Below, piece after piece: positions 1 to 52,104 of a DNA stretch of 52,104 bases. The number at the start of each line of letters is the position of its first letter. The stretch's first letter is position 1. The notes below the pieces were generated by a model, which searched no databases, was not told where the DNA came from, and saw only the letters and a list, made by a program, of their open reading frames with translations. The position numbers and the translations under genes were made by a program. The DNA is from a virus: the IMG/VR virus record IMGVR_UViG_3300009011_000017, positions 1 through 52,104 of that record. One strand, written 5' to 3'.

Positions 1-1
1 A

Positions 2-526
2 AATGTTGACTTAAAATATGGAACTATAAAAATTCAGGATCCGAAAAATCATGAAGACCTTCTCCTACCGATGGGAGAAATGCTTTGGTATATCTTGGCA
101 GAACGTAAAAAACTTGCTGGCAATAATAAATACGTTTTCGCTGGTGATACGCCTGATTCACATATCGTTGATAAGCGTGAGGCACGTCATACGATTACTG
201 AAGCAACTGGTATTGAATTTACATTTCATGATTTGCGGAGAACCTTCGGAACTATCGCAAATAGTCTAGCGATTGGTAGTTATACAATTAAAAAACTCAT
301 CAATCACATGGTTGGTGATGATGACAACGATGTAACCGATGGGTATGTCCAAGTAACTTTTGATGATCTACGTAAAGCTATGAATATGATTGAAAATGTT
401 GTGTTATCTGACATTTCAAAAGCTTTGATCAAAAACAGAATCTACTTTGAACAAAAATCAATAAGGAATATGCAAGAAAAGTGGATTGAGCATAACAATA
501 TTATTATAAGCAGATATCGTGAATAG
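2..526 (+). CDS. int: phage tyrosine integrase, C-terminal part (5' end outside window)
   Basis: The frame is open from the window edge, so this is the C-terminal ~174 residues of a tyrosine recombinase that integrates and, with the excisionase, excises the prophage. Visible catalytic landmarks are the HxLR box (FHDLRRTFGT), a degenerate second His region (LINHM) and the probable nucleophile Tyr in VTDGYVQ. The first catalytic Arg would lie left of the window. It is transcribed rightward into cargo genes. In the circular phage genome it would sit just downstream of the attachment site that follows the excisionase at the far right end, the usual xis-attP-int order. Nothing in the visible part suggests inactivation. 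Confidence 0.9.
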   Translation, partial: NVDLKYGTIKIQDPKNHEDLLLPMGEMLWYILAERKKLAGNNKYVFAGDTPDSHIVDKREARHTITEATGIEFTFHDLRRTFGTIANSLAIGSYTIKKLINHMVGDDDNDVTDGYVQVTFDDLRKAMNMIENVVLSDISKALIKNRIYFEQKSIRNMQEKWIEHNNIIISRYRE

Positions 527-827
527 TTGGGCTGGTTAAGATTGTCCTAAATATTAAATTACTTACTAAAAAATTGAGACTTAGCAAATGAATGATTGGG
601 TTTACTTTTATATTGAGCACACAATTAAGTATGGAGAACCATTTTATAAGGAGATCGGATGGTCTTTAGGCTTACAAAATAGTTATATAGTAATGAGCGT
701 GACCCGAAGCTAAATGAAGACAACTGATATAATTCTTGACTGATCATATTGATATTTAGGCAGACTAAAAGATGAATTTTTTACCATTTTGCTTTTAAAA
801 AATTTTAAATATAAAGGAATTTTAAAT
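527..827. other. intergenic region after int, no convincing gene
   Basis: About 300 AT-rich bases between int and the next gene. A 41-codon open frame (588-713, +) exists, but it has no convincing ribosome binding site and no recognisable motif, so I do not call it. The promoter for the following gene probably lies here, but I cannot assign -35 and -10 boxes with confidence. Confidence 0.5.
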
Positions 828-1613
828 ATGGATCTAAATGATGAGCTTAAAAGAATGTTTAGGATTCAAAATCAATTTAGCAAGAGAATTGATGTTTTTA
901 GTGCTATTCAAAATAATACCCCTGCTGCCCAATTCATGGAAAAATTCAATAAAAATAACAATTTATATTTAAAATTATATAATCAACATAATTCAAGTGC
1001 AATTTTAGAATTAAATAAATGGAACAACCTTATTAATAATTCATTTATTAATAAGTATAAACTTCATAACGATTTATATGATCTTCAAAAACAGAATAGT
1101 TTTATCTTTAAGTTATTTGAAAACCAAGAATTTATTGAAAATTTCATTGAAACATTTATTGATGAAGATTTAGATAATTTCGAAGATGATGCAGAACTTC
1201 AAGAAGCTGAACTTAATGTTTTTGGTGAAATGATTAGACAAGAAGTTGAAGCTCAACCAACGTCATATCAAGATGGTTCTAATTTCGACTATAAACAGTT
1301 AACTAATGGTCTCTTATATGCTTTATTTCTAATAGTTTTCTTCTTCGCTAAAAACTCTGATTTTTTTAAAGATATTCATGAAGCAGCTGTTTTCCTTATA
1401 AATCACATAGATTGTAAGGGTGTAACCATTTCAAGAGTAAATTTGAGAAGTGAACCTAATTTTTCAAGTGAAGCATTACTTACAATTCCTAAAAATAGTG
1501 TGTTACTTATTTATGATGAATCTGATAATGGGTGGGTGAAAGTAAAAGTTAACCTTAATAATATTGATGTGGAAGGGTACGTCTCTGAAGCATATATACG
1601 TAGATTAGAATAA
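828..1613 (+). CDS. membrane protein with C-terminal bacterial SH3 domain
   Basis: A protein of 261 residues from the ATG at 828, preferred over an upstream ATG at 789 because AAGGA precedes it at proper spacing. The N-terminal half is Asn/Lys-rich and helical. One hydrophobic segment (LLYALFLIVFFFA, near the middle) could span the membrane. The C-terminal ~65 residues match the bacterial SH3b pattern (VNLRSEPNFSSEALLTIPKN, then GWVKVKV and GYVSEAYI), a fold used for peptidoglycan or protein binding. It is very AT-rich compared with the structural genes, typical of lysogenic cargo. The function is unknown; a role at the envelope, such as exclusion of other phages, is only an inference from its position and topology. 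Confidence 0.7.
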   Translation: MDLNDELKRMFRIQNQFSKRIDVFSAIQNNTPAAQFMEKFNKNNNLYLKLYNQHNSSAILELNKWNNLINNSFINKYKLHNDLYDLQKQNSFIFKLFENQEFIENFIETFIDEDLDNFEDDAELQEAELNVFGEMIRQEVEAQPTSYQDGSNFDYKQLTNGLLYALFLIVFFFAKNSDFFKDIHEAAVFLINHIDCKGVTISRVNLRSEPNFSSEALLTIPKNSVLLIYDESDNGWVKVKVNLNNIDVEGYVSEAYIRRLE

Positions 1614-1660
1614 TATAAATTTCGAGATCTTATTAAATATAAAAAATATAGGTGTCAAAT

Positions 1661-2305
1661 ATGTGCTCAAACTACGAACCAATCGCCAAAGATAGAATTC
1701 ATTTATTGGATCTGTTTGAACCAACATTTGAATATAAATCTCACATATACCCTAACTATGAAGCCCCCCTTCTATTCTCTAAAAAAGATCAAATGGAATG
1801 GCGATTGGCTAGGTTTGGTTTAGTGGCCCCTTGGGTTAAAGATCTTAAGAAAGTTCATAATACTTACAACGCTCGAACTGAGACAGTCCACGAAAAGCCT
1901 AGTTTCAAAAACGCATGGAAGAAAAATCAATTTTGTCTAATTCCAGCTGATGTAATTTTTGAACCAAAGTACTTAAACAATAAGCCTGAATGGTGGGGAA
2001 TTTATAGGAAGGACGAAATGCCTTTTACGATTGCTGGTATTTATGAATATGCAGAGGTAAATGGCGAAGAAATCAGATCTATGAGCATGCTCACGATTAA
2101 TTCTGACCATCACCCTTTTATGAAACAGTTCCATGCTCCCAATGATGAGAAGCGCTCTATCATTGTCATTCCACCAAACCTTAGGGATCACTGGCTGCAC
2201 TGCAAACATGAAGAAGCTAGTGAATTTTTTCTTGATATGCCTGCTGATGAGTTCGTAGCACAACCTAGATCAGAATTGAAGAAATTCCGACCAAACGCAC
2301 AATAA
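1661..2305 (+). CDS. SRAP-family abasic-site DNA-protein crosslink protein (YedK/HMCES-like)
   Basis: A 214-residue SOS-response-associated peptidase (SRAP) homologue. The start at 1661 is chosen over a GTG at 1652 because it puts Cys at residue 2 (MCSNYEP). In this family that Cys is exposed after Met removal and forms the covalent link to abasic sites in single-stranded DNA. Other expected active-site elements are visible: Asn in NTYNARTET, Glu in IPADVIFEP and His in QFHAPNDEKRS. The family shields abasic sites from error-prone processing. It lies directly upstream of umuDC, so it forms part of a DNA-damage tolerance block, although no SOS box is evident in front of this gene itself. Confidence 0.9.
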   Translation: MCSNYEPIAKDRIHLLDLFEPTFEYKSHIYPNYEAPLLFSKKDQMEWRLARFGLVAPWVKDLKKVHNTYNARTETVHEKPSFKNAWKKNQFCLIPADVIFEPKYLNNKPEWWGIYRKDEMPFTIAGIYEYAEVNGEEIRSMSMLTINSDHHPFMKQFHAPNDEKRSIIVIPPNLRDHWLHCKHEEASEFFLDMPADEFVAQPRSELKKFRPNAQ

Positions 2306-2384
2306 TGAGCGACAAGTTACGACTAGTCATTATTTATCCACAACTTTTTAAATTTGAAATTTAACTAAGCTCTAGCATATCATC

Positions 2385-2405
2385 TTGAATATGTTACAAA
2401 TTCAA
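2385..2405 (+). promoter_or_regulatory. UmuDAb-type SOS operator upstream of umuDC
   Basis: A 21 bp near-perfect palindrome with TTGAAT on the left, ATTCAA on the right and ATGTTACAA between. It closely resembles the damage-inducible box bound by UmuDAb in Acinetobacter error-prone polymerase promoters, recalled as TTGAAAATGTAAC followed by TTTTTCAA. It ends 15 bp before the umuD ATG, where bound repressor would block transcription. Confidence 0.8.
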
Positions 2406-2420
2406 GTTAGGGGATATTCT

Positions 2421-2918
2421 ATGAGCGAAATTGCACCATCCATTATCCAGATAAAACCGTACCTCACTCAAGGCGCTGTTTTATCTGAAGCCTTATCATT
2501 CAAGCAAGTTATTCCAACAACTCAGATGCTTATCCCTTATGCTCTAGAGAAGATTTCAGCAGGTTTTCCTAGCACAGCACAAGATTACATCGACAAAGCG
2601 CTCGATATGAATGAGCACTTAATTAAAAATGAAACTGCTACTTTTATTGTCAAAGTCGCATCGCTATCGATGCTCAACGCAGGTATAGATATTGATGACG
2701 AACTAATTGTCGATCGCAGTCTCAATGCAAAGCACGGCGATATCGTCGTGGCACTAATCGATAATGATTTCACAGTGAAGCGCCTAATGATCGATGAAAA
2801 AGGCCAATGGCTTAAAGCAGAAAATCCAGATTATAAAAATATTTATCTAATGGAGGGCCAAGAGTTAATTATTTGGGGCGTTGTCACCTGCATCATTAAA
2901 ATGATAAGAAAATCATGA
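2421..2918 (+). CDS. umuD: UmuD-like polymerase V accessory protein, S24 self-cleaving
   Basis: 165 residues from the ATG at 2421, preceded by AGGGGA; an upstream TTG at 2385 would start inside the operator. The self-cleavage features are intact: scissile Ala47-Gly48 (KISAGFP), nucleophile Ser83 (ASLSML) and general base Lys120 (FTVKRL). The spacing (36 and 37 residues) matches E. coli UmuD, with a ~23-residue longer N-terminus. After RecA-stimulated cleavage it would activate UmuC for translesion synthesis. The stop overlaps the umuC start (ATGA), implying coupled translation. There is no obvious DNA-binding domain, so it is probably a polymerase subunit rather than the UmuDAb regulator itself. 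Confidence 0.92.
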
Positions 2919-4213
2919 AACATGAGAATAAAGTCTTCTTTCTCATCGATGTAAATAACATGTACGTCTCATGTGAGAGAGTCTTTGACCCAAGTTTGAA
3001 CAATCAACCTGTCATAGTTCTATCTAACAATGATGGTTGTGCCGTTGCTCGCAGCAATGAATCAAAAGCGTTAGGCATTAAAATGGGAGTTCCCCTATTC
3101 CAGATCAAAGACATTGTTCAGCAAAACGAGGTAATTGTACTTTCTAGTAATTATGCAATGTATGCAGAAATGTCGCGGCGTTTTCATAAGATTCTGAGTT
3201 CGTACGTAACTGATGAAGAGGTTGAACCTTATTCGATTGATGAATGCTTTGTTGATTTCACTGCTTATGAAAAGAACTTTGATTTAGAAAAAGTTGGCCA
3301 AGAGATGCGCCAACAAATATGGAAATGGCTTGGTTTACCAGTGTGTGTTGGTATCGGTAGAAGCAAAACAGAATCGAAGATTGCGAATCATATTGCTAAA
3401 AAGAATGCGGGTTTTAACAGTGTGTGCGATCTGGTATCAATGGATCCCTGCAACAAAGAGTATTACTTTGCTCAAATAGATGTTTCTGAAGTTTGGGGAG
3501 TTGGCCGTAAACACTCAAAGAAATTGCAATCAATGGGTATTAGCACTGTTTTAGATCTGGCCTGTGCAGAACCTCGAGAGATGCAAAAGAAATTTTCTAT
3601 CGTCATAGCACGAACGATATACGAATTACAGGGTATCTCATGCATTGAGATTGAGTATACTCCCCCAACAAAGAAGCAGATTGTTGCGTCTAGGTCTTTC
3701 GGTGGTCGTGTAACCGAACTCACAGATCTAAAAGAAGCTATCTCGATGTATGCTCAAGATGCATGTAAAAGGCTACGTGATGAAGGGCTTTTATGCGGAT
3801 GTATGATTGCTTTTGTACAGTCAAATCCTTTCGATCCGAATGTACCGTTTTACAATAAATCAATCACAGGTTCGTTTTCTGAGCCCACGGATTGCGCAGT
3901 AGATTTTGTCAAAGCGGCGACAAGGATGTTGAACGAAATCTATAAAGCAGGAATTAAATACAAGAAATGCGGCGTAATACTTACAGGTCTGGAGCCTAAA
4001 TCTGGTCATACCTACGACTTGTTAACTGACTTCGAGCATATAGAGAAAAAGGAATGTTTGATGCAGGCTATGGATGGTATCCATAGTAAGTTTGGAAAGA
4101 AAAAGATTGGTGTAGGTCCCTGCTTTATACCTGGTCGAACTTGGTCGATGAGTAGGGATAAATTGAGTAGAAATCCGTTTCGGTGGGATGAGTTGTTGAT
4201 TATAAATGCTTAA
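2915..4213 (+). CDS. umuC: UmuC-like Y-family DNA polymerase V catalytic subunit
   Basis: 432 residues, close to full length for UmuC (about 420-430). The Y-family active-site motifs are intact: [14 protein letters not shown] at the N-terminus and the acidic pair in [10 protein letters not shown] around residue 108. A helix-hairpin-helix-like segment follows ([17 protein letters not shown]), then the little-finger region ([10 protein letters not shown]) and a C-terminal UmuC tail ([15 protein letters not shown]). It copies damaged DNA with low fidelity together with UmuD'. It is the second gene of an SOS-controlled operon carried as prophage cargo, so it would raise host mutability on DNA damage. 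Confidence 0.95.
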
Positions 4214-4250
4214 ATAAATGTATAGTGCTAAATTTCTTTGGAGGATTTAA

Positions 4251-4940
4251 ATGGACTGCTTATACTTCAAAACCTTGTCATTTTGTACGAATTTAAAAGT
4301 TTTAATCCCTCTTCTTGGGCCATTTATTACAATCTTCCTTGGTATTCTTACTCTACCATTTATTGAGAGATTTAAAAAAAGTCTAGAAAGAAAGCGATTA
4401 TTAGAAGCCCTTTTAGCCGAACTAGATGATGAAATCATAATTATCGATAATGCTTTTACTTTGTTAATAGATCTTTATAAAACTCTATACAAAATCAAAA
4501 AATCAGGAAATTTTCTTCATTTCTTTGATGTTTATCAGGGTGAGTTCAAAATTTTTTCTATAGATAGATTATTGGAAGAACATTTTGAGAATTTAGATTT
4601 TGATATAAGACATACAATAAAGCATATCAAAGAAAATATATATTTCCTAAATTATTTAGAGAGTAAGTTGACGCAAATATATAATATTGAGTCTGATGAG
4701 CCACTAAAGATATATAAAAATATTGGAAAATTAGAAATTCATGTAGGTAATTACATAAGTGTATTACTTCAACATAGATATTCCATTAGGTACTTAATAG
4801 ATATACTAACTTCAAAGAAATCAAAACTAAAAAAATACAGTGAAGTTAAACCTAAAGAAGCTATAGAACATCAATTAAATGAAATGAAAAAACCTGAAAT
4901 AATACCATTATTAAAAGAATATTTATTCGAAAAATTATAA
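4251..4940 (+). CDS. membrane-anchored protein of unknown function
   Basis: 229 residues with a strong ribosome binding site (TTTGGAGGATTTAAATG). One N-terminal membrane segment (LIPLLGPFITIFLGILTLPF, residues ~18-37) is followed by a long charged helical domain, probably cytoplasmic. It is strongly AT-rich and Lys/Ile-rich, unlike the structural genes, which suggests separate acquisition. No family is recognised. The architecture (short membrane anchor plus helical body) resembles that of the unrelated-looking protein at 29631-30299. Being expressed divergently from the late genes and next to umuDC, it is likely made in the lysogen. Its role is unknown. Confidence 0.65.
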   Translation: MDCLYFKTLSFCTNLKVLIPLLGPFITIFLGILTLPFIERFKKSLERKRLLEALLAELDDEIIIIDNAFTLLIDLYKTLYKIKKSGNFLHFFDVYQGEFKIFSIDRLLEEHFENLDFDIRHTIKHIKENIYFLNYLESKLTQIYNIESDEPLKIYKNIGKLEIHVGNYISVLLQHRYSIRYLIDILTSKKSKLKKYSEVKPKEAIEHQLNEMKKPEIIPLLKEYLFEKL

Positions 4941-4954
4941 AAAGATAAGCAGTT

Positions 4955-5000
4955 GATTGATATTACTGATGTGTTTAAGCACTAACTCATAATATCAATC
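4955..5000. repeat. 11 bp inverted repeat between convergent genes
   Basis: Perfect arms GATTGATATTA (4955-4965) and TAATATCAATC (4990-5000) are separated by 24 bases. It lies between the end of the + strand cargo block and the end of the - strand late operon. It may be a factor-assisted bidirectional terminator or a protein site; there is no U-tract. Confidence 0.5.
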
Positions 5001-5064
5001 AGTTCAGAAATAAATCATCCTAACATTAGAATTTCTTACAAAAGCAAAATTATATAACCGTAAC

Positions 5065-5610
5065 TTACATCATCACTCGATTAGTAATCCAGCCAAAGAA
5101 AAACTGCTCTTGGCTTGGATTGCGTTCACAGATTTCAATGTAACGCTGTCCTTGCATAATATTAAGAACTCGCACTAACACTTTCTCACCTTCTTTGCCG
5201 CGCTTGGCCAAATAGGTTTTTAGAGCAGTTAACGTAGCAGGACCATAGATTCCATCTACTGATAGATCTGGCCAACCTGCTTTACCTTGATTATTTAAGA
5301 GGTTCAAAGCACGTTGCAGCAAAGGTTTTGCAAATCCGGTACCGCAATTTACACCTGTATCTAGAAGTTCTTCAGCAATAGCAGAAGAAACACCATTCAC
5401 CTGATCAAATCGCGGGGCTGTCCAGTACTGCTTCCGATAAATAGACTTGGCCACATCAAGCGGCAAGTCTTTCATGTTGCCTTTAAAACCATTTGTACGT
5501 GCTACTGCTTCAGTAATACCGTATTTGGTTGCACCGCCACGATCGGCTGGATTATTTACGTAACCGCCTTCGCGTTTAATGAGTTCTTCAAGATATTGTT
5601 CAATGTTCAT
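5065..5610 (-). CDS. endolysin, GH108 N-acetylmuramidase with peptidoglycan-binding domain
   Basis: 181 residues. The N-terminus carries the GH108 signature: catalytic Glu14 in REGGYVNNPADRGGATKYGIT (residues 13-33). The C-terminal half has the peptidoglycan-binding pattern VDGIYGPATLTALK. The enzyme cleaves the glycan strand of peptidoglycan at lysis. It has no signal peptide or N-terminal membrane segment, so it should need the holin encoded just upstream to reach the wall. It is the last gene of the late operon, and AAAGGAAAG precedes its start. A terminator-like hairpin separates it from the holin gene, so its level may be reduced relative to upstream genes unless antitermination acts. 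Confidence 0.92.
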   Translation of the reverse strand: MNIEQYLEELIKREGGYVNNPADRGGATKYGITEAVARTNGFKGNMKDLPLDVAKSIYRKQYWTAPRFDQVNGVSSAIAEELLDTGVNCGTGFAKPLLQRALNLLNNQGKAGWPDLSVDGIYGPATLTALKTYLAKRGKEGEKVLVRVLNIMQGQRYIEICERNPSQEQFFFGWITNRVMM

Positions 5611-5629
5611 TTCGCTTTCCTTTAGATGT

Positions 5630-5650
5630 AAAAAAACCGCCCGAAGGCGG
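5630..5650 (-). terminator. terminator hairpin between holin and endolysin
   Basis: Stem CCGCC/GGCGG with a CGAA tetraloop (5637-5650) next to a run of seven A, which reads as U7 on the - strand. Typical intrinsic terminator geometry, located just upstream of the endolysin ribosome binding site. Confidence 0.75.
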
Positions 5651-5652
5651 CA

Positions 5653-6042
5653 TTAACTGTTTTCAATGTCTTTTCTGGCTTTCTTAACTTCTTTAAGTAC
5701 TTCAATAATCGTCTTACCTTCCTGTTTGTTAATAAAATTAAAGATCCAGCGAACTAAAGCCCAACCGGGTAAACCACAAACAAAGAAGAACCCACCAAGT
5801 GCAATCATCCCCCATATATCAGTAACCCATTCATGAAGCCACCACTTCACAATAATGAATGAGCCACCAGCAAGGCTTGAAACAACCGTACAGATCAAAC
5901 CTACAGCCCACTCTTGTGGTGAACGTGGCATACGTGTCATTAATACGACTGCTACAACCAAGCAGGCCGCCAAAGCCACTACAATTGCAAACCCATAAAA
6001 TTTTAATAGTGCTGTAAAACCGCTAGTGGAAACTGGTTCCAT
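5653..6042 (-). CDS. holin-like membrane protein
   Basis: 129 residues with three to four hydrophobic segments: FYGFAIVVALAACLVVAVVL (near residues 14-33), ICTVVSSLAGGSFIIV, WGMIALGGFFFVCGLPGWAL. The C-terminal tail is charged (KEVKKARKDIENS). Size, topology and position immediately before the endolysin indicate the lysis pore protein. The start has a good ribosome binding site (TGGAGAAATAAATG). The first ~17 codons and the upstream leader are duplicated as a fossil at 10166-10250. No dual-start motif typical of a holin/antiholin pair is evident. Confidence 0.82.
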   Translation of the reverse strand: MEPVSTSGFTALLKFYGFAIVVALAACLVVAVVLMTRMPRSPQEWAVGLICTVVSSLAGGSFIIVKWWLHEWVTDIWGMIALGGFFFVCGLPGWALVRWIFNFINKQEGKTIIEVLKEVKKARKDIENS

Positions 6043-6071
6043 TTATTTCTCCAGAAAATTTAGACAATAAA

Positions 6072-6100
6072 AAAGCCCTAACTTTTAAAGGTAGGGCTTT
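6072..6100 (-). terminator. bidirectional terminator before holin
   Basis: Nine-base arms AAAGCCCTA and TAGGGCTTT around an 11-base loop, with A and T tracts on either side. It lies between the third tailspike gene and the holin leader. Confidence 0.7.
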
Positions 6101-6134
6101 CTTTATTTGATAGTATATTCAGGTTTTAGTAAAC

Positions 6135-8216
6135 CTAAGCTACAAAAATCTTGCTTACCACTATGAAATTTCTAGCATCAACATTATTGTTAGATATTTC
6201 ATTATTCTTAACTGTGGAATTACGGCTTGTTGTCAACACCATAATATTAAATAAACCATATCCATTAGGTGAATACAAATACTTACCAGTCCATTCACTT
6301 AAATTAACATTAGACTCAATGCACAAATTAGTTGTACCAAAAACAGAATCACCTCGAACAAATGCTGATATACCAGCAATAGTAATATTCGACAACCTAA
6401 CACTAACATCTGATGAATGTTTTAAATCTATGGGCTCAACTAATGGGGAGTTAACAACAACATTACCACCACCATTAAATGTAATATTACTACAAGAAAC
6501 TTTAAACCTATTGCTTATAGTTAGAGTTACATTCGGTTGAATTGTAAATACGATATTATGGATATTATTTAATAGAGAAAGGGTGTAACTAGTACTAATT
6601 GTTAAATTAGAAGTTAATATGATAGAACCGTCCCATAATAGACCCAATATTCTAATAGCTTCAATAACATCATCAAAAGACTGACAAGCAGTTGCTGAGC
6701 CAAGCCCTAATCCTTTTAAGCCAGTTCTGGCAGGATCTAAGTATATTGGTGTACGATAAGTATTAGATTGCGCTAATTCAATGCTCTGTATCAATCGTAA
6801 ATCAGACGAAAATGTACCACCAGTTACTTTAAATGTTGCAATATTTTTTAACTTTAAGAATCCATAATTTGTATATTGATCATAAGCTACGCCATCTACT
6901 AAATTGAATAGTGAATTATCAGCATAATATCCAGCGCCATCAAGTTCAAAAATATATCCACGCTCATTTGTCATTCCAAATGAATACACTACAGATGTTC
7001 CTGATCTTAATTGCATTGTGCGAATTGCACTCCAATCGTGAACTTGCACTTTAGCATTATAGATCATGAAGCAATGCATCATAATATCATTGGGTCCCTC
7101 AATATGCGGAGCTTGAATTGTTGCTCGTGTTCCAGAAGCTAATACATAAGGGCAACCCCACCCCTCTGTGACAGTATCGTAAATTGATACATCACCACCC
7201 TCGACAGTAATTGCAGATGTTAAATTCTTCTTGGTTTCCATTATAGAAGGGTAATACAACATACCATCTGTAACTGCTGAAGCTGCTGTGGAAACTTGAC
7301 GATTAATATAACAACCATTAATTACAGTACTACCAGTAGAACCACCAATATAGACCCCTTGATTGTGAGCTAGGATGCGACATTTATAGAGTTCAATATT
7401 CCAAGCGATAGTAAACAAGATACCAATTTTTGGAGATAGATCATCCTCGTTGTAATCACTCCATGATGATTGATTTTGAATAGATGCAAGAGTTCCTAGA
7501 GTGCCAATACCTAATTCTAAACGTCCAGACTCCAAACCAAATGCATTAACCCCAATCTTAGTTTTTTGCTTGGTAATCAAATTAAATCTAAAACTAGAAC
7601 CTCTGCACATAGAATGATTTGAAATTCCAGATGAAAAAGTAAAGAATTCCGTACTATCTGTGATAAGTTGCCATGCATTATTTACTCTTTTAAAAACTGG
7701 TAAGTAACAAGCAGCAACTTCCAGATTAGTCCCATCATAAAATAGTGTTGATCTATTTTTCTGAGTAGCCACTTCTGGTCGTGCAAAATAATTTAAAATC
7801 CCTTCACAAGTTACTGTGCCACGGCAAGGCAAGCGCAATGGTTGTGTATATCTATAACAGCCATGAGGTAAGTAAAATGTTAATGCTGGAATAGTATGTT
7901 GCAATGAATTAGGGTCTGTCGTGCCTCCTTCAGGATTGTAATGATGGTTAAAACAATTATAGAGTGCTTGGTAATCATCTGTAATACCATCGCCTACAGC
8001 TCCAAACCATTCCACATTTACCCAATTTTCAAGCGCAGCACGAACCCAACCATTTATAATAGTCCCATAATTGTTTATGTTGGATTTCTCACTGTTATAA
8101 AAAAATATTCCACCTCCTTTATTTAAACCATTATGTTAAGACTTCACATAAACAGTTTGCCCATTTACAGGATTTTGAATATTTAATAGGTCACTAATAC
8201 TTTCATATACTTCCAT
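6135..8216 (-). pseudogene. third tailspike / capsule depolymerase gene, nonsense codon at position 27
   Basis: The natural reading frame starts with ATG at 8216 (MEVYESISDLLNIQ...) and is collinear with the first tailspike (MEAYESVSELLSIQ...). Codon 27 (8136-8138) is TAA where the relative has Tyr in KSYYAG. After the stop the same frame stays open for the rest of the protein, including the pectate-lyase-like motif WFGAVGDGITDDYQALY and an Ile/Asn-rich beta-helix body. An alternative GTG start exists at 8015 (626 codons), giving a protein without the N-terminal particle-binding module. The remnant GGAGGTGG just after the stop, encoding the conserved Gly triplet, resembles a ribosome binding site, so restart cannot be excluded. 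Predicted role of the intact form: receptor binding and capsule degradation. Confidence 0.75.
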
Positions 8217-8239
8217 ATTCTCACCATTTTTTAAGAAAT

Positions 8240-8270
8240 AAAAAGACCCTAAGCTTTTAAGCGAAGGGCT
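8240..8270 (-). terminator. weak hairpin between tailspike genes
   Basis: ACCCT/AGGG arms with a partly paired interior and an A-run on the low-coordinate side, in the same position as the stronger terminators between other late genes. Weaker pairing than the others. Confidence 0.45.
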
Positions 8271-8296
8271 TGTAAAATTTAATTTTAAAGAAAGAT

Positions 8297-10033
8297 TTAT
8301 TTCGCTATAACATATCTAAAATTATAGTTGGCTCCCCCAGCAATTGGTTTTATATACAACCAACCATCTGTACCAACATAAACTTGTAATGGCTGCCCAT
8401 TATCAATAATTCCATTCGTATATTGCTGAACAGCTAGTGTTGTTGCCGATGATGAACTTGTCGATAGAGTTGATTTACGAATTGGAGCTGCTCCAAAATC
8501 ATAATATCGATCAGCTTCACCAGTTATACAACTTATTACTCTAAAATTAGTTGCATCGCCAAGATATAAAAGCTTTTTCCAAGAAGAATTGTTGTGCAAA
8601 ACTATCGCTAGAACCATTCCACTATCTTCACTGTATCGTGACTTTGCAAATCGACCAATATATGAAGAATCTGAGGCTTGGGCTGGGAAATTACTCCACT
8701 GATCATTACCTTGGCACTCGTTAAAGCTCCATGCACTATTTATCCCGGCCTCTTGAATAAATGTATAAAGTGCTTTTTGTTCCGTAGTAAGACCTTCCAA
8801 TGCATAACGCCAAGAATACGCATTAAATTGAATTGTAGAATCTTGAATAAATACTTTCGGAGTTAACGCAGCTACAGCGCTAGCTCCCACACTTCTACCA
8901 CTATTAATTGCTGAACTATCACAGTATTGAATGTAAAAGTCAGTTCCACGATGTCTCTCAGTCGAAGCCGTGATATTACTTCCTTTCAAAAACTGTAAAT
9001 TAATTGCAGGGTAACCTGTTGGTGAAGTTGGGTCTGTTCCACATCCGTCAGCATGGACAGTTAAGGAACTATAAGTTAATCCATATAAATCAATACCTAT
9101 ACGGTCGCAACGATCTGCGTAAATATTTGCACCATTTACAGATGTACCTCCACGTATTGCAGGTCCATAAACACAATTAATCCCCCAAATTTTATTTACC
9201 TGCGACATCCAGCAATCATCCTGCCAATACGCACGTTCATGCCCCGTACAAATAATATCTCTACGAATACTTTCAGGTGAACCATGAGCATAGTAGCCAT
9301 AACCCGTTTTATTGAGAGCAGTGCTTCTTGATAATTGCATACCAACAGTTATTTCACCGAATATTTGTTTGCTTCCCATTGCTGTTGTAGGGTGAACAAA
9401 AATAATAGCATCAACCCCCGAGATTGGGTAATTTGCAGAAATCACATTACTAGTTACCTTGCGCAATTCTGTATTAAATCCTCCTTGCCCTATAAGCGGA
9501 GGTACTCGCTGATTGATCTGAAACAATGCCAGTTCAATTACATCACTAGTGAAATACAGACCACTTGGCATAATAACTTTGCGCGGTGTTGAAAGACCAT
9601 TAGCAAGTTTCATGGCTTTTTTTAATGAAGCCATGATTGCTGCACAGTTCCAGATCATCGAATTATCATCGATCATTCCGAAATCTTGAGTAGCAATATA
9701 TATTTTGTTAGATTTCCTCGCCCAAATCCCATTTGTAGAATTTGTAGCAGTATAGTAGGCCTTAAAGTTGGCTAAGTTTGGAATTGGTATTAATGGATCT
9801 ATAAAATGACCACCATCATGCAAAGTTTTACTCGCATTAGCTAACCATTCAAACTTATCACCTCCCATATTTTTTCCTGCATGGAATGAAAGAACTTCAA
9901 CAACATGCCCATCACCCCTCGGTACTATATTGATCAATTCAGATATACTTGAGATTTTCTGAATTGTTTTATCATTAATCTGTTTTTGATTTTCTGAACC
10001 ATCAATTACATCTGTTGCATTTACTGTTGCCAT
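8297..10033 (-). CDS. second tailspike / tail fibre protein, beta-helix type
   Basis: 578 residues with ribosome binding site AAAGGT. It has a distinct N-terminal extension (MATVNATDVIDGSENQKQ) followed by a module related to the other two tailspikes: SISELINIV, then VVEVLSFHAGKNMGGDKFEW, matching SVSELLSIQ and VYLKSYYAGQNRGGGHFIY. The body is rich in Ile, Asn, Gly and short strands, as in right-handed beta-helix depolymerases. It would bind host capsule or LPS at the tail tip. It is intact, and so one of two usable receptor-binding genes. It sits directly downstream of a recombination scar (10086-10250). The sugar specificity cannot be read from sequence. Confidence 0.8.
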   Translation of the reverse strand: MATVNATDVIDGSENQKQINDKTIQKISSISELINIVPRGDGHVVEVLSFHAGKNMGGDKFEWLANASKTLHDGGHFIDPLIPIPNLANFKAYYTATNSTNGIWARKSNKIYIATQDFGMIDDNSMIWNCAAIMASLKKAMKLANGLSTPRKVIMPSGLYFTSDVIELALFQINQRVPPLIGQGGFNTELRKVTSNVISANYPISGVDAIIFVHPTTAMGSKQIFGEITVGMQLSRSTALNKTGYGYYAHGSPESIRRDIICTGHERAYWQDDCWMSQVNKIWGINCVYGPAIRGGTSVNGANIYADRCDRIGIDLYGLTYSSLTVHADGCGTDPTSPTGYPAINLQFLKGSNITASTERHRGTDFYIQYCDSSAINSGRSVGASAVAALTPKVFIQDSTIQFNAYSWRYALEGLTTEQKALYTFIQEAGINSAWSFNECQGNDQWSNFPAQASDSSYIGRFAKSRYSEDSGMVLAIVLHNNSSWKKLLYLGDATNFRVISCITGEADRYYDFGAAPIRKSTLSTSSSSATTLAVQQYTNGIIDNGQPLQVYVGTDGWLYIKPIAGGANYNFRYVIAK

Positions 10034-10066
10034 TTTTGTACCTTTATAAATATATAAAATTTAAAA

Positions 10067-10085
10067 AGCACCCTAGCTGGGTGCT
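10067..10085 (-). terminator. terminator copied from the J gene end
   Basis: AGCACCC/GGGTGCT with a five-base loop and an A-run. The stem bases are the same as those of the terminator after the J-like gene at 12902-12919, so this is part of the duplicated segment. Confidence 0.75.
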
Positions 10086-10250
10086 AATCACATTAAACAT
10101 GTTTGTAATATTTTCCCTCAGTTTATCAATTGTTTTGTCAGTGGTGATACTCCGACTATTGCTGCCCCATAAAATTTTAATAAAGCTGTTAAACCGCTTG
10201 TGGAAACTGGTTCCATTTATTTCTCCAGAAAATTTAGACATAAAAAAAGC
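10086..10250 (-). pseudogene. recombination scar: holin 5' end fused to J-like gene 3' end
   Basis: Read on the - strand, 10250-10166 repeats the leader and first codons of the holin gene (5992-6077). It includes the ribosome binding site TCTGGAGAAATAAATG and MEPVSTSGLTALLKFYG, against MEPVSTSGFTALLKFYG in the holin. At about 10163 it switches to the 3' end of the J-like gene (12938 onward), reading AIVGVSPLTKQLIN against AIVGVAPLTTQLIN, and then enters the J terminator. The chimera would be a 32-residue frame (10118-10216) ended by a TGA where J has Gly. I read it as a fossil junction, not a functional gene, that places a second J-end/tailspike module behind an ancestral tailspike-holin border. 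Confidence 0.8.
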
Positions 10251-10271
10251 CCCAACATAAAGTCAGGGCTT
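10247..10271 (-). terminator. terminator after first tailspike gene
   Basis: AAGCCC/GGGCTT arms with an A-run on the low side. It corresponds to the terminator that precedes the intact holin at 6072-6100, so it belongs to the fossil holin leader. Confidence 0.6.
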
Positions 10272-10370
10272 ATGATGATTTATTGGATGAGAATAGAATT
10301 GCAAGTTCTTTGGGATAACTGCTCTTCAGGTTGTTTAAGCTTTCATAAGGTAAGCCTAAAAATATTTTCC

Positions 10371-12797
10371 TTAAACAATCTTTAATGTCACGATTGTGCT
10401 TGTAGTTAGGCTGGCACTAGTCAAGTTCTGATGATACAAGCGAACATTACCATTTGAAATAACTTCTGCCCACATTCTACTAGATGCACCCAATGAAGGA
10501 CTTGTACCTACCATTACTGGCGCTCCTAATGTAGAACGTTCTAGTGTTATATCCATTGACTTAATTTCATTAGCTTGTAGTGCGTTGCTATATGGAACGT
10601 TACGTCTACCAATGGCGTTAACATCTTTAATTGATGGAGCAAGCATAAAACCAACAGGAACAGAAACGGTACCAGTTGTTAAAGCTGACGGACCAGAAAC
10701 TATCAACTTCTTAGAATAAGAACTATTTTCATAAACTCGGCCAACAACATCATATTGTGAAGAGTTCAAAGTTATTCTAGAACCAATACCAACTCGACTG
10801 ATAACACTTGAAGTTGATGTATCAATTGTATTGGAAGCTACAATATTTAATTCAGCATTTGATGCAATATTATAGCGAGATGAATGAGTGTGTCCTCGTG
10901 ACACAATTAACCCATCTGAAGCAAAAGCTGTTGTTGTATTATAATGTGCTCTAAATACATCATTTGTTTCAAATGTACCACCAGTAGTATCGCTGACAAT
11001 CCATTCATTACCTAAATCACCAATTCTTGGCTCATAATCAGCATATGTTGGCATGAATGGAACTCCACCTGAGTATGCTCCAATATGCTCAATTTCAACT
11101 TGTGAATTTGCTGGAATAGTAATAGTAACATTGCCCTCCGACGCATTTTCAGAAGTGATCTCGCATGCTGCCATTTTCCATCCATTATTATAATCATACA
11201 TAACTTCACCAAGTGAAATACGTTCATTTGATGAGTTAACCCAAGAATTAGATTTTAAGTTAGCATAATTAAAGGTTCCCGAAATTGGACGATATAACAT
11301 ACAAACTTTCGTTTGTATTGATTGAGTGTTAATAGGAATAACTATATCTATTGATGAAGTTGTAGGGTTAATTAATCTGATTCCATATTTAGTTGTGAAG
11401 CCTGTATGTAATGACTGATGTCGTAAAACGTCATATATCAATTCATTACTCGATACTGAACAACCATATAAGCTATACTTAAAGTCTGCTTGAGGAAAGA
11501 ATTTAAAGAAATTAGTAATCAGAGATGCACCTGCGCCAAACTCAAAGCCAGAATGATTTAAATATTCGTTGTTTTGACGACCATTTGTAAAATGTCGGCT
11601 TGGAGTTCGAACACCTGTAGCGGGATCGTAAGTGCTATATGTGTTAGGAATGAAGCGGACACAAATATCTTCAGGATGCTTAAATAGATGACTAGCATCA
11701 AACTTGAAACCGTCGAAACGCTCTTGCATTTCAAGGTCAAATAGAATATTGAACCATTCAGAATATCCGCCCCCCCAATATGACCCATGACAAGCATCAT
11801 ATATTAGCGCCTTAGTCATATTCTGTTGATTAGGCGGGGCAATGTTGAAGCCGTTAAAACTTGAGCCTGCACCTTTATTGATAACCATGTAGTCAAATTT
11901 ATGTTTGCGCTGAACCCCAACAATATTTCCTCCACCAACTGTCAAATTGGAAGCTTGTAATACATTAGATGTATTATAAAAGCCTTGGATACATTCTTGG
12001 ATCGCGACGTTTTCAACAACATTCTCGTAAAAGTTTCCAATACGACTACCATTTGTCCACAATGATGTATCAATCCCATATAATGAAACGCCATTATCAA
12101 ATCGTTCAATAATAAGATTTTCAAGCCGCCACTTGTATGCGTTACCACCATCAATACATTTTCCAGCATGTAATGCTGCATCAGATACCCTTGAAACATT
12201 ACCAATCATAATCAAATTGGATATTCCTACCATGCCGATAGTTTGTGTATTCCAGCCTGTACTAATCTGATAGGCGGCTATCATTTCCTCTCGTGGAGTT
12301 GACCACATATCCTTTTTTGAGCTTGGGTTAAAGAACAAGGTAGAATTATTGCCCTCAATTTTTGTATTTGTTCTGATTGGTAATGTATCTGTGATGTAGT
12401 ATGAGCCATGTGGAATTTCAAATGTATATTTGCTAAATACATTAGAGGAAATAGCTTTACTAATATTTGTATGAATAACATATTTATTCATATTAAGCAT
12501 ATTCTTAAACGCTTGCGTGTCATCATGTCCAGATGCGTAATCAAGTACCTCTGGTGTAGTAAACACTAAATCTCCATAGGCCCCAAACATGTAGGGATTT
12601 AGCACATTGCTTTCAAGTTGGCGAACCCATCCATTAAAAACAGTTCCACTATCATTTTGGGTAGATTTTGTTGAATCATAAATAAAGTGGCCACCACCAC
12701 GGTTTTGTCCTGCATAGTATGATTTCAAGTATACAGTTTGACCATTCACAGGATTTTGAATGCTCAATAACTCACTAACACTTTCATATGCTTCCAT
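10371..12797 (-). CDS. first tailspike / capsule depolymerase, pectate-lyase-like beta-helix
   Basis: 808 residues. The N-terminal module (VSELLSIQNPVNGQTVYLKS, AGQNRGGGHFIYD) is the particle-attachment region shared with the two downstream tailspikes. A pectate-lyase-3-like motif follows (MFGAYGD and DDTQAFKNML near residues 92-120), then a long beta-helix region with repeated Asn/Gly strands. The last ~200 residues look like a separate C-terminal domain (IVSRGHTHSSRYNI, VGRVYENSSYSKKLIV). Such proteins cleave capsular polysaccharide and act as receptor-binding spikes. It is the first gene after the J-like tail tip gene, the normal position for the primary tailspike. Confidence 0.85.
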   Translation of the reverse strand: MEAYESVSELLSIQNPVNGQTVYLKSYYAGQNRGGGHFIYDSTKSTQNDSGTVFNGWVRQLESNVLNPYMFGAYGDLVFTTPEVLDYASGHDDTQAFKNMLNMNKYVIHTNISKAISSNVFSKYTFEIPHGSYYITDTLPIRTNTKIEGNNSTLFFNPSSKKDMWSTPREEMIAAYQISTGWNTQTIGMVGISNLIMIGNVSRVSDAALHAGKCIDGGNAYKWRLENLIIERFDNGVSLYGIDTSLWTNGSRIGNFYENVVENVAIQECIQGFYNTSNVLQASNLTVGGGNIVGVQRKHKFDYMVINKGAGSSFNGFNIAPPNQQNMTKALIYDACHGSYWGGGYSEWFNILFDLEMQERFDGFKFDASHLFKHPEDICVRFIPNTYSTYDPATGVRTPSRHFTNGRQNNEYLNHSGFEFGAGASLITNFFKFFPQADFKYSLYGCSVSSNELIYDVLRHQSLHTGFTTKYGIRLINPTTSSIDIVIPINTQSIQTKVCMLYRPISGTFNYANLKSNSWVNSSNERISLGEVMYDYNNGWKMAACEITSENASEGNVTITIPANSQVEIEHIGAYSGGVPFMPTYADYEPRIGDLGNEWIVSDTTGGTFETNDVFRAHYNTTTAFASDGLIVSRGHTHSSRYNIASNAELNIVASNTIDTSTSSVISRVGIGSRITLNSSQYDVVGRVYENSSYSKKLIVSGPSALTTGTVSVPVGFMLAPSIKDVNAIGRRNVPYSNALQANEIKSMDITLERSTLGAPVMVGTSPSLGASSRMWAEVISNGNVRLYHQNLTSASLTTSTIVTLKIV

Positions 12798-12901
12798 TTC
12801 TTTCGCCTTTTTAAATTAAACTTAACTTTTCGTTTTACATCGCTTGGTTTTAAATTAATAAATATTTACAACATTCACCCCCCTTAAATATGAAATAAAA
12901 A

Positions 12902-12919
12902 AGCACCCTATTGGGTGCT
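12902..12919 (-). terminator. terminator after J-like gene
   Basis: AGCACCC/GGGTGCT stem with TATT loop and preceding A-run (U-run on the - strand). The same stem recurs at 10067-10085. Confidence 0.75.
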
Positions 12920-12937
12920 CTAAGTTCTTTCAAAGTT

Positions 12938-15900
12938 TTAAAGGGTTTGTAAAATTTTCCCTCCGTTTATTAGTTGTGTTGTCAGTGGAGCTACTCCGAC
13001 AATTGCGGTACCACCCGCTCCGGGTTGACCTTCAGTTGTGCCGTGGTAATTCCAGTTCCATGTTCCATCGTTAGTGGACTTAGTGCCACGTTGCCCCCAA
13101 CCACCACCATCACCAGATAAAGGAGAACCATAGCGATCATTCTGAGTACGGTATCCTTTGCCCGGTATTGAAGTTTCAGCATCAGTAACTTTTACAACCA
13201 TAAAACTATCAATAAAGTACCACCGCCAGTCCTGAGTATCATTGTAGATTGGCTGTCCAGTCATAACTCGACCAAATGGCGCTCCAGCTCCCCCAGGAAC
13301 ACCCTGCACCCCATAGCCGAGTTCAGTGTAAATACCGCTAGGAGTTGCACCACCACCTGAACCTCCTCGAGCCAATTTTCCACCATCTATGATCAAATTC
13401 AATTTGCTGTGCCGGTTCATTAGTCCTGGTGCGCCTTGGAAACCATCACGGCGCGTTCTTGTGAAGTTATAATTTGGATCACTTGACCAAGCACCAAAGG
13501 CCAAATGTGGCAAGCCGCCATCACCACCGCGACCAACAACGGCTCCTTTAATCGTAAGATTTACGATCAAACCGGAAGGAAATTCCCCTGTATCAATCGC
13601 CGGTAATTCAGGAGCTGTAGGAACAATAAACTCCTTAGTTTCTGAGTTGTTAGTATGCTTATAAACCATTCTTGTTTCTGGTCGAAGTGAACTAGAACTC
13701 GAAACCAAAGCACCGGCTTCAACAATAAAGCTAATTTCTCCAGTCGTTGGCAAGTCACCTCTTTGCATCTGATATAACCGCGCCAGATTAATATCAAGCT
13801 GGTCGTATCGAATGTAAATCGGAGAATCATCAACTGGCACGTCAATAAAATCTTTATCGTTGAGGTAATACCGAACATCGTAATTTACTGCCGTAATGGT
13901 ATTTGAAAACTTATCAACCGGATCTTTCGTTGCTACCAGATAAGGTAATGACCCCTTTGTGTCGTCATTAACGACTGTATAAATCGTATTAACGAAATCA
14001 TCAGGGCTTAACTTTAATGCCCCGTTTGGTAAGCGACCTAAAACAACTTTGTTCTTAGCAGATCCAGCAGTAACAGGAATCAAATCGACACTCCCATCAC
14101 CAATTTGTAAATAAATCACGTAGCTCTTGCCTGCTATAAAATCAACATCATGGCTCAATGTAAGAATTAAACCTTCTTGCTGCACCACCTCGCCGCTTTG
14201 ATGGATGCCATTTCGATAATCAGCTACAGCGATGCGTTCACGTAAAACCAGTAATTCTGATTCTGGAGCTGCATCAAATGTGATGGATTTGCGCTGAAAA
14301 CGGAGCTTGTTCCAAAGCCGGTATGCATTGAAATGGGCTTGCCACTTATTACGCACACCTACCGATTTTACCTCTTTAGGGTTCTTAGCTCCTTTATCCG
14401 GTAAATAGATATTGATACGACTATCATCGGACGGATCCGTGTATTCATAGATCAGGCCATCGTAGTCATTCATTACACCAAAGGTCAGGTCATGCTTATA
14501 ACTATCTGGAATGATATTCCTAAAATTAAACAGTAACACCGAGTTATCAGTTGGCCGCTCAAAATAGATCTTGAGCTTATTATTTTGCCAATAGGCCGTA
14601 CAAAACACAGCATCGCAAAGATTGGTGGCCAGCTCTTCAAAAGAAAGGTTTGTGTCATCAATGGTGGTACAGAACTCTGCGGCTAACGGTGTGCCAAAGT
14701 AATCGACAATATCGTTATAAGTCCGATATATATTTTCAATATCGATCTCATCCGTCGTGCGGCGACCGATCTTATCATCGAGTGCCATTGAGACCAGCGC
14801 ATCAGCAAAGCTAGACGTTGGAAATAATTCTGTCGTCATTGCTCCATTTTTGTAGGTAGGCAACATCCGCTGAAGATCAAAATTGATCTTGCGCGATTTA
14901 ACCGACAATGCTCCAGTCGTTGCATATGTACGTGCACGGAAAACTGTTTCATGTTCATATGTTGTGCTTTGCAAAGGATAAGCACCGTACAACGCTTGCC
15001 ACTTCACATCATCGACAACAGTGGTAACTCCAGGAGTTGGAGTTAAGCGACGAACACGTACACTACAGCGCCCCTGGAATGTGACCATATCCAGCGTTGC
15101 ACCAACTGTTTGCCGCGACTTAGCCGAGCCCTTGAGAATGATCTGCTTTAGCATAGGGTTGCCAATAGCTGCACCAGATTCATTCACTGGAGTAACTTCA
15201 ACCTCAATTGTCACGTTTACAGCTGCCTGATTTCCCCCTGAAGAAACGGTATAAAGTCCATTTGTAGCCACAAAATTACAAAGCACTCGACTACGTTCAA
15301 TATTGTCTAAGATGAATGGACCAATCCATTTCTCACCAATGGATGCAAGCTTTGGAGATGCAGCACCTGTTTGCTGATTTGATAGCTCTTTTAGCTTTAA
15401 CCAGTTCGGATTGACCGCAGCAGGATTTGATAAAGTCATACGATCATCAGCAACAGATAGAACGCTATAAGTGCCGTTTAAATCGTAGATTTGACCGTTA
15501 TAAGTAAATGAAGCATTGGTGATTTCAACGCGGTCATTGCTGACAAATTTGGTGGTTAGATCTGTATTGTTTGCAGCTGCTCGAAGAATCTCGTTTGGGT
15601 ATGCGAAAAGAAGGTAGTTGGTCCCTTGTAAAGTTTGTGTATCAGCTGGCCGTAATACTTGACCATTAACAGAAGTTTGATGCTGTACTGTTAAAGGTGG
15701 CGTAGTGATTTCAGTACCAATCGAAAAGTAAGGTTCTCCTGAAACAATATCTACACCTGGTCGGAAGACTTCTACAGATGCACCAGCAATATCTACAATG
15801 TTAGTTTCACCATCGTAAGCACCGCTGATTTTATAGTGGCCACGGCCTATGCAGCCGACCATATGCTCAACTTCAATGTTATTTTCATAAACTTTATAAG

Positions 15901-16357
15901 GCACTGCTATTGAATCGGGCGTATCCCAAGCAGCTCCATAAATATCTGCAATGCGGCCATTTACCCGGATCTTATTTTCGCGGTTTGAAAGTTCGTTATT
16001 TGCTGAAGATGATTGATTAATATTCTGGGTTGTCTGAGCCATTGAAGGCGTAGGCATTAAAAAAGCGATCGCAATACTAATTACAATCGAAACGATCGCA
16101 GCAACCCATTTCGGGTTCTCAATGACAATAAAAGTACCTGGTAAAAAATCGAGCTGTTTTAAGTCATATGCATTTTTAGGTGTTACTTCATTCGCAAAAG
16201 AGATTTCCGCATGATCCATATTGCTAGCAGTGTAAAAAATACGGATGTGCTCAGGCATGTAATCATATTTAGAAGTAAGCCATTGCCCTATTGTGTTGGC
16301 ATGCTCAATAGTCTTTTCTTCAGACAAAGCATCTTGCTTATAAATAACTTTAATCAT
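12938..16357 (-). CDS. tail tip / host specificity protein J-like
   Basis: 1139 residues, the size of lambda-J-type tail tip proteins. The N-terminal domain is followed by a hydrophobic segment (WVAAIVSIVISIAIAFLMP, ~105-123), a feature common in this family, then a long beta-rich core. The C-terminus is Gly-rich (GRGGDGGLPHLAFGAW, RGGSGGGATPSG, SGDGGGWGQRG), as in tail tip proteins that present spikes. It closes the tail tube and transmits receptor contact. It overlaps the upstream NlpC/P60-like gene by 8 bases, as in the lambda K-I-J block. Its 3' end is partly duplicated at 10086-10163. Confidence 0.88.
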   Translation of the reverse strand: MIKVIYKQDALSEEKTIEHANTIGQWLTSKYDYMPEHIRIFYTASNMDHAEISFANEVTPKNAYDLKQLDFLPGTFIVIENPKWVAAIVSIVISIAIAFLMPTPSMAQTTQNINQSSSANNELSNRENKIRVNGRIADIYGAAWDTPDSIAVPYKVYENNIEVEHMVGCIGRGHYKISGAYDGETNIVDIAGASVEVFRPGVDIVSGEPYFSIGTEITTPPLTVQHQTSVNGQVLRPADTQTLQGTNYLLFAYPNEILRAAANNTDLTTKFVSNDRVEITNASFTYNGQIYDLNGTYSVLSVADDRMTLSNPAAVNPNWLKLKELSNQQTGAASPKLASIGEKWIGPFILDNIERSRVLCNFVATNGLYTVSSGGNQAAVNVTIEVEVTPVNESGAAIGNPMLKQIILKGSAKSRQTVGATLDMVTFQGRCSVRVRRLTPTPGVTTVVDDVKWQALYGAYPLQSTTYEHETVFRARTYATTGALSVKSRKINFDLQRMLPTYKNGAMTTELFPTSSFADALVSMALDDKIGRRTTDEIDIENIYRTYNDIVDYFGTPLAAEFCTTIDDTNLSFEELATNLCDAVFCTAYWQNNKLKIYFERPTDNSVLLFNFRNIIPDSYKHDLTFGVMNDYDGLIYEYTDPSDDSRINIYLPDKGAKNPKEVKSVGVRNKWQAHFNAYRLWNKLRFQRKSITFDAAPESELLVLRERIAVADYRNGIHQSGEVVQQEGLILTLSHDVDFIAGKSYVIYLQIGDGSVDLIPVTAGSAKNKVVLGRLPNGALKLSPDDFVNTIYTVVNDDTKGSLPYLVATKDPVDKFSNTITAVNYDVRYYLNDKDFIDVPVDDSPIYIRYDQLDINLARLYQMQRGDLPTTGEISFIVEAGALVSSSSSLRPETRMVYKHTNNSETKEFIVPTAPELPAIDTGEFPSGLIVNLTIKGAVVGRGGDGGLPHLAFGAWSSDPNYNFTRTRRDGFQGAPGLMNRHSKLNLIIDGGKLARGGSGGGATPSGIYTELGYGVQGVPGGAGAPFGRVMTGQPIYNDTQDWRWYFIDSFMVVKVTDAETSIPGKGYRTQNDRYGSPLSGDGGGWGQRGTKSTNDGTWNWNYHGTTEGQPGAGGTAIVGVAPLTTQLINGGKILQTL

Positions 16358-16712
16358 AATAACTCACTCGACTAAACCCCATTCCCATTACGACCTCTTC
16401 TGATAAATAAGTAACTCCACTTTCCATGAGATGCAGAATCTTCTGCCCACGAAAAAGCCCCACGTGCGGGGGCTTATTTGTTTGTCTTGGATGGAAGGCG
16501 ACAATGCAGCCCTCCTTAGGCATGGGCAGCGGATTTAAGAGCTTTAACCGTGAGGTGAGGAAGGTAATCTTTCCCTTAGGTTGCATAAAGAGTTCAAGCG
16601 CCTCACTACGATCTATTCCATACAGATCCATTGCAGCTTCGTGGGCAAAATGAACACAGTTGTAATGCTCTTCATCGTATTGCTTATCAAGCAAATGGTC
16701 GTGACTTTTCAT
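16350..16712 (-). CDS. tail assembly protein with NlpC/P60-like fold
   Basis: 120 residues. A papain-like Cys/His pair is visible: Cys19 in EHYNCVHFAHE and His83 in NKPPHVGLFRGQ, the spacing of NlpC/P60 cysteine hydrolases, and GCIVAFHPR precedes the His. It corresponds to the lambda K-type tail tip protein, which may cut peptidoglycan peptides or act structurally. It is translationally coupled to its neighbours: 4-base overlap with the DUF1833-like gene upstream and 8 bases with J downstream. Short for the family, so perhaps only the catalytic core. Confidence 0.82.
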   Translation of the reverse strand: MKSHDHLLDKQYDEEHYNCVHFAHEAAMDLYGIDRSEALELFMQPKGKITFLTSRLKLLNPLPMPKEGCIVAFHPRQTNKPPHVGLFRGQKILHLMESGVTYLSEEVVMGMGFSRVSYYD

Positions 16713-17215
16713 ACAGCACCCTTGAGACCACTAAAACGATCAAGCGAGAAAATATCTCCGGTTTTATTTGTGTTGAGCCTTGGTGACTCTGCTTTAAAAG
16801 TCACTGCTTTATGATTCATTGCTACACTAGCAAGCTGGAGGCCAAGCAAATAAAACATTGGTGAATTGAGGTTATCCGAACTATAAAGGCGGTAATTTAC
16901 AGTCGGCTTTACATTAGAATATTGCCCCTCAATTACCCGCTCGAACTCATCAGGTAATACATCGCCTAAACCAGAAATTGAAACGGTAAGAGTCTGGTCC
17001 AGATCACCCAGCATTCCGGATCTTTGAATTGAAACTGGCAGGAATTCGTAATACACCTGACCAGACCCTGCCTTATGCTGAACATAGACACCGCGATCAT
17101 CATTACGAACAACCCGATAAGTATTTAGAAAAGACGGATGTGATAACTCAATACACTCCAGTTGATAAATATCAACTTTACGATTGAGAAAGAACTTGGC
17201 GTATTCGTTATCCAT
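16709..17215 (-). CDS. minor tail protein, DUF1833-like
   Basis: 168 residues from the ATG at 17215, which shares a base with the stop of the upstream gene (TAATG) and follows a GGTGG ribosome binding site; an alternative start lies four codons earlier. The sequence (KVDIYQLECIELSHPSF, SGLGDVLPDEFERVI, VNYRLYSSDNLNSPMF) is recognised as the phage DUF1833 type, functionally the lambda L-like tail tip component. It lies between the other minor tail protein and the NlpC/P60-like protein in the standard tail tip order. Confidence 0.78.
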   Translation of the reverse strand: MDNEYAKFFLNRKVDIYQLECIELSHPSFLNTYRVVRNDDRGVYVQHKAGSGQVYYEFLPVSIQRSGMLGDLDQTLTVSISGLGDVLPDEFERVIEGQYSNVKPTVNYRLYSSDNLNSPMFYLLGLQLASVAMNHKAVTFKAESPRLNTNKTGDIFSLDRFSGLKGAV

Positions 17216-17613
17216 TATACCACCCAATCACTAATAAGTGCCTGATCAGCAGTAGCGTTTGGTTGGTTTTGGATAACCTCTAATTGAGCAGTTACCCGGT
17301 AAAGGTTTCCATTCACTTCATTAGTTTTGAATGAGTTGGGAATGAAGTTACATTGGTATTGTTGGCGCGTTCCCTGGTCAATCACCAGATCCGCATAAAA
17401 TGATGCAGGCTTGCTTTGGTAAACACGCCAGAAAGCCATCATTTTATTGAAATCGGTTTTACTTAAATTCCAGTTCACATCGACAATATGGCTATTCCGC
17501 TTCACATCGATGTAATAGCGTCCACGTCCACCATCCATTTGCTGACGCTTTATATCATCACCCGGTGTTACGCCATAGCCATTTGTTTGAGGATTTAGCT
17601 TTAACTTGTACAT
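17215..17613 (-). CDS. minor tail protein (lambda M-like position)
   Basis: 132 residues beginning MYKLKLNPQTNGYGV, with a beta-rich composition (VNWNLSKTDFNKMMAFWRVY, GNLYRVTAQLEVI) typical of the small minor tail protein placed directly after the tape measure. It begins after a terminator-like hairpin with ribosome binding site CTGAAGGAAAG. Its stop overlaps the next start by one base. The family is assigned mainly from gene order and overall look. Confidence 0.7.
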   Translation of the reverse strand: MYKLKLNPQTNGYGVTPGDDIKRQQMDGGRGRYYIDVKRNSHIVDVNWNLSKTDFNKMMAFWRVYQSKPASFYADLVIDQGTRQQYQCNFIPNSFKTNEVNGNLYRVTAQLEVIQNQPNATADQALISDWVV

Positions 17614-17631
17614 AACTTTCCTTCAGGTAAT

Positions 17632-17654
17632 AAAAAACCACCTCGAAAGGTGGT
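17632..17654 (-). terminator. terminator between tape measure and minor tail genes
   Basis: ACCACCT/AGGTGGT stem with CGAA tetraloop and six A on the low side; U-run on the - strand runs directly into the next ribosome binding site. Confidence 0.75.
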
Positions 17655-17662
17655 TTCGTTCA

Positions 17663-18190
17663 TTAACGATTCCGTCTTGTAGTCGTATTCTCAGTCAAAG
17701 ACCGGCTAATTAAAGAGTTTGGATTTTTAATATCCTCACTTACTAATTTCGGTACCGCTCTTGGAAGCTGTTTATCCAACTCTTCTTTAACAATGATTCG
17801 AACAGTTTTCTCATCCAGTTGTTCTGCTTCAACTGTTGCACCACTTACCTGATTCACAACTTCAATTTTGAAATTGATTGTCGGAGAAGCAGATTCGATT
17901 GAAGGCATAATCTCAGCTTGAGGACGTGAAGTTTGTCCTAAAGTGAAATCCTGCACATCATCAAGATTTGACCTATCCTGAACTAAGCCATTTGAAGAGA
18001 AGTAAACTTTTCCATCATGGAAAAGATCGGAACTTGCTGAAGTAGAAGAATTTGAAATGTTCCTTCCGGTATATCCGCCATTAGCAAAGCCTTTAGTAAT
18101 AATCTGATTTTCTCGAACAGGTTGATTAAAAATATTCGAGATACTTTGACTATCATTAAAAGCTTTTGAGCTTAAGAAAGAACGATTAAG
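17663..18190 (-). pseudogene. C-terminal part of tape measure protein displaced by a -1 frameshift
   Basis: The frame is open for about 175 codons with no ATG and no good internal start except a weak GTG at 17956. It reads LNRSFLSSKAFNDSQS, then GFANGGYTGRNIS, then VYFSSNGLVQDRSNLDDVQD and a charged C-terminus ending TTTRRNR. GFANGGYTG echoes the GFADGGYTGSGG motif near the end of the main tape measure frame, so the two belong together. The upstream frame ends ENVLIVLS-stop; going back one base gives ENV followed by LNRSF. I infer a one-base deletion, or less likely a sequencing error, that removes about 175 residues from the tape measure C-terminus. Confidence 0.7.
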
Positions 18191-21100
18191 ACATTCTCTG
18201 TAGAAGTGTTGTTTTGAGCATGGTTATTGATAAATGCTTCAGGACCTGAGCTCTTGCGCATATTCTCGACTAAACCAACACCACCCCAACGGCGGATATC
18301 ATCCTGTGACCAGACCACCTCGCCTTTATGGACAATACCCGCAGCTTCATACTTACCACCAGAGCCAGTGTAACCACCATCCGCAAAGCCTTGATCCTTA
18401 ATTGCCCGGATGTTTGCAATAATGCTGACACCTTGTGCAACGGCCCCAGCAATCAAAGGTAAGTTGTAAGGGAAACCAACTTTTGAAGCTGCTGCGATAT
18501 TTTGCTGAATAGCAATACCTGCGGCTGCAATTGCATAAGCCTTATCCGCAGCAAACATAAGCTTGTACGCTTTGGATTGCTCACCAAACATAGAACCGAA
18601 CATAGATGTGACTGAACCCATCATTTGCCCACCAAGCGCAATCTGAGCGTTTAATCTATCTTGTTGATACTTGTCTTCAACATCCTTAGTGTTCTGGGCA
18701 AATTCGTTGTAAATTTGACTTCTTTGCTCTTGAGCAGCTTGAATAATGGCAGTCTTCTGATTTTCAAAGTCCTGTTGCTGAATTAATCCAGCTTCCATTT
18801 GTGCATTCAAGCCATCCAGACCGTTTTGTTCATCTAAATCAGCTGCTGCATATTGGCTATCAGCCAAATCATTTGCAGCACCCAAGCGGCTAAACCGTTC
18901 CTGATCCTGTCTATAGAACTCACTGGTACCATTCATATCAGCCTGAATCCCACCCCAGTTTTGAACAGCGTTATTAACTTTGTCGCGTGTTTCTTTGTCC
19001 TGGGTAGCTTTAGACAATGCGATTAGTTTTTGACGTTCTTCAATTGAAAGTTTTGAGTTCTTAAGGATTTCTTCCCTTTCAAGTCTATAGCGCTCCTGCA
19101 TGGCTTGAGTTTCGGAAAGCAGAGATAAACGTGCTTGAAATAAGCGTTGTTCTTGGGCTAATTTCATAAGCGCGTTTTCTTGCTGATATTGCTGTTCCAA
19201 CAATTCCACTGCCTGTTTCTGTTCAGACTTACTTAATTCAATGTCATGAGCCGCATTAAATTTCCTGCGATCAAAATTTTCTTTTAGCAACTCGGCTTCG
19301 GTTTTCTGGAACTCCTTATAGTCCTCTAGTTTGCTTCTAATGGCTTGTTTGGCGATCGCAATATCATTATCAGCACGGCGATTTAATTCTGCCTTGATTT
19401 CGGCTGTACGTTCAGGTGTAAAGCCAGCTTTGTCGACCTCCTCTAACCTTGTCTTTCTGTTATTGTTAATTCGTTCTACTTCGGTGGCCACTTCATTTTC
19501 TAGTGACAGCTGAAGGTCCTGCTGACGATCAAGTTGTGATTGAATATCTCCTGAAGCTTTATCGCTTCCTTTACTTGCCCCACCTTTAACCTTGCTTTGC
19601 ATACTTGGTGATTGGTGAAGAAGTTTTAAGGATACACCATCCTCAAATATCACCTCACTGACATAACCACCACCTTTACTATCGTAATGGGTCTTAATGT
19701 CTTTCACCGCAACATTAGTCGTGATTGGTGTGCCTTCAGGCATCGAAAAATCTATACCCTTATGAAATGAAGAAGCCCCTTTGGTAGGGGCTTTTCGTGG
19801 ACCATAATTGGAACTGATCTTATAATTGGATAGAGGTTTGCCACCTGCCTGCAAGCGGGCCAGATGTTCATTAGAAACCTTCTGCCCAGACATTGAGCCA
19901 CCATAACGAACATCAAGATGAGGACCTGTACCAATACCAGATTGGCCAGAAACACCAACTAGGCGTTTTGTGATTTTTTCCTGTTTTTCTAGCTCTCTTG
20001 TTCGCTCCTTGTCCTTATTTACAAGTGCTTCAAGCGCACTTTCCTGACCTACAATCCCTTTAATTATTTTGTCTTGCTCAACAGTAACTCCAGAATAACC
20101 TTTTTTCTGGTTTTCTCGATATGTTTGCAATAACAAATCTGCTTCTTCAACTGATCTACCGTATTTTTTGATAAGTGTAGTTTTGAAAGCAGCATCCCAC
20201 TTACGATCAGCTAAAGTTTTATTGATATCTTTAAGCTTGTCGTGGAGTTGATTAACCTCAGTTACAGCATTTTTAGCTCCTTGCCCAACATCGTTTAAAC
20301 CTGCTCTAGCATTTGCTCCAGTTGTTCTTACTAAGTTTAACTCAGCATTAGTTTTGTTAACTGCAATAGTGTTTTCATCAACTTTCTTCTTACTGTCAAC
20401 TAACTGATTAATCTGGTCTGAATTAATAAAATCTAATTGATTTAGTCTTTCAAATGCCTGATTTACTCCTATTGTTTCAGTAGTTAATTCTGCCCAGATG
20501 CGATATGCCTCTGTACTCTTTTTATTGCTATCAGCAATAGTTTGCGTCAATGCTAAGAATTCATTCTGTGATTTTTTAAGTTGAGCTGACTGAGAGTTTA
20601 ATTGCTTAGTTAGTTCTCCTTCAGCTGCACGCTTTTGTGCACCATTGAGTTTAGTAAGTTCATCTGCTGCCATTCCAGCATAACGCGTCTGATCCTTAAA
20701 CATGTCATTGGCTTCATTGCCATTATCACGCATCAACAAATATCCAGCAGCCAAGGTAGCTACTGTTATTCCCATACCTACTGGACCACCCAAAACACCT
20801 AATAAACTACGGCCCGCACCTAACATAGAACCTGTTAGTCCAACTGCTGCTTTCTGAGCCGTTGCATTACGTGTTTGGGCAACTGCTAAAGTAGTCTCTG
20901 CTGCAGCAAGTTCACGTGTTACCTGAGCTTCTATTTTCTTAATCTCTGCCATACGTGTAATAGATTGAGTGCGCCCAACTGAATTGATCTGTGATTTTAA
21001 GCGTTCCGCCTCTAATGCTTTTTCCGCAGTCAACGCAGTTAAAGTAGCTTGAGTATTTGCGACTTGAGCTTGGGCAGACTTAACAGCAGATGAGGATTCA

Positions 21101-22062
21101 GCCAACTCAGCCAATGCTTTTGAACGACTTGCCTGAATGCTTGCAGTAGTTGCAGCTATATCAGCATAAACAGCTAATGATTTGGCAGTAATTGCTTTCG
21201 TGACATATCCAATACCAATTACGAAAGCACCATCCGCAATCAAATCCAAATTCATTGCAAGAATTTGAATAGCTCCAGCTAAAGACTGTGCAGCGCCCGA
21301 ACCCTGCCCAGTTTCACCTACAAATTTAGTAATCCCATTACTCAGCATCTCAAGAGATGCGCCAATAGTTTTATTAGTTTTGCCATAAAGCTGTTCAACA
21401 CTATCGCCAGCTTTTAATAAGGCTTTAGTAATAACTTCACCAGTGAGTTTTCCATCAAGCATCATTTGACGGAGTTCACCACGAGTTACGCCTAACCCTT
21501 TTGCCATCGCATTTAGAAGTCCACCTGCACCATCAACAAGGCTGTTATATTCTTCCGCACGTAAAATATTCCCATCAAGGCTCTGACCATATTGAAAGAG
21601 TGCAGCTGCAGCTGATTCAGTATTTGAACCACTAATAGCTACAGCTTTCGAAGTAATTTCAGTAAGTTTCGCTGTTTGTTCTTGAGTTAAATTTAGTGTT
21701 TTTGCATTGGACATATATTTTGAGTACACATCATTGACCGCACTCCAAGATGAAGCAGAACGCTGTGCAATTTCAAAAGTATCATCCATTGCCTGATTTA
21801 ATTCTTTTTGATTACTAGTCACTAATTTTAATTTGTTATTAATACCAGTGTAGAGGTCCATCTTACTAATAGCAGCCCCTACTGTTACTAGCCCAGCCAT
21901 ATAACCTGCTAATGTGCGAGTAGCAACAGACATACGGTCCATGGACTTAGAGGCAAAGTCGCCATTCTTTTCAATACTATTGAGCTCATTGCCTAGATTG
22001 CGCGCGTTACGTTCAGCATTTTGCGAATCAATAACAATGACCAGACGGGATTCTTGTGCCAT
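18172..22062 (-). CDS. tail tape measure protein (main frame)
   Basis: 1296 residues, the longest gene here, as expected for the protein that sets tail length. The N-terminal region (NLGNELNSIEKNGDFASKS, ASSWSAVNDVYSKYMSNAK, LVDGAGGLLNAMAKGLGV) is the typical tape measure domain. A hydrophobic stretch follows (MLGAGRSLLGVLGGPVGMGI, ~420). Long Gln/Glu/Arg-rich coiled coil fills residues ~880-1100. A peptidase-M23-like segment (SNYGPRKAPTKGASSFHKGIDFS, GTPI, ~750-790) suggests peptidoglycan cleavage during DNA entry. The frame stops early at 18172 while the natural C-terminus continues in the -1 frame. Preceded by a terminator hairpin and CTGGAGAAAAG. Confidence 0.9.
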   Translation of the reverse strand: MAQESRLVIVIDSQNAERNARNLGNELNSIEKNGDFASKSMDRMSVATRTLAGYMAGLVTVGAAISKMDLYTGINNKLKLVTSNQKELNQAMDDTFEIAQRSASSWSAVNDVYSKYMSNAKTLNLTQEQTAKLTEITSKAVAISGSNTESAAAALFQYGQSLDGNILRAEEYNSLVDGAGGLLNAMAKGLGVTRGELRQMMLDGKLTGEVITKALLKAGDSVEQLYGKTNKTIGASLEMLSNGITKFVGETGQGSGAAQSLAGAIQILAMNLDLIADGAFVIGIGYVTKAITAKSLAVYADIAATTASIQASRSKALAELAESSSAVKSAQAQVANTQATLTALTAEKALEAERLKSQINSVGRTQSITRMAEIKKIEAQVTRELAAAETTLAVAQTRNATAQKAAVGLTGSMLGAGRSLLGVLGGPVGMGITVATLAAGYLLMRDNGNEANDMFKDQTRYAGMAADELTKLNGAQKRAAEGELTKQLNSQSAQLKKSQNEFLALTQTIADSNKKSTEAYRIWAELTTETIGVNQAFERLNQLDFINSDQINQLVDSKKKVDENTIAVNKTNAELNLVRTTGANARAGLNDVGQGAKNAVTEVNQLHDKLKDINKTLADRKWDAAFKTTLIKKYGRSVEEADLLLQTYRENQKKGYSGVTVEQDKIIKGIVGQESALEALVNKDKERTRELEKQEKITKRLVGVSGQSGIGTGPHLDVRYGGSMSGQKVSNEHLARLQAGGKPLSNYKISSNYGPRKAPTKGASSFHKGIDFSMPEGTPITTNVAVKDIKTHYDSKGGGYVSEVIFEDGVSLKLLHQSPSMQSKVKGGASKGSDKASGDIQSQLDRQQDLQLSLENEVATEVERINNNRKTRLEEVDKAGFTPERTAEIKAELNRRADNDIAIAKQAIRSKLEDYKEFQKTEAELLKENFDRRKFNAAHDIELSKSEQKQAVELLEQQYQQENALMKLAQEQRLFQARLSLLSETQAMQERYRLEREEILKNSKLSIEERQKLIALSKATQDKETRDKVNNAVQNWGGIQADMNGTSEFYRQDQERFSRLGAANDLADSQYAAADLDEQNGLDGLNAQMEAGLIQQQDFENQKTAIIQAAQEQRSQIYNEFAQNTKDVEDKYQQDRLNAQIALGGQMMGSVTSMFGSMFGEQSKAYKLMFAADKAYAIAAAGIAIQQNIAAASKVGFPYNLPLIAGAVAQGVSIIANIRAIKDQGFADGGYTGSGGKYEAAGIVHKGEVVWSQDDIRRWGGVGLVENMRKSSGPEAFINNHAQNNTSTENVLIVLS

Positions 22063-22083
22063 TTTTACTTTTCTCCAGGCAAT

Positions 22084-22107
22084 AAAAAACCCCGCAAATG
22101 CGGGGTT
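22084..22107 (-). terminator. terminator before tape measure gene
   Basis: ACCCCGC/GCGGGGT with AAAT loop and six A on the low side. Strong hairpin separating the exported-protein cluster from the tape measure ribosome binding site. Confidence 0.8.
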
Positions 22108-22122
22108 TAAGGTTTGTTAAGA

Positions 22123-22449
22123 CTAAGACAAATTATTAATACAGCTTATGAATTTATCTTTGGAAAATTCATTAATCTCTTCACGTTGTTTTTCTTTAGT
22201 ACTATATTGAGGTCGTTCATAAGCATCTAAAATATATTTTTTGCTTAATTTTTTTTGATTCACACTTGCACTAGTCTTTTCTAAAGAATAAAACATAACC
22301 TTAATAGAAACACCATCTTGCCTGTTAGTCATAACCATTTCAGCATAATCATAGATCCCTCTACAAAAGCTTTCCTTCATATTTTCATTTGCTGAAACGT
22401 AACTCGAACTCAAGATTAAACAACTTCCTATGAGAGCAATCCTCTTCAT
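22123..22449 (-). CDS. small exported protein of unknown function
   Basis: 108 residues. Signal peptide MKRIALIGSCLILSSSYVSA with a probable cleavage after SANA/SAN. Two Cys remain in the mature part (ESFCRGIYD and FISCINN), which may form a disulfide in the periplasm. The start overlaps the stop of the gene at 22446 by four bases (ATGA), so the two are translated together. No family recognised. It lies in the middle of the tail operon but is not a tail protein by composition; it is probable cargo. Confidence 0.75.
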   Translation of the reverse strand: MKRIALIGSCLILSSSYVSANENMKESFCRGIYDYAEMVMTNRQDGVSIKVMFYSLEKTSASVNQKKLSKKYILDAYERPQYSTKEKQREEINEFSKDKFISCINNLS

Positions 22450-22988
22450 CTCGTTACACCTTTATCATACATTCTCATACTAGTTCCTAATCCAGATTGT
22501 GTGATTTCTATCAAATAATCCTTACATTTATAATGATATTCATTGACTTCACCGTATCTAGGATCAGTTTCTTGAGTCAAACTCCAACCAACTTTAGGTA
22601 AACCATATAAGGTTATAAGGGCATCTTTAACTTTGGCAACTGGAAAATCATCCATTCTTAGACTTAATCCAAAACTCAAAATTTTATAATTTTTTGGATC
22701 ATAGGTTATGAAGTTAAAATCACTAATTGGTTGACTACCTAACCAAATATCATTTGTCCTATTTAAGATAGAAACACGATATTCCTTTGACCCTTTTTTG
22801 TTAAAAACATCATTCTCAAGTTCAAGCCTTCTATAATCCTTTGATGCTAATTCCTTAACTGATTTCCCCAACCCCACATCACCCACAATAATTTTATCTT
22901 TTGAAATCTCACAACTACCGAGGTTTTTATTTTCTGCCCATAAAGACGAAGACAAACAAATTAACCCTAACAAAATAATTTTTTTCAT
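22446..22988 (-). CDS. exported protein of unknown function
   Basis: 180 residues from the ATG at 22988, chosen because it starts a clean signal peptide (MKKIILLGLICLSSSLWAEN, cleavage after LWA) and follows GGAAAAATTA; upstream starts add only MIMEKL. The mature part has two Cys (GSCEISK, HYKCKDY) and a beta-rich pattern (VGLGKSVKELASK, YKILSFGLSLRMDDFPVAKV). No known family is recognised. Coupled to the small exported protein downstream, suggesting a two-protein periplasmic function. Confidence 0.75.
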   Translation of the reverse strand: MKKIILLGLICLSSSLWAENKNLGSCEISKDKIIVGDVGLGKSVKELASKDYRRLELENDVFNKKGSKEYRVSILNRTNDIWLGSQPISDFNFITYDPKNYKILSFGLSLRMDDFPVAKVKDALITLYGLPKVGWSLTQETDPRYGEVNEYHYKCKDYLIEITQSGLGTSMRMYDKGVTR

Positions 22989-23062
22989 TAATTTTTCCAT
23001 TATCACAGTAAGTAGTAGAATTTAGTATTTAACAAAATGAACAACTTTAAATTACCGCAATT

Positions 23063-23497
23063 TTAAGATTCTTCTATCAAGTCATCTTTTAACATTTGCG
23101 TATTATTCCCAAACTTTGAGTTTTTACATACATAATTAAAAACTGTATCCTCAACCGACCCAGAAACTATATTGTTAGGCCCTATTATCGAATCACTAGT
23201 TTCAAGTATATTGCCTTGTTTATCATAAGCTATACCCTTAACCGTAGTGGATGTTCTTGAACTGCAAAAATAATAGTCTAGTGTCTTATATTCCGTAACT
23301 ATCCCACTATCTAACTGTTCTTTTATATTATTTACCTTTGACCAAACACTTACAGAATTATCATTTGAATGATAATTTAATGTTTCAATATCTAAATATG
23401 TACGTACATCATCTGTTGATTCCGCTACTAATTTCCAGTCTGCTGCATAACCTAGATTAGAAGTTATAAATCCTATAATTAAAATAAAAGCTTTCAC
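23063..23497 (-). CDS. exported protein with surface-adhesin-E-like domain
   Basis: 144 residues from the GTG at 23497 (signal peptide VKAFILIIGFITSNLGYA), chosen because GGGTGA precedes it; an ATG four codons upstream is the alternative. The mature sequence starts ADWKLVAESTDDVRTYLD and contains SVSVWSKVNNI and two Cys (YYFCSSR, NYVCKNS). This pattern resembles the surface-adhesin protein E-like domain, a small periplasmic/surface fold common in Acinetobacter and Neisseria. In a phage tail operon it is likely lysogenic cargo or an envelope-modifying factor made late. Confidence 0.7.
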   Translation of the reverse strand: MKAFILIIGFITSNLGYAADWKLVAESTDDVRTYLDIETLNYHSNDNSVSVWSKVNNIKEQLDSGIVTEYKTLDYYFCSSRTSTTVKGIAYDKQGNILETSDSIIGPNNIVSGSVEDTVFNYVCKNSKFGNNTQMLKDDLIEES

Positions 23498-23596
23498 GGA
23501 ATCACCCATTTTTAAAAATGTTTTAATTTAACAATCGCATACTTTTAAGGCAATAAAAAATTATAATCTCTAGTATTTTTGATTAATAAATCAGTT

Positions 23597-23938
23597 TTAA
23601 CCACAATTAATAACAAATGCTTTTTCATAAAAGCTAATCACGGCCTCAAAATCTCTTAATAAAATTTCCTCTGTGTAATTCTGTGAAAGCTTGAGTAAAG
23701 CTGGCATGTACTGCTTTTTATAGACTTCAGGGTATGTGTTGCACAATATCTCCTGCTTCCGTTGAAGTGGTATATCTCGATTATTTAGGTCATCGAGCAT
23801 CTTCCCTATTTCTTTATCCGCACTCATAAATTGCGCTTCAACAGAAGGAGGAAGTGCCCTATTTTCCACTTGTTTAGTGCAGCTAACTAAATTTAAAGAG
23901 ATCACCAAACAAGAAGATAAGAAATTTGAACTTCTCAT
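23597..23938 (-). CDS. putative lipoprotein
   Basis: 113 residues. Hydrophobic N-terminus ending in a lipobox-like LVSC (Cys20) with TKQVEN after it, so probable lipidation and outer- or inner-membrane anchoring. The mature part is helical with two Cys (ILCNTYPEV and VINCG at the end). It overlaps the start codon of the membrane protein upstream in transcription (stop of that gene at 23935). Function unknown. Lipoproteins in this position of lambdoid operons can block receptor use by other phages, but that is analogy only. Confidence 0.7.
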   Translation of the reverse strand: MRSSNFLSSCLVISLNLVSCTKQVENRALPPSVEAQFMSADKEIGKMLDDLNNRDIPLQRKQEILCNTYPEVYKKQYMPALLKLSQNYTEEILLRDFEAVISFYEKAFVINCG

Positions 23939-24243
23939 CTTCCGTACTTTCTCTTTTTTAGACGATCATGCAGCCCAATCACTTCAAAAAAACCATGAAC
24001 AGCAATAATTAATGGTAATACAACTACTCCCCAACGGAGTGTGTCAAAGTTTCTTAATATAAGTTCATATAAAGGATAAGAATTAAAGATTTGGAAATTC
24101 GCAAACCACTTTAAACATGGAAAGAAAAGAAAAACCACTGCAACCATCAATACTAGATAAATCATCATTAAATAGAAGACTCTTGGAAATTCTTCAAAGA
24201 CATCATTTAATGCCCACAACTTATCTATAAGTTTTTCAAACAT
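23935..24243 (-). CDS. membrane protein of unknown function
   Basis: 102 residues with two membrane segments: VFYLMMIYLVLMVAVVFLFF (residues ~22-41) and WGVVVLPLIIAVHGFFEVIG (~71-90). A basic C-terminal tail follows (LHDRLKKRKYGR). The stop overlaps the start of the lipoprotein gene by four bases, so the pair is translationally coupled. No family recognised. The coupling with a lipoprotein suggests an envelope complex. Confidence 0.7.
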   Translation of the reverse strand: MFEKLIDKLWALNDVFEEFPRVFYLMMIYLVLMVAVVFLFFPCLKWFANFQIFNSYPLYELILRNFDTLRWGVVVLPLIIAVHGFFEVIGLHDRLKKRKYGR

Positions 24244-24332
24244 ACATTCCCCAATTGAATATAAAGTTATTAAAATTAAATATTTATGGGTTGTATCTTA
24301 CACAAAACATTAGATTAGGAAAAGATAGATAT

Positions 24333-24353
24333 TAAAAAACCACCCGAAGGTGG
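24333..24353 (-). terminator. terminator after small membrane peptide gene
   Basis: CCACC/GGTGG stem, CGAA tetraloop, six A on the low side. It separates the 37-residue peptide gene from the membrane protein/lipoprotein pair. Confidence 0.75.
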
Positions 24354-24377
24354 CTTAATTACCTTTAATTCATAAAC

Positions 24378-24491
24378 TTAAATAGGGTTAATATAGTAGA
24401 AATATATAATAAGGCTGGCTAACAAAAAGCTTGCAAGAATTAAATATGTATCTACTGTATTAAAGCTTTTAAGAAATTTTAAAATATCCAT
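24378..24491 (-). CDS. 37-residue single-pass membrane peptide
   Basis: ATG at 24491 with AAGGAG ten bases upstream; stop TAA at 24378. The peptide reads MDILKFLKSFNTVDTY, followed by a strong hydrophobic segment (LILASFLLASLIIYFYY) and a short tail NPI. Its own terminator lies 25 bases downstream, so it looks like a complete small gene. It lies between the tail chaperone genes and the exported-protein cluster. Possible roles include a regulator of holin or of the neighbouring membrane proteins. No homologue is known to me. Confidence 0.55.
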   Translation of the reverse strand: MDILKFLKSFNTVDTYLILASFLLASLIIYFYYINPI

Positions 24492-24595
24492 AAGTTACAA
24501 ACTCCTTAAATACATACTAAAATTATTACACAAATTTACATTAAGCTGCATAACCTGTAATTTAACTGCATAAATATTCATCAATAAATAGATTT

Positions 24596-25359
24596 TTACT
24601 TTTGAGGCTTAGATGAGATCTTCTTATGAGCCTCTTCAATAAATAGATTATCCAAAGCAAAAATACAGTCATTGAAGATATGAACATCAACTGGCATATC
24701 ATTATGCTCAGCATAGACATTGATAGCCTGCTGATCTAAGCATAACGGTACACTTTGCTCATATCGTCTAGATCTGATGATCGTGTAAAAGGCTGCAAGA
24801 ATTGAATCAGCTGCATAAGAATATTCTGGAGGATCCGGAATATATCCACCTAAGAATTTGATTTGTTCGATTTCGTGCGGCGTTTTCGACGCATAGGTTT
24901 TTCGATACTTGTAGAGTTCGATGACTTTCCCAAAATTGTCGCCTTGTCTCTGTCGGCGTCCTCCTGGATCTTCTGTGCTTGCTCTTTAATGAACGACCAG
25001 ATCAATAGACCAATATCTCCAAGGTTAAGCAGCTTAGATGCATTCTCAGGCGTGTAAGGTTGATCTATTTCTACTGTTTCACCTTCTTCTACTTCAGCAA
25101 AAACAACACCCTTCCAGTCTTCTATTAAATGCGCTCCAGCTGCATCTAATAAAAGCTCATGATAAAGCTTTCCGTTTTCATCTTTTACCATCACATCATA
25201 GCCTTTAGACGAGATCTGATTCCCTGCTTTTTCTAACGCAACTTGGAAAGGTTTATAACCGATCCCACGAATTTTAAACTCAGCTTGTCCACCTGCAGTT
25301 TCAAACGTGCACCACTTAGATACTTCTGAGCTTCGAACAATTCCGACTTTTAAAGCCAT
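24596..25359 (-). CDS. tail assembly chaperone, frameshift fusion product (GT-like)
   Basis: This product forms if ribosomes slip -1 at GGGAAAG (24925-24931). The first 145 residues come from the G-like frame, then 109 residues from the -1 frame, 254 in all. The -1 frame reads VIELYKYRKTYASKTPHEIE, then IKFLGGYIPDPPEYSYAADS and ends KKISSKPQK. It has no usable ATG, GTG or TTG start of its own near the junction, so frameshifting is the only sensible way to express it. In lambda, GT recruits tail tube subunits to the tape measure. Position between tail tube and tape measure is exactly as expected. Confidence 0.82.
24850..25359 (-). CDS. tail assembly chaperone, G-like
   Basis: 169 residues in the zero frame, ending with a basic Lys/Arg/Ser tail (KPMRRKRRTKSNKSNS) that is the default read-through of the slippery site. 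The N-terminal part (MALKVGIVRSSEVSKWCTFE, FKIRGIGYKPFQVALEKAG) is typical of lambda-G-type chaperones of Acinetobacter phages. It is made in excess over the fusion and coats the tape measure before tube polymerisation. It starts after a terminator-like hairpin and AGAGGTAG. Confidence 0.82.
   Translation of the reverse strand: MALKVGIVRSSEVSKWCTFETAGGQAEFKIRGIGYKPFQVALEKAGNQISSKGYDVMVKDENGKLYHELLLDAAGAHLIEDWKGVVFAEVEEGETVEIDQPYTPENASKLLNLGDIGLLIWSFIKEQAQKIQEDADRDKATILGKSSNSTSIEKPMRRKRRTKSNKSNS
24925..24931 (-). promoter_or_regulatory. -1 programmed frameshift site GGGAAAG
   Basis: On the - strand the heptamer GGGAAAG is in the required phase (third base of TTG, then GGA AAG). It is identical to the lambda G-T slippery sequence. 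Slippage gives GGG AAA GTC and opens the downstream frame. Confidence 0.85.
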
Positions 25360-25385
25360 AACTACCTCTGAAATTTAGGAAATAC

Positions 25386-25413
25386 AAAAGCCCATGGGAT
25401 TCCATAGGCTTTT
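25386..25413 (-). terminator. hairpin between tail tube and chaperone genes
   Basis: AAAAGCC and GGCTTTT arms with inner ATGG/CCAT pairing. Flanked by A and T tracts, so possibly bidirectional. Confidence 0.65.
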
Positions 25414-25430
25414 AGGTTTATTAATTTGAA

Positions 25431-26348
25431 TTACACAAGCGCTCGTACAATCGTCGGAGCTGTACGGACTTGAGCAAAGTTGATATCTAAAGTGATGATG
25501 TCATCACCACCGCCGTCTGGGTGATTAGCTTCCATTACTTCCAATTGAGGAAAGTTGAATGAGTACTTACTGCCTTTGCTGTCTTTAATATCAAATGTTA
25601 GTGTGAATACATCACGGGTTTTAATGGCATCAATCCAACCTGCTGCTGTGGCAGAGAACATGAATGAAGCATTCGCTTCGATATCCATCATCTTCTCTAA
25701 ATAGAACTCTGGTGTGTACTTACCTGAACCGATACAGCGGATTGCTTCCAGATTGTTGTTAAGTGAAAGCGTGAGTGACTGCAAACACGCCTTACCTTGA
25801 ATTGATTGACCATTCACAAGCAAGTTTTCAACGTTTGGCATGCTGACCAATGGGCGGCTTGATGCAGCTACTGGATTGGTAACTGGGTTTACTTGCTGAC
25901 GAGTAAATGAATTACCAACCAAGCCAAAGTTACCAGTAATCTTTCCTGTGGTCTGAATAGTGATTTCACCCGTATTTACCTGAACACCACGGTAAATAAA
26001 GACCTGACCAACATCTTCAAAGACTTTAACCAGGGTAAAAGATTTACGAACTGTGCCACCAAAGCTTAAAGCATTGGCTGCCCAGTTATTGAAGGCCAAA
26101 GCACTCAAGAATAAATCGAATGTTCCTACAGATAATTCAAACTCTAATTGACCAGCTACTTCAGCTTCAGTAACTACACCTCCCTGACGAAAGCGTGAAT
26201 CTACAACTTCACTGCTTTCTTCAGTGGATACGTTTTCAGATAATCCGTCACTCACACGGCGAACGACGTACCAGATTGGATTAGCTGGGGTTGTTCCCAG
26301 TACTGCTTCTTCACAAGCATATAATCGAATTTTTGCGCCTGAACTCAT
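25431..26348 (-). CDS. major tail tube protein
   Basis: 305 residues. Typical phage tail tube sequence: MSSGAKIRLYACEEAVLGTT, VVDSRFRQGGVVTEAEVAGQ, TFDLFLSALAFNNWAANAL, and a C-terminal beta sandwich (FTLTFDIKDSKGSKYSFNFP). It polymerises into the tail tube around the tape measure. High expression is expected; it begins after a strong hairpin with TTTTGGAGAACTATAAATG. The only tube-like protein in the window, consistent with a non-contractile siphovirus tail, since no sheath gene is seen. Confidence 0.88.
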   Translation of the reverse strand: MSSGAKIRLYACEEAVLGTTPANPIWYVVRRVSDGLSENVSTEESSEVVDSRFRQGGVVTEAEVAGQLEFELSVGTFDLFLSALAFNNWAANALSFGGTVRKSFTLVKVFEDVGQVFIYRGVQVNTGEITIQTTGKITGNFGLVGNSFTRQQVNPVTNPVAASSRPLVSMPNVENLLVNGQSIQGKACLQSLTLSLNNNLEAIRCIGSGKYTPEFYLEKMMDIEANASFMFSATAAGWIDAIKTRDVFTLTFDIKDSKGSKYSFNFPQLEVMEANHPDGGGDDIITLDINFAQVRTAPTIVRALV

Positions 26349-26378
26349 TTATAGTTCTCCAAAATTTAGGCATAAAAA

Positions 26379-26399
26379 AACCCGCTGTTTAAGCGGGTT
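26379..26399 (-). terminator. terminator before tail tube gene
   Basis: AACCCGCT/AGCGGGTT eight-base stem with five-base loop and seven A on the low side; U-run followed directly by the tail tube leader. Confidence 0.8.
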
Positions 26400-26421
26400 A
26401 TTAAAGTGTTTCGTCTGTGTC

Positions 26422-27342
26422 TTAGATTTCTGGCGGTTCCACACCATTCATGGCTGCAGCAACTGCTTCAGATAAGTTTGTTGGCTGGAATTCTATTGGT
26501 GTTGCAGAAGCCACAACAGGCTCTTCGAAAAGGCGAATATCAATCCAGCGACCTTCTGGTATATCAAGAGGATTGCTTATATCAGCAACAATTGCGGCCG
26601 TTTCGATATCGAATTTGCGTTTAAACGTCTTAATTGAAATATCACCGTTCTCAAGGGTTTCATAAACTACTGCAACAACCGTATTACCATTAGTGTCCTT
26701 AGGAATTTCGATATACCAACCTTCCTTAGCAAAGCCAAGTGATCCTTTTATTAAGTAATCGCCTGTACCTAATTTCTCTAAAGTAATTGGCTGATTTTCA
26801 GCTTCATCATTGAGTTCAATATGATCATTAAACAATTTGACAATAGGAGACGCTGCTTTAATAAAACCGTTTCCGTCTACAGTCGTATTTCTGTCTGTTT
26901 TAAAAATATGTGTGGTATTAGGTAAGGTTGAGCTTCTTACGACACCAATAAATTGACCATATGCAGTTGTAGTTGGACTACCAGCAAAAATTACCCCATC
27001 AGTTGAGTTAGTCGAAATGGCTATACCCGCATAAACACCATTTAAAATGGCAAAGATCCCACCATTGCGGCTCAAATCCAGAGCTGGGGTATAACCACCA
27101 GGAGTACTAAAGGTGCCATAACCATAATCACCAACACGTAAAACCCGACCTGGCGTCATATCAGTTGGTGAGGTAGTTAAAGTCCCTGTAGCGGCATTAC
27201 CCCCTCCCTGAATCTGGTCCCAACTAGGGGTTAAGTTTGGAATTCCCGAAGCAAAAGGGAGCATAAATTGTCGCTTACCTTGTGCCGAATTGTAAGGATA
27301 AGGTCGATGATCCCAACTGAACTTAAATAATAGATTTGCCAT
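26422..27342 (-). CDS. putative virion structural protein (tail-associated)
   Basis: 306 residues, rich in Gly, Thr and beta strands: WDHRPYPYNSAQGKRQFML, GDYGYGTFSTPGGYTPALDL, GIFAILNGVYAGIAIS. The C-terminal part (GFAKEGWYIEIPKDTNG, DIPEGRWIDIRLFEEP) looks like a separate beta domain. Overlaps the upstream gene by one base. It lies between the tail terminator region and the tail tube gene, and may be a decorating or fibre-like protein. No precise family assigned. Confidence 0.65.
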   Translation of the reverse strand: MANLLFKFSWDHRPYPYNSAQGKRQFMLPFASGIPNLTPSWDQIQGGGNAATGTLTTSPTDMTPGRVLRVGDYGYGTFSTPGGYTPALDLSRNGGIFAILNGVYAGIAISTNSTDGVIFAGSPTTTAYGQFIGVVRSSTLPNTTHIFKTDRNTTVDGNGFIKAASPIVKLFNDHIELNDEAENQPITLEKLGTGDYLIKGSLGFAKEGWYIEIPKDTNGNTVVAVVYETLENGDISIKTFKRKFDIETAAIVADISNPLDIPEGRWIDIRLFEEPVVASATPIEFQPTNLSEAVAAAMNGVEPPEI

Positions 27343-27695
27343 TATGCTGTTACTCCATCAATTACCTGGAATGTCAAAGTTTCAGTATGTTGAATAACAC
27401 CACCAACAACCGCTTTGATATCTATCTGACATAAACCCAATGGCCATGTAGCAGTACTGGCCCCTGATTTCACATTAAGCCATCCTTTCTGAGTCGTCTG
27501 GCTTAAAGCAGCACAGGTTAGAGTAGCCACTGCCGCACCGGTATCTAAAGTTTTAACCTGTGAAGTAAAGGCATAACCCGTTAAGTCAATCGCACGGCGC
27601 ACATCATTGGCTGGAAATTGCAGCGCATCATCCATATCAACCAGCTGCAGGTTTAAGTTGAAGGTGTCACCACGCTTAAAAACGAAATTACTCAT
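27342..27695 (-). CDS. small virion-associated protein, beta-rich
   Basis: 117 residues starting MSNFVFKRGDTFNLNLQLVD, an opening typical of BppU-like N-terminal domains of phage baseplate or structural proteins, followed by VNLTGYAF-type strands (IDLTGYAFTSQVKTLDTG). Its stop shares a base with the start of the next gene, so they are translationally coupled and probably act together. The first gene after a double terminator-like element. Confidence 0.6.
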   Translation of the reverse strand: MSNFVFKRGDTFNLNLQLVDMDDALQFPANDVRRAIDLTGYAFTSQVKTLDTGAAVATLTCAALSQTTQKGWLNVKSGASTATWPLGLCQIDIKAVVGGVIQHTETLTFQVIDGVTA

Positions 27696-27710
27696 AAGTG
27701 ATTCCTGTAA

Positions 27711-27770
27711 AAATAAAAAACCACCGATGAGGTGGTAGTGAGTAAAAATAAAAAACCGCCATTTTGGCGG
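27711..27770 (-). terminator. two tandem terminator hairpins
   Basis: CCACC-GATGA-GGTGG (27721-27735) and CCGCC-ATTTT-GGCGG (27756-27770), each with an A-run on the low side, so U-runs on the - strand. Two in a row without a gene between them is unusual even in this operon. Confidence 0.75.
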
Positions 27771-27786
27771 ATCTTATTTCTAAAAT

Positions 27787-28005
27787 TTAAGGCTTGTAAT
27801 CGAGATCAACACTGACTCCAGTAACGATATTATGTTTTGGACCATCTATACACTGAACGTTTGCTAAACGGATATTCACATCAGAAACACATAGCTTATT
27901 TTCACTTTGCCATTTGCTCAGCTCTACAGACATAACATCCTCAAGATGTCGTTCCAGTTCTTGCCGTTTAATTTCGATTTCTTCTAAAGTCAGCATACAT
28001 GACAT
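27787..28005 (-). CDS. small hypothetical protein with N-terminal coiled coil
   Basis: 72 residues with AAGGTG seven bases before the ATG. The N-terminal ~35 residues form a probable amphipathic helix (LTLEEIEIKRQELERHLEDV), followed by short strands (NIRLANVQCIDG, GVSVDLDYKP). No family recognised. Flanked by an exported protein gene and a double terminator, so it is probably a monocistronic insert or cargo. Confidence 0.6.
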   Translation of the reverse strand: MSCMLTLEEIEIKRQELERHLEDVMSVELSKWQSENKLCVSDVNIRLANVQCIDGPKHNIVTGVSVDLDYKP

Positions 28006-28061
28006 ATCAATTCACCTTGTTTTGTTCAAATTATTCACTAAATGCACCACTAAACTTATCA

Positions 28062-28427
28062 TTATTGTTGTTTTGGCTCATTTTTAGCTCTCAAACATTC
28101 CTCCTCCACTTGGCGTGGAAAATTCACCATAGCAAGCATGCTATTTTCATCTTTTTCGCTTACTTCAGGAAAATCATAGACCTTATCTACCGCATCACTC
28201 ACATCATCTCTATAATCGTCACCCAAAAAACTTGTAAATACTAATTTTATTGCATCCTTACTAACATTAGCCCACTTGGCGTTAAAAGTAGAAAAAACAA
28301 CTTTACCAATGTTCTCACAATATATTCCATTAGATATTTCGGTAGGCGTAGGTGCAGTTTCTGCAATAGCAAACGCATTGCTCGATAAACATAATAATAG
28401 TGCAATAAATAGGCTCTTACTTTTCAT
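28062..28427 (-). CDS. exported protein of unknown function
   Basis: 121 residues with a clear signal peptide (MKSKSLFIALLLCLSSNAFA, cleavage after AFA). The mature part has two Cys (GIYCENIG, EEECLRA) and many acidic residues (DDYRDDVSDAVDKVYDFPEV). The GIYCENIGK motif recalls ESFCRGIYD in the exported protein at 22123, hinting at a shared periplasmic family, but the similarity is short. Located between the tail terminator gene and a small unknown; cargo by composition. Confidence 0.7.
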   Translation of the reverse strand: MKSKSLFIALLLCLSSNAFAIAETAPTPTEISNGIYCENIGKVVFSTFNAKWANVSKDAIKLVFTSFLGDDYRDDVSDAVDKVYDFPEVSEKDENSMLAMVNFPRQVEEECLRAKNEPKQQ

Positions 28428-28432
28428 GATTT

Positions 28433-28831
28433 TTAATTAACTCTAAATTGTACTGATACATTGTACTGGATAAACTCGCTATCCTTGCCTGCATTGATGG
28501 CTTGCCCCTGCAGACATTCCAGATGATCAATACTGAAATATTCGAAATGAGCCAGTAATGCATCGCTGAGCTCGGTAATCGCTTTCTCTCCAGTATGTAG
28601 TCGATCGAAGGATTGAATCATAATATTGCCGGTTCGCCGTGTACACGGTTTGTCAGCAATACCCGAGGTAAAACTCGGACCACCTGCAATTGTTAAACGG
28701 AACCATACGCCGTCCTTTGGTACCTTAAAACCCGGAGCATTTGGATATTGGATTCTTTCCTGGGCAATACCTGTAAAGCTTTGCATGCGATCGATAATAG
28801 CTTGTCTTATCTGCTCTAAGGTCATTGCCAT
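28433..28831 (-). CDS. tail terminator-like protein (DUF4128-like)
   Basis: 132 residues from the ATG at 28831, chosen because it directly follows the stop of the upstream gene (TAATATG) with GGTGG before it; a longer start at 28909 would overlap that gene widely. The sequence (MTLEQIRQAIIDRMQSFTG, GVWFRLTIAGGPSF, EYFSIDHLECLQGQAIN) matches the DUF4128/tail terminator type, which ends the tail tube and joins it to the head. Position after the gp10-like protein is as expected. Confidence 0.75.
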   Translation of the reverse strand: MAMTLEQIRQAIIDRMQSFTGIAQERIQYPNAPGFKVPKDGVWFRLTIAGGPSFTSGIADKPCTRRTGNIMIQSFDRLHTGEKAITELSDALLAHFEYFSIDHLECLQGQAINAGKDSEFIQYNVSVQFRVN

Positions 28832-28832
28832 A

Positions 28833-29201
28833 TTAGCCACCGTACTTTTGAGAAATATAAGTAAATGTAGTGTTGTAAATACCTTGTGGCGCTTGATCAG
28901 ACCAGCCATTTTCTAAACGTTCCGCATAGGCTTTATTGTTTTGTATGTAGACCAAATTGCCCAGCTTAAACTTGACCGCTTGAATGGCTGCATCTTGCAC
29001 GGCATTTGTTTCAGGTCCGCGTATACCATAGTCGCCAGTTCCAATCGAAACAATATGAGAAGAACGATAAGCACCAGTATCAACTGGACTTAAAACAACT
29101 AATGATTGCACTGTATCAATGGTGATTTTCTTTACTTGGTCTTCTGCTGTTTTAGTCACATCTAAACTAAAATCAGTTGGCTTTTTCCCCTTCCAGCCCA
29201 T
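28833..29201 (-). CDS. HK97 gp10-like head-tail connector protein
   Basis: 122 residues. The motif SPVDTGAYRSSHIVSIG and the C-terminal IQNNKAYAERLENGWS are hallmarks of the HK97 gp10/tail-component family, which sits at the neck and helps tail joining. The first ~29 bases overlap the end of the metallopeptidase-like gene. Followed immediately by the tail terminator gene. Confidence 0.82.
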   Translation of the reverse strand: MGWKGKKPTDFSLDVTKTAEDQVKKITIDTVQSLVVLSPVDTGAYRSSHIVSIGTGDYGIRGPETNAVQDAAIQAVKFKLGNLVYIQNNKAYAERLENGWSDQAPQGIYNTTFTYISQKYGG

Positions 29202-29580
29202 GATTTACCTCGCTTTCTTCGTACATTTCGAAAAGGTCTTGAGCGATTGCTTGAATTGAGTAAGCTTCAAATTCTGAGCTAGGCTCCTTTTCACCCATTA
29301 GTTTTCTGATTTTTTGCCAGACGTGGACAGATTCATGTAAAAGCAACCCATAAACTTCAATCGGTTTTCTTTCTGATGTATCGCCAAGCTGAACAATTGC
29401 ATAAGCACCATCAAAATAATAATCAACTTGAGCTGCTGCGCCTTCAATGGAAAGGAACTGATCCACATGATTCATGTCATCAAAAAGCAAATCCATGTGG
29501 AGTTGGTTTCGAGCTAATGTGTAATGCACATGTTGAAACGGTGAGATATGCCATAAAGGAACGTAATCTGCGCTTATCAT
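29173..29580 (-). CDS. HExxH zinc-peptidase-like phage protein
   Basis: 135 residues with a perfect zinc-metallopeptidase motif (HESVH, residues 82-86, in GLLLHESVHVWQKI) and a downstream Glu-rich helix (EFEAYSIQAIAQDLFEMYEE) that could supply the third ligand. Cytoplasmic, no signal peptide. It overlaps the gp10-like gene by 29 bases. It might mature a head-tail protein or act on host proteins late in infection. No named family recalled. A second, unrelated-looking HExxH protein lies at 38608. Confidence 0.65.
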   Translation of the reverse strand: MISADYVPLWHISPFQHVHYTLARNQLHMDLLFDDMNHVDQFLSIEGAAAQVDYYFDGAYAIVQLGDTSERKPIEVYGLLLHESVHVWQKIRKLMGEKEPSSEFEAYSIQAIAQDLFEMYEESEVNHGLEGEKAN

Positions 29581-29604
29581 TCAAACTCCTAAATTACAGC
29601 TAAT

Positions 29605-29624
29605 AAAAAACCCACTGAAGTGGG
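29605..29624 (-). terminator. terminator after membrane protein gene
   Basis: CCCAC/GTGGG stem with TGAA loop (29611-29624) and six A on the low side. Confidence 0.7.
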
Positions 29625-29630
29625 TAGTTT

Positions 29631-30299
29631 CTAAAGATCTGGTTTCAATGTTTTTAAATGGATTAAATTAGCTTTAATTTGATTTAAATTTTTACTTAAT
29701 GATTCAACACTCTTTTCAAAAGTAAATTTTAAACCATCATTATTAGCCTTATCTGATGTTAACAGTGCAAAGTAATCCGCCAAAACAAAGTGAAATTGAA
29801 TACATACTGAATTGAAAGCTCCTATTAACTCTTCTGCTTGTTTCATAAAAGCATTTGAATTCTGGATTTCAATTGATCGGTACTTATTATTCACTTTATT
29901 AACTTCACCAAATATTTTAAATACCTCATTTCTCCATTGTTCTTCTAAACTATCAACTACTTTTGTTCTCTGTGTAATTTCTAGGTAGAAATCTTCTGAA
30001 ATCCGGTAAAGTTCATGTAATTGAAAATCCATTTCATTAAAAAAATTATATTGCTCAATTGCTTGATGTTGTTCCTTCCAATCAGTTACTAAAGCCCATG
30101 CAATACCAGGTGCAAGAAAATAGGCAGAAATCGTAAGTGTATCTTTTAAAAGATCATAAGCATTTTGACTTGTTAAAGGAGAATGTTGAAATGAATAATT
30201 ATTTAATAAAAAATAACTTAATGCTGCATATAAAAATGCGCCTCCAATAATCCAAACACAAACCCTTTTAAGCTTTTTTTCTAAAGTCTTTTTAACCAT
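29631..30299 (-). CDS. membrane-anchored protein of unknown function
   Basis: 222 residues. Two N-terminal membrane segments (CVWIIGGAFLYAALSYFLL, residues ~14-32, and TISAYFLAPGIAWALVTDW, ~52-70) are followed by a long helical, probably cytoplasmic, domain with coiled-coil character. AT-rich and inserted between the head-tail connector genes, with a terminator directly downstream, so it looks like an independently acquired gene. Candidate functions are superinfection exclusion or defence, by topology only. Confidence 0.65.
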   Translation of the reverse strand: MVKKTLEKKLKRVCVWIIGGAFLYAALSYFLLNNYSFQHSPLTSQNAYDLLKDTLTISAYFLAPGIAWALVTDWKEQHQAIEQYNFFNEMDFQLHELYRISEDFYLEITQRTKVVDSLEEQWRNEVFKIFGEVNKVNNKYRSIEIQNSNAFMKQAEELIGAFNSVCIQFHFVLADYFALLTSDKANNDGLKFTFEKSVESLSKNLNQIKANLIHLKTLKPDL

Positions 30300-30336
30300 A
30301 TATCCCCCTATTTTAGAAGGATATTAGACCAAGTAT

Positions 30337-30705
30337 TTAAACCTTCCTCAACTGACATTTCCAGATTGTGCTAGCTGGATCCTGTTGAATATGAATTACC
30401 CGGAATGAGCCTAAGGCTGTAATCCATTCATCATCTATTTTAGGGGTCATATTCACTTCATTTTGCAGCACAGTCGCTTTCTTATCTGTGGCCAATACAC
30501 CAAGCGTTTGTATTTCATATTGACTGTATGAGCCGAATAGAACGCCTCGGCCTGAGTAATTTTCTTTAAATTCAACATAGGTTTCTGTCTTAGGATCCCA
30601 ATTTGATTTATTGACTCGCTCACACGTAAAGGTATGAACAGCATCTGCTAGATCTTCATTGAATGCCTCAGCAATTTCTACCTGAATTTCGTCACGTATG
30701 CCCAT
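30337..30705 (-). CDS. putative head closure / head-tail joining protein
   Basis: 122 residues. N-terminal helix (GIRDEIQVEIAEAFNEDLAD), then a beta-rich domain (HTFTCERVNKSNWDPKTETY, GVLFGSYSQYEIQTLGVLAT, WITALGSFRVIHIQQDPA). This layout, with the position between the adaptor and the gp10-like protein, fits the small head closure protein that seals the connector. Called mainly from gene order. Confidence 0.65.
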   Translation of the reverse strand: MGIRDEIQVEIAEAFNEDLADAVHTFTCERVNKSNWDPKTETYVEFKENYSGRGVLFGSYSQYEIQTLGVLATDKKATVLQNEVNMTPKIDDEWITALGSFRVIHIQQDPASTIWKCQLRKV

Positions 30706-30708
30706 TAT

Positions 30709-31098
30709 TTATGCCCTATAAAGTGGAATGCCAAAACCATTAAAACTTGCATTTGGATCCTTCAAATCAAGTGAATCAATATAATCAATTGCTATCTGTT
30801 CAAAGCTAGAAATCGCTTCAGTACCTTCTTGATACTCTTTTTCAGATTCGACTGAATCAGCTTTAACTTTCTTTCGTTTAAGCAACTGCTCTTTGCCGTT
30901 ATAAATCGCCTTAGCAAGAATGCCTTTAATAATTTCACAAGCTGCGTCTTTAAGAAGTGGATCAATAGGATCCGGCACGAAACCAATCCGTTTTTTCATC
31001 CATACATTTGCAAGTTGAACCAGACGAGCTTTATCACTATCCGGTGCAAAATCGCTGCCCAAAATTGAATTTGCGTCATCTACAGTAATAAAGCTCAT
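30709..31098 (-). CDS. head-tail adaptor protein
   Basis: 129 residues, mostly helical (LVQLANVWMKKRIGFVPDP, LLKDAACEIIKGILAKAIYN), starting MSFITVDDANSILGSDF, a pattern found in phage head-tail adaptors, some of which are annotated as DnaT-like. It docks under the portal. Three bases separate it from the head closure gene. Confidence 0.68.
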   Translation of the reverse strand: MSFITVDDANSILGSDFAPDSDKARLVQLANVWMKKRIGFVPDPIDPLLKDAACEIIKGILAKAIYNGKEQLLKRKKVKADSVESEKEYQEGTEAISSFEQIAIDYIDSLDLKDPNASFNGFGIPLYRA

Positions 31099-31102
31099 AT
31101 CA

Positions 31103-31768
31103 TTATTCCTTCGGGATTAACTTAAGAAGTTCTGGTTTTGTTGCTGATGGTTTATAGCCAATGTTTTTACTCGCTAAAAACTCTTTGAGCTGATCGTTTG
31201 TCCAGCTTTCATAATCATTCAGGTTCGATTCTTCAGGTTGAGAGGTTGTGCCTTTGCCCGCTTCAAGTTCGGCGATACGTGCCCGCATTGCGGCAATATC
31301 ATTTTTAAAAGCATCAAATTCAGTTTTGATGCTTACTACTTGTCCTTCAGCTGCTTTAGTAGCAGTTTCAGCTTGGAGTAAAGCATCATTTAAACGTGAA
31401 TTTTCAGAAAGCAACTCCGAACTATCACCATTAGCCTTTTCCAAGATTTCAATTTTCTGTTTAAGTTGCCCGTTTTCTTCAACAACTTTTTCACACTCGG
31501 CTTTCGCATTATCGATAACCTCTTGCAACTCAGGTGTGATTCCCACAGCAACATTTACTGTGGCCAAAGTGGTTTTTGCAGGTTCTTCCAATTTGCGAAT
31601 TTCAACTGGAATGCCCAAAGCTTCATAATCATTATGAATTTTCGGATAATTGCCGTAGATGATGACTTCTTCAGCACTACGATTTGGATATTCGTAGTAA
31701 TCAGGGTTTGCAATTGTCCCTACTTCTAAATCTGCTGCTGCAGCAATACGCGTATAGATTAACTTCAT
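31103..31768 (-). CDS. coiled-coil phage protein with C-terminal HeH/SAP-like domain
   Basis: 221 residues. The N-terminal ~60 residues form a small domain (LIYTRIAAAADLEVGTIANP). The middle is a long coiled coil (EVIDNAKAECEKVVEENGQL through ARIAELEAGKG). The end, YESWTNDQLKEFLASKNIGY followed by ATKPELLKLI, matches the helix-extended-helix (HeH/LEM-like) fold that can bind nucleic acid. It lies right after the major capsid gene, where head-associated proteins are common. Role unknown. Confidence 0.6.
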   Translation of the reverse strand: MKLIYTRIAAAADLEVGTIANPDYYEYPNRSAEEVIIYGNYPKIHNDYEALGIPVEIRKLEEPAKTTLATVNVAVGITPELQEVIDNAKAECEKVVEENGQLKQKIEILEKANGDSSELLSENSRLNDALLQAETATKAAEGQVVSIKTEFDAFKNDIAAMRARIAELEAGKGTTSQPEESNLNDYESWTNDQLKEFLASKNIGYKPSATKPELLKLIPKE

Positions 31769-31794
31769 GATACTTTTCTCTTAATAATAAAAAT

Positions 31795-31812
31795 GAGGGC
31801 TAAATAGCCCTC
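31795..31812 (-). terminator. hairpin after major capsid gene
   Basis: Perfect seven-base arms GAGGGCT/AGCCCTC around AAAT. Only a short A-rich tract follows on the low side, so it may work as an mRNA-protecting hairpin as much as a terminator. Confidence 0.6.
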
Positions 31813-31836
31813 CCATAAAATTAAATGTTTAAGGTA

Positions 31837-32781
31837 TTAAGGAGTACCAGACAAATCAAGCAATGTACCAGCCGTCATTTTGTTGCTCGTTGCATGCTTC
31901 AGCCAGTTTGCACTAGAACCCAATAAAGAAAGATCCGGATTGATACCTTTGGTTGTATCCCAGCTATATCCAAGAAGATCCATGTTAAAGGTACCTTCAG
32001 CACGCATACCAATTCCCAAGTTTTCTTCATCATTAATGTCATAAGCTCGGAAGCCTGGCACTTGTGATTCCGTGACAGTTACACCTCCCACTTGTAGACC
32101 AAATGCATCATCATCGCCCACGGCATCAGTAACCAATACCGGCTTACCTAAAGTACCTGGTAAACCGCCATAGATAACGATTTCAGATTCGCCATAAATC
32201 TGCTTAGTGATTGCATCATCAACAATATCGAAATAGGTGTCTGAGTTCATTACCCACAAACTAATACGGCCAAACTTATCGCCAAACTTACGCATTCCTT
32301 TAGTTAAAGCTTTACGACCATCTACTGCAATACTTCCTTTTGCAACCATATCGGGATTGCTTGTAATTGCTGCTTTCAATGAAGCCAAGCTGTACTGTAA
32401 ACGTCCTGCAACCAAGGCATCTGCCAAATCATAACCAAGAATCATTGCGAACTCTTCAGGTGTACGAGCACGGCGCTTGAATGCCTCTTCAGTAGAAGTA
32501 TAAGGACCATATTTATAGGGAATTTTCACGCCTACAGATTCACCAGCGCCAATTTTTTCAGGATTAACTTTAGCATTTGAGTTCACATCACGATGTTTGA
32601 TGCTTCCCCCCACTCGGTAAAAAGAATCTTTGCTAAAATCACCTTCAATGATTTCGTTGCGATAAACAATCGCTCCAGCAGATGCCTCATTAAAGACATT
32701 CAAATTATCTTGCAAACGCTCTAAATAGGCAGTTTGAGCCAATTGGTTGTAGATGATCATGTCTGAATTTACTGTAGTCAT
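31837..32781 (-). CDS. major capsid protein
   Basis: 314 residues. Recognised as a phage coat protein of the HK97 type: MTTVNSDMIIYNQLAQTAYLE, KIPYKYGPYTSTEEAFKRRA, FGRISLWVMNSDTYFDIVDD, VIYGGLPGTLGKPVLVTDAV. It is preceded by the scaffold-like gene and followed by connectors, the canonical head order. High expression is expected. No separate prohead protease gene was identified nearby. Confidence 0.88.
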   Translation of the reverse strand: MTTVNSDMIIYNQLAQTAYLERLQDNLNVFNEASAGAIVYRNEIIEGDFSKDSFYRVGGSIKHRDVNSNAKVNPEKIGAGESVGVKIPYKYGPYTSTEEAFKRRARTPEEFAMILGYDLADALVAGRLQYSLASLKAAITSNPDMVAKGSIAVDGRKALTKGMRKFGDKFGRISLWVMNSDTYFDIVDDAITKQIYGESEIVIYGGLPGTLGKPVLVTDAVGDDDAFGLQVGGVTVTESQVPGFRAYDINDEENLGIGMRAEGTFNMDLLGYSWDTTKGINPDLSLLGSSANWLKHATSNKMTAGTLLDLSGTP

Positions 32782-32808
32782 AACGACTTATCTCCAAATG
32801 TTTAATAA

Positions 32809-33576
32809 TTAGTTCGGTAGTTTTAGGAAGGATTCTTGGCCATGTTCTTTGATGTAATCGGCTCTTTGAGATACTGACATCTCGCTGCGCTTCATACCTG
32901 CTGGTGCTCCACCTTTACCCCCGCTTTGGAAACCACCGCCATTTCCTTTACCACCTTTAAGGATTAAGTCTTTATGCTGGTATCCACCAACCAAGGACTC
33001 TAAAGCTTCATCAACATTGGCAAGTTCACCAGGGCGAACACGGGAATAAATCTTTTCCCCTTTTTGGTCGTAGGCAACCACTTTGCCTTCTTCGATTTTG
33101 AAGTGCTGGCCAAATGTCGCTTGAACCATATCTACAGGTACTGCAATGTTGTCTTGAATGTACTTAGAACGAGCAAAACCTCCGCCAATAAGCTCACCAT
33201 GCAATTGAGCTTCTAGAGCATCACGCTGCTGAACAATAGGAGCATATTTCTCTTCAACTGCCTTGATAGCTTCAGCTTTCACTTTCTCGACTTCACCAGC
33301 ATCCACTAGCTTTTTATCGTCAAGATTTTGCATTGTCTGAATTGCTTTCTTAGCTACTGTTGGATCATCGATCCCATCAAAAGCTTTTAAGGATTTTTCA
33401 GCCGCTTCTTTAGCTTCACGATTCGTTTTAGCTTCATTGTTTAAACGTGCGATTGTCGCTACGGAGTGTGCCGCATCGTGTGGCATCTCTTTACCATCAT
33501 CATGGACATAGATAGGTTTATCACCTTCTACTTCCGCATATACCTTACCGTCGATCGTTACTGTTTTAAGTTTCAT
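32809..33576 (-). CDS. capsid scaffold-like protein
   Basis: 255 residues. The central part is Lys/Glu/Ala-rich coiled coil (EAAEKSLKAFDGIDDPTVAK, VEKVKAEAIKAVEEKYAP), followed by a globular part (ARSKYIQDNIAVPVDMVQAT) and a Gly-rich linker (GGKGNGGGFQSGGKGG) before the C-terminal helix (SVSQRADYIKEHGQESFLKL). Composition and position just before the capsid gene fit an internal scaffold that is removed before packaging. Confidence 0.75.
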   Translation of the reverse strand: MKLKTVTIDGKVYAEVEGDKPIYVHDDGKEMPHDAAHSVATIARLNNEAKTNREAKEAAEKSLKAFDGIDDPTVAKKAIQTMQNLDDKKLVDAGEVEKVKAEAIKAVEEKYAPIVQQRDALEAQLHGELIGGGFARSKYIQDNIAVPVDMVQATFGQHFKIEEGKVVAYDQKGEKIYSRVRPGELANVDEALESLVGGYQHKDLILKGGKGNGGGFQSGGKGGAPAGMKRSEMSVSQRADYIKEHGQESFLKLPN

Positions 33577-33649
33577 TGGTCAACCCACCTATATTTTCAA
33601 AATGGGCATCCACCCGGATTTGCCGTCTGCATCCACTTTCGGCAGGCAT

Positions 33650-33677
33650 AAAAAAAGCGCCTAATAGGGCGCTTTTT
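33650..33677 (-). terminator. bidirectional terminator upstream of scaffold gene
   Basis: AAGCGCC/GGCGCTT arms with six-base loop and A/T tracts on both sides. It follows the 121-residue unknown gene in transcription order. Confidence 0.75.
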
Positions 33678-33690
33678 AAATATTAAATAA

Positions 33691-34056
33691 TCATTTATTT
33701 ATTTCAGTTTGATCAAGAAAATCTCGATTTTGTTCTTCGAACTCCTTAAACAGCTCTTCACTTAACTCATTTGAATCGTTTTCAATTACAGTTTTAGGAA
33801 CTTCCAAAGTTTGATAAAAATCATCTAATGAAAAGTTAAAATTAAATTCTGGCTCCTTAATTTCAGGCAACACATCCAATAGTTCCTGACACTTTTCAAT
33901 ATATAATTTAATGTCATTACTATTCCTAGCAACGCCTGCTATACTTTCATCAATTCGATCATTTGCATGAATAATAAAATCTTCAAGTACAATCCTCAGA
34001 CCTGTCTCTCTTCTTTTATATTTATCTCTAATTGATCGTTTAATATCCTTAACCAT
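33691..34056 (-). CDS. hypothetical protein, probable cargo gene
   Basis: 121 residues, very acidic and helical, with a basic N-terminus (MVKDIKRSIRDKYKRRETGL). It contains no membrane segment, Cys or recognised motif. Lower GC than the flanking head genes and its own downstream terminator suggest an insert between head morphogenesis and scaffold genes. Function unknown. Confidence 0.6.
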   Translation of the reverse strand: MVKDIKRSIRDKYKRRETGLRIVLEDFIIHANDRIDESIAGVARNSNDIKLYIEKCQELLDVLPEIKEPEFNFNFSLDDFYQTLEVPKTVIENDSNELSEELFKEFEEQNRDFLDQTEINK

Positions 34057-34109
34057 AATAGTTCACTAAAGTAAAAACATTCAGGTATTAGATATTAAAA
34101 TACTCTTAT

Positions 34110-35213
34110 TTATAATCCTAGTTCTTGAAAATTTAGCTCATCCAACTTTCGAAGTTGCTCCAGTGTGTAAAGTCGTCCTTCAGGATCAAAGAACTTTTCA
34201 AATGCAAACTTTCCTTCTTTATAAAGCTTGTACCTCTTTGGCCCTAGCCACTCTTTTTGGAAAAAATCATCTGTTTTCTTAAAGAACTCTTTGAATGAGG
34301 TGTTTGAATCTAATTGCCCTATTAATTGGCTTCGCTCATCTTTGGGGATGTCTTTTACTTTTCGCTCATCCATGACAAAAGGGCGTTGACCAACTAATTG
34401 ACCATCTTCTTCAACTGGCACCAATATGCTGCGGCAATTAGGATGCAACGGCGGTACACGTTTAGCGGGGTCGTTAATTTCCCATACGGTTCCATCCAAG
34501 GAAGCACATAATTTAGAAGTTCTGCCATCTAGTACACTCACAAAACGGACGTACTTAAAGCCGATCTTGTTATAGCTATCCAGATAAGCTTGATTGGCTA
34601 CATGACTGCGTAAAGTTCTAACAGTGCGATCAATATCAGATTTAGTGGTATTTAATAGGCCATCTTCAAAATTAAGACGTTTGGTACCGCGAATACGCTG
34701 AATAATTTCTTGGTTCGTTTTACCCGTGCTAATCCCGTCACGTATTGCATATTCAACTTTTTGGCGGGCACTTTCAGCAATTCCCGATAAGAGATCATCT
34801 ACAAGAGCACCACCTGCCAAGGGAACTTTCTTAGCAGCTGAATAGAGCTTTTCACCATCGGGCTTACTAATCTTTGCGCCGAATAACTTGGCAATATAAC
34901 TAGCTTCGTAAACGGCCATAGCCGTAGCTGAAACGGCGAATGCTTCAGGCAAGCTTGTATTAACACTACTAAACCAAAAGGAAATTAAATCTCTAATTTC
35001 CTTTAGATTTGAAGTTGTGTATTTGCCTCCAGCTAAAGCAATCTTTTCTGAATCACTAAGTTCATCCAATAAATCACGAAGCTTTGAGAGCATTGCGTTC
35101 GTATCATCATTGAATAAACCCAATAATTCATTTACTGATTGTGAAGAAGAACGATAAAGATAAGCCTGGTGTTGAGTGAGTACCTCCAAAAGATTTTTAT
35201 TATCTTTAGCCAT
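34110..35213 (-). CDS. minor head / head morphogenesis protein (Mu F / SPP1 gp7 type)
   Basis: 367 residues. The diagnostic segment is YVRFVSVLDGRTSKLCASLD, followed by RVPPLHPNCRSILVPVEED, the conserved Cys/His-containing core of the phage Mu F-like family. The N-terminal two thirds are helical. It is ejected or lies inside the head near the portal and aids assembly. It starts ten bases after the portal gene ends, the usual order. Confidence 0.88.
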   Translation of the reverse strand: MAKDNKNLLEVLTQHQAYLYRSSSQSVNELLGLFNDDTNAMLSKLRDLLDELSDSEKIALAGGKYTTSNLKEIRDLISFWFSSVNTSLPEAFAVSATAMAVYEASYIAKLFGAKISKPDGEKLYSAAKKVPLAGGALVDDLLSGIAESARQKVEYAIRDGISTGKTNQEIIQRIRGTKRLNFEDGLLNTTKSDIDRTVRTLRSHVANQAYLDSYNKIGFKYVRFVSVLDGRTSKLCASLDGTVWEINDPAKRVPPLHPNCRSILVPVEEDGQLVGQRPFVMDERKVKDIPKDERSQLIGQLDSNTSFKEFFKKTDDFFQKEWLGPKRYKLYKEGKFAFEKFFDPEGRLYTLEQLRKLDELNFQELGL

Positions 35214-35223
35214 ATCACCCTAC

Positions 35224-36666
35224 CTATAAATTTACTGTTCCGTCTTTTTCGGCTTCGACATTGACAAGTTCTTGTTCATATTTTTGTTTAGTGAACATTC
35301 CAGTTTGGTTATATTCCCACCAAGATTTAAATGATGAACGGCCTTGTAAAGCAGCTTCAAATAATTGACGTGCAAGTTCGGCGAGATACCCTTGCTTATT
35401 GAATTCCTGACTAATTTCAAACATCAGCTCGTCTTTAGTCAGAACATCTACATTAGGCGTTACAAACTTAGCTGCCCATCTTAAAGCCATCGAAAAGGCT
35501 TCATTCATATTCACAACACATAATGAAAGAACTGAATGCTGTACAGCATCATCACTGTTGGATTCAGTAGCAGTCTTTTTGGCTGCTGAACCCTTTTCAA
35601 TTAAGCGAGCACCCATTTCTTTCATCTGGTCCCATTTATCCTTCATTGCTTCCCGAGCTAAAGTATTTGGATCTGCTTGTACAATTCCCAAATCACCATT
35701 TTCAGGTAAAGGTAAAAGAACTTTTGCACCGATATAAATGCCACGCTTTTTGGCCTCGTCGTACCAAGCCCAATTGACTCCCTTGGCATAAAACTGTGGT
35801 TGGCCCATATAAAAAACGGACTCTTGAAAGTCCGCACTGTCTCGGTAGTGAGCCAAATTGAGGTTTGCTAATGGAAGCAGTGGCGGCTTCTTAATATCCT
35901 CCGAGTTATCAATTGCCCCCACAAAGGTGAAAGGAATATATGACCAGAAATCACCGTTATTATCGGTGGGAAACTTCTTATCTCCGCCCTTCCATGTACC
36001 CTTGTCGCCTTTTGTGTATACCTGAACTGTATAGATGAAGTTTCCTTCACTATCAGGCTCTAGGCGAAGCACTCGGTATTGCTCTACCTCAGTTTTGCTA
36101 AAGCCATCAGCACCTCGTTCTGAAGTAAATTCACGGATGACTACCAAGCAAAGCTTTTTCTGGTTATCGATCATCATTGAATCCCAATTGATTACATCAA
36201 TGGCATTTAATAAATGAATCATCGGATAGGCTTTTTGCTGTTTAAACTCTGCAAGATTTCGTGCCGGAGTAACTGTTGGGTAGTCAACATATAAAGCGCA
36301 TCTGTAATGCTTTAATAAGTGCCGAATGCCCGTCTGTGCCAATTGATAAGCACTTAACCCTGCACCGTTAGCATTGCGCTCTAAATGCTCAAGTTGAGTT
36401 GGAAACTTAAAGCTTGGATCTGTGGCGAATGCAGCACCCACTAAACTATTTGATGTTGTACCTGTAACTTCATAAAAAACAGCACGTATCAAATAAGCTA
36501 AGTAAGCACTTTTGTTGGCTGGCGTTTTGTCATGTGCATTAGGCTTAGGTAAATACTTTTCACCTTTAGCCTTTACAGCATCTTCACCTTCACAAACATC
36601 ATCCAGTTTTTGCCAGTATGGCAAGTTTTTAATATACTCAGGATGTTTAAAAGTTACGTCACTCAT
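35224..36666 (-). CDS. portal protein (DUF4055 family)
   Basis: 480 residues, normal size for portals. The opening MSDVTFKHPEYIKNLPYWQK and the segments AYLIRAVFYEVTGTTSNSLV and SVFYMGQPQFYAKGVNWAWY are typical of DUF4055 portals. It forms the dodecameric DNA gate of the head. Its start overlaps the end of the large terminase by four bases (ATGA), coupling the packaging motor and gate. Confidence 0.9.
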   Translation of the reverse strand: MSDVTFKHPEYIKNLPYWQKLDDVCEGEDAVKAKGEKYLPKPNAHDKTPANKSAYLAYLIRAVFYEVTGTTSNSLVGAAFATDPSFKFPTQLEHLERNANGAGLSAYQLAQTGIRHLLKHYRCALYVDYPTVTPARNLAEFKQQKAYPMIHLLNAIDVINWDSMMIDNQKKLCLVVIREFTSERGADGFSKTEVEQYRVLRLEPDSEGNFIYTVQVYTKGDKGTWKGGDKKFPTDNNGDFWSYIPFTFVGAIDNSEDIKKPPLLPLANLNLAHYRDSADFQESVFYMGQPQFYAKGVNWAWYDEAKKRGIYIGAKVLLPLPENGDLGIVQADPNTLAREAMKDKWDQMKEMGARLIEKGSAAKKTATESNSDDAVQHSVLSLCVVNMNEAFSMALRWAAKFVTPNVDVLTKDELMFEISQEFNKQGYLAELARQLFEAALQGRSSFKSWWEYNQTGMFTKQKYEQELVNVEAEKDGTVNL

Positions 36667-38090
36667 CGAGCAAATCCCATATCAGCAAAGAAGGCTTCAA
36701 AACCTCCATTCAATTCATTAAATGCATCTGAACCAGCATCAACCTGGTCGTCATGCGTTCCATTTGGAAAATTTCGAAGCTCTTCTATAAACTCTTTATT
36801 CCAATCACCCCTCAGCATTCTGACGTTACCCACGTTAACTTGAGCCGCAAAGGGTTGAGCCCGTGTGAGTTTGTCACCTGAAATAGGTTTAGCTTTGACG
36901 TCATATCCTGCAAGAAGTTTTACGAATGAACTGGCTTGTGATTTACCAGCTTGACCAGGATCTTGAGGGATCCTTACCGTTACGCCCATTCCATCTAACT
37001 CAGTAGTTTGCTTTAAGCGCTTATTTACGTTGTCTGGCCCAAGTTGCCCCTTGGTTACATGAACTATGTAGGTATAACCATCTGCACCTAAAGCCTCTCT
37101 TACACCTGCTGTAAAGTCACCTTCATTCTCAGTTGCACCAAAGTCCCAAGCTCTAACTTGCTTGATAATGTCAGCAGGTAATGCATCAACAATTTCAATA
37201 TTGTCAGGCTTAAAAAAACCGCCAGCTGGCGGTGAAGGCATTTGACGGTATTGCCCAGAAAAAACATACGGCGCAGCCTTCTCCATTTGTCTTAACCTTT
37301 GGATATTATGTTTTGCTGGCCATAATGCTGAACCATCTTCTTGAATAGCAGAAAGACAGAGGTGCTCCCATACCTCATTGTTACCGCCAGCAATAGGAAC
37401 ACCGTCCTCTCTCTTTCCTAATAACCACCCAGCCAAATCATCTTCATGCAATCGCTGCATAATGACAATAATCGGCGTTTCCGGCGAGTTAGTACGAGAC
37501 TCGAGTGTATTTTGAAACCAGTCAATAACACCTTCACGGATAGTTTTTGATTTGGCCTCATCGGCTTTATGCGGATCATCAATAATGATGCAGCCACCAA
37601 AGCCTTCACGCATTTTGCCTGCACCAAAACCTGTAATGGTACCGCCTGTACCAGTCGCATAGCAGACACCACCTGCAGCAGTACGCCAGAAATCCTTAGC
37701 TTTACTATCGTCGCGCAATTTAAGATCAGGAAAGACCTTTTTGTAAGCCTCTTCTTGAACCATATTACGAGTCTGAAATGCGTTATTTGCAGCAAGCATG
37801 GCCGAATAACTGATATGAATAAATTCAGAATCAGGATTCTTTCCAAAACACCAAGCCATAAAATTAATTACAGCAATTTCAGTTTTTGAATATCGAGGTG
37901 GTACGTTAATAATTAACCGCTTAGTCTCACCGCGATAAACCTTCATTAAAGCTTCACAGATTTCTAAGTGGTGCCAGTTCTGCATCCATTTATAATTACG
38001 GCGCTCCTTAAACATGTACCTTGTGAAGAAATATAAATCTTCTTGCGCCTCGATCCGGATGGCTTTGTCCCGAGCCGCATCAGTACTCAT
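36663..38090 (-). CDS. terL: terminase large subunit
   Basis: 475 residues. ATPase motifs: deviant Walker A VPPRYSKTE (residues ~63-71) and Walker B GCIIIDDPH (~166-174), with the coupling region PIIVIMQRLHEDDLAGW after it. The C-terminal RNase-H-like nuclease shows RAWDFGATENEGDFTAG and a late DDQVDAGSDAF. It packages DNA into the head and cuts concatemers. It overlaps the small subunit gene by 11 bases. Confidence 0.95.
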   Translation of the reverse strand: MSTDAARDKAIRIEAQEDLYFFTRYMFKERRNYKWMQNWHHLEICEALMKVYRGETKRLIINVPPRYSKTEIAVINFMAWCFGKNPDSEFIHISYSAMLAANNAFQTRNMVQEEAYKKVFPDLKLRDDSKAKDFWRTAAGGVCYATGTGGTITGFGAGKMREGFGGCIIIDDPHKADEAKSKTIREGVIDWFQNTLESRTNSPETPIIVIMQRLHEDDLAGWLLGKREDGVPIAGGNNEVWEHLCLSAIQEDGSALWPAKHNIQRLRQMEKAAPYVFSGQYRQMPSPPAGGFFKPDNIEIVDALPADIIKQVRAWDFGATENEGDFTAGVREALGADGYTYIVHVTKGQLGPDNVNKRLKQTTELDGMGVTVRIPQDPGQAGKSQASSFVKLLAGYDVKAKPISGDKLTRAQPFAAQVNVGNVRMLRGDWNKEFIEELRNFPNGTHDDQVDAGSDAFNELNGGFEAFFADMGFAR

Positions 38091-38550
38091 CTAAGACCTC
38101 CCTCCGCGCTTTTAAATACTCATCCATTGGAACCGGAACATCTGAATTAACTGTTTGTAATGGACCGCCGTTTTTGCCTGTTATTTCTTGACGATTAGTA
38201 AATTGCCCACCGATATCTTTTGCTGCTTGCTCAAGAATTTTCATACCCGCTTTTACATTTTTAGTTTTTTCTAGGTACTTCTGATACATCCGTAATCGGT
38301 AGTATTTATTTGCAATCGGAATATCGATTAAGCCTGAATCAAATTCTTCTCTGGTTTTTTCAAAAAGGTCTTTAAATTTCTGACTAAGATTTCGACCTGC
38401 CACTTTAGTTGGATCGTATGAAGAGCATTGCATCCGATCGACATCAATACCAAACTCTTGTTTTACCTGATCTGCTACTTCTTGAGGTGTATCACGGCAT
38501 GCAAGAGCTTGAACTATAAATATTTTTACAGGCTCTTTTAAGGCTGCCAT
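38080..38550 (-). CDS. terminase small subunit (DUF2280 family)
   Basis: 156 residues. N-terminal helix-turn-helix-like region (IVQALACRDTPQEVADQVKQ and EFGIDVDRMQCSSYDPTK) and helical middle match DUF2280, a small-terminase family common in Acinetobacter prophages. It recognises the packaging site (pac or cos) and hands DNA to the large subunit, whose gene it overlaps. The recognition site is probably inside or near this gene, but I cannot see it. Confidence 0.85.
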   Translation of the reverse strand: MAALKEPVKIFIVQALACRDTPQEVADQVKQEFGIDVDRMQCSSYDPTKVAGRNLSQKFKDLFEKTREEFDSGLIDIPIANKYYRLRMYQKYLEKTKNVKAGMKILEQAAKDIGGQFTNRQEITGKNGGPLQTVNSDVPVPMDEYLKARREVLDEY

Positions 38551-38590
38551 AAATACCTCTCCGTATGACTACGTATGACAAACTAAGCAA

Positions 38591-38609
38591 AAAAAGAGCC
38601 TTATGGCTC
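38591..38609 (-). terminator. terminator overlapping the end of the metallopeptidase gene
   Basis: GAGCC/GGCTC stem with TTAT loop and a run of seven or more A on the low side. The hairpin includes the stop codon of the upstream gene. Confidence 0.65.
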
Positions 38610-39249
38610 AGTTGATTACGCAATTTCCACAGCATTTAGATATATCTAAATCAGAAACAAACGGCGGGTTTTTCGCAACTTCAATAAGTCGTTTAACACT
38701 TTCACTTGGGCCCCAGCGCTTCACAACCCCGATAAACTCTTCCACATCGTGACCAGCTAAATAATGTTTAGGTAGGCCAGTATGATCGCTATAAATAATC
38801 TCGCCGTCTCCATCTCGCTCTACACCAATATGATAAAGTTCATGTTCAAGCAAAGCACAGAACTCGCTATCATTGGCTTTATCGCAAAAGGTAGCGTCGA
38901 TAGTGATTAAGTAAGTCGGCACAAATCCGAACCAATCCCGCATTTGTTGTTCTTGTCGAGCTTTCTTCCATCCGCCTTGTTGAAACATAACCTTTTCACA
39001 TTGGCCTAACACCATACGTTTAGCTCGCGTATATGCAGAAGATGCCCATGCAAATGCTAGAAACTCTTCATTATCATGAAGCAGCTCAGCGATATGATCA
39101 TGGTCCGGGTTATGTAGTGGCCCACCTAGCGTAAGAAAATTAGCGATAACCCACTTCTTTAAATCTGGTGCCGGTATTAAACGGATTGCTTCCTCTTCTT
39201 CTGCCTGATCAATAAAGTCTGGTTGCGGGAATGGTCTGATCTGATCCAT
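38608..39249 (-). CDS. putative phage metallopeptidase
   Basis: 213 residues. Zinc motif HELYH (residues 136-140, in CALLEHELYHIGVER), flanked by YLITIDATFCDKANDSEF, characteristic of the putative phage metallopeptidase family found next to terminases. The C-terminus has a Cys cluster (SKCCGNCVIN). Cytoplasmic. It overlaps the end of the upstream nuclease-like gene by about 41 bases. Its substrate is unknown; possible roles are processing of head proteins or inactivation of host factors. Confidence 0.8.
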   Translation of the reverse strand: MDQIRPFPQPDFIDQAEEEEAIRLIPAPDLKKWVIANFLTLGGPLHNPDHDHIAELLHDNEEFLAFAWASSAYTRAKRMVLGQCEKVMFQQGGWKKARQEQQMRDWFGFVPTYLITIDATFCDKANDSEFCALLEHELYHIGVERDGDGEIIYSDHTGLPKHYLAGHDVEEFIGVVKRWGPSESVKRLIEVAKNPPFVSDLDISKCCGNCVIN

Positions 39250-39646
39250 CTTTCAATCTCTCTAATAATTCCAGAATCCAGTTGATTGCATAACCTGACT
39301 CAATTTGATGAGGTTCAAGTCGTTCAAATTTATACCCCTTATCTAGAGCAAGATCATGCTTACATAGGGAATTAGCTATCTTTCTACCGCCTCGACCAAC
39401 CGACCACGGGCTTCCAGCGATTTCTATAAGAAGACCTAACTTCACAATATAAAAATCAAATCGCCAATTTTTAGTTGATTCAAATTGAAATTTTCGACGA
39501 TAGCCAATTCGATGTTCTTCTAGCTCTTGAAATAGGGTTTCTTCTGCCTCTAAGTAATTTTGTTTAGCCTTAGGCAATGGTCTGCTTTTAGGTTTTGTTT
39601 TAGGTTCTTTTTTTCTTGTAAGCCAAAAGTATTTTTTAACTTCCAT
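39209..39646 (-). CDS. Vsr/DUF559-like endonuclease fold protein
   Basis: 145 residues. Basic N-terminus, then ETLFQELEEHRIGYRRKFQF, WRFDFYIVKLGLLIEIAGSP and WSVGRGGRK. The D...(E)xE pattern with WRFDF and IEIAG resembles PD-(D/E)xK nucleases of the Vsr/DUF559 type. It could act as a nicking or resolving enzyme that prepares DNA for packaging, given its position beside the terminase genes. The first gene of the late block on this strand. A similar fold appears at 43130-43522. Confidence 0.7.
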   Translation of the reverse strand: MEVKKYFWLTRKKEPKTKPKSRPLPKAKQNYLEAEETLFQELEEHRIGYRRKFQFESTKNWRFDFYIVKLGLLIEIAGSPWSVGRGGRKIANSLCKHDLALDKGYKFERLEPHQIESGYAINWILELLERLKDGSDQTIPATRLY

Positions 39647-39752
39647 CCAATACTCTCAAAATAAATATACTATCTATTTACATTTAAAGATTAAGTTACA
39701 ACATAATTATATATATTCTTTAATGCTTAATAATTTTCTATTATAAAAAATT

Positions 39753-39781
39753 TACCAAATGGTAAAAATATCCATTCGGTA
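39753..39781. promoter_or_regulatory. operator-like inverted repeats upstream of + strand cargo genes
   Basis: TACCAAATGGTA (39753-39764) and TATCCATTCGGTA (39769-39781) resemble the TACC-N5-GGTA sites at the immunity region. They lie in the ~165-base divergent gap between the late-strand nuclease gene and the + strand exported protein gene. Repressor binding is an inference. Confidence 0.4.
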
Positions 39782-39811
39782 TTTATAAAATTAACTAAAT
39801 GAGTATATAAC

Positions 39812-40069
39812 ATGAAGAAAAAACTAATTTTTTTAGTAACAATAACCCTCGCAACATTATCCCTCGGGACAACTGCTAGTGAGGAAAAACAACAACCCAA
39901 AAGTCTTTTAGAGATACTTCAACCAGCCGCTGGTGATTATGAATACTGCCGCTTACAGTATGAAAATTGCCGAAATGGCGTAGGTGCTTTCCAAGGCCTT
40001 CAAGAAACCTGGAAATGTCAAACTGCTTTTGATCGTTGCCGTACTTCAGGTATTTTTTCATTACCATAA
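39812..40069 (+). CDS. small exported Cys-rich protein
   Basis: 85 residues. Signal peptide MKKKLIFLVTITLATLSLGTTAS, then a mature domain with four Cys (YEYCRLQYENCRN and TWKCQTAFDRCRT), each pair in a CxxxxxxC-like spacing that suggests two disulfides. It runs on the + strand, opposite to all flanking late genes, so it has its own promoter and is probably expressed in the lysogen (a moron). No family is recognised. No strong ribosome binding site is visible. Confidence 0.65.
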   Translation: MKKKLIFLVTITLATLSLGTTASEEKQQPKSLLEILQPAAGDYEYCRLQYENCRNGVGAFQGLQETWKCQTAFDRCRTSGIFSLP

Positions 40070-40139
40070 TTCCATAGACCTTCAAGATTTTGTACTGGAA
40101 ACTTTCAGTACAAAATCTTTCATAAATGCGAGATAAGAA

Positions 40140-40475
40140 ATGAAACAACAACCATCTGCAAATGATTTAAATGTCATAAATGAAAAACTTAAAAATCTTG
40201 ATGACTCAATAAAAGAATTATTAGAGTCAACTTATGAGTATTTTGATAATGATCAATATTACAGTATTGAATCCGCATTTTTACTTGATCATGCTCTAAA
40301 TATTAAAATGCATTTTTATAAGTCATATCCTGAATTGGCACCAGAGCATCTAAAAGATGTTGAGTATGACCGGATTGTTCATATCGAAAATACTCAAGTC
40401 TCTCATATTCGTGAAAAGAATCCAGAAGATAGCTTGGATCAGATACAGCCACAATATTCACAAAATGAGAGTTAA
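40140..40475 (+). CDS. hypothetical helical protein
   Basis: 111 residues, acidic, helical (LNVINEKLKNLDDSIKELLE, YSIESAFLLDHALNIKMHFY), without membrane segment or Cys. Second gene of a + strand two-gene cargo unit, 70 bases after the exported protein. No family is recognised. It starts MKQQPSAND; the ribosome binding site may be GAGATAAG just upstream. Confidence 0.6.
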   Translation: MKQQPSANDLNVINEKLKNLDDSIKELLESTYEYFDNDQYYSIESAFLLDHALNIKMHFYKSYPELAPEHLKDVEYDRIVHIENTQVSHIREKNPEDSLDQIQPQYSQNES

Positions 40476-40495
40476 CTTACCTAACTATTAATAGT

Positions 40496-40529
40496 AAAAA
40501 ACCCCGCCAATAATCGATATTTAGCGGGG
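40496..40529. terminator. hairpin between convergent cargo genes
   Basis: CCCCGC (40502-40507) pairs with GCGGGG (40524-40529), and the loop contains a further partial palindrome around ATCGAT. A-run on the low side, so it terminates the - strand unit; it may also stop the + strand pair. Confidence 0.65.
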
Positions 40530-40566
40530 CCATTTTGCGCCGTAAAACTTTCGGCAAACGATAAAA

Positions 40567-40785
40567 CTAACTTTTAGTTGAGCGAAGAATTTCTAAAACT
40601 TCATTTGATAGCTTATGAAGATCAATTCCATGAGGATGCCAGAACTGATACATCACATTGTCTCGGTTATAAATTTGAAGGTAATAAGTTGATGTGTAGC
40701 TTGGGTCAATTTCTGATGCTTTAAATATCTTCACATCTTTTTCAATCTCTTGACCATCTAATTCACCACCAACACAAAGTGTCAT
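40567..40785 (-). CDS. small hypothetical protein, GG-x3-G family (copy 1)
   Basis: 72 residues: MTLCVGGELDGQEIEKDV, then YYLQIYNRDNVMYQFWHPHG and a C-terminal helix. It shares a plan with the next gene upstream (GGxxxGxE near the start, a Tyr-rich strand, then YxFWxxxG and a helical end), so the two are probably paralogues. Such short GG-DGQE proteins are common in phages, but their role is unknown. Own terminators lie on both sides. Confidence 0.6.
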   Translation of the reverse strand: MTLCVGGELDGQEIEKDVKIFKASEIDPSYTSTYYLQIYNRDNVMYQFWHPHGIDLHKLSNEVLEILRSTKS

Positions 40786-40830
40786 TTTATTTACCAGTTT
40801 TTTAATTAGACTGGACTATATCACATATCA

Positions 40831-40857
40831 AAAAAACCTCCCGAAAGAGGCTTTTTT
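40831..40857. terminator. bidirectional terminator between small paralogues
   Basis: CCTC/GAGG core with CCGAAA loop and long A and T tracts outside (AAAAAA and TTTTTT). Confidence 0.7.
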
Positions 40858-40865
40858 GAACTTTT

Positions 40866-41087
40866 TTAATTTTTGACAAAATATTTATTAATTTTCTTAG
40901 ATACCTCTTCTTCACTTAACCCTTCAACAACCCAAAAAGTGTAGGTAATTCCTTCATATTCTACAGTTGTTCTGAAATATGGGGTCTTATAATTATCACC
41001 CAAATTTGCAGCATAAAATACTTCACCAACATAATCATTAAAAGGCATTTCTTTGCCTTCAAAATACCCGCCAATAAATCTATTCAT
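40866..41087 (-). CDS. small hypothetical protein, GG-x3-G family (copy 2)
   Basis: 73 residues from the ATG at 41087 with TTGGAAAAAGAA before it (a TTG four codons upstream is less likely). MNRFIGGYFEGKEMPFNDYV, TVEYEGITYTFWVVEGLSEE and a C-terminal basic helix mirror the 72-residue neighbour. No membrane segment. Unknown role. Confidence 0.6.
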   Translation of the reverse strand: MNRFIGGYFEGKEMPFNDYVGEVFYAANLGDNYKTPYFRTTVEYEGITYTFWVVEGLSEEEVSKKINKYFVKN

Positions 41088-41132
41088 TTCTTTTTCCAAG
41101 CCTTAAAAAATTAATAATAACTTAGAAATGCA

Positions 41133-41158
41133 AAAAGCCCATCCAATGATGAGCTTTT
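41133..41158. terminator. bidirectional terminator downstream of the membrane/GAF unit
   Basis: AAAAGC/GCTTTT arms with inner CATC/GATG pairing and CAAT loop. It follows the two-gene unit 42459-41240. Confidence 0.65.
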
Positions 41159-41239
41159 TAACTTGATCTAATGCCATAAGACAATACGACCATTCTATAA
41201 ATACTTTACTTCAATTCCCAAAATAATGGAATAGGAAAT

Positions 41240-41491
41240 TTAATGAGAATGAGCAAACATTTCTCTGATACGTAACCAGAAGCTTTTTTGTTGATATGTA
41301 AAAGTGTTTAGAGCAGCTTTAGCTTCCTCAACACTTTGCAGTAACTCACGACGGCGCTCCTCCTCAGATTTATTAGAATATGGTGATTTACTAACAATAT
41401 CTGGAAAGTCTTTTTCAGTTTGAATAGTTAACGTATGTTGAACATTTTTATATAGATTTATTGCATGTGCAGTAGATTGATTTTTTCTCAT
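41240..41491 (-). CDS. small partner of the membrane GAF-like protein
   Basis: 83 residues, helical and charged (SEEERRRELLQSVEEAKAAL), with an aromatic/basic C-terminus (SFWLRIREMFAHSH) that could be an amphipathic membrane-binding helix. Its ATG overlaps the stop of the upstream gene (TAATG), so the two are made together. No family is recognised. Confidence 0.65.
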   Translation of the reverse strand: MRKNQSTAHAINLYKNVQHTLTIQTEKDFPDIVSKSPYSNKSEEERRRELLQSVEEAKAALNTFTYQQKSFWLRIREMFAHSH

Positions 41492-42459
41492 TATGAAACC
41501 TTCTTTTTAAGTTGATCTAAAGAATGCTCTAAGGCTAAGCGAGATTTGAAGAAACTTAGTATCCATTCCAAGTAGGCTATATTTTCTGGAACAATAACAT
41601 TTTCTCGCTTAATAGCTATAGAAATAATAAAAATAATACTATTACTATTTATGCTATGAATTGGAGCACATACCTGACACCATTTTTCAGAAGGGTCTGA
41701 CTGACCTTGAATGTACATTATATCAGCAGTGACTGGCTTTTGTATTTCATTTTGTGTATCAGCTACAATAATTATTTTATTTTGTTTAATACATTTTGAG
41801 AATGTACTATTTGGATTCTTTAACTCTGCAATACTTGTTCTGGGCTTTGTGTCATAAGGACTATGACATACCCAATCATCTATTTTTGATTCCACCACAC
41901 GCATTAAAGCAACTTTAATTGTCTCATTTGGATAAATCGCCGTTAAACAATCTCTCAAAGATTCAATAAGTAATTGAATTTGTTCTTCAGGATGAGCAAT
42001 TCCATCAAATATTTTTTTATGTCTTGGCTGTTGTACACCAGGAGTATTCACATATCGCTTTGCCAAATCTGCAAAACGCTTTCTCTTGGCAATAACTACA
42101 TCGTCAATTTTTTGTAAGACAACCAAGGTAATTTGATATTTAGTATTAAGATCATTAAATTCTTTCTCAAGGTTGTCACATTTCTTGTTTAAAAAAGAAA
42201 GAAGTATCCCATAAAGACCTGAAAGTATGACTGTACCAACAACTATAAGGCCCGCATTAGTTAAAATGAATTCGGCAGGTAATTTAAAATTGTCTTTAAA
42301 TTTTTCTGCCTGTTTATCATTACCAAGAACAAATAAAATATAAGCATTCATTGCTGTGAATAAGATCACAACTAATTTAGTGAGCCAATAATCCAAAACC
42401 TTTTTTATTGCTTGATATATTCCATATTCAAGCAAAGCATTATCAATTTTACTTCCCAC
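41491..42459 (-). CDS. two-TM membrane protein with C-terminal GAF-like sensor domain
   Basis: 322 residues. Two membrane segments (KLVVILFTAMNAYILFVLG, ~28-46, and AGLIVVGTVILSGLYGILLS, ~69-88) are followed by a short coiled coil and a cytoplasmic domain. From ~155 on the pattern matches a GAF-like fold: QLLIESLRDCLTAIYPNETI, KCIKQNKIIIVADTQ, WCQVCAPIHSINSNS, FIISIAIKRENVIVPENIAY, and a closing helix (ILSFFKSRLALEHSLDQLKK). GAF domains bind small molecules. The AT-rich composition and position between early and late genes suggest a cargo gene, possibly for host sensing or phage exclusion. Molecule and effect are unknown. Confidence 0.68.
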   Translation of the reverse strand: MGSKIDNALLEYGIYQAIKKVLDYWLTKLVVILFTAMNAYILFVLGNDKQAEKFKDNFKLPAEFILTNAGLIVVGTVILSGLYGILLSFLNKKCDNLEKEFNDLNTKYQITLVVLQKIDDVVIAKRKRFADLAKRYVNTPGVQQPRHKKIFDGIAHPEEQIQLLIESLRDCLTAIYPNETIKVALMRVVESKIDDWVCHSPYDTKPRTSIAELKNPNSTFSKCIKQNKIIIVADTQNEIQKPVTADIMYIQGQSDPSEKWCQVCAPIHSINSNSIIFIISIAIKRENVIVPENIAYLEWILSFFKSRLALEHSLDQLKKKVS

Positions 42460-42584
42460 TATTAGGCCTTTATAAATATAAGTGCTATTTTAAAATCAGC
42501 ACATAGTATCTTATAGTTACATTTTTGCAATAAAAACTTATACATTAGACATATAAGTCTTTTCTTCTTTATGGTTGTAAAATA

Positions 42585-43130
42585 TTAAACATACTTCAGA
42601 TTATCTTTAAGCATGCGACGATATTCACCAACACCGTTTTCAATTTCCCATCGAGCATTTACTAACGCAATTTCCATAAGCTTTTCATAATCCCTCCATG
42701 TTTTACGGTAAGCATCATATGTGAGATATGCAGCAATACCTGCATAATACAAACGCCCTTTACTTGTAAATACATCATTAAGATTTGGATCAATTTCAAA
42801 ATCTAGGACAAGAAGAGCAACTAATTCCGCTAATTTTTCCAATGAAACATTATTCGGGTATTGTTCTTTTTCTACAGCTGCACGAACCATGATTTTCGTT
42901 AAATGTTCTTGTACATATAAATATTCCTGCTGCGCCTTTTGGCCCCATACATAAACTGAAGCTAGAGCTTTGGCTAATGGAGTATCTATATTCTCAAATG
43001 CAGCACAACGAACTTCCCATGCTGCAACATCATCGGTACTACTTGAATTTATTTGTTCATAATTTGGTGTCTTGGCACACATGTGCTGACTTAGCCACTC
43101 AAGATTACTTAATTTTTCAATTGTCTTCAT
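42585..43130 (-). CDS. early-operon distal protein, possible late regulator
   Basis: 181 residues, mainly helical and acidic, with aromatic-rich segments (LASVYVWGQKAQQEYLYVQE, AGIAAYLTYDAYRKTWRDYE). It contains no zinc cluster or clear helix-turn-helix. It is the last gene of the leftward early operon, after the replication and nuclease genes, the place where lambdoid phages keep their antiterminator Q. I therefore consider a late-regulator role possible but unproven. It overlaps the nuclease gene by one base. Confidence 0.6.
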   Translation of the reverse strand: MKTIEKLSNLEWLSQHMCAKTPNYEQINSSSTDDVAAWEVRCAAFENIDTPLAKALASVYVWGQKAQQEYLYVQEHLTKIMVRAAVEKEQYPNNVSLEKLAELVALLVLDFEIDPNLNDVFTSKGRLYYAGIAAYLTYDAYRKTWRDYEKLMEIALVNARWEIENGVGEYRRMLKDNLKYV

Positions 43131-43522
43131 TATAAGCCCACCAATTGCTCAATTTGTTTAATCGCCACGCCTGCTTTAACCTGCTCCGTACTAAACCGTA
43201 ACACTGTAAAACCCATCATTGCCGCTTCGTTGTATTTCTCCATATCCCCTAAATAGCCTTTACCCCTTGTATGACGTCCACCACCTGCCATCCAGATCCC
43301 GCCCTCCACTTCAACAAGAATCTTAGTACCCGTAATTAAAAAATCTGCTCTCCATTTACGTTTTGGATGGAATTTATATTCCTGCTCAAAATCAATCTTG
43401 CAGGCTTGAAGATGTGTTGCTAATAAAACCTCCCCTACACTTGATTCACGTGTTTGCTTTGCTGAACGGCGCTTTTTAGTTTTCTGAATAGGAAATAATT
43501 CACGATATTCAGCAAGGCTCAT
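43130..43522 (-). CDS. DUF559/Vsr-like endonuclease
   Basis: 130 residues from the ATG at 43522 (GGAG eight bases upstream; a GTG at 43531 is the alternative). The core EQEYKFHPKRKWRADFLITG, ILVEVEGGIW and GGRHTRGKGYLGDMEKYNEA, then GFTVLRFSTEQV, shows the D...ExE pattern of PD-(D/E)xK nucleases of the Vsr/DUF559 superfamily. In the early operon it may resolve recombination or replication intermediates (a RusA-like role). Translationally coupled to its neighbours. Confidence 0.75.
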   Translation of the reverse strand: MSLAEYRELFPIQKTKKRRSAKQTRESSVGEVLLATHLQACKIDFEQEYKFHPKRKWRADFLITGTKILVEVEGGIWMAGGGRHTRGKGYLGDMEKYNEAAMMGFTVLRFSTEQVKAGVAIKQIEQLVGL

Positions 43523-43527
43523 TGAAC

Positions 43528-43641
43528 TCACTCCTGAATTGCCTCCTTACGCGTATACCACCAAAGCACTACAACGCCACAGATGACACTACTTACGATT
43601 GATATGAGCATTGCCCACGCTAAAATTTCAAATTTGTTCAT
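43528..43641 (-). CDS. 37-residue single-pass membrane peptide
   Basis: ATG at 43641 overlaps the stop of the replication gene (ATGA), TGA at 43528. Sequence MNKFEILAWAM, hydrophobic span LISIVSSVICGVVVLWWY, then TRKEAIQE. Its last codons contain the ribosome binding site (AAGGAGG and GGAG) of the nuclease gene, so the genes are tightly packed and the reading frame is clearly used. Function unknown. Confidence 0.7.
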   Translation of the reverse strand: MNKFEILAWAMLISIVSSVICGVVVLWWYTRKEAIQE

Positions 43642-44576
43642 GCTAGTTCTCCGTTACGTTTTGATTGAAATCCGACTTGCTTTAGGTAAGGCATCAATTT
43701 TTGCTGTTGCTCAGGATCTGCAAGTTTTACGGCGATACGTGCTGCAAGTTGTTCATAGCTCTCGTTACCTTCTGCGTATTTACTTGCGAATTCAGGAAGT
43801 ACAGAAAGTTTTTGAGAGAAAGAATAAATTTGTTTTGAACTGAGCTTATTTGAGTCACCCTGCGGGACTCGAACCTGTGTTACATTGTTTTTAGCTTGCT
43901 CACGAGATTGGTATTTTCCACATGCGTTGATTAACCAATCTGTAAAGTGGTAATTCATGAGTTCATCACAAAGATTCTTCTCGGCGTTGTAGAGTTCAAA
44001 TGCTCGTAATTCACGATCGAACCAATTTGCATTTTTGATTTGCTCGTAAGTTTCCTGATCAGTTGCCAAACGAATTTCTTCACCAAGTTTTTTCAAACTC
44101 AACCATGTTTTTTTATTTTTAGATTCTATTGATAGATTCCTTGATAGGTTCTGTGTCCCAATATTGGGACTGGTCTCGGTACCGTTTTTGGGACTGGTTG
44201 CGGTCCCATTATTGGTACTAGTACCGCTTTTGGAACCAGTACCGAAATTGGAACTAGTTCCATTATTGGTACTAGTTCCCTTTTTGGGATTGGTTAAATC
44301 ATTTTCTTCACGGCCCATCACACCAATTAATTGGTAAACCTTCACGCCATTCCCAGTGATTTCACCTGTGAATTTAATGAATGAACCAGCTTCAAGTTCA
44401 TCTAAAACTTTGATAATCGTTTTACGGTTGAGAAGAGTATCTTTAACCATGCGCTTAATGCTTGGATAACACTTGTGGGACTCACCCGCTCTATCAGCTA
44501 AAGCCAATAAGACAAGTCTTTGACTAGAGGTTTTAACCTCAGCTTTAAAGGCCCAAATTGATGCGTCTAAACTCAT
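43638..44576 (-). CDS. phage replication protein, O-like, with winged-helix N-terminus
   Basis: 312 residues. N-terminal HTH_36-type winged helix (MSLDASIWAFKAEVKTSSQRLVL... LLNRKTIIKVLDELEAGSFI) as in lambda O-like initiators. It is followed by a low-complexity linker built from repeats (GTSTNNGTSSNFGTGSKS and so on, residues ~97-142) that is encoded by the iteron array. The C-terminal domain is helical (TWLSLKKLGEEIRLATDQE, YAEGNESYEQLAARIAVKLA). It would bind its own gene at the origin and recruit host replication proteins. No helicase or loader gene is seen next to it. Confidence 0.8.
   Translation of the reverse strand: MSLDASIWAFKAEVKTSSQRLVLLALADRAGESHKCYPSIKRMVKDTLLNRKTIIKVLDELEAGSFIKFTGEITGNGVKVYQLIGVMGREENDLTNPKKGTSTNNGTSSNFGTGSKSGTSTNNGTATSPKNGTETSPNIGTQNLSRNLSIESKNKKTWLSLKKLGEEIRLATDQETYEQIKNANWFDRELRAFELYNAEKNLCDELMNYHFTDWLINACGKYQSREQAKNNVTQVRVPQGDSNKLSSKQIYSFSQKLSVLPEFASKYAEGNESYEQLAARIAVKLADPEQQQKLMPYLKQVGFQSKRNGELA
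44154..44291. repeat. seven 18 bp iterons, probable replication origin
   Basis: Units, each an imperfect palindrome of the form RGTNCC-N6-GGNACT: 44154-44171 (TGTCCCAATATTGGGACT), 44178-44195, 44202-44219, 44220-44237, 44238-44255, 44256-44273 (AGTTCCATTATTGGTACT) and 44274-44291. The first two are followed by six-base spacers (24 bp period); the rest abut (18 bp period). They lie inside the replication gene, as in the lambda origin. Confidence 0.85.
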
Positions 44577-44869
44577 TAAGCCCCCTCTTCATTCATCTGA
44601 ATGAAAGTGCTACCTAAGTAACGAACGCGCTTAGCCCGATATAAACTTGAGATAATTTGACCAGCATGACCGAGATAGAGTCCATGTTTGCCATGTTGAT
44701 CTATCAGGGCTTGCATAAATTCTTCACGAGTAACAGCAGCATTTTTCTCATCCCGATTTTGGCGTGATATATTTTTCTTACGCGTTTCCAGCAAACTCGA
44801 TAAAGTTCTTAAAGCTGGCTCATGCCACGATTGGATATTTTTTTGACTTTGTTGTTCTGAAATAGTCAT
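44576..44869 (-). CDS. small early-operon protein of unknown function
   Basis: 97 residues. N-terminal polar helix, basic stretch (ETRKKNISRQNRDEKNAAVT), then FMQALIDQHGKHGLYLGHAG and RVRYLGSTFIQ. It may be a DNA-associated accessory of replication, given its coupling to the replication gene (shared base at 44576), but no family is recognised. It overlaps the upstream gene by four bases. Confidence 0.65.
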   Translation of the reverse strand: MTISEQQSQKNIQSWHEPALRTLSSLLETRKKNISRQNRDEKNAAVTREEFMQALIDQHGKHGLYLGHAGQIISSLYRAKRVRYLGSTFIQMNEEGA

Positions 44870-45126
44870 GAAACCTCCGCTAAAGCTTGCTCAGCATTTG
44901 TTAGACGACGTTTAGCGTTGAGTTCTGCGACTGTTGCCGGACGTATGTCATTTTTATGAGTAATTCCACCACCAACCAGCCAGTAATATTCTTTTGGCTG
45001 AAATGCTTCGATTTCATATAAATCATTTGACGAAGTTGGATTTACAAGCACGACAACATCACCAGGCAGAAAATCCTGCTGATTGTATTTTGTTGACTCA
45101 TTTGATAAATTAGTTTGCATATTCAT
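44866..45126 (-). CDS. small early-operon protein of unknown function
   Basis: 86 residues. After a polar N-terminus comes a short beta domain (DFLPGDVVVLVNPTSSNDLY, AFQPKEYYWLVGGGITHKND) and a C-terminal helix. The GDVV...LV...YEI pattern recalls small KOW/SH3-like barrel proteins of phages. It lies downstream of the cII-like gene and a terminator-like hairpin. Confidence 0.65.
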   Translation of the reverse strand: MNMQTNLSNESTKYNQQDFLPGDVVVLVNPTSSNDLYEIEAFQPKEYYWLVGGGITHKNDIRPATVAELNAKRRLTNAEQALAEVS

Positions 45127-45147
45127 TGGTTTCCGTATTGATGAATT

Positions 45148-45180
45148 AAAACCACTCCTGTTCGCGCAGGTAGTGGTTTT
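45148..45180. terminator. strong bidirectional hairpin after cII-like gene
   Basis: AAAACCACT pairs with AGTGGTTTT and inner CCTG pairs with CAGG. It lies immediately after the cII-like stop codon, in the position of lambda tR1, so it may need antitermination to pass. Confidence 0.75.
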
Positions 45181-45537
45181 TTAATATCCGAGCTTTTCTT
45201 TTTGCCCACTGATTTCGTCATGAAATAAGTCATCTACCGTTTCAATACGATTCATCCAACTTTTGGACATGACTAAAAGTGCAGCAACTCTTTCTTTATC
45301 AATACTTTGATAATCCTTAGGTACAACCTTCAATCCAAGTAAACTCAATAGCTCGCAAAACATTTCAATTTCTTTCAAGCCATTGTTTTTCTTATCTGTT
45401 TTGAGGCGAGTGATAGTACTTGGATCAACCTTTAATTGTTCAGCTATCTCTTTCTGATTACCTAAATCAAGACCATGCAATATGCGAGACGCATCATTTC
45501 TGGCGCTTGCAGAGAGATCAATTGATAATTTACTCAT
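45181..45537 (-). CDS. CII-like transcriptional activator
   Basis: 118 residues. The segment LGNQKEIAEQLKVDPSTITRLK is a helix-turn-helix closely resembling the phage CII family, with the typical ARNDASRILHGLDLG lead-in and a helical C-terminus. CII proteins activate the lysogenic promoters, including those for repressor and integrase. It is the second gene of the leftward early operon, right after the cro-like gene, as in lambdoid phages. Confidence 0.82.
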   Translation of the reverse strand: MSKLSIDLSASARNDASRILHGLDLGNQKEIAEQLKVDPSTITRLKTDKKNNGLKEIEMFCELLSLLGLKVVPKDYQSIDKERVAALLVMSKSWMNRIETVDDLFHDEISGQKEKLGY

Positions 45538-45545
45538 GGTGGTTC

Positions 45546-45767
45546 CTAGACTGCACTGGTCTTTCTAAGAAAGAAGTCAAATATGCTTTTGTGGGTTAGT
45601 TTCTTGTTGCTTGCATCTACCATTTTTTGAATGGTTTCCATGCTTGGTTTTTTTCGACCATGGATAAGATGAGACTCCATATATCCATAAGAAATTTTTG
45701 TGGTTTCACAAAATTGGATGCGTTGATCTTTATCAAGACCACGCCAGAAGTCATAAAGAGTTACCAT
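45546..45767 (-). CDS. Cro-like repressor
   Basis: 73 residues. A short helix-turn-helix protein (FCETTKISYGYMESHLIHGR then KKPSMETIQKMVDASNKKL) of the Cro/YdaS type, divergently transcribed from the CI-like gene across the operator region. It would repress the repressor gene and commit to lytic growth. Its start lies just outside the first operator. Confidence 0.82.
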   Translation of the reverse strand: MVTLYDFWRGLDKDQRIQFCETTKISYGYMESHLIHGRKKPSMETIQKMVDASNKKLTHKSIFDFFLRKTSAV

Positions 45768-45772
45768 AAATA

Positions 45773-45861
45773 CACCTTAAGGGTAAATTAAATATAAATA
45801 TACCCTCAAGGTAAATTTTATTCAACCTGTCAGGGTATTTATTTTTTCTACCTGTGGGGTA
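45773..45861. promoter_or_regulatory. immunity operator cluster between cro-like and cI-like genes (four sites)
   Basis: Four inverted repeats of consensus TACCY-N3-RGGTA: CACCTTAAGGGTA (45773-45785), TACCCTCAAGGTA (45801-45813), AACCTGTCAGGGTA (45824-45837) and TACCTGTGGGGTA (45849-45861), separated by ~25 bp. They cover the divergent promoters, as in a lambda right operator. Confidence 0.82.
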
Positions 45862-45893
45862 TTTTTGAAATCTGACTTATAGGTGTTTTCGTA

Positions 45894-46682
45894 ATGGCTG
45901 AACTAAAGACAATTCATGAAATTAGATTTCTTAATGCGAAGAGGCTAATGGAAGAATCTGGTCTCAAACGTAAAGAGTTTGCTGAGAAGATTGATATGTC
46001 ATATAGCTTGTTGAGTCAGTATTTAGGTAAAAACCCCACTAAAAATATTGGGGATGACACGGCTATAAAAATTGAAGATGCTTTTAGTAAACCGCGTGGT
46101 TATCTTGATCAGTCTGACTTGTCTAGCTTAACCACCCAAAAAATTGAGGATGTTATTGAATTTAAAAAATTTGATATAGAGGCATTTAAGAAAAAATACA
46201 ATATTCCAGATAATGAAGAAGCTGTTAAGTTTGTAGAGACTCCACTTAAGTCATTCTCGCATCAAAAAAGATATGTTCCTGTTAAGGCCTATTCAAAAAT
46301 GGGGATGGATGGCTATTTCACGGATATGGGCTATGAAGGAAATGGTGGGGATGGTTATGTACCTACTCATGCTGCTGGTGATAGAGCATATGGTATCAAA
46401 GGTACTGGTGACTCAATGTTCCCAGCTATTCGTAATGGTTGGTATGTAGTATGTGATCCTGATGCAGAGCTTGTGCCTATGGAGTTTGTTCAGGTTTGCT
46501 TAAAAGACGGGCGATGCACGATTAAAGAGTTTATTGGCATACAAAACGATGTATTAAGCTTGATCGCGGTGAATGGCGGTGAGCGTCTCACATTTAATAT
46601 GAATGAAGTTGAAAGCATTACAGCGATTACAGACATTGTGCCACCTAGTCAACATAAGCACGAACACCCCAATGGCTACTAA
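45894..46682 (+). CDS. CI-like prophage repressor, HTH plus S24 peptidase
   Basis: 262 residues. N-terminal helix-turn-helix (MEESGLKRKEFAEKIDMSYS, LLSQYLGKNP, residues ~19-48), a linker, and a C-terminal LexA/CI-like domain with catalytic Ser174 (GTGDSMFPAI) and Lys211 (CTIKEF), spaced 37 residues as in the family. The residue pair at the expected scissile position (~38 before Ser174) is Met136-Gly137 in YSKMGMDG instead of the usual Ala-Gly, so self-cleavage may be slower or differently placed. It would keep the prophage silent by binding both operator clusters. Confidence 0.9.
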   Translation: MAELKTIHEIRFLNAKRLMEESGLKRKEFAEKIDMSYSLLSQYLGKNPTKNIGDDTAIKIEDAFSKPRGYLDQSDLSSLTTQKIEDVIEFKKFDIEAFKKKYNIPDNEEAVKFVETPLKSFSHQKRYVPVKAYSKMGMDGYFTDMGYEGNGGDGYVPTHAAGDRAYGIKGTGDSMFPAIRNGWYVVCDPDAELVPMEFVQVCLKDGRCTIKEFIGIQNDVLSLIAVNGGERLTFNMNEVESITAITDIVPPSQHKHEHPNGY

Positions 46683-46793
46683 AATGATTGAGGGATTTTT
46701 CCACTCTAAATTCCAACAAAATCGACATGTCAATAATTGGCGTTGTGGTGGTTCATAATTGATTATTTAAGTATTAAATTCCAAGGAAAACTA

Positions 46794-47096
46794 ATGATCG
46801 CAACACTTAATAAATCTAAAACTGCGCTAACGATTAATCGTCAAGAATTTAAATTGGCATTAGGCAAAATTGGTGCAGGAATTGATAAACAAATAACCTC
46901 CCTTAAGAAAGCCAAGCAGAGCTATGACCCTGCTGAAATGGCACGCGAGGTTATTAACGAAACCAATATTTTTGAAGCTATTATTGAAGGATTTAATGAA
47001 GCAGAAGAAACTAATTTAAAGTTAGCCGATATAACCAATCTTGAAGTAGCTCAAGAATGGATTGATGAGTTTTTGGAAAAGTATTCTGGGTTATGA
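46794..47096 (+). CDS. small hypothetical protein downstream of the repressor
   Basis: 100 residues from the ATG at 46794 (AAGGAAAAC before it; the longer frame from 46737 lacks one). Mostly helical (EFKLALGKIGAGIDKQITSL, AREVINETNIFEAIIEGFNE). No membrane segment or motif. Likely co-expressed with the repressor during lysogeny. No family recognised. Confidence 0.6.
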   Translation: MIATLNKSKTALTINRQEFKLALGKIGAGIDKQITSLKKAKQSYDPAEMAREVINETNIFEAIIEGFNEAEETNLKLADITNLEVAQEWIDEFLEKYSGL

Positions 47097-47117
47097 TGCG
47101 ATTGAGGTAGTGATGCA

Positions 47118-47210
47118 ATGAAAGAAATAATCTTCAAAACACATACCAAAATTCTTTTACTATTATTTGTTTTTATTAGATTTGATCATCACCATTATTT
47201 TAGTAAATAA
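47118..47210 (+). CDS. possible 30-residue membrane peptide
   Basis: ATG at 47118 with GAGG ten bases upstream; MKEIIFKTHTK, hydrophobic ILLLLFVFIRF, then DHHHYFSK. Located in the ~180-base gap after the 100-residue gene. The short length means chance cannot be excluded. Confidence 0.3.
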   Translation: MKEIIFKTHTKILLLLFVFIRFDHHHYFSK

Positions 47211-47277
47211 CAGTAAGTTATGCCAATAAATTAAGACTTTAATCACCACACCAATTAGCACAATTATTGATCAAAAT

Positions 47278-47493
47278 ATGAAAAAAATCGAAGTTAATTC
47301 CCGCAATATCAGCCATGTTTTTTATCAACATTTCTTATTGACAGTAGTACTTAGAACAGGTGAAAGGTTTATTTATAGACTTCTTGAAGCAAGCACATTC
47401 AAAGAATTTATTGGTTCAGAAGACAAAGATAAATTTTATAGAAGCCATATCGAAGCTAATAAAAAATTTAAGCGAATTCAGCTTTTTGTGTAA
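47278..47493 (+). CDS. KTSC-domain-like small protein
   Basis: 71 residues. The layout VNSRNISHVFYQHFLLTVVL, RTGERFIYRLLEASTFKEFI, then FYRSHIEANKKFKRIQL fits the KTSC fold (strand, strand, Y-x-Y, helix), though the terminal KTSC-like residues are degenerate. Such domains occur in phages and bacteria with poorly defined roles, sometimes with RNA metabolism. It sits between the repressor region and the recombination operon. Confidence 0.5.
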   Translation: MKKIEVNSRNISHVFYQHFLLTVVLRTGERFIYRLLEASTFKEFIGSEDKDKFYRSHIEANKKFKRIQLFV

Positions 47494-47545
47494 TTGAAAT
47501 CGTGACCCGGTGCAACCCTTTAAAACACTATTAGAGAAATAGGTC

Positions 47546-48052
47546 ATGATCCTAGACAGACATTTACAACTTGAACTATTAAAAAAGATGAGTTCAGCTT
47601 ACCCTAATTTCTATGATTTCAATAAAGAATATAATCGTGAAACCGTTGAGTATGATACTGCTATTGTTAATTTATACTACTTAATGCAGCACAAACTTGT
47701 AGAACCCAATAGTGTAAACGTTTCGGCATCTATCGGAGACAAAGGAATTAAAAAATTTCAATTTGGCACATCCACAATCAACCAGAATGGGATGGATTTT
47801 CTGGCTGATGATGGCGGCTTATCTGCAATTCTCGGGGTTGTGACTGTTAAATTTGAAGCCGTTCAACTGAAAGCTATTCTTGAATCTAAAATTATGGCAG
47901 CCGACTTACCGCCTGCTGATAAACGCAAATTGATTGATGGGCTTCGATCGCTTTCTGGCGAGAGTATAAAACACCTGACAACGAAAATTGTGGATTTGGG
48001 TTGGGATAATCTAGGGACACTAATTCGGATAATTCAAAGCAGCCTGCCTTAG
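47546..48052 (+). CDS. hypothetical phage protein
   Basis: 168 residues. N-terminal helical part (LQLELLKKMSSAYPNFYDFN) followed by a winged-helix-like segment (DTAIVNLYYLMQHKLVEPNS), then INQNGMDFLADDGGLSAILG and an amphipathic C-terminus. The order (helix pair, short strands, NQNGMDFL) resembles DUF2513-type or winged-helix phage proteins found near repressors. Its last 160 bases overlap an opposite open frame. A terminator follows at 48217-48242. Confidence 0.65.
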   Translation: MILDRHLQLELLKKMSSAYPNFYDFNKEYNRETVEYDTAIVNLYYLMQHKLVEPNSVNVSASIGDKGIKKFQFGTSTINQNGMDFLADDGGLSAILGVVTVKFEAVQLKAILESKIMAADLPPADKRKLIDGLRSLSGESIKHLTTKIVDLGWDNLGTLIRIIQSSLP

Positions 48053-48206
48053 CAATTTGCTTAAACTTTAGAAAACCAATTGGTTTAGTATAATTCCCAA
48101 CTGGCACATAAAATTCATCTCCATTAAATGGAAAGTTCTCCAAATATATTTGAGTTGAATTATCAAAAAGACGATTGCCAATCAATACAAGACTTTCTAA
48201 TTTCAT
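47892..48206 (-). CDS. hypothetical protein, antisense overlap with preceding gene
   Basis: 104 residues from the ATG at 48206 (GAGGTG close upstream): MKLESLVLIGNRLFDNST, YLENFPFNGDEFYVPVGNYT, KPIGFLKFKQIAKAGCFELS. The part outside the overlap (48053-48206) reads like a real, compact protein; the final ~50 codons lie antisense to the 168-residue gene. Either a true convergent overlap or a shorter ancestral protein whose stop was lost. No family is recognised. Confidence 0.4.
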   Translation of the reverse strand: MKLESLVLIGNRLFDNSTQIYLENFPFNGDEFYVPVGNYTKPIGFLKFKQIAKAGCFELSELVSLDYPNPNPQFSLSGVLYSRQKAIEAHQSICVYQQAVSRLP

Positions 48207-48216
48207 AGACACCTCG

Positions 48217-48242
48217 CCCACCTCCACGGTGGGTTTTCTTTT
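48217..48242 (+). terminator. terminator after the repressor-side + strand genes
   Basis: CCCACC/GGTGGG stem with five-base loop, followed by TTTTCTTTT on the + strand. Confidence 0.75.
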
Positions 48243-48260
48243 GCTTATTGAACATATATT

Positions 48261-48330
48261 TACCACAAGAGTAAAAATTAATTTTATTATTTTACCCAAC
48301 AGGTATTTACTTTATTTTACCTAGTAGGTA
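48261..48330. promoter_or_regulatory. second immunity operator cluster (three sites, left-operator-like)
   Basis: TACCACAAGAGTA (48261-48273), TACCCAACAGGTA (48293-48305) and TACCTAGTAGGTA (48318-48330) share the consensus of the sites at 45773-45861. They flank and overlap the promoter of the rightward early operon, so the same repressor should control it. Confidence 0.8.
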
Positions 48331-48334
48331 TATT
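48306..48334 (+). promoter_or_regulatory. rightward early promoter
   Basis: TTTACT (48306-48311), a 17 bp spacer and TATATT (48329-48334). One operator abuts the -35 box and another fills the spacer, so bound repressor would exclude RNA polymerase. Confidence 0.7.
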
Positions 48335-48354
48335 TTATTCATCAAGACAACAAA

Positions 48355-48390
48355 AAAGCACACCGACTCTCTGACCTTTCGATGTGCTTT
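48355..48390. repeat. leader hairpin between the early promoter and its first gene
   Basis: AAAGCACA (48355-48362) pairs with TGTGCTTT (48383-48390). On the + strand only a short T tract follows. It sits in the untranslated leader of the early operon, where antitermination signals or attenuators are common. Confidence 0.55.
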
Positions 48391-48409
48391 GCAACTTGCG
48401 AGATCAATT

Positions 48410-48850
48410 ATGAACGTAAATACAATTCCTTTCAACCACATCAAAGTGACAGGCTTCACAGCTTTGTTTTTGATTGCTGGTTTAGCTTCTTGTGAATATA
48501 AAACAGCACAATCTAGCTTCGCTTCTAAAACCTACAAATTCACGCCGCAAACCAAACCAAGCGATTATGGCGTTCAAACAGCAAAAATCACAGGTAAAAC
48601 CTCAGGCATTGCCGTTATCAAACTTGATGGCTTCCGTGTGAATGTTAGCTTTGATTTTGAAACTCATCCAGATAGCTATGGCGTTCAAGGATCAGAATTC
48701 ACTGCTGTTGATGTAACCCAGCTCACAATTAATGAGATTACCGATATAAATGGTAAGTCTTACAGTGATTTCACTGATTACAACGATCACCGCAATATCA
48801 ATGCCCTGCTTAAAGGCTTCATCGAACGTAATAAGTTGGTGGAGGCTTAA
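48410..48850 (+). CDS. early-operon protein with N-terminal hydrophobic segment
   Basis: 146 residues from the ATG at 48410 (a TTG at 48389 would start inside the hairpin). Hydrophobic stretch VTGFTALFLIAGLASC (residues ~14-29), ending in a lipobox-like LASC, then a soluble beta-rich domain with an internal near-repeat (PSDYGVQTAKITGK and PDSYGVQGSEFTA). First gene of the rightward early operon. It may be an early envelope-directed protein; no family recognised. Confidence 0.6.
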   Translation: MNVNTIPFNHIKVTGFTALFLIAGLASCEYKTAQSSFASKTYKFTPQTKPSDYGVQTAKITGKTSGIAVIKLDGFRVNVSFDFETHPDSYGVQGSEFTAVDVTQLTINEITDINGKSYSDFTDYNDHRNINALLKGFIERNKLVEA

Positions 48851-48852
48851 TC

Positions 48853-49056
48853 ATGACTAATTTCAAAAAACACCCTGACGGCTACAAGTCATATTTAGGT
48901 CGTGATGAAAAGGGTCTCTACTCAGTTCGCATAGGCTGGCAAGTATTTGCTTCAAACGCTAATGGCACCGTTCTTTACAAAATCATCAAAGAAGTTAAGA
49001 CCCCTTTAAATGTTGAGCAATTTAAAAAGATAGCCCAGCAGTTTGGGAAGTTCTAA
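48853..49056 (+). CDS. small early protein
   Basis: 67 residues: HPDGYKSYLGRDEKGLYSVR, IGWQVFASNANGTVLYKIIK, then a short helix. Two bases after the previous gene. Just after its stop, an open stretch in the -1 frame (to 49175) encodes a basic peptide-like sequence without a start (QRSKQLAKDLGGSHIPSHDR), so the gene may have lost its 3' part by frameshift. No family recognised. Confidence 0.6.
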   Translation: MTNFKKHPDGYKSYLGRDEKGLYSVRIGWQVFASNANGTVLYKIIKEVKTPLNVEQFKKIAQQFGKF

Positions 49057-49186
49057 CTCAAGAAATTAGACTCCAGCGCTCTAAGCAACTAGCTAAAGAT
49101 CTAGGCGGCTCACATATTCCGTCACATGACCGCAAAAACTATAAGCGCTCTCGCGGCTTCACTGGCTCAAGATAAGGATAATAAAA

Positions 49187-50308
49187 ATGGCTCTACCTAT
49201 TATTACTGCTGACCAAACTTTGTTGGTTCAAGCAATTATTGTGTACCTATACGCTGATCCAGGTTTAGGTAAAACGTCTATGGGTTTTACAGCGGACAAA
49301 GCTATTTCATTCGACTTTGACCGTGGTGCTCACCGTACTGGTGAACTTCGTCGCGGTGCAGTTGTTCAGGTCCAACAATGGAAAGATATTGCTGATCTAA
49401 CACCACAAGACCTTGCACCTTATAAAACAATTGTTATTGATACTGTAGGCGCAATGCTTGAATGCATTAAAACTCATTTATTACTCACGGCGAACAACCG
49501 TCAAAAAGATGGTGCATTAAAGCTTAAAGCGCAAGGTCTAGCTAACCAGACATTCAAGCAATACATCAATACATTGATAAGCCTTGGTAAAGATGTGGTG
49601 TTCATTGCCCATGCTTCTGAAGATCAAAACGGTGATCAAATTATTTATCGTCCAGATCTAGGCGGTAAAAACCGTAATGAGCTTTACCGTATCGCCGACA
49701 TTATGGGTTATCTAACCACTGTTACTACGGGTGAAGGTAAAAACGCCCGTGTCATTAGTTTCAAACCTTCTCCTACCCATCATGCGAAAAACTCAGGTGC
49801 ATTAGGCGGTGAAACTGGTGAAGTGTGGGTTCCAGATCTTAAATCTAATCCAACTTTCTTGGCCGATCTTATCACCCAAGCGAAGGAACATATTAATACC
49901 CTGACACCTGCACAATTAGCTACTGCCAAAGCTCAAGAAGAATTTGAGAACTGGAAGCAAAGCTGTGAAGAAGCCGAGCATGCTGGTGATTTAAATCAAT
50001 TAACTGAGTCGCTTGATAAAGAACATATGTATTACCAGAACATGCGCCAAGCAATGTTGATGCGCTCAAAAGCCTTGAATTGCACGTTTGATAAAGAACG
50101 CGGTGTATGGATTAGTCCACCAGAATTTAATGCTATCTCCGACCAACAAAGAGATGAGCTTCAGAACTTCATTGGTGAGCGCGGCCTCGATGTGAAAACA
50201 GTTTGTGAGCATTTCGGTATTGATGCCCTAACTCAAATTGAAGCGGCAAAACTACCAGCAGTTAAACAAGAAATTGAAACATTGGCTAAAACGGGGATGA
50301 CAGCATGA
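49187..50308 (+). CDS. Sak4-like RecA-fold ATPase / single-strand annealing protein
   Basis: 373 residues. Walker A ADPGLGKTS (residues ~23-31), acidic DFDRGAHRT after it, and Walker B IVIDTVG (~81-87), with a later FIAHASED. This is the phage AAA_24/Sak4 type, a small RecA-like protein that promotes annealing of single-stranded DNA in recombination. The C-terminal third (TPAQLATAKAQEEFENWKQS on) is a separate helical extension. It starts after AAGGATAATAAAA and overlaps the next gene by four bases. Confidence 0.85.
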   Translation: MALPIITADQTLLVQAIIVYLYADPGLGKTSMGFTADKAISFDFDRGAHRTGELRRGAVVQVQQWKDIADLTPQDLAPYKTIVIDTVGAMLECIKTHLLLTANNRQKDGALKLKAQGLANQTFKQYINTLISLGKDVVFIAHASEDQNGDQIIYRPDLGGKNRNELYRIADIMGYLTTVTTGEGKNARVISFKPSPTHHAKNSGALGGETGEVWVPDLKSNPTFLADLITQAKEHINTLTPAQLATAKAQEEFENWKQSCEEAEHAGDLNQLTESLDKEHMYYQNMRQAMLMRSKALNCTFDKERGVWISPPEFNAISDQQRDELQNFIGERGLDVKTVCEHFGIDALTQIEAAKLPAVKQEIETLAKTGMTA

Positions 50309-51258
50309 ATAATTTAATCACTGCAACTGAAGCATTTGATGCTCTTCTAAATGGATTCACAGTTATGTGTAGACCCATTGGAGATATGCTTGAATTTAGC
50401 GACTTAGGGCAATTCCCTGCTACAGTATTTGCGCAACCAAATTATGAGTTTTGCATCCAACGCGAAACAACTGTTTTGGCTGAAATTCAATTTACAAAGC
50501 CTGTTGAACCACATGATTTAAAAGATGGCCAAGATATCTATATTGTTATGCCTTCACACATCTTGCGTACTACTTATAACTCTAAACATGGTGAAACATG
50601 TCTAAGTGTTGGTAATGGATTTGCCCAGCTTGATGAAGAAAATGCAAAACTTCAACTTCAAGCAATTGGTAAAGCTTTTGGCAATATGATTACTGATATT
50701 CAAGTAATAGACGTCACTAAAGATAAACCTAGAGGTCAAAAAAGTAAGCAAGTTAAAGCTGAACTACCAGCAATAACTGAAAAACCTACTGAAATTGTTG
50801 CAGCAGAAGCTCAACCAGCAATTGTTATCACCGAACAAACTAATGTCACTGCTTCTGAGGATCTGTTAATTCAGCCTTCTGTTGAGTCAGCTATAAAGCC
50901 TAATAACTATGATGATTTACTTCAGAGTGTTCAAAATGCACATACACCAGAGGAAGTTAATAGCGTTATTACTTACACCTCAAAATGGACTGAAGAACAA
51001 CGCAAGCCTTTATTGACTGAAATGCATAAACGCCTTTCCGAGTTGAAGCAAACAAGACAGCAAGAAGATGGGCTATCACCTTTAATTGTCAGACTCCAAC
51101 ATGCAGTAGATATAAAGACGCTTGAGGAATTAGAACTCGAAATTCCTTCACGCCATCATGATGTTCATAAAACTTTGTGGAACATGGCCAAAAAACGCCG
51201 TGCTCAGTTGAACGCTGCTTCAAATGAACCTGATTACTTACTGGGGGAAACATTCTAA
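50305..51258 (+). CDS. hypothetical protein linked to the recombination ATPase
   Basis: 317 residues. N-terminal beta-rich domain (ITATEAFDALLNGFTVMCRP, YEFCIQRETTVLAEIQFTKP), low-complexity Ala/Glu/Thr linker (~150-195), then a helical C-terminal domain (NYDDLLQSVQNAHTPEEVNS and so on, then PSRHHDVHKTLWNMAKKRRA). The C-terminal part resembles the extension of the upstream ATPase in style. Tight coupling on both sides (overlaps of four bases and one base) suggests a recombination partner. No family assigned. Confidence 0.65.
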   Translation: MNNLITATEAFDALLNGFTVMCRPIGDMLEFSDLGQFPATVFAQPNYEFCIQRETTVLAEIQFTKPVEPHDLKDGQDIYIVMPSHILRTTYNSKHGETCLSVGNGFAQLDEENAKLQLQAIGKAFGNMITDIQVIDVTKDKPRGQKSKQVKAELPAITEKPTEIVAAEAQPAIVITEQTNVTASEDLLIQPSVESAIKPNNYDDLLQSVQNAHTPEEVNSVITYTSKWTEEQRKPLLTEMHKRLSELKQTRQQEDGLSPLIVRLQHAVDIKTLEELELEIPSRHHDVHKTLWNMAKKRRAQLNAASNEPDYLLGETF

Positions 51259-51554
51259 TGTCGAAAGAGAATATTCCTGAGTTTCTTTTCGAACCAAAGC
51301 TGCTACCCCAGCAGCTTTTCGAGAAGTTCATTGTTTTCAATGTGAATGCAGGTTATCGCGGTAGAGGTACAACTCACGGCGTGAACCTTATTAAAGGTAA
51401 TAAAGCCACCATTACTGTGACTAATGAAGGTGAGATGAACAAAGCAGCTCAAGAGCGCTACAAGTTAATGCTTTTGAAGTATTTCAAAGAAGGTCGTTCC
51501 GCGATGGATGAGCTGAATCATGAAGTTAAACGTATTTATAGAATGGTGGCGTGA
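51258..51554 (+). CDS. small phage protein of unknown function
   Basis: 98 residues. MSKENIPEFLFEPKLLPQQL, then VNAGYRGRGTTHGVNLIKGN and KATITVTNEGEMNKAAQERY, a short beta domain followed by a helical end. No family recognised. Overlaps the gene before by one base and abuts the excisionase gene. Confidence 0.65.
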   Translation: MSKENIPEFLFEPKLLPQQLFEKFIVFNVNAGYRGRGTTHGVNLIKGNKATITVTNEGEMNKAAQERYKLMLLKYFKEGRSAMDELNHEVKRIYRMVA

Positions 51555-51812
51555 ATGAAAGAAGTGAAAGGTGTTAATAAACAAGCTGAGATTGATAAAT
51601 TCAATGCCGCAAATGATGATGAAGAATTTTCACCAGAATCACTTGCGGCAATACTTGATGTTTCGACTTCTTGGTTGCAGAAAAAGCGCTGTGAAGGTGG
51701 CGGCATTCCCTTTGCAAAAGTTCACTATCGAAAAATTATTTATAAAAAAGCTGATGTTTTAGCTTATATTGAACGACGACGCATTCAATCAACATCACAA
51801 ATGGCGGTTTAA
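51555..51812 (+). CDS. excisionase / AlpA-like DNA-binding protein
   Basis: 85 residues with a MerR/AlpA-like winged helix: FSPESLAAILDVSTSWLQKK, RCEGGGIPFAKVHYRKIIYK, KADVLAYIERRR (the last helix typical of excisionases). It lies at the end of the rightward early operon, next to the arm-type sites and attachment region, exactly where xis is expected. It would bend attR/attL DNA and direct excision. Its stop codon lies inside the following terminator stem. Confidence 0.8.
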   Translation: MKEVKGVNKQAEIDKFNAANDDEEFSPESLAAILDVSTSWLQKKRCEGGGIPFAKVHYRKIIYKKADVLAYIERRRIQSTSQMAV

Positions 51813-51823
51813 CCGCCTTTTTT
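51803..51823 (+). terminator. terminator of the rightward early operon
   Basis: GGCGGTT/AACCGCC seven-base stem with a one-base gap between the arms (effective loop from inner pairs), followed by TTTTTTT. The stop codon of the excisionase is in the stem. Confidence 0.8.
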
Positions 51824-51836
51824 ATTGTAAAAATTT

Positions 51837-51906
51837 AGTAGGCAAACAATAGGCTAAAAACACATAAAAATAGGAAGAATTGAAGAAATAGGCAGATAGT
51901 AGGCAA
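51837..51906 (+). repeat. paired integrase arm-type site candidates
   Basis: Four direct copies of ARTAGGCWR: AGTAGGCAA (51837), AATAGGCTA (51848), AATAGGCAG (51887), AGTAGGCAA (51898). They form two pairs, each 11 bp (one helical turn) apart. A second direct repeat, TATCGTATCAT (51918-51928) and TATCGTTTCAT (52014-52024), lies closer to the 6S end. Confidence 0.65.
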
Positions 51907-52037
51907 TTAAATTATATTATCGTATCATGACACACGCTTTAGTATTGTTTCAGGTATTTTGATTTAAATACAAAAGCTTGAAAACACTTTTCATGTCATT
52001 GTATATAGTATAATATCGTTTCATATTGCTATAAAAT

Positions 52038-52104
52038 CACTTTCACCCGAGAACTCATCGGGTTCAGGGTAACGACACATGCAGCGGCATCTTCGGAGCA
52101 TTTA
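52038..52104 (+). ncRNA. ssrS: 6S RNA, 3' terminal portion (attR side)
   Basis: From about 52038 the sequence follows the 3' end of gammaproteobacterial 6S RNA. A CACTTTCACC segment is followed by a hairpin (CACCCGAGAACTCATCGGGT), GGGTTCAGGGTAACGACACA, then GCAGCGGCATCTTCGGAGCA, matching the conserved GCGGCGGCATCTCGGAG end in E. coli. The 5' two thirds of the RNA are absent: upstream bases are AT-rich phage sequence. I take this as the displaced gene end at attR; an intact or repaired copy should lie left of the integrase. Confidence 0.75.

Follow-up and report, generated by a model that had tools for sequence, protein, structure and literature searches.

A molecular fossil of a holin gene start fused to a J gene end between two spike genes of an Acinetobacter phage

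The window considered here is the whole 52,104-nucleotide stretch of the IMG/VR virus record IMGVR_UViG_3300009011_000017. It belongs to an Acinetobacter phage of the Vieuvirus type, with homologous tape measure, J, holin and lysozyme genes in the same order. On the minus strand, the cluster runs J, spike A, hol'·J', spike B, spike C, holin and lysozyme, where hol'·J' denotes the start of a holin-like gene fused to the decayed end of a J gene. The features of this cluster, together with a recombinase gene encoded elsewhere in the window, are the following:

12938..16357, minus strand: J, intact tail-tip or central fibre protein, 1139 aa (PHROG 469, E=4e-286; phrog_31, 'central tail fiber J')
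12900..12921, minus strand: J terminator of the long-spacer type, a 9-pair stem followed by a T run
10371..12797, minus strand: spike A, 808 aa, with a MEAYES-type head (phrog_23909 tail fiber, E=2e-23; phrog_4250 EPS depolymerase)
10158..10284, minus strand: hol', leader and first 20 codons of a holin-like gene, by similarity to contig G179 and to the window's own holin start
10247..10271, minus strand: first scar terminator, 3' of spike A, a 10-pair stem
10118..10216, minus strand: hybrid ORF hol'·J', 32 codons, by in-frame translation
10158..10164, minus strand: join zone CAGCAAT, common to both halves, where the alignment to G179 stops and that to contig G177 starts
10086..10164, minus strand: J', decayed J gene end, aligning with the J end of G177
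10067..10085, minus strand: second scar terminator, that of J', a 7-pair stem followed by a T run
8297..10033, minus strand: spike B, 578 aa, with a MATVNA-type head (phrog_24271 tail fiber, E=3e-13)
6135..8216, minus strand: spike C, with a MEVYES-type head, broken by an in-frame TAA; its first 26 residues match a G177 spike
5653..6042, minus strand: the window's own holin-like gene, 129 aa, adjoining the lysozyme (PHROG 1024, no function assigned)
5065..5610, minus strand: lysozyme, GH108 and PG_binding_3 (Pfam PF05838, PF09374)
49187..50308, plus strand: Sak4-like ssDNA-annealing recombinase (phrog_124, E=2e-89; Pfam AAA_24)

The J protein shares approximately 90% identity with its counterparts in Vieuvirus-type phages. 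All three spikes are predicted tailspike or tail-fibre proteins, A and B by family match and C by its A-like head. The head of spike A matches PDB 24qi and 6e1r, both tailspikes, and the protein matches the tailspike of phage 3060-K85 at 47% across its full length. Homologues of spike B were found in G177 (39%) and in locus L087 (55%), and its structure model is poor (pLDDT 53.6). Spikes A and C have a common head (40% over 173 aa), while the body of spike C gave only weak tail-spike matches (24%). Codon 27 of spike C, inside the conserved head, is a TAA (8138-8136), after which the frame is open to 6135; this inactivation looks recent and, as it breaks spike C, the working spikes are probably A and B. 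The window's own holin-like protein has a single strongly hydrophobic stretch close to the N-terminus in addition to two that are weaker, and a homologue of its gene is annotated 'holin class I' in MZ326864; its size, position and hydrophobic stretches fit a putative holin.

Between spikes A and B lies the scar, which occupies 10284-10067 on the minus strand and comprises a leader, a terminator and the start of a holin-like gene (hol'), and then the J gene end (J') with its terminator. A preliminary description had recognized the joining of a holin start to a J end inside the spike cluster, and the alignments bear this out: over 102 nt, hol' is 89% identical to the start of the window's own holin, with a local alignment score of 155, and J' aligns to the end of the resident J with a local score of 100 over about 120 aligned positions, 69 nt of which align ungapped at 84%, against a best score of 32 among 486 random stretches of the window. 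The fusion proposed there, between 10086 and 10250 and with 17 holin codons, proved slightly larger and contains 20 codons, and the cluster around it holds three spikes, not two. The hybrid ORF (10216-10118), in which the two halves are fused in frame, reads MEPVSTSGLTALLKFYGAAIVGVSPLTKQLIN. J' has decayed, with an in-frame TGA, at which the hybrid ORF stops, where the functional J ends compared carry GGA, and with a 1-base insertion relative to the J class that precedes spike B. The homology at the crossover is small, a shared word of 7-8 bp (CAGCAAT/T), and the position of the crossover is known to a precision of 7 bases. The word common to the window's own holin and own J alleles is GCAATTGT; a shared word of at least 8 bases occurs in 0.16% of random holin by J pairings of these two alleles. 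The scar is thus a real and well-supported molecular fossil, and the holin and J fragments in it are best explained as non-functional leftovers.

Searches for the fused segment elsewhere covered several collections. The hol'·J' junction was not found as an exact degenerate pattern in 2.9 million IMG/VR contigs, and it was absent from 176 Acinetobacter genomes, in which non-baumannii species are represented by one genome each. Among phage records, the best two-piece matches opened had the ordinary order of J then holin, with no fused segment. In the 263 partly redundant loci with a match to either scar part, none had a holin before J within 3 kb; J lies less than 200 bp from the holin in 174 of their 183 J-holin pairs, and in nearly all relatives the holin is directly 3' of J. 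Conservation of the segment in unrelated phages, which the first account had named as speaking against its reading, was seen neither in IMG/VR nor in the 176 genomes, the phage records or the 263 loci. No description of the hol'·J' joint was found in the literature.

The spikes themselves had few relatives in these collections. No relatives of the spike A or spike C proteins were found in IMG/VR, which yielded one relative of spike B, in a myovirus-like tail, and the 176 genomes gave no match to spike C or to the exact head pattern. A scan of IMG/VR with J-end DNA returned at least 86 distinct J ends, all readable downstream sides of which are a holin-type gene, of three types; among the matches listed, none had a spike directly after J, the pattern having demanded a J-holin-type spacer, such that J-spike loci surfaced only with spike-head patterns. 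In the plasmid collection, the J-to-lysis spans among the matches listed are without spikes.

The parental arrangements do occur separately in relatives, in two IMG/VR contigs that are not complete isolate genomes: G179 for the hol' side and G177 for the J' side. G179 contains J, an A-headed spike, two further spikes, and then a scar-like terminator and holin start, and it aligns with the hol' side at about 91% over 127 bp (leader, terminator and holin start). Its terminator between the last spike and the holin has 25 nt identical to the first scar terminator, whereas the window's own holin leader differs; the leader from J to spike A in the window closely matches those of G179 and L294. The proposal that spike A was once followed directly by a holin finds its terminator and holin start in G179, but there two further spikes stand between, and no exact sister with the order J, spike A, holin was found among the loci examined. 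In G177, the last 51 residues of J are followed by a homologue of spike B and by a spike with the first 26 residues of spike C, the order J'-B-C suggested below for the second parent. The alignment of G177 to the scar spans 208 bp, starting exactly at CAGCAAT and continuing through the terminator and leader to codon 25 of spike B. A full J-lysis block is also carried by G177, separate from the J'-B-C block. On its reverse strand (L309, approximately 5400-5500), the last 51 residues of J are fused in frame to an apparent nuclease-like gene, a second and different J truncation upstream of the same spike B- and C-like module.

That spike B once directly followed a J gene is corroborated by the junction from J' to spike B, which aligns both in G177 and in L206, a prophage of A. 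calcoaceticus DSM 30006 (the same DNA as IMG/VR L292). L206 is also the single-spike sister with a clean J-spike-holin order that had been predicted. Its spike starts MATVNAIDVIDG, similar to the MATVNATDVIDG of spike B, and its J-to-spike junction aligns with that of J' and spike B through the terminator into the first codons of the spike. Thus L206/L292 resembles the window in its J-to-spike-B-type junction and its spike-to-holin leader, and differs in having one spike, no scar and another spike body. A second junction of J with a MATVNA spike is present in L291. In L296 and L297, J is followed by a spike with an A-type head, a spike with a MATVNA head and the holin, and the scar is absent.

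The two halves of the scar differ in allele. Over the 20 codons, hol' has 5 synonymous and no non-synonymous differences from the G179 holin start, compared with 4 synonymous and 4 non-synonymous differences from the window's own holin; hol' is nearest to G179 and other GAAI-allele holins, and the own holin to FAIV alleles. A short spacer between the J stop and terminator was seen only in J-spike-B loci (L206/L292, L291 and G177) and in the scar; the resident J of the window has the long one, as do the J-spike-A loci and the J-holin locus used for comparison. In the 57-nt coding stretch of J', no other J is closer than that of the window itself, which has 8 differences, so that the lineage of J' rests on the spacer, leader and spike head. 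Given that the hol' alleles and the J' spacer class match different sisters, the scar halves come from two lineages, each unlike the resident copies.

Other loci of the family carry further genes around the J-lysis region. In IMG/VR loci such as L101, L114 and L119, one J end is followed by any of three unrelated holin-type genes, and for this reason the J/lysis boundary appears to be a general exchange point. The J-holin gap of A. pittii ANC 4050 (L204, 11836-12258) holds a reverse-oriented 140-aa ORF with a lipoprotein-like start, and so takes other insertions too. In several sisters with spikes, L206 (14235-15149), L297 (4683-5555) and L308 (G179), the holin and lysozyme are separated by an additional ORF of about 260-300 aa whose product is apparently secreted. 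In phage Ab1656-2 (L005), the region that follows the lysozyme carries annotations for a TonB-dependent receptor and the phosphoethanolamine transferase EptA. ORFs of 772 and 348 aa lie between the tandem J-holin-lysozyme blocks of L044 (7196-14899; also in L097).

The preliminary description had left open whether two related genomes recombined or one genome was duplicated in tandem, and the alleles of different sisters favour the former. A tandem duplication, in which slippage at the shared word doubled a segment from J end through one or more spikes to holin start and the spikes subsequently diverged or were exchanged, would yield an identical gene order, and the common head of spikes A and C agrees with it. 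It is nevertheless unlikely, since the J ends belong to different spacer classes and the holin starts to different allele classes, each resembling another sister, and the A/C head is widespread in other Acinetobacter spikes. Repeat copies nearest to each other, as expected from duplication, were observed neither for hol' nor for the J' spacer, the J' coding stretch alone being neutral; duplication followed by allele replacement is a conceivable variant. It is highly improbable that a bare J-holin junction, the commonest arrangement in the family, was duplicated first and received spikes independently in each copy, because J' has the spacer and leader of a J-spike-B locus and hol' a spike-holin terminator. 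These are spike-locus types, and hence both junctions would already have had spikes.

The intact ribosome-binding leader, the 32-codon ORF and two good terminators might suggest a selected functional element, such as a small regulatory peptide from a truncated holin, a double terminator or a recombination linker. Against this, which is about as improbable as independent spike insertion, stand its absence from every relative searched, the non-synonymous changes, stop and insertion of the J' part, and the moderate hydrophobic stretch of the hybrid (1.41 at best versus 2.99 in the full holin). The window is known from a single contig, as an assembly chimera of two phages would be, but the shared word of 7-8 bp is below usual assembly overlaps and the decay of J' would be unexpected in a working J gene, making this the least probable reading of all.

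Very probably, then, the scar was made by a non-allelic crossover between two related Acinetobacter siphophage genomes, or by a deletion between tandem prophages. A microhomology join of two genomes, by co-infection or in tandem prophages, fits better than duplication within one genome, because the alleles in both parts of the scar are unlike those of the resident J end and holin start. One parent would have had the order J, spike A, terminator, holin, and the other J', spike B, spike C, holin. A break about 20 codons into the holin of the first and another about 18 codons short of the J' end in the second would have been joined at the shared 7-8 bp word CAGCAAT/T. The product would keep J and spike A from the first parent, and spikes B and C with the intact holin from the second; as it retained this holin, spikes would have been gained with no essential gene lost. 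Deletion of the DNA between two such tandem prophages would give the same arrangement. Tandem or adjacent related prophage blocks do occur, as in G177 and in L044/L097, where two J-holin-lysozyme blocks lie 7.7 kb apart. A single event may have given the whole arrangement, with both parents present in one cell, although the flanks could have been swapped by later homologous exchange. Phage-type annealing recombinases are known to work on short as well as diverged homologies (PMC2327257, PMC3945230); the Sak4-like recombinase is a possible agent of short-homology joins, and may have taken part in this one. It is possible, if rather doubtful, that the spike arrays of these phages grow stepwise through microhomology joins driven by the Sak4-like annealase, made end to end at the J/holin boundary between prophages that share a cell and often lie in tandem, with the scar and the nuclease'-J' fusion of G177 as frozen steps.

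Illegitimate joints in mosaic temperate phages of the lambda type (PMC2327257, PMC3945230) are similar in that a join with little homology is flanked by modules from different relatives, a recombinase is phage-encoded, and the gene order is otherwise preserved. In the window, likewise, the two sides come from normally non-adjacent positions, the crossover homology is little, and two parental genomes are indicated, with later allele replacement possible. The window differs in that the join is non-allelic and duplicated the J end and holin start instead of swapping modules, which is why pieces of both neighbouring genes persist within the spike array. The sections of PMC9102105 on individual Acinetobacter prophage tailspike depolymerases and their domains likewise describe conserved particle-binding N-terminal parts and exchangeable enzymatic bodies, to which the window adds a spike array and a joint. 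Vieuvirus B1251-like siphophages have J, holin and lysozyme about 90% identical to those of the window and in the same order; in B1251 and most relatives the J-holin gap is without a spike, whereas that of the window is occupied by three spikes and the scar.

Spikes determine which bacteria phages infect, and the acquisition of multiple spikes is usually invisible, as recombination leaves no trace. In the scar the trace persists, and parent-like arrangements can be named on both sides. The kind of event is already known, as illegitimate recombination and phage mosaicism, and the scar is an unusually readable example of it. It also offers a concrete example of receptor-binding genes accumulating in the J-holin interval of a widespread Acinetobacter prophage family, in which extra spikes may broaden the capsules recognized and the host range. 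In essence, the scar very probably records an end-to-end splicing of two related phages that left one with additional spikes.
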